From Candidatus Nomurabacteria bacterium (GTDB taxonomy: Bacteria > Patescibacteriota > Minisyncoccia > Phycocordibacterales > UBA9973), in contig JARIGO010000013.1 of the NCBI GenBank assembly GCA_029288805.1, positions 1 through 35,786 of the forward strand: a stretch of DNA of 35,786 nt, written 5' to 3'. Positions 1 to 35,786 of this stretch are shown in pieces. A program made the translations under genes and the position numbers. How positions within the stretch are numbered: the stretch's first letter is position 1; each line of letters begins with the position of its first letter. The notes beneath the pieces were generated by a model, which searched no databases, was not told where the DNA came from, and worked only from the letters and a program-made list of their open reading frames with translations.

Positions 1-27
1 GCCCTCACCTGTAAGGTGAGGGCTTTT
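1..27 (+). terminator. Intrinsic terminator at left edge
   Basis: A perfect 10-bp inverted repeat (1-10 with 14-23, loop GTA) is followed by TTTT at 24-27. The T-run fits transcription coming from the left on the plus strand. It lies just downstream of the minus-strand tRNA gene and may also stop that transcript, but the sequence left of base 1 is not available to show an opposite T-run. Confidence 0.7.
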
Positions 28-32
28 CCTTT

Positions 33-108
33 TGGAGCCGGATGTCAGACTTGAACTGACGACCTTCGCTTTACAAAAGCGTTGCTCTACCAACTGAGCT
101 AATCCGGC
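33..108 (-). tRNA. tRNA-Thr (anticodon UGU)
   Basis: Read on the minus strand this folds as a complete 76-nt cloverleaf. The acceptor stem GCCGGAT pairs with ATCCGGC, the D arm is GCTC/GAGC, and the T arm carries the usual TTCAAGT loop. The anticodon loop TTTGTAA gives anticodon TGT, reading threonine ACA and probably other ACN codons. The 3' CCA is encoded (33-35 on the plus strand). The anticodon stem has four good pairs, but the outer pair 27-43 is A-A. The gene lies downstream of the rpsB-tsf-membrane protein set on the same strand, with a possible own -10 at 136-141. Confidence 0.95.
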
Positions 109-135
109 ATTTCCTAAACGCAGTTTAGTACGAAT

Positions 136-144
136 AGGATAGCA
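136..144 (-). promoter_or_regulatory. Possible extended -10 promoter for tRNA-Thr
   Basis: On the minus strand this reads TGC followed by TATCCT, an extended -10 of the type seen throughout the window. It lies about 27 nt upstream of the tRNA 5' end. A short inverted repeat, CTAAAC/GTTTAG at 114-128, falls in the predicted leader between promoter and tRNA. No -35 box is evident. Confidence 0.4.
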
Positions 145-149
145 AACTT

Positions 150-620
150 TTATTCTTCTGACAACTGTTCTGTTGGTTCAGAAACAGCTTCCTGCTCAGG
201 AGATCCGACCTCCTGAGTTGGTACAATATCCGCCTTTTTGCGTCTTGTATACGTGCGCTTTTTAGCAGGAGTAGGAGAGGGGGTCTTGGTAAGATTTGCC
301 AAGAAGTATGATGACGGGCCGTGTTCAAGGCCGGTGAGCGGATCCTTTTTTATGAACGCTGGCTTTGACTTAGGAAAGACCGTAACGAATGCTACGCGGG
401 CTTTTTTATTGCCCCAAGCGGTTACTCGCTTACTGTAGCGCAAGCTTGTATACCAGCTTTTACGTCCAGCACGAACTGCCTTGTTTACGGTACGAACAAC
501 GTCGCGACGCTTAATGGTTTTCACCGGCTTTTCCTGCTCACTGCGCCACCACAAAAGCATGACACTGATCCATAGTGCGAGTATCAAGACAATGATAACA
601 ATGACTAAGGTTCGTATCAT
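150..620 (-). CDS. Small basic membrane-anchored protein, function unknown
   Basis: I do not recognise this 156-residue protein. Residues 1-24 form one hydrophobic segment (MIRTLVIVIIVLILALWISV...), probably a signal anchor with the rest cytoplasmic, since the flank after the helix (RSEQEKPVKTIKRRD) is rich in lysine and arginine. The middle is basic. The C-terminal third is low complexity: a TPSPTPAKKRTYTRRKKAD stretch, then an acidic tail rich in Glu, Pro and Thr. It starts 7 nt downstream of the tsf stop on the same strand, so it is probably the third gene of an rpsB-tsf operon. No Shine-Dalgarno sequence is visible. It could be a nucleic-acid or ribosome-associated membrane protein, but nothing beyond charge suggests that. 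Confidence 0.75.
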   Translation of the reverse strand: MIRTLVIVIIVLILALWISVMLLWWRSEQEKPVKTIKRRDVVRTVNKAVRAGRKSWYTSLRYSKRVTAWGNKKARVAFVTVFPKSKPAFIKKDPLTGLEHGPSSYFLANLTKTPSPTPAKKRTYTRRKKADIVPTQEVGSPEQEAVSEPTEQLSEE

Positions 621-627
621 GTACTAC

Positions 628-1407
628 TTAGATAGTGTAAAGAGTGAATTTCTGAACTGTCGCGCCGTTCTCCTTTGCGTACTGTTCGATAGTCTTTTCA
701 GGAGCCTTAAAGAATGACTGGTTAAGCAATGTCTGTTCTGCAAAGAAACCGTTGATCTTACCTTCAAGCATCTTGTCCTTGATTTCCTGAGGCTTGCCTT
801 CACTTTGTGCGGCAACTTCCGCTTCCATCACAGCCTTTACGGTAGCCTTGTTTTCTTCAGAGATTTCATCCTTACTCAAGAATGATGGCTTCATGGCAGC
901 AACGTGCATTGCAATGTCCTTTGCAACCTGTGCATTTCCACCAACGAGACTTACTACGGCAGCAGACTTGTTGTCGAAGTGCGTGTAGCCACTGACTACT
1001 TCACCCTTAAGGTCTTCTACAGCGCCAAGCTGAATGTTTTCTCCTGTCTTGAGGACAACGGCACTGATAAGCTCAGCAGAAGCTTCCTGCATTTTTTCCA
1101 CGCCTTCGTTCCAAGCCATGTCAGCAAGCGTGTTTGCAAGCGCGATGAAATCCTCGTTCTTTGCAACGAAGTCAGTCTCACAGTTCAAAACGAGTGTCAG
1201 AGCACGTGTGCCGTCAGTTCGCATTACAACGATACCGTCACCAGCAGAACGGTCAGCTTTCTTTTGAGCAGCCTCACCGCCTTTCTTTTGCAGGATAACA
1301 AATGCCTTTTCCATATCGCCATTTGCTTCCTCAAGGGCCTTGCGGCATTGCATAACAGAAATGCCAGTTTTCTCACGAAGTTCTTTTACTTGTTCTGTAG
1401 TGATCAT
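628..1407 (-). CDS. tsf: Translation elongation factor Ts
   Basis: This is the guanine nucleotide exchange factor that recycles EF-Tu-GDP to EF-Tu-GTP in the cytoplasm. The N-terminal UBA-like domain (residues 1-45, VKELREKTGISVMQCRKALE) and the family signature TDFVAKNEDF (about 78-87), whose Asp-Phe contacts EF-Tu, are both clear. At 259 residues it is a little shorter than the E. coli protein (283). It follows rpsB after a 30-nt AT-rich gap, the classic rpsB-tsf pairing, and is probably transcribed from the rpsB promoter. The sequence before the ATG is A-rich, with no Shine-Dalgarno sequence. Confidence 0.97.
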   Translation of the reverse strand: MITTEQVKELREKTGISVMQCRKALEEANGDMEKAFVILQKKGGEAAQKKADRSAGDGIVVMRTDGTRALTLVLNCETDFVAKNEDFIALANTLADMAWNEGVEKMQEASAELISAVVLKTGENIQLGAVEDLKGEVVSGYTHFDNKSAAVVSLVGGNAQVAKDIAMHVAAMKPSFLSKDEISEENKATVKAVMEAEVAAQSEGKPQEIKDKMLEGKINGFFAEQTLLNQSFFKAPEKTIEQYAKENGATVQKFTLYTI

Positions 1408-1437
1408 ATTTTTTTAAGATTATTTTTTAATAAAGAA

Positions 1438-2109
1438 TTACTGCTGAAACGCGTCCTTTAGTATACCAAGAATTGCGGCAATAGAAGAGGCTGAACCGTC
1501 ATTTGCAACGATAGGGTAGTCGATACCGCGAGTTGAACAGTCAGTGTTACCGATAGCGATAACAGGAATGTTACTCTTGCGAGCTTCCGCGATGGCAATG
1601 TGTTCCTTCTTTGAGTCGATAACAACAACTGCGTCAGGAAGCTTTGTTACGCCAACAAGACCGCCGAAGTACTTTGTAAGGCGTTCCTGTTCACGAGCCA
1701 TAAGAAGCTGTTCCTTCTTTGTAAACTTCTGAAGTTCACCAGAAGCCATCTTTTCGCGCATGTCTTCAAGCTTGTTGATACGGCGCTTGATTTCACCGAA
1801 GTTAGTCAAGATACCACCGATCCAACGTTCTGAAACAGAAGGCTGGTGAAGCAATGAGGCGATTTCCTGTACGACAGCACGTGATTCTGGCTTAACACCA
1901 ACGAACAATACTGTCTTACCAGATGCGCCAAGTCCCTTGAGGAAGTTAGCGGCAGCTTCAATCTGGGGGATAGTCTTATCGATGTCGATAATGTCTACCT
2001 TGTCCTTTGTTCCGTAGATGAACGGAGTTGCTGTCGGGTGACGGCGAGTACGTGAGTATCCATAGTGGACACCTGCCTCCATGAGGTCTTTTGAGTTTAT
2101 AGTTTTCAT
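1438..2109 (-). CDS. rpsB: Small-subunit ribosomal protein uS2
   Basis: This is the 30S ribosomal protein S2, 223 residues. Family signatures include the N-terminal MEAGVHYGYSRTRRHP segment, VGVKPESR (Walker-like GVK), SERWIGGILTNF and PVIAIGNTDCSTRGIDYPI. An in-frame upstream ATG at 2202 would add 31 residues, but I reject it. That ATG lies inside a consensus promoter (2193-2221), upstream of the predicted transcription start near 2186, and the extra residues do not look like S2. The resulting leader of about 77 nt holds an 8-bp hairpin ending 13 nt before the ATG, and there is no Shine-Dalgarno sequence. That makes translational feedback a possibility. Followed by tsf. Confidence 0.96.
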   Translation of the reverse strand: MKTINSKDLMEAGVHYGYSRTRRHPTATPFIYGTKDKVDIIDIDKTIPQIEAAANFLKGLGASGKTVLFVGVKPESRAVVQEIASLLHQPSVSERWIGGILTNFGEIKRRINKLEDMREKMASGELQKFTKKEQLLMAREQERLTKYFGGLVGVTKLPDAVVVIDSKKEHIAIAEARKSNIPVIAIGNTDCSTRGIDYPIVANDGSASSIAAILGILKDAFQQ

Positions 2110-2122
2110 AACAATCTGTACG

Positions 2123-2154
2123 AGGCTTGTATTGCGTTTCGAGTGCACAAGCCT
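2123..2154 (-). promoter_or_regulatory. Hairpin in the rpsB 5' leader
   Basis: AGGCTTGT (2123-2130) and ACAAGCCT (2147-2154) form a perfect 8-bp stem with a 16-nt loop in the transcribed leader of rpsB, 13 nt from the start codon. No T-run follows, so it does not look like an attenuator. A protein-binding or translational control site is more likely. Inference from structure and position only. Confidence 0.45.
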
Positions 2155-2192
2155 TACTTTTCTGAATAATTTCGTCCATTTGACGAGCCGTA

Positions 2193-2221
2193 AATATACC
2201 ATTTAAACCTTATTTTGACAA
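2193..2221 (-). promoter_or_regulatory. rpsB-tsf promoter
   Basis: The minus strand reads TTGTCA, a 17-nt spacer and TATATT, close to the sigma-70 consensus with optimal spacing. The start of transcription should be near 2186. It drives rpsB, tsf and probably the small membrane gene, and it decides the rpsB start by placing the upstream ATG at 2202 outside the mRNA. Confidence 0.75.
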
Positions 2222-2224
2222 TGT

Positions 2225-2245
2225 GAGAGCTGCCGGACAGCTCTC
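2225..2245. repeat. Palindrome between two divergent promoters
   Basis: GAGAGCTG and CAGCTCTC form an 8-bp inverted repeat around CCGGA. It lies between the -35 boxes of the leftward rpsB promoter (2216-2221) and the rightward promoter at 2256-2284. There is no T-run on either side, so it is not an intrinsic terminator. It could be an operator. Confidence 0.4.
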
Positions 2246-2255
2246 AGATGTAATA

Positions 2256-2284
2256 TTGACTTTTTATACAAATTGTGCTATTAT
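2256..2284 (+). promoter_or_regulatory. Strong promoter for the 62-residue membrane protein
   Basis: TTGACT, a 17-nt spacer and TATTAT, with an extended TGC directly before the -10. This is among the best sigma-70-like promoters in the window. Transcription should begin near 2291, leaving a leader of about 42 nt without a Shine-Dalgarno sequence. Confidence 0.8.
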
Positions 2285-2332
2285 TTAAACAGTTAAACCA
2301 CATAGTACAAACCTTAAAAAATCAATATATTC

Positions 2333-2521
2333 ATGAAGAATCTTAGCTTTTACGTAGCTTCAATTACTTTGGCTTTAGTATCAATAGCCTTTGCAATGCT
2401 AAAAGAAAATTCAGCGGCAAAAATATGTATCATATCAGCCCTAGTGATCTCTGTGGGAGGTGCTCTGTTTTCCGTCTTGGAATCTCCGGAGGATTCGTCA
2501 AAAAAGAACTATGGGGGTTAG
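2333..2521 (+). CDS. 62-residue two-helix membrane protein, function unknown
   Basis: This short protein has two hydrophobic segments, about residues 4-22 (LSFYVASITLALVSIAFAML) and 29-48 (KICIISALVISVGGALFSVL). They are separated by a short KENSAA turn, and the tail is polar (ESPEDSSKKNYGG). I recognise no family. It is a complete stand-alone unit: a near-consensus promoter 49 nt upstream and an intrinsic terminator 14 nt after the stop. That organisation argues for a real, well-expressed gene despite its size. A holin-like or stress-membrane role is imaginable, but nothing in the sequence supports a choice. Confidence 0.75.
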   Translation: MKNLSFYVASITLALVSIAFAMLKENSAAKICIISALVISVGGALFSVLESPEDSSKKNYGG

Positions 2522-2534
2522 TAAAACCCTTAAT

Positions 2535-2567
2535 AAGCCTTTGAATTAAAAATTCAGGGCTTTTTTT
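2535..2567 (+). terminator. Intrinsic terminator after the 62-residue gene
   Basis: The arms AAGCC-TT-TGAATT and AATTCA-G-GGCTT pair over 11 bp with a small internal bulge and an AAA loop, followed directly by seven T residues. It separates the small gene from proS. Confidence 0.85.
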
Positions 2568-2600
2568 ATTTGCCTTTTTGTGCCAATATATAAATGATTT

Positions 2601-3845
2601 ATGCGTCAGACACAGCTTTTCACGAAAACCAAGAAAGAAAGCCCTGCAGATGAGGTTGCAAAGAATGCCCAGCTGCTTATTCGCGGAGGATACATCCATA
2701 AGGAAATGGCCGGTGTCTATACTATTTTGCCATTGGGATACCGAGTAATGGAAAAAATCGTCAGTATCATCAAGGAAGAAATGAATGCCATTGGAGGTAT
2801 TCAGATGAAAACGTCAGCTATTCAGACTAAAGACGTATGGGAAAAGACCAACCGCTGGAGTGATGATGTCGTTGACGTGTGGTTCAAGACTCAGCTCAAG
2901 AACGGAACTGAAGTGGGTCTTTCATTTACAAATGAAGAAGCGTATTCAAATATCGTAAAAAACTTTGTGAGCTCATACAAAGACCTTCCGTTGTATCCAT
3001 ATGATTTCAAAACTATTTTCCGAAACGAAACTCGCAGTAAGTCAGGCATGATGCGCGGTCGCGAATTTTACTGGAAGGCATTGTATTCATTTTCTGCAGA
3101 CAAGGAGCAGCACGATGAATTTTATGAAAAATCAAAACAGGCATATCGCAATGTCTACGACCGTGTCGGTCTCGGAGACTATACATACATGACATTCGCT
3201 TCAGGCGGAACATTTTCAAAATACTCGCATGAGTTCCAAACTGTTTCTGAGGCAGGTGAAGATCTTATCTATATTGATGAAGCAAAAGGCATTGCTATCA
3301 ATGAAGAAGTTATGACTGATGAAGTGCTTACTGATCTTGGCATTGAACGAGCAAATCTCGTAGAGAAGAAGGCAATTGAAGTAGGAAATATTTTTTCACT
3401 CGGTTTTAAATTCTCTGAACCGTTTGGTCTGACATACAAAAACAGCGAAGGCGCCGACGTTCCTGTATACATGGGTTCATACGGTATCGGTGTTACTCGT
3501 CTAATGGGAACTATCGTTGAAGTGCTTTCTGATGAAAAGGGTATCGTGTGGCCGGAAAGTGTCGCACCATTTAAGGTTCATTTGCTTGCATTGGGGGAAA
3601 ATATTGAACAAGCGCAGAATGTTTATAATGAATTACTGAAGCATAACATAGAGGTTTTATTTGATGATCGTACCGGGGTAAGTGCTGGAGAAAAATTCGC
3701 AGACAGTGACTTGCTTGGCATACCTCATCGTATCGTAGTTTCAGAACGCAGTCTTGCTCAGGGTGGCGTAGAGTACAAACGTCGTAACAGCAGTGAATCA
3801 ACTATCCTTTCTATAGAAAGTCTCATTCAGCAATTCGCCGCATAA
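2601..3845 (+). CDS. proS: Prolyl-tRNA synthetase, short form without editing insert
   Basis: This class II aminoacyl-tRNA synthetase charges tRNA-Pro with proline. Class II motif 2 is seen as FRNETRSKSGMMRGREFYWK, and motif 3 as GSYGIGVTRLMG. A C-terminal anticodon-binding domain (VHLLALGENIEQAQNVYNEL ... DDRTGVSAGEKFADSDLLGIP) follows. At 414 residues it lacks the roughly 180-residue INS editing domain that bacterial ProRS of about 570 residues carries between motifs 2 and 3. Clearance of Ala-tRNA-Pro must therefore be missing or done elsewhere. No Shine-Dalgarno sequence. A TATAAA at 2589-2594 sits 6 nt before the ATG, so the mRNA may be leaderless. First gene of a tightly spaced set with mreB, mreC and tgt. 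Confidence 0.95.
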   Translation: MRQTQLFTKTKKESPADEVAKNAQLLIRGGYIHKEMAGVYTILPLGYRVMEKIVSIIKEEMNAIGGIQMKTSAIQTKDVWEKTNRWSDDVVDVWFKTQLKNGTEVGLSFTNEEAYSNIVKNFVSSYKDLPLYPYDFKTIFRNETRSKSGMMRGREFYWKALYSFSADKEQHDEFYEKSKQAYRNVYDRVGLGDYTYMTFASGGTFSKYSHEFQTVSEAGEDLIYIDEAKGIAINEEVMTDEVLTDLGIERANLVEKKAIEVGNIFSLGFKFSEPFGLTYKNSEGADVPVYMGSYGIGVTRLMGTIVEVLSDEKGIVWPESVAPFKVHLLALGENIEQAQNVYNELLKHNIEVLFDDRTGVSAGEKFADSDLLGIPHRIVVSERSLAQGGVEYKRRNSSESTILSIESLIQQFAA

Positions 3846-3847
3846 TT

Positions 3848-4891
3848 ATGTTTAAGAAACTTTACGAACGCTTTTCAAATGATATCGGTATCGATTTGGG
3901 TACCGCTAATACGCTCGTGTACGTCAAAGGTCACGGTATTGTTATCAATGAACCAAGTATCGTTGCCGTAAACCAAAAGACCGGACAGATCGTGGCTATC
4001 GGTCGTCAGGCCAAGGAAATGTGGGGCAAGACACCGGAGCACATTCGCATCGTGCGACCGCTTTCCGAAGGAGTGGTGTCTGATTTTGAAATGGCGGAGG
4101 AAATGCTCGCGTACTTTATTCGCCAGGTGGAAAAAATTTCAAAGAAGTTTTTCCGACCACGTGTCGTTATCGGCGTACCGTCAGGCATTACCAATGTTGA
4201 GCTTCGCGCTGTCTATGATGCAGGCATTGATGCCGGTGCGCGTGAAGTCTATCTCGTGGAAGAAGCCATGGCTGCAGCTATCGGTGTGAGACTGCCGGTG
4301 CTTTCTGCAAATGCTTCATTCATTGTTGATATTGGCGGAGGAACGACGGACATCGCATTGATTGCGCTTGGTGGTATTGTTCGCTCAATGAACTTGCGCG
4401 TGGCAGGAGATCACTTCGACGCACGAGTGGTGGATTACTTGCGTGATGAGTTCAAACTATTGGTGGGTGAGCGCACCGCAGAGTCAGTGAAGCTTGCGCT
4501 TGGTTCTGCCATTGAAACAGACTACATGGAGATTGAAGTGCGTGGCCGTGACTTGGTGACTGGCTTGCCAAAGGCACTGATGATCACTGATGGTGATGTG
4601 CGCGAAGCATTTGCTCGTACAGTGGCATTACTCATTTCAGGCATTCGAGAAGTGCTTGAAACTGCACCGCCAGAAATGGTTTCTGATATTTTACAAACCG
4701 GCATTATCCTTTCCGGAGGAGGCGCAAACCTGCGAGGGCTTGCAATGCTCCTGCAAACGGAACTAAAATTACCAGTACTGATTGCCGAAGATCCGCTTTC
4801 TGCTGTTGCTCGTGGCACAGGAATTATTTTGGAAGATTTTGATACATACAAACCAACATTACTCTCACTAGAAGATCATGCCTCGTTATAA
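3848..4891 (+). CDS. mreB: Rod-shape determining protein MreB
   Basis: This bacterial actin homologue forms membrane-bound filaments that steer lateral peptidoglycan synthesis. At 347 residues it has full family length. The actin-fold nucleotide motifs are intact: phosphate 1 IGIDLGTANTLVYVKG (about 13-28), phosphate 2 FIVDIGGGTTDIALI, and the adenosine motif ILSGGGANLRGL. It begins 2 nt after the proS stop, and its last 14 nt overlap mreC, so it must be co-transcribed and probably translationally coupled with both. Its presence implies a rod-shaped, or at least actively shape-controlled, cell. Confidence 0.97.
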   Translation: MFKKLYERFSNDIGIDLGTANTLVYVKGHGIVINEPSIVAVNQKTGQIVAIGRQAKEMWGKTPEHIRIVRPLSEGVVSDFEMAEEMLAYFIRQVEKISKKFFRPRVVIGVPSGITNVELRAVYDAGIDAGAREVYLVEEAMAAAIGVRLPVLSANASFIVDIGGGTTDIALIALGGIVRSMNLRVAGDHFDARVVDYLRDEFKLLVGERTAESVKLALGSAIETDYMEIEVRGRDLVTGLPKALMITDGDVREAFARTVALLISGIREVLETAPPEMVSDILQTGIILSGGGANLRGLAMLLQTELKLPVLIAEDPLSAVARGTGIILEDFDTYKPTLLSLEDHASL

Positions 4892-5642
4892 GAAACAACT
4901 GAAAAAGAACAGCCCATGGCGCAGTGTCCCTACATGGCTTCGTGTGGTCATTGTTGTGGCCAGCGTGCTTATTGTTATCGCTATCGCAACGGCAATAGTG
5001 AAGAAAATTGCGGCTCGTACTGTACCTGTGTACGGAGGAGTGATAAAAGATGAATTTCTTTCTCGGAGCGCATTGATCAAAAAGGTAACAGCACAGGAAA
5101 GCACGCTTGTGTCATATGATGCTGAACTTACAACTTTACAGCAATTACAAAATGAAAACACTGCATTGAAAGCAGAGCTCGGAAGAGACGCAGGACAAAA
5201 AGGCGTACTGGCTGACGTTATGACATTACCGAATCGCAGTTTTTATGACACGATGTTGATCGACGCAGGAAGTGCTGAAGGTATAAAGGTTGGACAAGTG
5301 GTGTATGCATTTAACAGTGTGGCGCTCGGTACCATCTCAAGTGTTGATGCACATGATGCTACGGTTTCTTTATACAGTGCTCCCGGTAGACAGACTTCCG
5401 GTAATGCTGTTGGCAGTGACGTGGCGGTGACATTGATCGGTCGGGGGTCAGGGGAGTATGAAGTGCAGCTTCCACGTGACGTGCCATTTACCACTGGTTC
5501 CATGATTGCCGCACAATCCATCACGCCGGCTTCTCTTGCTGAGATAGAAAGAATCATCACTGACCCTCGCGATCCGTTCCAACGTTTGCTTGCAAAAGTT
5601 CCAGTAAACCTTCAGGCACTGAAGTGGGTGATAGTGAGATAA
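4878..5642 (+). CDS. mreC: Rod-shape determining protein MreC
   Basis: MreC is the bitopic scaffold that links MreB filaments to extracytoplasmic cell-wall synthases. The 254-residue protein has a basic cytoplasmic N-terminus (MPRYKKQLKKNSPWR), one membrane helix at about 21-43 (LRVVIVVASVLIVIAIATAIV), a coiled-coil stretch at about 68-100, and the beta-rich MreC domain with MLIDAGSAEGIKVGQVVYA. It overlaps the mreB end by 14 nt, and its stop codon overlaps the tgt start (TAATG). No mreD follows. In its place is tgt, so the usual mreBCD order is broken after mreC. Confidence 0.93.
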   Translation: MPRYKKQLKKNSPWRSVPTWLRVVIVVASVLIVIAIATAIVKKIAARTVPVYGGVIKDEFLSRSALIKKVTAQESTLVSYDAELTTLQQLQNENTALKAELGRDAGQKGVLADVMTLPNRSFYDTMLIDAGSAEGIKVGQVVYAFNSVALGTISSVDAHDATVSLYSAPGRQTSGNAVGSDVAVTLIGRGSGEYEVQLPRDVPFTTGSMIAAQSITPASLAEIERIITDPRDPFQRLLAKVPVNLQALKWVIVR

Positions 5643-6829
5643 TGCTTAAATTTTCTATACATAAAAAACTAGACGGTACGCTTGCGCGAGCGGGGGAAAT
5701 TGAAACCAAGAACGGTAAGATTTTGACGCCGGCATTTGTGACGGTGGGAACAAAAGCAACGGTGAAGTCACTGACATCTGAACAAATCAGAAGCCTGAAT
5801 GCGCAAGTAGTGTTGGCGAATACCTACCATTTATATTTGCAGCCAGGGGAAGATATCGTTGCCAAGGCTGGAGGCTTTGGTCCATTTATGGATTGGCATG
5901 GTCCGACTATGACAGACTCGGGAGGGTTTCAAGCATTTTCACTTGGCGCGGCATTTGGTACTGCGGTAAGCAAGATTTCAACATCTGACGTTGAAGTCAG
6001 CGACACGTCAGTCAATCCAGGACAACTCGCAAAAGTAACCGACGAAGGCGTGACATTCAAGTCACATCTTGATGGTAGCAAGCACTTGTTCACACCAGAG
6101 TCTTCAATGGAAATACAATGGAAACTTGGTGCTGACATGATTTTTGCATTTGATGAATGTACCAGTCCAACAGCTCCATATGACTACCAAAAGAAATCCC
6201 TGGCACGTACGTATGAATGGGCCAAGCGTAGTCTAGAACGACATGAAGCGTTGGATACAGAAAAACAGCAATCGTTGTTTGGTGTAGTGCAAGGTGGACG
6301 ATATCAAGAGCTCCGTGAAGAAGCCGCTCGCACTATCGGTGCGCTGCCTTTTGATGGTTTTGGTATTGGAGGATCATTTACCAAAGAAGATATTGGCACT
6401 GCCGTAGGGTGGGTTAATGCGTTGCTGCCAGAAGACAAGCCTCGCCACTTGCTTGGTATTGGTGAACCGCTTGATCTTTTTAATGCCGTTGAAGCTGGCT
6501 GTGATTTGTTTGATTGTATTGCGCCAACACGCATGGCACGTCACGGTACATTGCATACCAAGGATGGGCGCATCAACATCAAGAATGCAAAATTCGTTGA
6601 CCAGTTTGTGCCACTCGATGAAGATTGCACCTGTTATACCTGCACGCATCACACTCGTGCGTATCTTGCACACCTCTTTCGCGGGGAAGAAATGACTGCC
6701 GCATCGCTTGCTTCAATTCACAATCTTCACTTCATCTTGCGTTTGGTGGAAAACATCCGTGCGTCCATCTTGGATGATAGCTTTCATCAGTATAAAAAAG
6801 AATTTTTGGAACGGTACTACAAAAAGTAA
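5642..6829 (+). CDS. tgt: Queuine tRNA-ribosyltransferase (tRNA-guanine transglycosylase)
   Basis: Tgt exchanges guanine-34 of GUN-anticodon tRNAs for the queuosine precursor preQ1. The TIM-barrel enzyme is complete (395 residues). It has the substrate-binding acid in TDSGGFQ (D92), FGVVQGGRYQELR, GFGIGGSFTKED, the nucleophilic Asp in LFDCIAPTRMARHG (D291), and the zinc site CTCYTC (C329, C331, C334) with a following His. I use the ATG at 5642, whose A is the last base of the mreC stop, rather than the in-frame GTG at 5624. The overlap implies coupling to mreC. A terminator hairpin follows. No queuosine synthesis genes are in the window, so preQ1 may be salvaged. Confidence 0.96.
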   Translation: MLKFSIHKKLDGTLARAGEIETKNGKILTPAFVTVGTKATVKSLTSEQIRSLNAQVVLANTYHLYLQPGEDIVAKAGGFGPFMDWHGPTMTDSGGFQAFSLGAAFGTAVSKISTSDVEVSDTSVNPGQLAKVTDEGVTFKSHLDGSKHLFTPESSMEIQWKLGADMIFAFDECTSPTAPYDYQKKSLARTYEWAKRSLERHEALDTEKQQSLFGVVQGGRYQELREEAARTIGALPFDGFGIGGSFTKEDIGTAVGWVNALLPEDKPRHLLGIGEPLDLFNAVEAGCDLFDCIAPTRMARHGTLHTKDGRINIKNAKFVDQFVPLDEDCTCYTCTHHTRAYLAHLFRGEEMTAASLASIHNLHFILRLVENIRASILDDSFHQYKKEFLERYYKK

Positions 6830-6857
6830 AAGACCCCTCTCAGGTGAAAGGGGTCTT
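6830..6857. terminator. Bidirectional terminator between tgt and the 25-residue peptide gene
   Basis: AAGACCCCT (6830-6838) and AGGGGTCTT (6849-6857) form a perfect 9-bp stem. Rightwards the tail is only ATTTGTT. Leftwards the tail is T-rich (TTTTACTTTTTG on the minus strand). It can end both tgt and the convergent minus-strand peptide gene. Confidence 0.75.
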
Positions 6858-6862
6858 ATTTG

Positions 6863-6940
6863 TTATGGGATTGCTATGCTTGCCATGATTACAAAGGCCG
6901 TTGCAACTACTATTGCTAAGACAAAGAGAAAATTTTTCAT
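6863..6940 (-). CDS. 25-residue hydrophobic membrane peptide
   Basis: On the minus strand an ATG at 6940 opens a 25-codon frame ending in TAA (6863-6865). The peptide begins MKNFLFVLAIVVATA and ends in ASIAIP: one charged residue (Lys2), then an uninterrupted transmembrane helix. The gene has its own near-consensus promoter (TTGACA, 16 nt, TATGAT at 6958-6985) and a terminator hairpin beyond its stop, so it is a complete transcription unit. A second 25-residue membrane peptide lies at 34958-35035. I know of no named family. Small membrane subunits and type I toxins have this look, but no antitoxin RNA is evident. Confidence 0.6.
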   Translation of the reverse strand: MKNFLFVLAIVVATAFVIMASIAIP

Positions 6941-6957
6941 AACAGTGGGTTTTTTAA

Positions 6958-6985
6958 ATCATATAACCCTAAATTATTTTGTCAA
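6958..6985 (-). promoter_or_regulatory. Promoter of the 25-residue peptide gene
   Basis: The minus strand reads TTGACA (6980-6985), a 16-nt spacer and TATGAT (6958-6963). The start should be near 6951, giving a leader of about 11 nt without a Shine-Dalgarno sequence. It diverges from the promoter of the giant hydrolase gene. Confidence 0.7.
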
Positions 6986-7017
6986 TAATATGAATGGTAA
7001 GTAATCAAATATTTATA

Positions 7018-7023
7018 TATACT
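7018..7023 (+). promoter_or_regulatory. -10 box for the giant SGNH protein, leaderless arrangement
   Basis: TATACT ends 7 nt before the ATG at 7031. Transcription would begin at or one base before that codon. This favours 7031 over the in-frame ATG at 7025, which would be upstream of the transcript. No -35 box or Shine-Dalgarno sequence is visible. Confidence 0.6.
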
Positions 7024-7030
7024 AATGAGT

Positions 7031-10000
7031 ATGAGGTTTCGACATTTTTTATTTTTATCAGTTCTCTTGGTCGGTGTTCTTTTTATCAACAACACGCAGG
7101 TTGCGCATGCTGCCATAACTGATACCGTCTCCGGTGCAACAAACGGATATAGCCTTCGTTTGGTTAAGGCATCGTATAACGGGGCGCTTGTAAAGATTCG
7201 TCGTACTGATGGCGGAGAAGCCAATGTCTTTCCCGATACCTCGGGCAACTTTTCGCTAAGCTCACCGGTAACTGTCTTGTCTGGTTCAAGTACCGCAACG
7301 ACACTCAGTGCCTTTGTGAGTGGCACCGATGCATATGTTGAGGCATGGTATGACCAGGTTGGGGGAAACAATCTCAATCAGGCTACGCAGTCTGCTCAGC
7401 CTAAGATTGTGTCTGCGGGTGCCATCCTTACAAACGGTATTACTGGCAAGCCAGCGCTGAGTTTCAATGGTACGAACAATACGCTCACCAGTGCTTCAAC
7501 ATTTTCAATTACCCAACCGTTTACGGCAACAATGATAAGTGCTGGAAATACGCAGTCTCCAGCTGCGCGCGTGTTTGATATTGGTAGTAACACTGCATTA
7601 TACCAGGTTGGTTCAAGTGGTGGTATGTATGCCGGTTCGTATCTGAGCGGTAGTGTACAGTCTGCCCCGTATGTCGCCCGCCAGATGACCATGGTCTATA
7701 ATACGACCTCTTCCCAGTTCTACACCAATGGTACATTGGTTACTTCCGGAACCACGGGGTCCAACAATCCAAGCGGTACGCTTTCGCTTGGAGGTGTTTC
7801 CAGTTACTACTTTAATGGAGAGATTTCCGAATTCATTCTCTTCACTGGAAACTTAAATGCCACTCCTGCAAACCGCCAGGCTGTTGAAACGGATGAATTG
7901 AATGCGTATGTTATCCAACCCTCTGCCACCGCTCTCGGTGTTGCCGGTGCTACCAACGTCTACAGTTTGCGCAAGCTTGTAACCTCGTACTCCGGCCCGC
8001 TGGTGCGCATCCGCCGGACCGACGGCGGGGAGGCGGACGTGTATCCGGATGCCGGTAATGGCTTTTCCCTCAGTTCTCCTGTCACTATAATTTCAGGTGG
8101 TTCGCAGGCAACGGTACTTAATGATTTCATTACTGGAACCAATGCATATGTCGAGACATGGTATGACCAAACAGGAAACGTTAATGTCACTCAGTCTACT
8201 CAGGCCAATCAACCTCAGATTGTCTCTTCTGGTTCGGTTATAACCAATGGTGCTACCAACAGACCAGCCGTATCGTTCAACGGTACTAGTGATACGCTTA
8301 ATAGCGCATCTTCAGCAGTATTCCTTCAGCCTATAACCGTCACTTCTGTTTCGTCCGTTACCAATCAAACTACCGGTACGTCCCGCATGTTCTCATTGGG
8401 TAGCTCTGGGGCCAATATCCTGTATCAGGCTGGATCAAGTGGTGGTATGTATGCCGGTTCATTTTTGGCAAGCACGGTGCAGTCATTGCCGTATGCCACT
8501 GAACAGGCATCGATGGTCTTCAACACTACGGCCTCACAGATGTATGTTGATGGTACAAGCATAGGAAGCGGCACTACGGGTAGCAATTATGCAAGTGGGG
8601 GAATATATCTAGGCTCAAGTCTTGGAGCAGGTCCGTATTTCAACGGTACCATTTCTGAATTCATCATTTATAACACTGCGCTTGGATCGACCAATAGACA
8701 GTCAGTCGAAAACAACCAGATAATGACATTCGTTACTCAGCAGACTGCCACTGCGCTTGGGGTCACGGGAAGTGTTGGTTCGTACGGTCTTCGCCAACTT
8801 GTAACCTCGTACTCCGGCCCGCTGGTGCGCATCCGCCGGACCGACGGCGGGGAGGCTGATGTCTATCCGGACACATCTGGAAATTTTTCAACAACTTCTT
8901 CCATTACTGTTATATCAGGTTCTAGTGGCGCTACAACGCTCAGCGCATTCATTGCTAGCACCGATGCATTTGTAGAAATATGGTATGACCAGACCGGTAA
9001 TCAGAATGTCAGTCAGGCAACTCAGGCAGATCAGCCGAAAATAGTCTCTGCGGGTACTATCCTTACCGGCAGCTCGTCCAACAGGGCAGGTGCGTTATTT
9101 GATGGTAATCAGGATATGTTGGAAAGCTCAAGCTCGCTGTCACTTTCACAACCGGTTAGCATATTCATGGTTTCCGAAGGCAATACGCAGTCACCAACGT
9201 CTGGTCGACCGTTTTCTCTCGGTGCTACTCCAAATAATATAACGTATCAGGATGGTTCAAGCGGAGGCATGTACGGAGGAACTTTTCTTGCCAATACCCA
9301 GCAATCTGTGCCGTATACAGTACAAACTACAACATTGCTTTTTAATGGATCCTCATCCCAAATGTATGTTAATGGCAGTCTTATAGGAAGCGGCAATGCG
9401 GGCAGTAACAGCGTTAACGGTCCTTTGGTATTGGGTTCCAATGTTGCCAATGCGAATAGCCTGCTCTACTTCAACGGGACGATCTATGAATTCATTTTGT
9501 ACAACAAACTTGTTTCTGGGACTGAACAGCAGACTGTCCAGAACAGTGAAGGCTCTTTCTTTATTAATAACACCACCGAGCCGATGACCATTACCAGTCC
9601 TTCACGTCTGGTTTCAAGCGCACCGCTTGAGGCGACTACTTCCTATATCGATCAAAAAGGTCTCAACGTGTCCATTCCATTCATCCAGACAAGTACTACA
9701 CTTAATGTTAGCGCCTCAGTTGGTTCCAATCTTGTTCCAAACGGCGGAGGGGTGAAGTTTGTACTTACCAATAACAGTTCCTCTCAGCAGGTTGCCATAT
9801 ATGACATGTCTGCTCCTTATACGGCATCATTCACGAATCTTTCGAAAGGAACATATACCTTGGATACATATGTTGTCGATAGCAATCACGTTGTGCAGAG
9901 TGGCACGACCCTTCACGACCAGGCTACCAACATTGGTATTGGTGACATCTACGTAGCTATTGGTGACTCGATTACAAAAGGAGCAAACGGTATTTCGGAT

Positions 10001-11302
10001 ACGCAGTGCGTTACTTCTGGCGGCACCATTACCGACTGGACACAGTCCTTGCCGGGTACGGTCTCCAATGACGACAGAAACTTTTGTCAGTGGTCTTCGC
10101 AAGAGCCAAAATATTTCAAGAGCTGGATGCCTGAGCTTAACAATAAGCTTGAGTCATACAATGGATATCCGGTATTCATTCTTAATGAAGGGTATGGGGG
10201 ATATACTGCCGCTGGATACATTACCGATCCAATGGGTACCACTGCATGGCAAAACCGGGTAGCTAGCCTTTCGCCAAATAAGTTTTTGGTTATGCTTGGT
10301 ACTAATGATACAAGCTCCGCCTCCGTATACTCATCAAACATGAATACTATTATCAGCACGCTCGAATCCAATTATGCTGCAAACCCTTCAAGTATTTATG
10401 TTGCCAAAATGCCATACGCGGCTCCTCGCCCGGTCGTGCAGCCTTATCTCGCATCTATCGATAGTTTGATAAGCAGTGATCATTTGAATTATGGTCCTAA
10501 CTTGTGGACATTCTTCTACAATCATCAGGACCAGCTCAGTCAGGTTGATAACATTCACCCAACCGTAGCTGGGTATCTGAACATTGCGCGTCTCTGGGCG
10601 CTGTCTATCATCAGTCCAACGGGGGTAGCTGCCGCATCGACATCAAACGGCATTGCCATTAATTGGAGTGGGCTTTCCTCATATGATGCCATTCCAAATG
10701 GCACCTCGGTCATCAGTGGCTATAGAGTGAAGTATGGCACTTCTCCAGGCAACTATACCTCAACCTTTGATGCTGGAAACGCTACGTCTGCCACCATCAC
10801 GGGTATTACATCCGGTATGACATATTATTTTGCCATCGATGCCTATAGTCTGCTGCCAGATAATACTGCAGGAAGTACCTATACTGCACCAGCAGGATAC
10901 ACGGGCGACAACTATTCGTTCCAATCGCCGGAGATTTCACTGGTATATTCACCGACAGCGGCCCAGTCGCAGGGTGGATACCTTTCGGGGGGAGGAAGAC
11001 CAGTAACTGTTCCTGTGGCCAATCCTCAGGCAATAGTTTCAGGCGGTGTGGTTGCAGCCATAACTAAGGTATTAAAATTCGGCATGATTGACAGTCAGGT
11101 TCGATTGTTACAGCAATACCTCAATACGCACGGATTTATTGTTGCAAAAAATGGCGCAGGATCTGTAGGTCATGAGACCACTACATTTGGTCGTGCAACT
11201 AAAATTGCAGTCATGACCTTACAAAAAAAGGCAAAATTAACACCGGACGGTGTCGTAGGAAGCAAAACCTTGGCTTATATACATTTGACAGCTTCTATAT
11301 AA
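7031..11302 (+). CDS. Giant secreted multidomain protein: three ABFB-like modules, SGNH hydrolase, Fn3, peptidoglycan-binding domain
   Basis: This 1423-residue protein starts with a signal peptide (FLFLSVLLVGVLF ... AHAA). Three tandem modules follow, at about residues 34-290, 300-570 and 575-843. Each has the pattern YSLR...SYxGxLVxIRRTDGGEA, WYDQxG, QPxIVSxG and FNGxIxEFIxY, resembling the concanavalin-like fold of arabinofuranosidase B. A beta-rich linker leads to an SGNH/GDSL esterase domain: GDSI (S980), NEGYGGY, LGTND (N1092) and DNIHP (D1173, H1176), so the catalytic residues are intact. A fibronectin III domain (about 1195-1295) and a PG_binding_1 domain (LLQQYLNTHGF ... TPDGVVGSKTL) end it. 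It is probably a wall-bound carbohydrate esterase or adhesin. Modules 2 and 3 share a 59-bp identical GC-rich segment. The alternative start is 7025. Confidence 0.88.
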   Translation: MRFRHFLFLSVLLVGVLFINNTQVAHAAITDTVSGATNGYSLRLVKASYNGALVKIRRTDGGEANVFPDTSGNFSLSSPVTVLSGSSTATTLSAFVSGTDAYVEAWYDQVGGNNLNQATQSAQPKIVSAGAILTNGITGKPALSFNGTNNTLTSASTFSITQPFTATMISAGNTQSPAARVFDIGSNTALYQVGSSGGMYAGSYLSGSVQSAPYVARQMTMVYNTTSSQFYTNGTLVTSGTTGSNNPSGTLSLGGVSSYYFNGEISEFILFTGNLNATPANRQAVETDELNAYVIQPSATALGVAGATNVYSLRKLVTSYSGPLVRIRRTDGGEADVYPDAGNGFSLSSPVTIISGGSQATVLNDFITGTNAYVETWYDQTGNVNVTQSTQANQPQIVSSGSVITNGATNRPAVSFNGTSDTLNSASSAVFLQPITVTSVSSVTNQTTGTSRMFSLGSSGANILYQAGSSGGMYAGSFLASTVQSLPYATEQASMVFNTTASQMYVDGTSIGSGTTGSNYASGGIYLGSSLGAGPYFNGTISEFIIYNTALGSTNRQSVENNQIMTFVTQQTATALGVTGSVGSYGLRQLVTSYSGPLVRIRRTDGGEADVYPDTSGNFSTTSSITVISGSSGATTLSAFIASTDAFVEIWYDQTGNQNVSQATQADQPKIVSAGTILTGSSSNRAGALFDGNQDMLESSSSLSLSQPVSIFMVSEGNTQSPTSGRPFSLGATPNNITYQDGSSGGMYGGTFLANTQQSVPYTVQTTTLLFNGSSSQMYVNGSLIGSGNAGSNSVNGPLVLGSNVANANSLLYFNGTIYEFILYNKLVSGTEQQTVQNSEGSFFINNTTEPMTITSPSRLVSSAPLEATTSYIDQKGLNVSIPFIQTSTTLNVSASVGSNLVPNGGGVKFVLTNNSSSQQVAIYDMSAPYTASFTNLSKGTYTLDTYVVDSNHVVQSGTTLHDQATNIGIGDIYVAIGDSITKGANGISDTQCVTSGGTITDWTQSLPGTVSNDDRNFCQWSSQEPKYFKSWMPELNNKLESYNGYPVFILNEGYGGYTAAGYITDPMGTTAWQNRVASLSPNKFLVMLGTNDTSSASVYSSNMNTIISTLESNYAANPSSIYVAKMPYAAPRPVVQPYLASIDSLISSDHLNYGPNLWTFFYNHQDQLSQVDNIHPTVAGYLNIARLWALSIISPTGVAAASTSNGIAINWSGLSSYDAIPNGTSVISGYRVKYGTSPGNYTSTFDAGNATSATITGITSGMTYYFAIDAYSLLPDNTAGSTYTAPAGYTGDNYSFQSPEISLVYSPTAAQSQGGYLSGGGRPVTVPVANPQAIVSGGVVAAITKVLKFGMIDSQVRLLQQYLNTHGFIVAKNGAGSVGHETTTFGRATKIAVMTLQKKAKLTPDGVVGSKTLAYIHLTASI
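7976..8034 (+). repeat. 59-bp GC-rich direct repeat, copy 1
   Basis: This segment in ABFB-like module 2 is identical over 59 bp to 8798-8856 in module 3. It is about 73% G+C by my count, far above the surrounding gene. It encodes the TSYSGPLVRIRRTDGGEA segment of the module. Module 1 has the same protein motif in ordinary codons (around 7165-7220). Confidence 0.9.
8798..8856 (+). repeat. 59-bp GC-rich direct repeat, copy 2
   Basis: The second copy of the 59-bp perfect repeat, 822 bp downstream of the first and in the same reading frame. Similarity drops sharply after GGGGAGGC, where the two copies go on to GGACGTG and TGATGTC. A sharp edge of this kind is expected of gene conversion. Confidence 0.9.
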
Positions 11303-11303
11303 T
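11285..11303 (+). promoter_or_regulatory. uvrB promoter, leaderless arrangement
   Basis: TATAAT (11298-11303) ends exactly 6 nt before the uvrB ATG. TTGACA lies at 11285-11290, only 7 nt upstream of it, too close for a normal -35 element. The same TTGAC-N7-TATA spacing recurs before uvrA and the glutaredoxin gene. It lies inside the end of the preceding gene. Confidence 0.7.
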
Positions 11304-11309
11304 ATAAGT

Positions 11310-13367
11310 ATGCAGTTTGAATTATCAGATCATTACAAACCCGCAGGAGACCAGCCAAAAGCCATAAAAAGCTTAGTTGAAGGGCTAAAAAAAGGTGAGC
11401 GGTTTCAGACATTGTTGGGTGGAACGGCGACTGGTAAGACCTTTACCATGGCTAATGTCATTGCTGAGGTGCAAAAGCCAACATTGGTTATCGCGCATAA
11501 CAAGACTCTTGCAGCACAGCTGGCGTCTGAGTTCAAGGAATTCTTTCCAAACAATGCGGTGCACTATTTCGTATCGTATTACGACTATTACCAACCTGAA
11601 GCGTACATGCCGGTCACGGATACTTTCATCGAAAAGGATGCACAGATCAACAAGGAGATTGATCGTCTTCGCCATGCTACGACACAGTCATTGCTGACCC
11701 GTAAGGACGTGATCATTGTGGCATCCGTATCATGTATTTACGGTTTGGGTTCTCCCGTTGAATACGAGAAGGAAAATTTCAAAATTGAGAAAGGCATGAC
11801 CATGTCTCGTACCGCCATGATGGAACGATTGATCAGTATTCACTTCAGTCGTACCAATGCAGACCTTGAGTCAGGACAGTTTCGAGCCTTAGGAAATAAA
11901 GTTGAGATTATGCCAGTGTCTGAAACATTTCAGTACATGATTGAATTTTCTGGCACTACCGTTAGTAGTATTTTGAAAATTGATCCAGTGTCAGCGCGTA
12001 TTCTTAATGAAGAAGAAACGGTATATATCTTTCCGACAAAGCACTTCATCACTAATGATGACGAGCGAGATCGCGCGACTGCTGATATTAAGCATGAACT
12101 TGAACAACAGCTGAAACACTTTGAGCTGGAAGGGAAGTTGCTTGAAGCAGAACGCATTAAGCGTCGTACCAACTACGATCTCGCCATGATTCGTGAGATT
12201 GGCTACTGTTCCGGTATTGAAAACTATTCTCGTCATATGTCAGGTAAGGCTCCAGGTGAACCACCAGAAACACTACTTTCATATTTCCCACACAAAAAAG
12301 ACGGTTCTCCAGACTTCATGCTTTTTATCGATGAGTCACACGTAACATTGCCGCAGCTGCATGGCATGTATGCCGGTGATGCGTCACGTAAGTCTACGCT
12401 GGTAGAATTCGGTTTTCGCTTGCCGAGTGCCAAGGACAACAGACCGTTGAAGTTCGAGGAATTCAAAGAACGTATCGGTCAGACTATTTTCGTATCAGCA
12501 ACGCCAGGTAAGTTTGAAGCGGAACATGCAACCAAGATCGTGGAACAAATCATTAGACCAACTGGTCTTGTTGATCCTATCGTGGAAGTAAAACCGATTT
12601 TGGAAAATGGTGAGTATCATGGACAGGTCAGTGACTTTATCAATGAGGCAGAGAAGGAAATTGCCAAAGGTGGACGTGTCTTGGCAACAACGCTGACGAA
12701 GCGCATGGCAGAAGACCTTACGGATTATTTAAAGGAAAAGAAAATCAGAGCGGCATACTTGCACAGTGACATCAAGACTATTGATCGTATCAAGATCATT
12801 ACGCAGTTCCGCAAGGGAGAATTTGATATTTTGATCGGTGTGAACCTGCTTCGTGAAGGTCTTGATATGCCCGAAGTGACATTGATCGGTATTTTGGATG
12901 CTGACAAGGAAGGCTTCTTGCGCAGTGAAGTGTCATTGATCCAGACTATCGGTCGTGCTGCACGTAATGCCAACGGTCGCGTCATTCTCTATGCTGACAA
13001 CATGACGGGTTCCATGGAGCGCGCCATTGCAGAGACACAGCGTCGTCGTGACATTCAGCTTGCATACAATAAGGAACATGGCATCACCCCAAAGACTATT
13101 GAAAAGAAGATTTTGGATATTACCCAAGGTATGGAAAGCAGTCACGCCAAGGCAGTGAATGCAGAGCTCGCACTTGATATCGAACTCTTTGCTCAGCTTG
13201 AAAAAGACATGAAGGGTAAGAAAGGGAAGCGCAATCCAATCGAAAAACTTATTGCCATGAAGGAAGTGGAAATGAAAGAGTCCGTTAAGCTGCTCGACTT
13301 CGAAACCGCCGCGATCTTGCGTGACGAGATCAAGGTCTTGCGAGAGAGGACATATATAAATCCGTAA
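11310..13367 (+). CDS. uvrB: Excinuclease ABC subunit B
   Basis: UvrB is the damage-verification helicase of nucleotide excision repair. It receives DNA from UvrA and recruits UvrC. The 685-residue protein has full length. It contains Walker A GGTATGKT (37-44), the beta-hairpin YVSYYDYYQPEAYMP that inserts behind the lesion, the DESH box (Walker B) in FMLFIDESHVTLPQLHGMY, the helicase motif QTIGRAARN, and the C-terminal UVR motif (IEKLIAMKEVEMKESVKLLDF) that binds UvrC. It begins 7 nt after the giant hydrolase gene but has its own promoter. The start lies 6 nt past the -10 with no Shine-Dalgarno sequence, so a leaderless mRNA is predicted. uvrA follows at once and uvrC is about 5 kb on. Confidence 0.98.
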   Translation: MQFELSDHYKPAGDQPKAIKSLVEGLKKGERFQTLLGGTATGKTFTMANVIAEVQKPTLVIAHNKTLAAQLASEFKEFFPNNAVHYFVSYYDYYQPEAYMPVTDTFIEKDAQINKEIDRLRHATTQSLLTRKDVIIVASVSCIYGLGSPVEYEKENFKIEKGMTMSRTAMMERLISIHFSRTNADLESGQFRALGNKVEIMPVSETFQYMIEFSGTTVSSILKIDPVSARILNEEETVYIFPTKHFITNDDERDRATADIKHELEQQLKHFELEGKLLEAERIKRRTNYDLAMIREIGYCSGIENYSRHMSGKAPGEPPETLLSYFPHKKDGSPDFMLFIDESHVTLPQLHGMYAGDASRKSTLVEFGFRLPSAKDNRPLKFEEFKERIGQTIFVSATPGKFEAEHATKIVEQIIRPTGLVDPIVEVKPILENGEYHGQVSDFINEAEKEIAKGGRVLATTLTKRMAEDLTDYLKEKKIRAAYLHSDIKTIDRIKIITQFRKGEFDILIGVNLLREGLDMPEVTLIGILDADKEGFLRSEVSLIQTIGRAARNANGRVILYADNMTGSMERAIAETQRRRDIQLAYNKEHGITPKTIEKKILDITQGMESSHAKAVNAELALDIELFAQLEKDMKGKKGKRNPIEKLIAMKEVEMKESVKLLDFETAAILRDEIKVLRERTYINP

Positions 13368-13368
13368 G

Positions 13369-13385
13369 CAAAAGCTTGACTTTTG
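13369..13385 (+). repeat. Small hairpin overlapping the uvrA promoter
   Basis: CAAAAG and CTTTTG pair around CTTGA in the short uvrB-uvrA gap. The TTGAC element of the uvrA promoter lies in its loop and 3' arm. There is no proper T-run, so termination of uvrB here is doubtful. It may be only a by-product of the promoter sequence. Confidence 0.3.
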
Positions 13386-13394
13386 TGCTATAAT
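13376..13394 (+). promoter_or_regulatory. uvrA promoter, leaderless arrangement
   Basis: An extended -10, TGC plus TATAAT (13389-13394), ends 6 nt before the ATG at 13401. TTGACT at 13376-13381 is spaced 7 nt from the -10, the same layout as uvrB. It places the upstream in-frame TTG (13383) outside the transcript. Confidence 0.75.
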
Positions 13395-13400
13395 GTATTG

Positions 13401-16025
13401 ATGGAAAAAGGAAAGAGAGTAGCACAAACAGCCGCGGAGACTATTGTGGTTAAAGGGGCGAGAACCCATAACTTAAAGAACATATCAGTGGAAATGCCGC
13501 GTAATGCCATGGTGGCTATTACCGGTATGTCAGGGTCAGGGAAAAGTTCGTTGGCCTTCGATACTATTTTTGCGGAAGGCCAACGTCGCTACGTTGAGTC
13601 TCTGTCTTCATATGCGCGACAGTTCTTGAATCAAATGCCAAAGCCGGACGTTGATGAAATCACCGGTCTTTCACCTGCTATCTCTATTGACCAAAAGTCT
13701 CGATCAAACAACCCTCGTTCAACGGTTGCAACCATTACTGAAATCTACGACTATCTTCGCGTGCTCTATGCTCGTGTTGGTAAGGCGTACTGTCCGGTTT
13801 GTGGCACACTTATTCAGAAGCTTTCAATGGAAGAAATCAACGGCTTTATTTTGAGCAAGATCAAAGACCTTTCGAAGGCAAAGAACAAAGAGGTCATGGG
13901 TGTGGCATGGAACGATACTCGCATCCAGATCTTTGCGCCGATTGTTCGCGGACGAAAGGGTGAATACTATCAGTTGCTCTACGATATGCTTGGTCGCGGT
14001 TTTTCAACCGTGCGCGTGGATGGGCAGATTAAGTCACTTCGTGAAAAGATAGAGATGAATAAGAATACCGTGCACAACATTGAAGTGCTTGTTGACGAAC
14101 TGGCAGTGCATGAATTCAAAGATACTCCTCGTGATGCTGAGCTTCGTTTGTCTGAAGCGGTAGAGCGCGCATTGCTTGAAGCGGATGGTCTAGTGCAAAT
14201 AACATTCGGTACTTCACCTGATTTTTCAATGGAGACGGACTTGTTGCAGGAATTCTTACTTTCAAGTAAGTTTGCCTGTCCAAATGATGGCTTCTCATTC
14301 CCAGAAATTGAGCCACGTCTATTTTCATTCAACAGCCCGTACGGTGCCTGTCCTACCTGTAACGGTATCGGTACAAAGTTCTTTGGCGGTACAGAACCAT
14401 GTGATACCTGTCACGGTAAGCGTCTTCGCCCTGAAGCCTTAAACGTTTTTCTTGGAGAAAAGAATACCAATATCGTAGACGTAACTTCAATGTCCGTTGA
14501 GGATGCATTTGAATTTTTTGGATCATTGAAACTTTCCCCAAAGGATAAGGAAGTGGCCGTACCCGTACTCAAGGAAGTGGAAGACCGTTTGAACTTCTTG
14601 TTAAACGTTGGTCTCGAATATTTGGCGTTAAATCGTACCGCCAATACCTTGTCCGGTGGAGAAGCACAGCGTATTCGTTTGGCTTCACAGCTTGGCTCAC
14701 GATTGGTTGGTGCCATGTATGTTCTGGATGAACCAACCATCGGTCTGCACCAGCGTGACAATGAGCGCTTGATTCGCACATTGGAAGATCTCCGTGATAT
14801 CGGTAACACCATTATCGTGGTGGAGCACGATGAGGATACTATTTATGCATCTGACTATATCGTTGATATTGGTCCAAAAGCCGGAGTGCACGGTGGACAG
14901 GTAGTGGTGTCAGGATATTTGGATAAGCTGCTTGCGGCAAAGACCAATCCTTCAGGTTCACGAACACTGGCGTACCTTCGCAAGGAAGAAGAAATAGAAG
15001 TGCCTGAAAAGCGTCGTGGTGAAGACCGAGGCTCCATCAAAGTCGTTGGTGCCAACCTGCACAATATTCATAATCAAAACATAGAAGTGCCGCTCGGCCG
15101 CATGGTTGCTATTACTGGTGTGTCGGGCTCTGGTAAAAGTACATTCTTGTATGATGTGCTGTACAGTAACTTGCAGGCACGACTGGAACGAAAGATGCGC
15201 AGTGCCAAGACATTCAACTGTGCCTCGTTCACCGGGTCAGAATATATTTCACGCGCCATCATGATTGACCAGTCTCCGATTGGCCGTACACCTCGCTCCA
15301 ACATTGCAACATATACCGGAGCATTCACGCATATTCGTGAACTCTTTGCTGCCAGCGAGGAAGCCCGTCTTCGTGGATGGAAAGTGAACCGTTTCTCATT
15401 CAACGTTAAAGGTGGTCGCTGTGAGGCTTGTGAAGGTAATGGAGAAATTGCAGTTGAAATGCACTTCCTGCCGACAGTGTATGTGACGTGTGATGTCTGT
15501 GGTGGTAAGCGTTTCGACAAGGAAACATTGGTAGTGAAATACAAAAAGAAGAGCATTTACGATGTGTTGCAGCTTACCGTTGAAGAAGCTCTAGAATTCT
15601 TCGCCGATATTCCTGCCATTTCTGATCGTTTGCAAACGCTCGCTGACGTTGGTCTTGGGTATGTGAAGCTCGGACAAAGCGCCACAACACTTTCCGGCGG
15701 AGAAGCACAGCGTGTCAAAATTGCTTCCGAACTCTATCGTCCATACCTGGAAAAGACTATCTATCTGCTCGATGAACCGACCGTTGGTTTGCACTATGAT
15801 GACGTGAAGAATCTTATTGGCGTGCTCAATCGCTTGGTGGCAAAAGGCAACACTGTCGTTGTCATCGAACACAACTTGGATCTTATCAAGGCCGCCGACT
15901 GGCTGATCGACTTCGGTCCTGAAGGTGGAGTGCGTGGTGGTAAGGTTGTCGCCAAGGGAACACCGGAAGACATTGCCAATAACAAGCATTCTCACACCGG
16001 AACGTATCTAAAGAAAATCTTATAA
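13401..16025 (+). CDS. uvrA: Excinuclease ABC subunit A
   Basis: UvrA is the dimeric ABC ATPase that first detects bulky DNA lesions and loads UvrB. The 874-residue protein has two ABC modules: Walker A GMSGSGKSS (42-50) and GVSGSGKST (about 573-581), signatures LSGGEAQRIRLA and LSGGEAQRVKIA, and Walker B YVLDEPTIGLH and YLLDEPTVGLH. Cysteine pairs of the zinc modules are present (CPVC; CPTC with CDTC; CEAC with CDVC). It is somewhat shorter than the 940-residue E. coli protein. I choose the ATG at 13401 because the extended -10 ends 6 nt before it. An in-frame TTG at 13383 lies inside the promoter. Adjacent to uvrB, probably separately transcribed. Confidence 0.98.
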   Translation: MEKGKRVAQTAAETIVVKGARTHNLKNISVEMPRNAMVAITGMSGSGKSSLAFDTIFAEGQRRYVESLSSYARQFLNQMPKPDVDEITGLSPAISIDQKSRSNNPRSTVATITEIYDYLRVLYARVGKAYCPVCGTLIQKLSMEEINGFILSKIKDLSKAKNKEVMGVAWNDTRIQIFAPIVRGRKGEYYQLLYDMLGRGFSTVRVDGQIKSLREKIEMNKNTVHNIEVLVDELAVHEFKDTPRDAELRLSEAVERALLEADGLVQITFGTSPDFSMETDLLQEFLLSSKFACPNDGFSFPEIEPRLFSFNSPYGACPTCNGIGTKFFGGTEPCDTCHGKRLRPEALNVFLGEKNTNIVDVTSMSVEDAFEFFGSLKLSPKDKEVAVPVLKEVEDRLNFLLNVGLEYLALNRTANTLSGGEAQRIRLASQLGSRLVGAMYVLDEPTIGLHQRDNERLIRTLEDLRDIGNTIIVVEHDEDTIYASDYIVDIGPKAGVHGGQVVVSGYLDKLLAAKTNPSGSRTLAYLRKEEEIEVPEKRRGEDRGSIKVVGANLHNIHNQNIEVPLGRMVAITGVSGSGKSTFLYDVLYSNLQARLERKMRSAKTFNCASFTGSEYISRAIMIDQSPIGRTPRSNIATYTGAFTHIRELFAASEEARLRGWKVNRFSFNVKGGRCEACEGNGEIAVEMHFLPTVYVTCDVCGGKRFDKETLVVKYKKKSIYDVLQLTVEEALEFFADIPAISDRLQTLADVGLGYVKLGQSATTLSGGEAQRVKIASELYRPYLEKTIYLLDEPTVGLHYDDVKNLIGVLNRLVAKGNTVVVIEHNLDLIKAADWLIDFGPEGGVRGGKVVAKGTPEDIANNKHSHTGTYLKKIL

Positions 16026-16056
16026 CACCCACAGAAATTCTTGAGCATCATTTTTC

Positions 16057-16062
16057 TATTAT
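16057..16062 (+). promoter_or_regulatory. -10 box of the prenyl synthase gene, leaderless arrangement
   Basis: TATTAT ends 6 nt before the ATG at 16069. No extended TG is present (TTC precedes it). A TTGAGC at 16041-16046 is 10 nt upstream, too close for a -35. There is no Shine-Dalgarno sequence. Confidence 0.6.
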
Positions 16063-16068
16063 GGAACC

Positions 16069-17064
16069 ATGATGACATTAAAAGAATTTCAAAAGTATTT
16101 TGAGGGAAGGTTTTTAGCAATAATAGAGGAAAAGAGCAATGGCTTTGTAACATATAGCAACGATGCTGCTATTAGAGAAGCATTGGCATACGTGCCCACA
16201 TTTTCACAGGGAGGAAAGTATCTTCGCCCGTATTTGCTGTACGTAGGATATTGTTCCGAAGGTGGCGACAATGACATCTTCTCTATATTGGCAGGCATGG
16301 AGCTGTTTCATTTGTTCTGCCTGGTCCATGACGATCTTATTGATCATGAAATCGTTCGTCGCGGCAATCCTACCATGCACGCTCATCTTGAAAAGGTATA
16401 CAACAATGCCGATATCAGCCGAGCAGTAGCAATGCTTGTAGGAGACTTGCTACTGGCATGGTCCGTTGAGTCCTTTGAGGAAACTGAGCAAGTCGAGCCC
16501 TATACTGTCGATGATGCTATGACGGAATACCGCACGCTCATATCAGAAGTCATTCACGGGGAAATGCTCGATGTGTTGTTATCCGCACAGGACAATGTCT
16601 CAAAAGAAACTATCGAAAAGAAAATGATGCTAAAGAGTGCACACTATTCTTTTTTCCGACCGCTCTACATTGGCATGGTCTTGGCAGGCGCTGATAGCGA
16701 CACTAAGGATTTTGCCGAGGAATACGCGGTCGGACTTGGTATGGCATTTCAGTTGCAAGATGATATTGCAGACTATGTCACTGACACTCAAGAAGGGCAG
16801 CAGACCTTGTTGTCCTGGTATATACGCAATGAAGCATCGGAAGAGTACCGAAGTCAGTTTGCAGGCTGTATTGCGACAGACGACTGGTCTGAGGAAGATG
16901 AGAAAAAGCTTGTGAAAATTTTGAAAGAATCAGGGGCGTTATCATTTGCGGAGGAGAAAGTTGAGGAATATTTTTTGCAGGCCGAAGATGCCATTTTCAA
17001 TCATGACAAAAACGGAGAGGAAATCTGGCAGGAAATCATTGAGGAAATACGACATGTGCATTAG
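16069..17064 (+). CDS. Polyprenyl (isoprenyl diphosphate) synthase
   Basis: This trans-prenyltransferase condenses isopentenyl diphosphate with an allylic diphosphate. The all-alpha fold shows GGKYLRPYLLYVG (substrate binding), the first Asp-rich motif HDDLIDHEIVRRGNPTMH (D88, D89, D92) and the second, FQLQDDIADY (D231, D232, D235). The usual GK/KxT loop after the second motif is replaced by TDTQEGQQTLLSWY. Length, 331 residues, is normal. In this envelope-rich setting it may make the long-chain lipid carrier precursor, but product chain length cannot be read here. Two ATGs are adjacent (16069, 16072). The first fits the leaderless spacing. It stands alone between uvrA and an orphan gene. Confidence 0.9.
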   Translation: MMTLKEFQKYFEGRFLAIIEEKSNGFVTYSNDAAIREALAYVPTFSQGGKYLRPYLLYVGYCSEGGDNDIFSILAGMELFHLFCLVHDDLIDHEIVRRGNPTMHAHLEKVYNNADISRAVAMLVGDLLLAWSVESFEETEQVEPYTVDDAMTEYRTLISEVIHGEMLDVLLSAQDNVSKETIEKKMMLKSAHYSFFRPLYIGMVLAGADSDTKDFAEEYAVGLGMAFQLQDDIADYVTDTQEGQQTLLSWYIRNEASEEYRSQFAGCIATDDWSEEDEKKLVKILKESGALSFAEEKVEEYFLQAEDAIFNHDKNGEEIWQEIIEEIRHVH

Positions 17065-17073
17065 CACGGTATT

Positions 17074-17082
17074 TGGTATACT
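17074..17082 (+). promoter_or_regulatory. Extended -10 promoter of the 313-residue orphan
   Basis: TGG plus TATACT ends 6 nt before the ATG at 17089. The intervening GGGGGC is G-rich but directly abuts the ATG, too close to act as a Shine-Dalgarno sequence. A leaderless transcript is predicted. Confidence 0.6.
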
Positions 17083-17088
17083 GGGGGC

Positions 17089-18030
17089 ATGAACGAAAAC
17101 CCTCCAGAGCTACACCCAGAAGAACAGGAAAATATCCCTAACAATTCACATCAAGAAAATCTTGAGAATATTAATGACGTATATGCTGAAGCCCGAGAGC
17201 ATTTTTATGACCAAAGAAAGGATGATGAACAGAAGCAGCGGGAGCTTTTTGAGCATACAAAATCAATCCTAGAAGATACTAAACATAGGGCTTCTGATGC
17301 TAGCCCGGAAACAGTCGGAACGGAATATGCTCCTACTAAAGAGTCGAGAAAGGGGGCGGGGATGCTCAAGCAGTTTGCTATTGCTGCAGGCATTGCTCTT
17401 GCTGGGCTGCTTCCGGCAAAGGAGGCGAAAGGTAGTCAAAAAGTGCAAGACAAGGTCGGATCTAAGACTGAAGCATCTGCGCCGTCTCCGGAACATAACG
17501 AACATTTTGTTAGCAATCATTTGCGGCAGGATTGGAATGACTATGTTGACTGGCTTGACGCTCATCATCTCAAAGGCAGTGACACCCTAGACTCCCGTGC
17601 TGTAGCAAATAAAATGATTAATCAATTTATTGCTGAACGACAAGCTGCTGGTAAACCAGTAGTGCTTACAGTTGAATCTGTCAGCGACATTCAGAAAGAG
17701 CTTATTCGATACAGAAATTGGTATATTGAGCAAGTAGAAGAGACGCAAGAGGAGCTTAAAAAAGGAGAACATCCAAAACATTTGTACTACTTCGCAAATC
17801 CTGACGGCTCATCATTCAGTAAAGATCAATACCTTGTTCAATTGAAAAAAGAAAAGGCAGATGGCGATGGCATTGCTGGTGAAAATACAACAAGAACAAA
17901 ATTTTCAGAAGCTTATATGCAATATGTCGTTGAACAGAAAACTCATTTTGATGGCATGGGGGATGTAAGATTTGCTTCAAACAAAGAGCCTTTGAAATAC
18001 GAAGGGTTCAGTAAGATTGAAGGGGAATAA
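17089..18030 (+). CDS. Membrane-anchored protein of unknown function
   Basis: I do not recognise this 313-residue protein. Residues 1-85 are highly charged and likely coiled coil (NDVYAEAREHFYDQRKDDEQKQRELF). Around 93-110 there is one hydrophobic segment (LKQFAIAAGIALAGLLP), followed by a Lys/Glu-rich linker. The C-terminal 180 residues look globular and alpha-helical, with aromatic-rich patches (RQDWNDYVDWLDAHHL; ELIRYRNWYIEQVEETQEEL). It has its own extended -10 promoter and a strong terminator just past the stop, so it is monocistronic. The polar N-terminus is probably cytoplasmic and the C-terminal part outside, but topology is inferred. Confidence 0.75.
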   Translation: MNENPPELHPEEQENIPNNSHQENLENINDVYAEAREHFYDQRKDDEQKQRELFEHTKSILEDTKHRASDASPETVGTEYAPTKESRKGAGMLKQFAIAAGIALAGLLPAKEAKGSQKVQDKVGSKTEASAPSPEHNEHFVSNHLRQDWNDYVDWLDAHHLKGSDTLDSRAVANKMINQFIAERQAAGKPVVLTVESVSDIQKELIRYRNWYIEQVEETQEELKKGEHPKHLYYFANPDGSSFSKDQYLVQLKKEKADGDGIAGENTTRTKFSEAYMQYVVEQKTHFDGMGDVRFASNKEPLKYEGFSKIEGE

Positions 18031-18035
18031 AAAAT

Positions 18036-18057
18036 AAAAAGGGCATGTGCCCTTTTT
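18036..18057. terminator. Strong bidirectional terminator
   Basis: AAAAAGGGCA and TGCCCTTTTT form a perfect inverted repeat, and the plus strand continues in T to 18060. A-runs on one side and T-runs on the other make it work both ways. It separates the 313-residue gene from the convergent 51-residue acidic gene. Confidence 0.9.
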
Positions 18058-18061
18058 TTTG

Positions 18062-18217
18062 TTACTCAGAATCCTCATCGCTTTCGGAATTGTCAGCCGC
18101 TTCACGTGCTTCATCTGCATTTTGCTCTGCAAGTTCTGCTTTAGCTTCGGCTGCATCAGCATCTGCTTCTTTTGCTGCCTGGTCTTTTTCGTTTACTTCT
18201 TCTTCATCGATAGACAT
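18062..18217 (-). CDS. 51-residue highly acidic, alanine-rich protein
   Basis: On the minus strand an ATG at 18217 opens a 51-codon frame ending in TAA at 18062-18064. The product (starting MSIDEEEVNEKDQAAKEAD, ending in SESDEDSE) is almost entirely Glu, Asp, Ala, Lys and Asn. It should form one long, very acidic helix, with no hydrophobic core and no Cys. A bidirectional terminator starts 2 nt past the stop, and a TATAAT lies about 30 nt upstream of the start, so it looks like a real transcription unit. It resembles small DNA-mimic or histone/ribosome-binding acidic proteins only in composition. I cannot assign a family. Confidence 0.6.
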   Translation of the reverse strand: MSIDEEEVNEKDQAAKEADADAAEAKAELAEQNADEAREAADNSESDEDSE

Positions 18218-18247
18218 GGTATGTAATTTAAGGTAAATAAATGAACA

Positions 18248-18253
18248 ATTATA
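18248..18253 (-). promoter_or_regulatory. Possible -10 for the 51-residue acidic gene
   Basis: The minus strand reads TATAAT, placing transcription start near 18241 and giving a leader of about 24 nt. No clear -35. Only 3 nt separate it from the oppositely directed uvrC -10, so the two promoters must share or compete for polymerase. Confidence 0.45.
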
Positions 18254-18262
18254 TGTTATAGT
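18254..18262 (+). promoter_or_regulatory. Extended -10 promoter of uvrC
   Basis: TGT plus TATAGT ends 11 nt before the uvrC ATG at 18274. The leader would be only about 5 nt. There is no Shine-Dalgarno sequence. Confidence 0.55.
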
Positions 18263-18273
18263 ACCCTTGTATT

Positions 18274-19542
18274 ATGATTCGTCAAGAGTTGGACAAGTTG
18301 GAATTACCGGCAGAGCCAGGAGTGTATTTTTGGAAAGATGCTGAAGGAAAGATCCTCTATATCGGAAAGGCAACGTCGCTGAGAGACCGCGTGCGCTCTT
18401 ATTTTGCGCCTGATGTTATCAAGACTCGTGGGGCACATATCGTTGATATGGTTTTTAAGGCTACGATCGTCACGTACGAAGTGACGCATACGGTACTTGA
18501 AGCATTGATTCTTGAGGCCAATCTCATCAAGAAATACAAGCCGTACTACAACACCAAGGAAAAAGACGATAAGAGTTTTAATGTTGTAGTCATTACCAAG
18601 GAAGATTTTCCTCGCATTATTTTGGTACGACAAAAAGATTTGGACACTCGCAACAAGACCGTAACGTTGCCCCGGTTAGGATTGCAGAACTGTAAATACG
18701 ATGCTGTCTTCGGACCGTTTCCGAGCGGGCCAAGTGTGCGTGAGGCATTAAAAATCATTCGTCATATCTTTCCATTTCGTGACCGTGCCAGCGCCCAAAA
18801 AGACAAGGAGGCATTTTATCGTCAGATCGCATTGGCTCCCGATGTTTCAAACAGTGAAGCCGCAAAAGAATATCGTAAGAACATTGGTCGCATCAAACTG
18901 ATCCTGCAAGGCAAGATGCAGTCATTGATCAAAGGGCTGAAAAAAGAAATGACTGAAGCTGCCAAGCGTGAAGCCTTTGAAGAGGCGAATGTGTTGAAGC
19001 AAAAAGTTTTTGCGTTGGAACACATTCAGGACATTTCATTGATCAAGCGTGATTTGGAGCGCAGCAGTGGGGAAGAGGTCTTTCGGCTGGAAGCGTATGA
19101 CATTGCGCACCTGTCCGGCAAGCAAATGGTCGGTGTCATGACGGTAGTCGAAAATTCCAACCCTAATAAAAATGAGTATCGCAAATTCATCATTCGCGGT
19201 TTTGACAAGGCCAATGATGCGGGAGCATTGCGCGAAGTGTTGGTGCGTCGCCTTGCTCATACTGAATGGCCGTATCCAAATGCCATTGTTGTGGATGGAA
19301 ACATTATTCAAATCAACGTTGCTACTGAAGCCTTGAAAGAATTGCAACTAGACATTCCTATCATTGCCGTGACCAAGGATGAGCGACACCGCCCAAAGGC
19401 TATCAGCGGTAATGCCGAGCTAGTCGAAGCGCATAAGTTTGCCATTCTGCTTGCAAACAACGAAGCTCACCGCTTTGCTATTACATTCCACAAGCTAAAA
19501 AGACAGAAAGCGCAGTTTGGCAACACGCTCAAAAAACAATAG
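18274..19542 (+). CDS. uvrC: Excinuclease ABC subunit C, short cysteine-poor form
   Basis: UvrC makes the dual incisions on either side of a lesion bound by UvrB. The 422-residue protein keeps the GIY-YIG 3' nuclease (PGVYFWKDAEGKILYIGKAT, 14-33), the UVR helix pair that binds UvrB (about 218-255), and the RNase H-like 5' nuclease with AYDIAHLSG (D276), VVDGN (D341) and HRFAITFHK (H399). It stops right after this last motif, so the tandem helix-hairpin-helix domain of the roughly 600-residue family members is missing. The cysteine cluster that normally follows FPFR is absent too (here FPFRDRASAQKDKEAF). The only cysteine is C140. With UvrA and UvrB nearby, the repair set is complete. Confidence 0.95.
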   Translation: MIRQELDKLELPAEPGVYFWKDAEGKILYIGKATSLRDRVRSYFAPDVIKTRGAHIVDMVFKATIVTYEVTHTVLEALILEANLIKKYKPYYNTKEKDDKSFNVVVITKEDFPRIILVRQKDLDTRNKTVTLPRLGLQNCKYDAVFGPFPSGPSVREALKIIRHIFPFRDRASAQKDKEAFYRQIALAPDVSNSEAAKEYRKNIGRIKLILQGKMQSLIKGLKKEMTEAAKREAFEEANVLKQKVFALEHIQDISLIKRDLERSSGEEVFRLEAYDIAHLSGKQMVGVMTVVENSNPNKNEYRKFIIRGFDKANDAGALREVLVRRLAHTEWPYPNAIVVDGNIIQINVATEALKELQLDIPIIAVTKDERHRPKAISGNAELVEAHKFAILLANNEAHRFAITFHKLKRQKAQFGNTLKKQ

Positions 19543-19548
19543 TATACT
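19543..19548 (+). promoter_or_regulatory. -10 box of the 204-residue secreted orphan, leaderless arrangement
   Basis: TATACT starts directly after the uvrC stop codon and ends 6 nt before the ATG at 19555. No -35 or Shine-Dalgarno sequence. Confidence 0.6.
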
Positions 19549-19554
19549 GATTGC

Positions 19555-20169
19555 ATGAAGAAAAAAATCATCGCTATCGTCATCATCATTTTAATTTGTA
19601 TTGGTACTGCATTGTATATGCATCATAAGCAATCGGCCCGTTCTCAATCAGCGTCTACTGCAATCATTCATTATGTAGCGACTGTGGATCAGGGTAGTGA
19701 ACCAAATGAAAAAGGAACATGCTGGACTGGCTCTATTGCCGCACCGTTTCGTACGGATGCATGGCGCTGCACGACAGGTAACCAAATCGCTGATCCGTGT
19801 TTTGAAATTGCTGGTACCAACAAACTCTTGTGCAGTCCTACTGGTAACGATGATGACAATTTTATTTTGACGCTCACTCAGTCAGTGCCAAAAGCTATTC
19901 CTGCTTCTGAGCCAGCTCCTGCAAACTGGGCGTGGAAGATGCAGCTTGCTGACGGTACTATTTGTACACCATTTACTGGAACAGGAACACTAACTGCTGA
20001 CCATCAAGAAGGATATTATGGCTGTAGCGACGGTACTACATTGCTTGGCAGTATCAACAACGCTGCTCCGTTATGGACAGTAAGCAAGGCAACGCTTTCA
20101 TCTGCTGCGAACGATCTTCCAGCCGTGCTTTCTCAAAAGACTGTTCCAGTCAAAACTATCTGGCAGTAA
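19555..20169 (+). CDS. Secreted or membrane-tethered cysteine-containing protein, unknown
   Basis: I do not recognise this 204-residue protein. It begins with a basic start and one hydrophobic segment (MKKKIIAIVIIILICIGTALYM), a signal peptide or signal anchor. The rest is an extracytoplasmic domain rich in Thr, Ala, Gly and Trp. It has six cysteines after the membrane segment (in KGTCW, AWRCTT, DPCFE, LLCSP, TICTP and YGCSDG), an even number compatible with three disulfides. Tryptophans recur near the cysteines (CWTG, AWRC, NWAWKM). It has its own -10, and a hairpin follows the stop. It has no visible link to its neighbours uvrC and the ligase. Confidence 0.75.
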   Translation: MKKKIIAIVIIILICIGTALYMHHKQSARSQSASTAIIHYVATVDQGSEPNEKGTCWTGSIAAPFRTDAWRCTTGNQIADPCFEIAGTNKLLCSPTGNDDDNFILTLTQSVPKAIPASEPAPANWAWKMQLADGTICTPFTGTGTLTADHQEGYYGCSDGTTLLGSINNAAPLWTVSKATLSSAANDLPAVLSQKTVPVKTIWQ

Positions 20170-20177
20170 TAAACAAA

Positions 20178-20206
20178 AAATAAATGGGGTCTGACCTCAT
20201 TTATTT
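20178..20206 (+). terminator. Hairpin terminator between the 204-residue orphan and the ligase gene
   Basis: AAATAAATG, one G-T wobble and GGT pair with ACC, T and CATTTATTT around a CTG loop, 13 bp in all. The 3' arm is T-rich but no long T-run follows. The last base of the hairpin is also the first base of the TGC of the next promoter, so the two elements abut. Confidence 0.6.
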
Positions 20207-20214
20207 GCTATACT
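20206..20214 (+). promoter_or_regulatory. Extended -10 promoter of the ligase gene, leaderless arrangement
   Basis: TGC plus TATACT ends 7 nt before the ATG at 20222. No -35 and no Shine-Dalgarno sequence. It abuts the upstream hairpin. Confidence 0.65.
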
Positions 20215-20221
20215 ATTATTC

Positions 20222-21175
20222 ATGAAACGAGTCGGTATACTTCGCGGAGGCGTTAGTCCTGAATATGATATTTCTCTGAAGACGGGAGCGAATGTTCAGC
20301 GCGCATTGCACGATGCGGGACTAGAAGCAGTAGACATGCTGCTTGATAAAGATGGCGTACTTCACATCAAGGGCATTCCAACGGATTTGGAAAGTGCTCG
20401 AGAACAGGTCGATACGGTATGGAATGCATTGCATGGAACATTTGGAGAAGATGGTCAGGTACAAGCGCTGCTTGATCAATACGGTATTCCGTATACTGGT
20501 GCAACATCCGATGTTGCGCAGCTAGCATTTAACAAGCAGTCCGCAAAAGAACATGCCAAGGCGCTCGGCATAGACACGCCTCCCTCTATCATGGTCATTC
20601 CTGACGGTACTGAGTCTGTGTCAGAAGTGACGCAGCGTATTTATCGAAGCTTTGCTCCGCCATGGGTGTTGAAGCCATTGTCTGGAGGAGGTTCGGTGCG
20701 AACATATTTTGCGATGACTCCATTGGAGCTCTCTCAGTTTATTGATGAGCACGTTTCTCAGCAGGAACCGTTTATCGTTGAGCAATATATTTATGGTAGA
20801 GAAGCGGCTGTTGGGGTAATCGATAATTTTCGCCACCAGTCAGAATACGTCTTGCCTGTAGTGGAAGTGCAAAGTCCAAACAACGGCATACTGACTAATG
20901 AAACTCGCAAGAATGAAAAGCCAAACAAGCTGTTTGGAGGATTCAATACTGAAGAAAAATCCATGCTTTCAAAGTTGGCGCAAAAACTGCACAAGCATTT
21001 TGGCGCGAAGGATTATTCACAGAGTGAATTCATTATCGACAAGCGCGGCAAGCCATGGTTCATCGAGCTCGACACCCATCCACACCTTACCAATGACTCA
21101 CCATTTCTCATCGCCCTCGAAGCCGTCGGCGCCAGCCTTCAAGAGTTTGTGAAGTCAGTAATAGGAGAGGAATAA
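20222..21175 (+). CDS. ddl: D-alanine--D-alanine ligase-like ATP-grasp enzyme
   Basis: Ddl joins two D-alanines for the peptidoglycan stem peptide. The 317-residue protein has the N-terminal GGVSPEYDISLKTG, the HGTFGEDGQVQALLDQYGIPYTG stretch, the ATP-grasp lysine in VLKPLSGGGSV and the metal-binding end SEFIIDKRGKPWFIELDTHP. It is divergent where it matters. The three metal ligands of E. coli DdlB, Asp257, Glu270 and Asn272, correspond by spacing to E269, E282 and D284, and the usual NxxPG is DTHPH. The family call is firm. The exact substrate (D-Ala-D-Ala or another dipeptide or depsipeptide) is open. It is monocistronic, with an extended -10 just upstream. Confidence 0.85.
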   Translation: MKRVGILRGGVSPEYDISLKTGANVQRALHDAGLEAVDMLLDKDGVLHIKGIPTDLESAREQVDTVWNALHGTFGEDGQVQALLDQYGIPYTGATSDVAQLAFNKQSAKEHAKALGIDTPPSIMVIPDGTESVSEVTQRIYRSFAPPWVLKPLSGGGSVRTYFAMTPLELSQFIDEHVSQQEPFIVEQYIYGREAAVGVIDNFRHQSEYVLPVVEVQSPNNGILTNETRKNEKPNKLFGGFNTEEKSMLSKLAQKLHKHFGAKDYSQSEFIIDKRGKPWFIELDTHPHLTNDSPFLIALEAVGASLQEFVKSVIGEE

Positions 21176-21179
21176 TTAC

Positions 21180-21188
21180 TGCTATACT
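21180..21188 (+). promoter_or_regulatory. Extended -10 promoter of the 169-residue membrane protein, leaderless arrangement
   Basis: TGC plus TATACT ends 6 nt before the ATG at 21195. No -35, no Shine-Dalgarno sequence. Confidence 0.65.
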
Positions 21189-21194
21189 TTTTAT

Positions 21195-21704
21195 ATGGAG
21201 CAAACACATTCACCGCGTCTTGTTAAATGGTCATTGATCGTAGCAATAGTTATCGTTGTTAATCTCTTTTTTAATTACGCGATTTCACTGCTATATCAGG
21301 CACCGCAGTACAATGATTACTTTCCACCAGCACAGATAGTGAATACCATTGATACCCAGAATGGTTGTTTGGCGGTTGGTGGGCAATGGACTGCGCCTGT
21401 TACCAAAGATGACAAAGGATACTGTAATCCTGATTTTACAAAACAGCAGCAATTTCAAACTGCGCAAAAGCAATATGATGAAGCAGTTTTCGTACTGCTA
21501 GTCTTGCTTGGTATCGCCAGTATTATCGTCGGCGCACTGTTTGATCATGAAGTATTGTCACCTGCATTTTCATGGGCGGGAGCACTGTCACTTTTTATCG
21601 CTTCGGTACGATATTGGTCTGATGCGAACAATGTGGTGAAGGTACTTATCCTGTTCGCGGCATTGGGCGCCCTCGTGTGGATCGCCATCAAAAAATTTAA
21701 ATAA
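21195..21704 (+). CDS. Four-helix membrane protein of unknown function
   Basis: I assign no function to this 169-residue protein. Hydrophobic helices are seen at about 11-34 (VKWSLIVAIVIVVNLFFNYAI), 97-115 (EAVFVLLVLLGIASIIVGAL), 122-138 (SPAFSWAGALSLFIASV) and 146-165 (VVKVLILFAALGALVWIAI). Between helices 1 and 2 is a soluble loop of about 60 residues with two cysteines (NGCLAVGGQW and KGYCNPDF), probably extracytoplasmic and disulfide-linked. The C-terminus is basic (KKFK). The gene has its own extended -10, and a 14-bp hairpin follows the stop by 7 nt. Confidence 0.75.
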   Translation: MEQTHSPRLVKWSLIVAIVIVVNLFFNYAISLLYQAPQYNDYFPPAQIVNTIDTQNGCLAVGGQWTAPVTKDDKGYCNPDFTKQQQFQTAQKQYDEAVFVLLVLLGIASIIVGALFDHEVLSPAFSWAGALSLFIASVRYWSDANNVVKVLILFAALGALVWIAIKKFK

Positions 21705-21711
21705 TCTTTAG

Positions 21712-21742
21712 CCAACATCCCACGTTGAACGTGGGATGTTGG
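21712..21742. repeat. Perfect 14-bp palindrome with 3-nt loop
   Basis: CCAACATCCCACGT and ACGTGGGATGTTGG pair perfectly around TGA between the four-helix gene and leuS. A T-run is missing on both sides (ACTAGTTTGC follows), so it is an atypical terminator. It could be a mobile palindromic repeat or a protein-binding site. Confidence 0.75.
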
Positions 21743-21785
21743 ACTAGTTTGCTGAAAATACAGTTTTGTGGAAAGATGTATATAT

Positions 21786-24275
21786 ATGAAGCCCAAAAAA
21801 GCTCCGGTATATAACCACCTAAAGATTGAGAAGAAATGGCAAAAAGAATGGGCTGAAAACGGTACCTACAAGACCGAGCCGGCTACAAGCAAGAAAAAGA
21901 AAATGTATGTCTTGGATATGTTTCCGTATCCATCGGGAGCGGGATTGCACGTCGGACATCCTCGTGGATATATCGCAAGTGACGTCTATGCTCGCATGAA
22001 GCGCATGGAAGGGTTCAATGTCTTGCATCCAATGGGTTTTGACTCGTTTGGTTTGCCAGCAGAACAGTATGCCATTCAGACAAAAAAACATCCTGGGCCG
22101 TTCACCGACAAGCTTGTTGCCCAATACAAGAAGCAATTGGAAATCATTGGTTTTTCATACGACTGGTCACGTGAAGTTTCTACGCATCGTCCTGAATACT
22201 ACAAATGGACACAATGGATTTTCTTGAAACTGTATGACGCCTGGTATGACACAAAGAAAAACAAGGCACTGCCTATCGATGAGCTCGTAGCATTGTTTGA
22301 AAAAAACGGAACAAAAAATGTTCATGCTGTCACTGATAGTGCTGAAACATTTTCCGCAAAGGAATGGAAAAGTTTCTCACAGTTGGAGCAACAGGAGATA
22401 TTGATGCATTACCGTTTGGCATACGAAGGGTTTGCAGAAGTGAACTGGTGTGAAGAGCTCGGTACTGTTCTTGCCAATGATGAAATTGTAGACGGTCCAA
22501 CTGGTCCGGTTTCTGAACGTGGAGGATTTCCTGTTATCAAGAAGTCCATGCGTCAGTGGTTCATGCGCATTACTGCATATGCCGATCGTTTGGCACAAGA
22601 TCTCGAGGGACTTGATTGGCCAAATAGCATTAAGGAAATCCAGAAGAATTGGATTGGCAAGAGTGAGGGAAGTGAGATTAGTTTTGAGATAAAAACAGCT
22701 GATAGTGACATCGGTGAAGTTTCAGTTTTCACTACTCGTGCAGATACGCTTTTTGGCGTGACCTATATCGTGCTTGCGCCTGAATATCCATTTATAGAAG
22801 AATGGCAAAATAGCATTACGAACTGGTCTGAAGTCCAGAAGTATATTAAAAGCGTTTCTCAGAAAGATGAGATGGAACGCACCAGTGCTGACAAGCAAAA
22901 AACCGGCGTACAGCTCAAAGGGCTTGTCGCTATTAATCCTGCAAATGGTGAAGAAGTACCGGTGTGGATCGCAGACTATGTATTGGCAAACTATGGAACC
23001 GGTGCGGTGATGGGTGTTCCTCAACATGACGAACGAGACTATGCGTTTGCAACACAGTACAAGCTTCCGATCATTGATCGTCCTCTTGTCGACAAAATTG
23101 AAATAACAAAAAAAGTTGATGGAAAAATTGTTACTCGATACAAGATGCGTGATGCCATCTTTGCTCGCCAGCGATATTGGGGTGAACCAATTCCATTGCG
23201 TCACCTTGCGAATGGCTTGATCAGTGAAGTTCCCGAAAAAAAATTGCCGCTTACATTGCCAAACGTGAAGTCATACGAACCATCAGGTAATGGTGAAAGT
23301 CCGCTTGCTCGTGTCGCAGCATGGACAAAGGAAGGATACGAGACAAATACTATGCCGGGATGGGCTGGTTCTTCATGGTACTTCCTGCGCTACATGGATC
23401 CGACAAATGCCAAGGCTTTTGCCGGCCAAAAAGCCGTGGACTATTGGAAAGACGTTGATATGTATGTGGGTGGGGCAGAGCATGCTACCGGACATCTCTT
23501 GTACAGTCGTTTTTGGCATAAGTTTTTGTACGATATGAATTATGTGCCGGTGAAGGAACCGTTTAAGGCGTTGAGGAATCAGGGTCTTATTGGTGGAGCA
23601 GATGGGCGCAAAATGTCTAAGCGATGGGGAAATGTCATCAATCCTGACGATGTGGTGAAGACATACGGTGCGGACTCGCTTCGTCTCTTTGAAATGTTCC
23701 TCGGTCCATTCGAATCTCACTTGCCATGGAGTACTGAGGGCATTATTGGTTCACGACGTTTTATAGAACGTGTATGGCGCTTGTCTGGGAGAGTTCGAGA
23801 AAATCACTCTGCTCGAGAGTCGAGTGTGATCTTACACAAAACCATCAAAAAAGTTACTGAAGATATTCAAAACTTTGCATTCAACACCGCAGTATCATCA
23901 ATGATGATTTGTTTGAATGAATTTGAAAAAAGCGGAGTGTCAGAAAAGGACTTCAAAATGTTTCTGCAATTGCTTGCACCATTCGCACCGCACATTACTG
24001 ATGAGCTTTGGAGTGAGTTGGGCGAAAAGAAAAGCATTCATCTTTCTGGGTGGCCAACATACAATCCAAAACTCTTGATCGAAGATGAGGTCACCATCGG
24101 TGTACAGATCAATGGAAAGGTTCGTGCTGAGTTGACTATTGCAGCAGACGCCTCAAAAGAATCAATTGAGTCTGCTGCCTTAGCGCTTCCTCGTGTTCAG
24201 GAATACCTCTCCACTATGACCGTTAAGAAGGTCATTGTCGTACCAGGGCGCGTTATCAACATCGTGGCTCAGTAA
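21786..24275 (+). CDS. leuS: Leucyl-tRNA synthetase, zinc ligands lost
   Basis: This class I synthetase charges tRNA-Leu and edits misacylated product. The 829-residue protein has the HIGH motif as H55VGH58, KMSKR (609-613), the CP1 editing domain with TTRADTLFGVTY and GVPQHDERDYAF, ARQRYWGEPIP, and the C-terminal anticodon domain ending in VQINGKVRAELTIAADAS. The zinc-binding module normally reads WCP...C..C. Here only the first Cys remains (NWCEELGTVLANDEIVDG ... SERGGFPVIK), so no zinc site can form. I choose the ATG at 21786 because the family N-terminus (YNHLKIEKKWQKEW) begins near it. The in-frame GTG at 21768 would add ERCIY. GGAAAG 10 nt before the ATG is a possible weak Shine-Dalgarno sequence. 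Confidence 0.96.
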   Translation: MKPKKAPVYNHLKIEKKWQKEWAENGTYKTEPATSKKKKMYVLDMFPYPSGAGLHVGHPRGYIASDVYARMKRMEGFNVLHPMGFDSFGLPAEQYAIQTKKHPGPFTDKLVAQYKKQLEIIGFSYDWSREVSTHRPEYYKWTQWIFLKLYDAWYDTKKNKALPIDELVALFEKNGTKNVHAVTDSAETFSAKEWKSFSQLEQQEILMHYRLAYEGFAEVNWCEELGTVLANDEIVDGPTGPVSERGGFPVIKKSMRQWFMRITAYADRLAQDLEGLDWPNSIKEIQKNWIGKSEGSEISFEIKTADSDIGEVSVFTTRADTLFGVTYIVLAPEYPFIEEWQNSITNWSEVQKYIKSVSQKDEMERTSADKQKTGVQLKGLVAINPANGEEVPVWIADYVLANYGTGAVMGVPQHDERDYAFATQYKLPIIDRPLVDKIEITKKVDGKIVTRYKMRDAIFARQRYWGEPIPLRHLANGLISEVPEKKLPLTLPNVKSYEPSGNGESPLARVAAWTKEGYETNTMPGWAGSSWYFLRYMDPTNAKAFAGQKAVDYWKDVDMYVGGAEHATGHLLYSRFWHKFLYDMNYVPVKEPFKALRNQGLIGGADGRKMSKRWGNVINPDDVVKTYGADSLRLFEMFLGPFESHLPWSTEGIIGSRRFIERVWRLSGRVRENHSARESSVILHKTIKKVTEDIQNFAFNTAVSSMMICLNEFEKSGVSEKDFKMFLQLLAPFAPHITDELWSELGEKKSIHLSGWPTYNPKLLIEDEVTIGVQINGKVRAELTIAADASKESIESAALALPRVQEYLSTMTVKKVIVVPGRVINIVAQ

Positions 24276-24302
24276 AGACTTTTTCTAATATTGAAAATAA
24301 GG

Positions 24303-24308
24303 TATTAT
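24303..24308 (+). promoter_or_regulatory. -10 box of the Wzy-like TPR gene
   Basis: TATTAT ends 10 nt before the ATG at 24319, giving a leader of about 4 nt. TTGAAA lies 6 nt upstream of it, again too close for a normal -35. No Shine-Dalgarno sequence. Confidence 0.45.
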
Positions 24309-24318
24309 AAAAGCACTT

Positions 24319-26685
24319 ATGTACCAAAATACCATTCGCAAGTTTAACGTCATTTCATTTAGCATTATTACTGGTCTTTGTGCGCTATTACCAATTTTCT
24401 TCCTACCAGCTACCATCAGCGGTCTCGGTGCTACGAAGGCAGTCATTCTTTACATAGCCGTTTTCTTGGCGTTTGCGTTCTGGCTTGTAGCCCAATTTCT
24501 TGATGGTTCATTCAAGATTCCTAAACACTGGGCCTTTGCCGCTTTGGGGTTGTGGGTAGTCTTCAGTTTTATCAGTGCATTGACTTCACAAAATACGAGT
24601 GTGTCACTATGGGGTCGGGGATTTGCCGTTGATTCCTTTGCTACAGTATTGGTGATCGGTATCTTTACTTTTCTAGTTGCCACCTTTGCTCGTGACCAGC
24701 GTCGTTTGGTAAAACTCTTTCTTGCAGCCTTTGCTGGATCAGTGATCACTATTTTCTTGCAAGTGATATTGTATGTGTCACAAAAAACTCATTTTGTTTC
24801 TACCTATCTCGCACACGTTACAACACAAGGTACACTTGTCGGTTCATGGGTTGATTTTGCATACTTCGTGATCTTTACATTCCTACTTGGTTTGTTGATG
24901 TATGAAGTACTGATGCCAAAAGGATTCTTCAAGATCCTATCGCTCATTGCCATGGTGCTTTCATTGGTCGTGTTGGTATTCCTAAACTTCACAGTGGCAT
25001 GGATCATTACTGTCGCATCAGCATTGCTCGTCTTCGTGTACAAGCTATCTGTTGAGCGATCACTATCAAAAATGTTCGTAAAAAATGCGGATGAGCTTGA
25101 TGGTACTGCTGACCAAACCGAAGATGCTTCACAGCGTTTTCCAATAATGTCATTTGTGGCATTGCTCGTAGGACTATTCTTCTTCCTCAGTAGCGCTTCA
25201 ATTGGTGCAAGCTTGGCTCACTATGCTGGTATTTCATTTACTGACATTCGTCCATCATTCGGCGTTACTACTCATGTTATGCGCGCAGAGCTTTCACATG
25301 ATCCTATTTTTGGAGCGGGTGCAGGACGTTATGATGCTGTATGGGATTTGTATCACCCAACAAGTATCAACAGTACTATTTTTTGGAATACGTCATTTGA
25401 TAATGGATACAACTTCTTGGAATCTGTTATCACTACAAACGGTGTCTTGCCGGTAATCTTCCTCATAGCATTGTTATTGATCGCGGTAGTGCATGGCTTC
25501 AAGTTGTTTAGCTACCAGTTCCCAGACCGTTTCAGTCGGTTCATTACGGTTACAACAGTGATCCTGACCGTGGCATTCATCTGTTTGATTCTCTTTGCTG
25601 CACCAGGCTTGGTATTGCTCACATTTGGCTTCATGTACATTGGTATATTGCTTGGCGTATCAACACTTGTCGGCCGCACACCACTGCTATCATTCAACTA
25701 CCTTAAGGATCCACGTACCAGTTTCTTTGCCATTCTTCTGATCGTTGTGTTTGCAATGGCAGGATTCTCAGCGGTGTACTTTAGTGGCAATCGTTTTGCT
25801 AGTATCATTTATTACAACCGTGCATTGGCGGCCGGTGATGCCGCAACCGCGCAAAGTCGTCTTGATAAGGCGTTGGCATTGTCACAAAACGACATCTACT
25901 GGCGTACTCGTACACAGCTTTTCACAACGCAGTTTACTTCAGCTGCAGGCCAGCAAAACCCCGACAAGAACCAATTGCAGAACCTGTTCTCTGGCGCAGA
26001 GCAAAGTGCTCAAGGTGCGGTTGCATGGGATTCAACTAGTGCAAGTAACTGGCTCAGTCTTAGTCAGGTCTATCAGCTCGTTGCCAACAGTCAGAACGCT
26101 CAGGCATATACGAATGCAAAGGCTGCCGCTGACCAGGCACAGAAGCGCAATCCGAACAATCCAGTCTTTGTCCTAAACCAGGCACAGCTTGCGCTTACGA
26201 AACAAGACTATGGCACTGCATTTAATTACATTGCCCAAGCTATGGCGCTGAAGCCTGACTATCTTGATGCATATGTATTGAAGGCACAGATTGAGCAAGC
26301 TCAGGGAAATACCGCAGCTCCTGTTACAGAAATTACTGCATATACCCAGGTAGCTCCGTTTGATGACCAGGGATACCTATTACTTGGACAAGCTCAATTG
26401 CAGGCAAAAGATTATCCAGACGCTATCGTTGCATATGCTCGAGCTCGTGATCTTGCTCCTACCAATCCAAATGATTACTTACAGTATGTGAGTGCGCTTG
26501 AAATTGCAGGGCAAAAGGATCAGGCAATCGTAGCGTTGCAGCAGTTCAAAAAAATGTTTCCAAATGTTACGGGGGTAGACCAACAGATTCAGCGTTTGGA
26601 GAATACTCCTGTCACCACTCCTAGTACTACCACTACTACTCCTGTTACTACTACTAGTAACAAATCTACCCCAAAAAAGAAATAA
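24319..26685 (+). CDS. Wzy/O-antigen-ligase-like polytopic membrane protein with TPR domain
   Basis: This 788-residue protein has roughly a dozen membrane helices (residues 10-490), with the loop typical of Wzy/WaaL-type glycan polymerases and ligases: RAELSHDPIFGAGAGRYDAVW ... NTSFDNGYNFLESVITTNGVLPV. A C-terminal TPR region (about 495-760) repeats patterns such as YNRALAAGDAATAQSRLDKAL and AYARARDLAPTNP. A Thr-rich linker (TPSTTTTTPVTTTS) and a lysine tail end it. Such fusions act on lipid-linked glycans at the outer face of the membrane, so a role in polymerising or transferring a surface glycan is likely but not proven. murJ follows after 23 nt and may be co-transcribed, which would join two lipid-carrier-linked steps. 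Confidence 0.8.
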   Translation: MYQNTIRKFNVISFSIITGLCALLPIFFLPATISGLGATKAVILYIAVFLAFAFWLVAQFLDGSFKIPKHWAFAALGLWVVFSFISALTSQNTSVSLWGRGFAVDSFATVLVIGIFTFLVATFARDQRRLVKLFLAAFAGSVITIFLQVILYVSQKTHFVSTYLAHVTTQGTLVGSWVDFAYFVIFTFLLGLLMYEVLMPKGFFKILSLIAMVLSLVVLVFLNFTVAWIITVASALLVFVYKLSVERSLSKMFVKNADELDGTADQTEDASQRFPIMSFVALLVGLFFFLSSASIGASLAHYAGISFTDIRPSFGVTTHVMRAELSHDPIFGAGAGRYDAVWDLYHPTSINSTIFWNTSFDNGYNFLESVITTNGVLPVIFLIALLLIAVVHGFKLFSYQFPDRFSRFITVTTVILTVAFICLILFAAPGLVLLTFGFMYIGILLGVSTLVGRTPLLSFNYLKDPRTSFFAILLIVVFAMAGFSAVYFSGNRFASIIYYNRALAAGDAATAQSRLDKALALSQNDIYWRTRTQLFTTQFTSAAGQQNPDKNQLQNLFSGAEQSAQGAVAWDSTSASNWLSLSQVYQLVANSQNAQAYTNAKAAADQAQKRNPNNPVFVLNQAQLALTKQDYGTAFNYIAQAMALKPDYLDAYVLKAQIEQAQGNTAAPVTEITAYTQVAPFDDQGYLLLGQAQLQAKDYPDAIVAYARARDLAPTNPNDYLQYVSALEIAGQKDQAIVALQQFKKMFPNVTGVDQQIQRLENTPVTTPSTTTTTPVTTTSNKSTPKKK
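26610..26685 (+). repeat. Low-complexity threonine-coding tract
   Basis: Short ACT/ACC triplet runs encode a threonine-rich linker (TPSTTTTTPVTTTS) near the end of the Wzy-like protein, before a Lys-rich tail. Such triplet tracts can vary in length between strains. Confidence 0.6.
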
Positions 26686-26708
26686 TAGGGTAGTGATGCG
26701 CTGATAGT

Positions 26709-28412
26709 ATGGTCTCAAAAATCATTAAATTCTTGAATAGAGATCTTTTTAGCATGAACCAGGCCGCCCTGGTTCTTGCTGTTTTTTCCTTCCTATCACA
26801 AGTCTTTGGATTGCTGCGTGATCACTTGCTCGCGTCGCTTGTTGGTCCTTCGGCAAACCTGGATACGTACTATGCCGCATTTCGCATACCGGATTTTATT
26901 TACAATTCTTTCGGCGTGCTATTTTCCGTTACCGTACTGATTCCGTTTATTGCGCAGTACGTTGAGCAGGAGAAACAGGATGGACATAACGGTGCCTTCA
27001 AGCGTTTCCTGAACAGTATCTTCAGCGTGTACATGTTTGGTATGATCATACTGTCGCTGATACTGATCGTCATTATGCCGTGGCTGACGCATGTCGTAGC
27101 TCCGGGTTTTCATGGTGCTGAGCATGCCAACCTTGTCTTGTATTCACGCATCATGCTGATCTCGCCGTTACTGTTTGGTTTGGCAAGTCTACTCAGTTCA
27201 TTTGCTCAGGTACAAAAAAAGTTCTTTGCATTTGCCATAGCACCGCTTCTCTATAACGTCGGTATTTTGGTTGGCGTTATTTTCCTGCGACCATTTCTTG
27301 GCATTCTTGGTGTCGTGCTTGGTGTGGCAATTGGCGCAATATTATATTTTGGCATTCAGGTTCCGACATTGGTACGACTTGGCAAGATACCAAGACTCAG
27401 TCTGAATATTGATTGGCAAACCATCAAGCGTGTCATGACGCTGTCATTGCCTCGAACGCTGAGCTCGTCACTGAACAACATTACATTTATCATTATTGGC
27501 GCGATGGCGTCACTGCTGGCGGCAGGCTCCATTTCCATTTTTCAGTTTTCATACAATATCGAAAACACACCACTGCTTATTATCGGTGTGTCGTATGCCG
27601 TTGCAGCCTTTCCAACCATGACCAAGATGTATGCGGCAGGGCAGAAGACTGAATTGATCGAAGTCTTGTATCGTGCCACGCGAAATATGTTTTTCCTTTG
27701 CGTGCCGGCATCACTGTTGATGATTGTCTTGCGTGCGCATATTGTGCGATTGCTCTTGGGTGCAGGAGTCTTCTCATGGAATGACACTCGTCTAGTAGCT
27801 GCAGCAGTAGCGCTGTTTGCATTGTCCATCGTGGCGCAATGTCTGGAACTGTTGCTCGTCAGAGCATTCTTTGCTGTCGGTGATACGAAAACTCCGCTGA
27901 TCATCAATAGTTGGTCTACGCTCGTTACTGTCGGTACTGCCGCAGGGTTGGTATGGCTCTATCACATTAGTCCATACTTTAGTTATTTCATAAACAGTCT
28001 TATGCGTACTGACGGTACCATTGGCGCAAGTGTCATATTGCTGCCATTAGGATTTTCCATTGGTGAAAGCATCAATGCATATGCGTTATGGAGAGCCTTC
28101 AAGAAAAGAATGCCTGCGACTAAAACAGAAGACAAAGCCTTGTCACAAAGCATTTGGCACATGATAGAGGCTGCCATTATCGGAGCGGCTGCATCATACG
28201 GAACGCTTGTGGTAACGGGCATTAACGTAGTGCAAACTCGGTTTATTGGAGTACTAATTCAGGCAGCTGTTGCTACTATCGTCGGTATTGCCATCTACGG
28301 TATCGTACTCAAGGCGCTTCGCAACGAGGATATCAATCTCTTTATCGAAACCGCTAGGAGTCGTTTCTGGAAACGCCGTCCAATTGTGGTTCAAGGTCAG
28401 CAGGATTTGTAG
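26709..28412 (+). CDS. murJ: Lipid II flippase MurJ (MviN family)
   Basis: MurJ moves lipid II, the undecaprenyl-linked cell-wall precursor, across the membrane. The 567-residue protein has the MATE/MOP-type arrangement of about 14 helices. Family motifs include FSFLSQVFGLLRDHLLASLVG near the N-terminus, YYAAFRIPDFIYN, the PLLFGLASLLSSFAQVQKKFFAFAIAPLLYNVGI stretch, and AFFAVGDTKTPLIINSWSTL in the C-terminal half. The C-terminus is basic. It starts 23 nt after the Wzy-like TPR gene with no convincing -10 or Shine-Dalgarno sequence of its own, so co-transcription is likely. Together with MreB, MreC, the ligase and FtsB-like proteins it shows active peptidoglycan synthesis. Confidence 0.93.
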   Translation: MVSKIIKFLNRDLFSMNQAALVLAVFSFLSQVFGLLRDHLLASLVGPSANLDTYYAAFRIPDFIYNSFGVLFSVTVLIPFIAQYVEQEKQDGHNGAFKRFLNSIFSVYMFGMIILSLILIVIMPWLTHVVAPGFHGAEHANLVLYSRIMLISPLLFGLASLLSSFAQVQKKFFAFAIAPLLYNVGILVGVIFLRPFLGILGVVLGVAIGAILYFGIQVPTLVRLGKIPRLSLNIDWQTIKRVMTLSLPRTLSSSLNNITFIIIGAMASLLAAGSISIFQFSYNIENTPLLIIGVSYAVAAFPTMTKMYAAGQKTELIEVLYRATRNMFFLCVPASLLMIVLRAHIVRLLLGAGVFSWNDTRLVAAAVALFALSIVAQCLELLLVRAFFAVGDTKTPLIINSWSTLVTVGTAAGLVWLYHISPYFSYFINSLMRTDGTIGASVILLPLGFSIGESINAYALWRAFKKRMPATKTEDKALSQSIWHMIEAAIIGAAASYGTLVVTGINVVQTRFIGVLIQAAVATIVGIAIYGIVLKALRNEDINLFIETARSRFWKRRPIVVQGQQDL

Positions 28413-28439
28413 TTTTTATTTCAAAGATGACGCGATTTC

Positions 28440-28448
28440 TGATATACT
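28440..28448 (+). promoter_or_regulatory. Extended -10 promoter of S74 protein 1
   Basis: TGA plus TATACT ends 9 nt before the ATG at 28458, leaving a leader of about 3 nt. An in-frame TTG at 28449 directly follows the -10 and would be upstream of the predicted transcription start, so it is rejected. Confidence 0.6.
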
Positions 28449-28457
28449 TTGTATATC

Positions 28458-30503
28458 ATGACACGCCTCCAGGCCTTCATCTTTAAACACAAGACACTGT
28501 TTCTTTCACTCAGTTTTCTCGTGGCGTTTTCTGTTGGCGTGTCCTATGCCGCGCCGCTGGTCTCCCCATACACGCCGGGACAAACCCTTGATCCGCAGTG
28601 CGCGCCAGGGGATACAAATTGTAGCGTTACAAATACTCCTGCTGCTGGCTCTACTGACTACATTCAAAATACTACGAGTCCTCAGACAGCTAATTTTAAT
28701 ATTACCGGCAATGGTATAGTCGGGGGTATCCTTTCTGTTGGAGGCAGCTATAACCTTTATCCTGTGAACGGGGAATCAGGAATCCCTCCCGTTATGGATG
28801 TGGTAATTGATGAATCAACAAATACTGAGCAAGGACCGCAATTTACAGACTACGGTAATAATGGCGGGCACGCCAACATGCACTTTCGTAAGGCTCGGGG
28901 AACGCCAAGTGCTCCCTCTGCAATCCTTGCTGGTGATTACCTATATTCCTTCGGAGCGAGAGGGTACGGTACGACTGGCTTTAACGAATCGTCAGGCGCA
29001 CTGCAATTCCTTGCCGCGGAAAATTTCAGTGACACCAACGCCGGAACGTACGGACAGATCCAGACTACTTCCATAGGCAGAAATGTTAATACGCAGGGTC
29101 GGGATCATACGTTTAAGTTTGGTAGTGACGGCGTGTTCACGGCAGAGCGCTTGAACCTTGGAACTACGAGCACGGTAAGTCCACGGTTGTATGGCGCCGG
29201 AGCGCTATCGTCTTCTGCGTGGGGAAGTAGCGGTATTGATTTAAGCCTTCCTCAAGCCACATACACCGATACTACTTCAAGCGGAACCGTATCGAATAAC
29301 CTCGTCAATGTTTTTGGTCAGCCTACGCTTGTAGCTACTAATCCCACCACGTATACCACTGCCACTAACGTATATATCGGTGGGGCACCAGTTGCTGGAA
29401 CGAATGTTACGCTAACCAATGACTATGCATTATGGGTTGCCGGAGGGTTGGCTCGATTTTCAGGCGGTATTACTGCCGGAGGGTCTCAGTCACTGCCACA
29501 ATGGAATACGAGCGGACCTCTCTTAAATGTGTTTGCCACCACGCTTACCAATACAACTAGTTCTGGTACAGTTACAAACCAAGTCGCGAACTCTTTTGCT
29601 GCTCCAACATTTGCATCGACGAATGCCACTACCATTACAAATGGGTCAACGGTGTATATTGGAGGCGCGCCTACTGCGGGAACGAATACCACTATTACCA
29701 ACCAGTACGCTCTTGATGTGGCATCCGGACTTTCTCAATTTGGTTCCAGTTCTGTCACTACCGGCACCACGGTTGCCACGTTCCAGAATGCTGGTGGTAC
29801 CTGTAACATCATCCCTTCCGTTTCCGGTGGTATCACCTGTAGTTCGGACATGAACCTCAAGAAGAACATTACCAATCTTTCGGACGGTTCAAGCTGGTCA
29901 TTTAACAGTAATGTCACTCCTGCATCTCAAAGTATTCTTGGTGAGGTCCTGGCACTCAATCCCGTTGACTATAACTGGAACGTAGAGCAGGGCACCGACC
30001 CGAAGCACGCCGGCTTCATCGCGCAGGAGGTGCGGCAGGTCTTTCCCGACCTCGTATCGCAAGACCCGCAAACTCACTTGCTTTCCTTGAACTACACCGG
30101 CCTCATTCCATATACTGTCGAAGCCATTAAGGAAATGAATCTCAATGTTACAAACATCGATGACCTTACCAGGACCAATACGTGGAGAGACGCCATTACA
30201 AGCTGGTTCGCTGACAGTGCCAACGGCATACAGAATTTCTTTAGTAAGAAAATTACCAGTGATGAAGTGGATTCTGAAACTATTTGTCTTGGAAAAGCAG
30301 GGCAGCAAACTTGTATTACGAAGGATCAGCTTGATCAGTTACTGCAGAACCAAACTCAGCAGTCCAATCCTAATGCGCCAATGACGACGACGGTTACGAA
30401 TAGTGATACTGCGACTCAGTCTCCAGAAGTTGATCAGGCTCCTGTTGTTACCGATGATGCAGCTGCTACTCAGAGTCCGGATAGCGGCACTGTGTCACAA
30501 TAA
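28458..30503 (+). CDS. Secreted protein with C-terminal S74 self-cleaving chaperone domain (paralogue 1)
   Basis: This 681-residue protein starts with a signal peptide (FIFKHKTLFLSLSFLVAFSVGVSYA), followed at once by the motif YTPGQTLDPQCAPGDTNCSV. The middle is beta-rich and repetitive, with two copies of a module running from TSSGTVxNxxxNxF to YIGGAPxAGTN and TNxYAL. The peptidase S74 (intramolecular chaperone) domain begins at SSDMNLKKNI, where S463 and K468 match the Ser-Lys dyad spacing of phage endosialidase. It continues with VLALNPVDYNWN and HAGFIAQEVRQVFPDLV. In phage tail spikes this domain drives trimerisation and then cuts itself off. A trimeric surface fibre is inferred. A low-complexity tail follows. 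Tandem paralogue at 30535. Confidence 0.85.
   Translation: MTRLQAFIFKHKTLFLSLSFLVAFSVGVSYAAPLVSPYTPGQTLDPQCAPGDTNCSVTNTPAAGSTDYIQNTTSPQTANFNITGNGIVGGILSVGGSYNLYPVNGESGIPPVMDVVIDESTNTEQGPQFTDYGNNGGHANMHFRKARGTPSAPSAILAGDYLYSFGARGYGTTGFNESSGALQFLAAENFSDTNAGTYGQIQTTSIGRNVNTQGRDHTFKFGSDGVFTAERLNLGTTSTVSPRLYGAGALSSSAWGSSGIDLSLPQATYTDTTSSGTVSNNLVNVFGQPTLVATNPTTYTTATNVYIGGAPVAGTNVTLTNDYALWVAGGLARFSGGITAGGSQSLPQWNTSGPLLNVFATTLTNTTSSGTVTNQVANSFAAPTFASTNATTITNGSTVYIGGAPTAGTNTTITNQYALDVASGLSQFGSSSVTTGTTVATFQNAGGTCNIIPSVSGGITCSSDMNLKKNITNLSDGSSWSFNSNVTPASQSILGEVLALNPVDYNWNVEQGTDPKHAGFIAQEVRQVFPDLVSQDPQTHLLSLNYTGLIPYTVEAIKEMNLNVTNIDDLTRTNTWRDAITSWFADSANGIQNFFSKKITSDEVDSETICLGKAGQQTCITKDQLDQLLQNQTQQSNPNAPMTTTVTNSDTATQSPEVDQAPVVTDDAAATQSPDSGTVSQ
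30129..30169 (+). repeat. 41-bp repeat shared by the two S74 genes, copy 1
   Basis: A perfect 41-bp match to 32764-32804, encoding KEMNLNVTNIDDLT just after the S74 domain. Flanking sequence differs at many third positions. Confidence 0.85.
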
Positions 30504-30519
30504 CAAGAATTAGAAAAAA

Positions 30520-30528
30520 TGATATAAT
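30520..30528 (+). promoter_or_regulatory. Extended -10 promoter of S74 protein 2, leaderless arrangement
   Basis: TGA plus a perfect TATAAT ends 6 nt before the ATG at 30535. No -35, no Shine-Dalgarno sequence. The second paralogue thus has its own promoter. Confidence 0.7.
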
Positions 30529-30534
30529 ATCTGC

Positions 30535-33117
30535 ATGTTTCGGTTTGTGAAAAAGCACAACACTCTTTTTATTTCACTTGGCTTCCTTGTGATTTTTTCA
30601 TTTGCAGTAGCGCATGCCAATCCGCCAACTTCGGCATATACGGCAGGTAGCACCCTTGATCCACAATGTGCACCCGGTGCGACAAATTGTACGGTGACAG
30701 TCGGCGCAAGTTCATTTACGGCACTTACTAATACCCCAACGACTCTGGCAGGCTATGGTATTACTGACACGTACACAAAAACTGCTGCTGATGCGCGATA
30801 TCCAATTTCCACTGGTGCCGCTGGCGGACAGACTATTATAGGCGGTACAGGCACCACTGACTCACTGTCACTGGTCGGCACTTCTGGAAATGGCAATACT
30901 GCTTCAAACGCACTGCAGTTCAAGGTTGGTAACAATGGTGGAACTACCGCTATGTTTATTACCAATGGTGGTAGTGTTGGCATTGGTTCGACAAGTGCAA
31001 GCGGTACGCTGACTATCGGTGGTGTGGCACGTTCTTCAACAGCATGGGGTACGGCGGGTATCGGCCTGCAAGTAAGATCAACGGCATACACAGACTCATC
31101 TTCATCAGGTACCGTTACTAACGCTGCCATAAACAGCCTTGGAGTCAGTAGTATCTCATCCTCTAATCTTGCCGTCTATTCTAATGCCTCAACCTTGTAT
31201 ATCGCAGGTGCACCATCTGCAGGAACAAACGCTAGCATTACCAATCCGTGGGCGATAAATGTGGCAGGAGGCGATGTGAACTTCGGGGGAAACAGGCTGA
31301 TAGTTGGAGGCGTCAATGAAAAGGTTGAATTAGTCAGCTCAGGAGGAATCCCAGCGGGTATTTATTTCAACCGTGATCCTACTAACGGATTTATTCTCGA
31401 TACGAACGGATACGCCTATCAGTTTACTCATACCAAGAGCCTTGTATCTACCACTGACAGATTTTCACTGGGAATTTTTAGCCCATCAGGAACATCTGTC
31501 GCTACTCCTTTTACAGCTACTGCTCAAGGCTTTGTTGGTATTAACACCATAACTCCTACTCAGGCTCTTGATATTAACGGCAATGTCCAAATTGATGGCA
31601 ACGGTCATGGCTTATATTTCCCTGATGGCTCATTCATCAGCACAAATGTTGGTGGAGCGGGAGTTGGTACGTCTAGCACTACTGACCTAAACTTTACGGC
31701 AGACAGCGACAATAATGGTAGTGGCGTTATCAACTTTGCCGTCAATGGCAACGGGGCCATGACCATTGCCAATAACGGCTACGTTGGTATCAATACTACG
31801 ACCCCATCCCAGTCATTGACTGTGAACGGTAACTTACAGATTACAGGGCAGGGAAATGGTATTTATTTTGCCGATGGATCATTCATGGGATCTGCCGCAA
31901 ACATTGGTACTGGCATTAGTGCTCCTGGAGATATTTCCCTTGTTGCCGATACTGATGATGATGGAGTAGGGGGTATCAGTCTTTCGACTGGTGGAAACCA
32001 GCACCTAGCGTTGGCAAACAATGGGAACATTGCCTTGGGAAACAGCCTGACTACCCCTTCAACAACTCTGCAAATTTTCTCATCGACTGGCAACGGTGTC
32101 ATGATTGGTCCGGGTACCTATCCTTCCTATATGGGCACAAACGGTCTATATATAACAGGACAGCTTCATGCGTCTACAAATGTTTTAAACAGTGGTTCTG
32201 GTATAAACTGGGGTGCGAGTCAGGCGCGCATCGTCGGCGTAAACCCAGGCGCAAACTCCAATAGTTATCTTTCGTTTTACACTGGAAGTGTCGCCGCGCA
32301 AGGCGAACGTATGCGTATTATCGATAACGGCGACGTGGGTATCGGCACTATTACTCCTGATGCATTGCTTAGTATTGGGTCAACGCTTGTGCCAACTGCG
32401 ACGATAGTAGCAGACTATCAGAATGCTGGAGGAACCTGTGCCATCGATCCTTCTACCACAGGCGGTATCTCATGCTCATCTGATATGACATTGAAGAAAA
32501 ACATCACCAACCTGGGCGATGATTCTTCATGGTCTTTTAATACAAATATCACACCAAGTTCACAATCAACGCTTGATAAGGTCTTGGCATTAAATCCCGT
32601 GGACTACAACTGGAATATTGAAAGTGATGGTACTACAAAACACGCCGGTCTTATTGCACAGGAAGTGCAGGAAGTATTTCCAGATCTCGTAAGTCGCAAT
32701 GCAACTACCAATACCTTGTCATTGAATTACACCGGATTGGTCCCATACACTGTTGAAGCTATCAAGGAAATGAATCTCAATGTTACAAACATCGATGACC
32801 TTACAAAGACCAATACATGGCGAGATGCCATCACGAATTGGCTGGCTGACGCCGCAAACAATATCACTGACATATGGGCAGGTACGTTCCATGCAAAGAA
32901 TGAAATCTGTATCAACAGCACCTGTATTAATGAAGACCAGCTTAAGGCAATTTTGCAGCAGCAAAATACCGCTTCGAACCCAAATGCCCCGGTGACAACG
33001 ACCGTAACTAACGACACTACCGATACCAGCTCTCAATCTCCAGAAGTAGATCAGCCTGCTGTTACCACTCCAGACGCTAGTACGCAAAGCCCGCAAGTCG
33101 ATGAAAATTCAGGCTAA
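30535..33117 (+). CDS. Secreted protein with C-terminal S74 self-cleaving chaperone domain (paralogue 2)
   Basis: This 860-residue paralogue of the preceding gene has a signal peptide (NTLFISLGFLVIFSFAVAHA) followed by YTAGSTLDPQCAPGATNCTV. It then has a phage-fibre-like GYGITDTYTKTAADARYPIS segment and one STAYTDSSSSGTVTN ... YIAGAPSAGTN module like those of paralogue 1. Two repeats of about 80 residues follow, with GNGxGxYFxDGSFx, ADxDxxGxGxI and GINTTTPSQSL patterns. The S74 domain has SSDMTLKKNI (S649, K654), VLALNPVDYNWN and HAGLIAQEVQEVFPDLV. The C-terminal tail (QSPEVDQ ...) resembles that of paralogue 1. It is probably a trimeric surface fibre whose chaperone domain is released by autocleavage. 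Adjacent duplication with different middle regions suggests a diversified adhesin pair. Confidence 0.85.
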   Translation: MFRFVKKHNTLFISLGFLVIFSFAVAHANPPTSAYTAGSTLDPQCAPGATNCTVTVGASSFTALTNTPTTLAGYGITDTYTKTAADARYPISTGAAGGQTIIGGTGTTDSLSLVGTSGNGNTASNALQFKVGNNGGTTAMFITNGGSVGIGSTSASGTLTIGGVARSSTAWGTAGIGLQVRSTAYTDSSSSGTVTNAAINSLGVSSISSSNLAVYSNASTLYIAGAPSAGTNASITNPWAINVAGGDVNFGGNRLIVGGVNEKVELVSSGGIPAGIYFNRDPTNGFILDTNGYAYQFTHTKSLVSTTDRFSLGIFSPSGTSVATPFTATAQGFVGINTITPTQALDINGNVQIDGNGHGLYFPDGSFISTNVGGAGVGTSSTTDLNFTADSDNNGSGVINFAVNGNGAMTIANNGYVGINTTTPSQSLTVNGNLQITGQGNGIYFADGSFMGSAANIGTGISAPGDISLVADTDDDGVGGISLSTGGNQHLALANNGNIALGNSLTTPSTTLQIFSSTGNGVMIGPGTYPSYMGTNGLYITGQLHASTNVLNSGSGINWGASQARIVGVNPGANSNSYLSFYTGSVAAQGERMRIIDNGDVGIGTITPDALLSIGSTLVPTATIVADYQNAGGTCAIDPSTTGGISCSSDMTLKKNITNLGDDSSWSFNTNITPSSQSTLDKVLALNPVDYNWNIESDGTTKHAGLIAQEVQEVFPDLVSRNATTNTLSLNYTGLVPYTVEAIKEMNLNVTNIDDLTKTNTWRDAITNWLADAANNITDIWAGTFHAKNEICINSTCINEDQLKAILQQQNTASNPNAPVTTTVTNDTTDTSSQSPEVDQPAVTTPDASTQSPQVDENSG
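31579..32050 (+). repeat. Two internal protein repeats in S74 protein 2
   Basis: Two units of about 80 codons (around 31579-31815 and 31816-32050) share GNxQIxGxGxGxYFxDGSF, then ADxDxxGxGxI and AxNGxxA/GI patterns. They are recognisable at protein level. DNA identity is only moderate, so this is an older duplication. Confidence 0.6.
32764..32804 (+). repeat. 41-bp repeat shared by the two S74 genes, copy 2
   Basis: Identical to 30129-30169 while the surrounding homologous codons have diverged. It marks the best-conserved stretch of the duplication or a recent conversion tract. Confidence 0.85.
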
Positions 33118-33120
33118 ATA

Positions 33121-33129
33121 TGCTATAGT
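33121..33129 (+). promoter_or_regulatory. Extended -10 promoter of lepA
   Basis: TGC plus TATAGT ends 8 nt before the ATG at 33138, for a predicted leader of about 2 nt. No -35 and no Shine-Dalgarno sequence. Confidence 0.6.
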
Positions 33130-33137
33130 CAGCCCAC

Positions 33138-34961
33138 ATGGAACTCAAAAACATCAGAAATTTCAGCATTATTGCCCATATTGACCACGGTAAATCAACG
33201 CTTGCGGACCGCATGCTTGAGGTCACTGGTACCATTGAAGCCCGCAAAATGCGTGACCAGGTACTCGATAATATGGAACTTGAACGTGAGCGCGGCATCA
33301 CTATCAAGATGCAGCCAGTGCGTATGCAATATCGCCATAACAATGAGGACTACACATTGAACCTGATCGATACCCCCGGTCACATCGACTTCTCATATGA
33401 AGTGTCGCGTGCATTGAAAGCGGTGGAAGGATCATTGCTCTTGGTAGACTCTACACAAGGAGTGCAGGCACAAACACTGACAACATTGTCCATGGCTCGT
33501 GAGTCAGGCCTGGTTATCATTCCGTGTCTGACAAAAGTGGACTCGCCGTTGGCTCGCATTGAGGAAACCACGTTGGAAATTTGTACGCTGATTGGTTGTG
33601 ACATTGATGACGTGTTGGAAGTGTCAGGCAAGACAGGTGAAGGCGTGAAGGAATTGTTGGCGGCAATTATTGAACGCATCCCGGCGCCTGCCCGAATGAT
33701 TCGTTCAGGCGGGCCACAACTAGTCGTAGAGCACAATCGCACGCAGTCATTGGTCTTCGACTTCAGTTATTCCAACCACAAGGGTGTCATTGTCTTTGTG
33801 CGCATGTTTGGTGGGCAAATTGCAAAAGGTGACACGCTCGTCTTCGCTGCGAGTGGTCAGCAATTCCAAGCATTGGAAGTCGGTGTCTTTATGCCGGAAG
33901 CGACAGCACAGCCAACACTGGCTGAGGGCATGATTGGCTACATCGTGACCGGTATCAAACAGCCAGGTATTGCCTCTGTCGGTGACACTATTGTTTCTGC
34001 AAAAAACAGTGCACCGGCATTGCCGGGATACGGATTGCCTCGCCCTGTGGTCTGGGCTTCCATCTATCCTGAAGAAGCTGATGACTTTGATGAATTGCGC
34101 ATGGCATTGCAGCGATTGCGACTGTCTGACTCAGCATTCTCATTTGAAGAAGAAGTGTCCGGTGCGCTCGGTCGCGGCTATCGTTGCGGCTTTCTTGGCA
34201 TGCTGCATTTGGAAATTATCACTGAGCGTTTGCGACGAGAGTTCAATTTGGAATTGATTGTGACAATGCCTTCAGTAACCTATGAGGTTGAGACTCGAAA
34301 CAATCAGCGTTTGATCGTGTATTCGCCGCATCTTTTCCCGGATGATGGTAGTGTGACGAAAGTGTATGAACCATGGGTGAACGTATCCATCATTACTCCC
34401 GAAGTATATGTCGGTACGCTCATGCCATTCATGTATGACCATGAGGCCAATGTTGATGAGCTGCAGCAATTTGGTGACGATCGCGTGAAGATGGGTGCCA
34501 CTATGCCGCTTCGTGAACTGATGCGAGGATTTTTTGATGGACTAAAAAGCATTACGTCTGGGTACGCATCGATTGCCTATGAACAAGGTGAGTTGAAAGT
34601 GGCCGATGTGTTGCGCATGGATATATTGATTGGCGATGAAGTGCAGCCTGCATTTACCCGTATCATTTCTCGTCGTCGTTTGCAGGAGGACGCTGAGGAA
34701 TTCGTAGAGAAGCTCGAGAAGCTCTTGCCTCGTCAGCAAGTGGTTATGAAAATCCAAGCCAAGGCGCTTGGTAAGATTGTAGCGTCACGAACACTGAAGG
34801 CCTTTCGCAAGGACGTGACCGGACACTTGTACGGAGGGGACTATTCCCGAAAACTGAAGCTGCTTGATAAGCAGAAGAAAGGTAAAAAGAAAATGCGGGA
34901 ATACGCAAACGTAAACATCCCGCACGATGTCTTTATAAAAGTAATGAAACAAACTGACTAA
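33138..34961 (+). CDS. lepA: Elongation factor 4 (LepA)
   Basis: LepA is a ribosome-binding GTPase related to EF-G, proposed to act in initiation, ribosome assembly or back-translocation under stress. The 607-residue length is typical. G-domain motifs are intact: G1 AHIDHGKST (13-21), RERGITIK in switch I, G3 DTPGHIDFSYE, and G4 TKVD. The LepA-specific C-terminal domain is present, with the basic end RKLKLLDKQKKGKKKMREYANVNIPHDVF. It has its own extended -10. Its stop codon overlaps by 4 nt the end of a convergent 25-residue peptide gene, and a 6-bp hairpin (34954-34969) spans both stops. Confidence 0.97.
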   Translation: MELKNIRNFSIIAHIDHGKSTLADRMLEVTGTIEARKMRDQVLDNMELERERGITIKMQPVRMQYRHNNEDYTLNLIDTPGHIDFSYEVSRALKAVEGSLLLVDSTQGVQAQTLTTLSMARESGLVIIPCLTKVDSPLARIEETTLEICTLIGCDIDDVLEVSGKTGEGVKELLAAIIERIPAPARMIRSGGPQLVVEHNRTQSLVFDFSYSNHKGVIVFVRMFGGQIAKGDTLVFAASGQQFQALEVGVFMPEATAQPTLAEGMIGYIVTGIKQPGIASVGDTIVSAKNSAPALPGYGLPRPVVWASIYPEEADDFDELRMALQRLRLSDSAFSFEEEVSGALGRGYRCGFLGMLHLEIITERLRREFNLELIVTMPSVTYEVETRNNQRLIVYSPHLFPDDGSVTKVYEPWVNVSIITPEVYVGTLMPFMYDHEANVDELQQFGDDRVKMGATMPLRELMRGFFDGLKSITSGYASIAYEQGELKVADVLRMDILIGDEVQPAFTRIISRRRLQEDAEEFVEKLEKLLPRQQVVMKIQAKALGKIVASRTLKAFRKDVTGHLYGGDYSRKLKLLDKQKKGKKKMREYANVNIPHDVFIKVMKQTD

Positions 34962-34969
34962 CGAGTCAG
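34954..34969. repeat. Small palindrome across the convergent stop codons
   Basis: CTGACT and AGTCAG pair around AACG. The stops of lepA (plus) and the 25-residue peptide (minus) both lie in it. There is no T-run, so it is at best a weak terminator. Confidence 0.4.
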
Positions 34970-35035
34970 AAGGGGAAGAAGGGTGAAGGCAATCATGGCC
35001 ACGATCATGATGATGGAAAAGATTTTCCATGCCAT
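34958..35035 (-). CDS. 25-residue hydrophobic membrane peptide (second)
   Basis: On the minus strand an ATG at 35035 opens a 25-codon frame ending in TAG at 34958-34960, overlapping the lepA end by 4 nt. The peptide begins MAWKIFSIIMIVAMI and ends LPLLTR: one transmembrane helix with Lys4 and a C-terminal Arg. AAAAAGG 5 nt before the ATG is one of the few good Shine-Dalgarno sequences in the window and supports translation. A -10-like TATTCA with extended TGC lies at 35059-35067. It has the same length and style as the peptide at 6863-6940, though the sequences are not obviously homologous. Family unknown. Confidence 0.55.
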   Translation of the reverse strand: MAWKIFSIIMIVAMIAFTLLPLLTR

Positions 35036-35049
35036 ATCTACCTTTTTTC

Positions 35050-35058
35050 TGTTATGAT
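35050..35058 (+). promoter_or_regulatory. Extended -10 promoter of the FtsB/DivIC-like gene
   Basis: TGT plus TATGAT, start near 35065, leader about 24 nt. It abuts the minus-strand -10 at 35059-35064, so the two divergent promoters cannot be occupied together. Confidence 0.5.
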
Positions 35059-35067
35059 TGAATAGCA
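35059..35067 (-). promoter_or_regulatory. Possible extended -10 for the second 25-residue peptide
   Basis: The minus strand reads TGC plus TATTCA, with start near 35052 and a leader of about 17 nt that includes the AAAAAGG ribosome binding site. No -35 is evident. Confidence 0.4.
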
Positions 35068-35088
35068 TACATCACATGCTACCACGCT

Positions 35089-35484
35089 ATGGCAAAAAAG
35101 CAATTTCCTCAAAATCACCAACAATCTGTCTCCCCAAAGCGTATTTTGGCTATGCTGGCCTCTTTGGTAGTGTTCTTTTTGCTGCTGACATCGGTCATTG
35201 GGTTGGGAGAGAAATACTTTGCATTACGAGCTCGCAGTAAGGAATTGGCGGCGCAGCAGGTACAGCTTGCTGCCAAGCAGAAAGAGCTCGAACAAACCAA
35301 TGCCTATCTTGATACTCCAGAAGGAACTGAACAGGTATTGCGTGAGCGCTATAATTACATCAAGCCAGGGGAACAAATGATTGTTATTACCCCTGATCCT
35401 TCTGCTACGCCTCCTCCACAGCCAACAGGCGTGGCTCATTGGTGGGATGAATTACTGCAAGGCTTGGGATTGAAGAAAGATTGA
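35089..35484 (+). CDS. FtsB/DivIC-type septum formation initiator family protein
   Basis: This 131-residue bitopic protein has a basic N-terminus, one membrane helix at about 19-40 (ILAMLASLVVFFLLLTSVIGL), a coiled coil (ALRARSKELAAQQVQLAAKQKELEQ, about 45-70), and the family end motif YLDTPEGTEQVLRERYNYIKPGEQMIVI. A Pro-rich stretch (TPPPQPTG) and a short amphipathic tail follow. FtsB/DivIC proteins form a coiled-coil complex with FtsL and FtsQ that activates septal wall synthesis. The stop is TGA, showing that TGA is not reassigned here. The coiled-coil-and-PEG pattern makes the family likely. Which orthologue it is cannot be said. Confidence 0.82.
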   Translation: MAKKQFPQNHQQSVSPKRILAMLASLVVFFLLLTSVIGLGEKYFALRARSKELAAQQVQLAAKQKELEQTNAYLDTPEGTEQVLRERYNYIKPGEQMIVITPDPSATPPPQPTGVAHWWDELLQGLGLKKD

Positions 35485-35499
35485 CACTGATGCTATACT
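35481..35499 (+). promoter_or_regulatory. Glutaredoxin gene promoter with TTGACA-N7-TATACT layout
   Basis: TTGACA (35481-35486), 7 nt, then TATACT (35494-35499) preceded by TGC. This is the third example of the 7-nt spacing, after uvrB and uvrA. The leader is about 23 nt, and AGTGGA 5 nt before the ATG is a possible Shine-Dalgarno sequence. TTGACA overlaps the end of the upstream gene. Confidence 0.6.
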
Positions 35500-35528
35500 A
35501 TAATTATTAAAGGACTAAGTGGAATTTT

Positions 35529-35762
35529 ATGAAAGACGTAACAATTTATACAACCAATACTTGTCACTACTGTAACCTTGCCAAGGCGTACTTCAAGGAG
35601 CACGACATTGCATATACTGAATATAACGTAGGCACAGACGCGCAAAAGCGTCAGGAAATGATCGACATGACTCATCAGCTCGGTGTGCCGGTTATCGTCG
35701 TGGGAGATACTGCCATGGTAGGCTTTCAGGAAAGCAAATTTGCGGAATTATTCGCTGCGTAA
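35529..35762 (+). CDS. Glutaredoxin / NrdH-like thiol-disulfide oxidoreductase
   Basis: This 77-residue thioredoxin-fold protein has the active site CHYC (in YTTNTCHYCNLAKAYFKEH), the cis-proline loop GVPVIVVGD and the GFQESKF substrate-binding helix start. It reduces disulfides or glutathione mixed disulfides in the cytoplasm, or feeds electrons to ribonucleotide reductase. With no partner gene in view, glutaredoxin and NrdH redoxin cannot be told apart. The CHYC motif is closer to the glutaredoxin CPYC type. The gene is complete and has its own promoter and a plausible ribosome binding site. Confidence 0.9.
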   Translation: MKDVTIYTTNTCHYCNLAKAYFKEHDIAYTEYNVGTDAQKRQEMIDMTHQLGVPVIVVGDTAMVGFQESKFAELFAA

Positions 35763-35786
35763 TACAAAAGAGCGGCACACTTCGTG

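Follow-up and report, generated by a model that had tools for sequence, protein, structure and literature searches.

A candidate 25-residue membrane peptide gene with its own promoter and terminator in the variable tgt–uvrB slot of a Patescibacteria genome

Bacterial small membrane proteins with a single transmembrane helix include YohP (27 residues) and YncL (31 residues) of Escherichia coli (PMC12719787). Type I toxins are likewise small hydrophobic peptides, of fewer than 60 residues, and include IbsC, ShoB and DinQ, which have no cationic carboxy terminus (PMC8309996). We analysed a minus-strand peptide gene in a window of 35,786 nucleotides (the whole stretch of DNA under study), which corresponds to contig C24 in the 0.68-Mb genome (G000) of an uncultured bacterium of Nomurabacteria type; the gene lies in the tgt–uvrB slot, between tgt and the gene for a 1425-residue secreted protein. 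Candidate-phyla bacteria have few genes, and annotation length cut-offs hide proteins this small. The locus contains:

5624–6829, plus strand: tgt, whose stop at 6829 borders the hairpin
6830–6857, both strands: terminator-like hairpin of 12 pairs with a 4-nt loop, flanked by the stop codons of tgt (6829) and of the peptide ORF (6863)
6863–6940, minus strand: peptide ORF of 25 codons, ATG start at 6940, TAA stop at 6863, predicted product MKNFLFVLAIVVATAFVIMASIAIP
6941–6957, minus strand: sequence from the −10 element to the ATG, TTAAAAAACCCACTGTT, with an A-tract where the transcript is expected to begin, a predicted leader of about 10–12 nt and no Shine–Dalgarno sequence
6958–6985, minus strand: sigma-70-type promoter TTGACA-16-TATGAT, 11/12 matches
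7018–7030, plus strand: divergent −10 element TATACT and 7-nt spacer to the ATG at 7031, assigned from sequence and the genome-wide −10 peak 6 nt before starts
7025–11302, plus strand: gene for the 1425-residue LamG–GDSL–peptidoglycan-binding protein, followed by uvrB
Contig C18, 21744–21929: gene for the genome's own SecG

The initial annotation proposed that an unannotated membrane peptide is encoded here together with a promoter and terminator of its own, and this is supported from within the genome by promoter enrichment, the position of the ATG, the A-tract leader and the hydropathy. The 25-residue minus-strand frame is present as reported, and its product MKNFLFVLAIVVATAFVIMASIAIP is predicted to form one hydrophobic helix in which Lys2 is the sole charge and the maximum 17-residue hydropathy is 2.95. 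The peptide thus has the fewer than 50 residues and single hydrophobic helix of a small membrane protein, and promoter, leader class and terminator provide the expression signals of its own that mark this kind. The promoter was correctly recognized, reading from 6985 to 6958, and is the best promoter-like site within 5000–9000. The terminator, given as 9 bp, does have a T-rich side facing the peptide gene, but its length was under-counted and is 12 bp; it begins 5 nt past the ORF stop. Since the hairpin is T-rich on both flanks (TTTTACTTTTTG on the minus-strand side, ATTTGTT on the plus-strand side), it probably terminates the transcripts of both tgt (plus strand) and the peptide gene (minus strand). 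We consider it fairly probable that this is a genuine gene, very young or fast-evolving and lineage-restricted, whose own short mRNA encodes a single-pass, N-in small membrane protein that would act through contact with some other protein of the membrane.

Promoters of this quality are enriched about 6-fold in the intergenic DNA of the genome, where 20 sites with at least 11/12 matches were observed against an expected 3.15 ± 2.2. Counted a little more broadly, the genome has 26 such sites, and 19 of them are followed, about 8–50 nt downstream, by an ATG ORF of 15 codons or more that is in nearly every case the start of a longer gene; the peptide ATG lies 17 nt past the −10 TATGAT. Shine–Dalgarno-like sequences occur upstream of only 15 of 362 genes (those of at least 200 residues), and their absence from the peptide gene is normal for this genome. 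Hexamers resembling a −10 element show a sharp peak 6 nt ahead of start codons (40 versus about 6 per position), indicating widespread leaderless mRNAs; a literature search combining leaderless mRNAs with Shine–Dalgarno sequences in Patescibacteria found no paper. In a second class of starts the −10 element is located 14–50 nt upstream, and an A-tract falls within the first 12 nt after it in 19 of 36 such genes compared with 0 of 12 tRNA promoters (Fisher p = 0.0013, which is optimistic because the criterion was picked after seeing the same data); TATAAT-like sites of intergenic DNA in general are followed by an A-tract in 14% of cases. In 345 kb of the closest relative, G003, the trend agrees in direction only (7/21 versus 0/8, p = 0.14). 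The start context of the peptide gene (TTAAAAAACCCACTGTT-ATG-AAA-AAT) belongs to this A-tract leader class, which was not seen at tRNA promoters, and an mRNA is therefore preferred over a non-coding RNA.

Further small hydrophobic ORFs (33–62 residues) with a promoter and A-tract leader were seen in the same genome at C2:2536–2682 (plus strand), C25:3644–3745 (minus), C23:16788–16943 (plus) and C18:16663–16851 (minus); those on C2 (48 residues) and C25 (33 residues) are small membrane ORFs that share the promoter and leader class of the peptide gene. Our analysis suggests that micro-genes can be picked out within one genome, without recourse to conservation, from their promoter, leader type and start position; several more may be present in this genome.

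The frame itself is difficult to obtain by chance. We shuffled the 100-nt transcript body from the −10 element to the hairpin, preserving dinucleotides, and none of 20,000 shuffles yielded an ORF of at least 22 residues near the start with a 17-residue hydropathy of at least 2.9; ORF length alone was reached in 4% of them. Real intergenic DNA of this genome holds an ORF of such length and hydropathy in 25 of 205,788 sliding 100-nt windows. On synonymous codon choice the frame scores −3.7 bits, close to the background of −2.4 ± 2.7 and some 2.6 s.d. under the coding expectation (+2.0 ± 2.2); this speaks mildly against a gene long adapted to coding and would be in keeping with a young one. No Pfam family matched the peptide and no function library gave an assignment.

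A homologue search had been proposed as a check on the peptide. It turned up none in the 11 other members of the genus, 60 relatives, 384 genomes of the class, plasmids, viral contigs (by degenerate pattern) or phage DNA, the searches returning weak generic helix matches only, and there is therefore no conservation or dN/dS evidence for coding. Promoter and ORF are both missing from every relative compared, the nearest having 87% Tgt identity. With the Tgt protein as query we collected 80 loci and read the tgt–uvrB interval in them. The tgt gene is present in all 12 genomes of the genus, and what follows it varies: 7 of the 12 carry a genus-specific plus-strand family of small membrane proteins (42–63 residues, KTLIYFLIFT core) directly after tgt (loci L007, L009, L011–L014 and L016), which shows a faint likeness to Prli42 (NCBIfam E = 0.43). 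Two members have a minus-strand small membrane protein with an A-rich leader in the slot, in an arrangement like that of the peptide gene (80 residues at L119 in G009, 54 residues at L125 in G011); in sequence neither is evidently related to the other or to the peptide. Two members have neither kind. By eye, a PemK/MazF-like gene was also noticed in the slot at L006 and L009. The peptide was considered as a relative of the KTLIYFLIFT family and this was rejected, the family being missing from this genome. Judged from these sequences, species keep different small genes in the tgt–uvrB slot, and the peptide is an orphan there.

The divergent neighbour, which is secreted and combines three LamG-like repeats with a GDSL/SGNH hydrolase, an fn3 and a peptidoglycan-binding domain, probably has its true start at 7031 and would be leaderless. 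Full-length relatives of it were found in none of 119 family genomes. Outside its own genome, matches in that set were confined to the C-terminal region with fn3 and the peptidoglycan-binding domain; a mobile unit of peptide and giant neighbour could therefore not be traced as shared between these genomes, and the idea was rejected.

Other readings of the locus are possible. A short non-coding RNA of about 125 nt, running from promoter to hairpin with the frame incidental, would draw on a promoter and terminator that look real, on the weak synonymous codon signal and on the predicted fold of 6951–6822 (minus strand; −33.5 kcal/mol, z = −3.1); almost all of that fold, however, comes from the 12-bp terminator hairpin, no Rfam family matched at gathering score, tRNA promoters showed no A-tract leaders, and so hydrophobic a frame exactly at the expected start has a very low chance, which together make this reading unlikely. 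We also think it improbable that the gene is a remnant, in which a promoter and a signal-peptide-like beginning survive from a secreted protein that lost its body in a rearrangement of the tgt–uvrB slot. The peptide does resemble a signal peptide and has an S-I-A site close to the end, it has no homologues, and the genus clearly varies in this slot, but the frame ends 5 nt short of the terminator hairpin with nothing coding-like after it, and promoter and leader appear undecayed.

The membrane-associated type I toxins (Ibs, ShoB, Hok and Fst/Ldr groups) are like the peptide in size and hydrophobicity (PMC8309996) and in having a single predicted helix, and at 25 residues it is a small hydrophobic peptide as they are. 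The earlier suggestion of a type I toxin-like peptide nonetheless found no specific support, and control by an antisense RNA here seems quite unlikely: no plus-strand promoter above 8/12 crosses the gene, no antisense antitoxin was seen in cis or in trans (no complementary stretch longer than 15 nt elsewhere in the genome), the gene is single-copy without repeats, the leader leaves too little room for the usual 5′ regulatory structure, no family matched, and the cationic carboxy terminus is missing (as it also is in IbsC, ShoB and DinQ). We give very little credence to the last alternative, in which the helix mimics helix 2 of SecG and acts as a modulator of the Sec translocon. Under it, a de novo or fast-evolved translocon micro-regulator would serve an ultra-small bacterium in a slot of unrelated, species-own micro-membrane proteins, a proposal we rate just as low. 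Two of the three matches outside this genome, among the 60 relatives, are SecG helix 2; the LFVL-x-I-x-VA-x-x-F pattern of the peptide resembles helix 2 of the genome's own SecG, to which the peptide aligns better than when shuffled (P = 0.003). Against this, the matches reach only E = 0.06–0.5, generic V/A/I/F helices match easily, and the P value for the SecG of G007 is biased because that protein was chosen as the best match. SecG (PF03840) is recognized by a profile match and two helices; the peptide has no Pfam match and lacks both helix 1 and the loop bearing the RRG motif, and is not a SecG. An origin of the gene as a DNA duplicate of secG was rejected, since the two have no DNA-level similarity. 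The resemblance is a lead only.

For the favoured reading, a young lineage-restricted gene for a small membrane protein, the sequence suggests the following course. RNA polymerase with the housekeeping sigma factor would start about 7 nt past TATGAT, giving an mRNA of about 125 nt with an A-rich leader of 10–12 nt and no Shine–Dalgarno sequence, on which the ribosome would initiate at the ATG (AUG AAA AAU) as at the other leadered genes of the genome. The 12-bp hairpin would end this transcript and, from the other side, that of tgt. Known small membrane proteins insert through YidC or SecYEG, and by analogy the 25-residue helix may take either route with its Lys2 end inside, the N-in topology expected from the positive-inside rule. 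As the peptide has no soluble part, it could therefore act only by packing on another membrane protein or by changing the bilayer; our guess is that it most likely joins a membrane complex as an accessory or regulatory helix, and a role as a small membrane regulator is possible.

Set beside described systems, the peptide shares with the KTLIYFLIFT micro-protein of its relatives the character of a small membrane protein in the tgt–uvrB slot, and differs from it in strand and sequence. YohP and YncL belong to a different phylum, and no sequence homology was found between them and the peptide, whose gene has a short A-rich leader without a Shine–Dalgarno sequence; all three are shorter than 50 residues and consist of a single helix with almost no soluble part (PMC12719787). 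On this likeness, the peptide is probably an orphan member of the bacterial small membrane proteins, taken as a broad kind.
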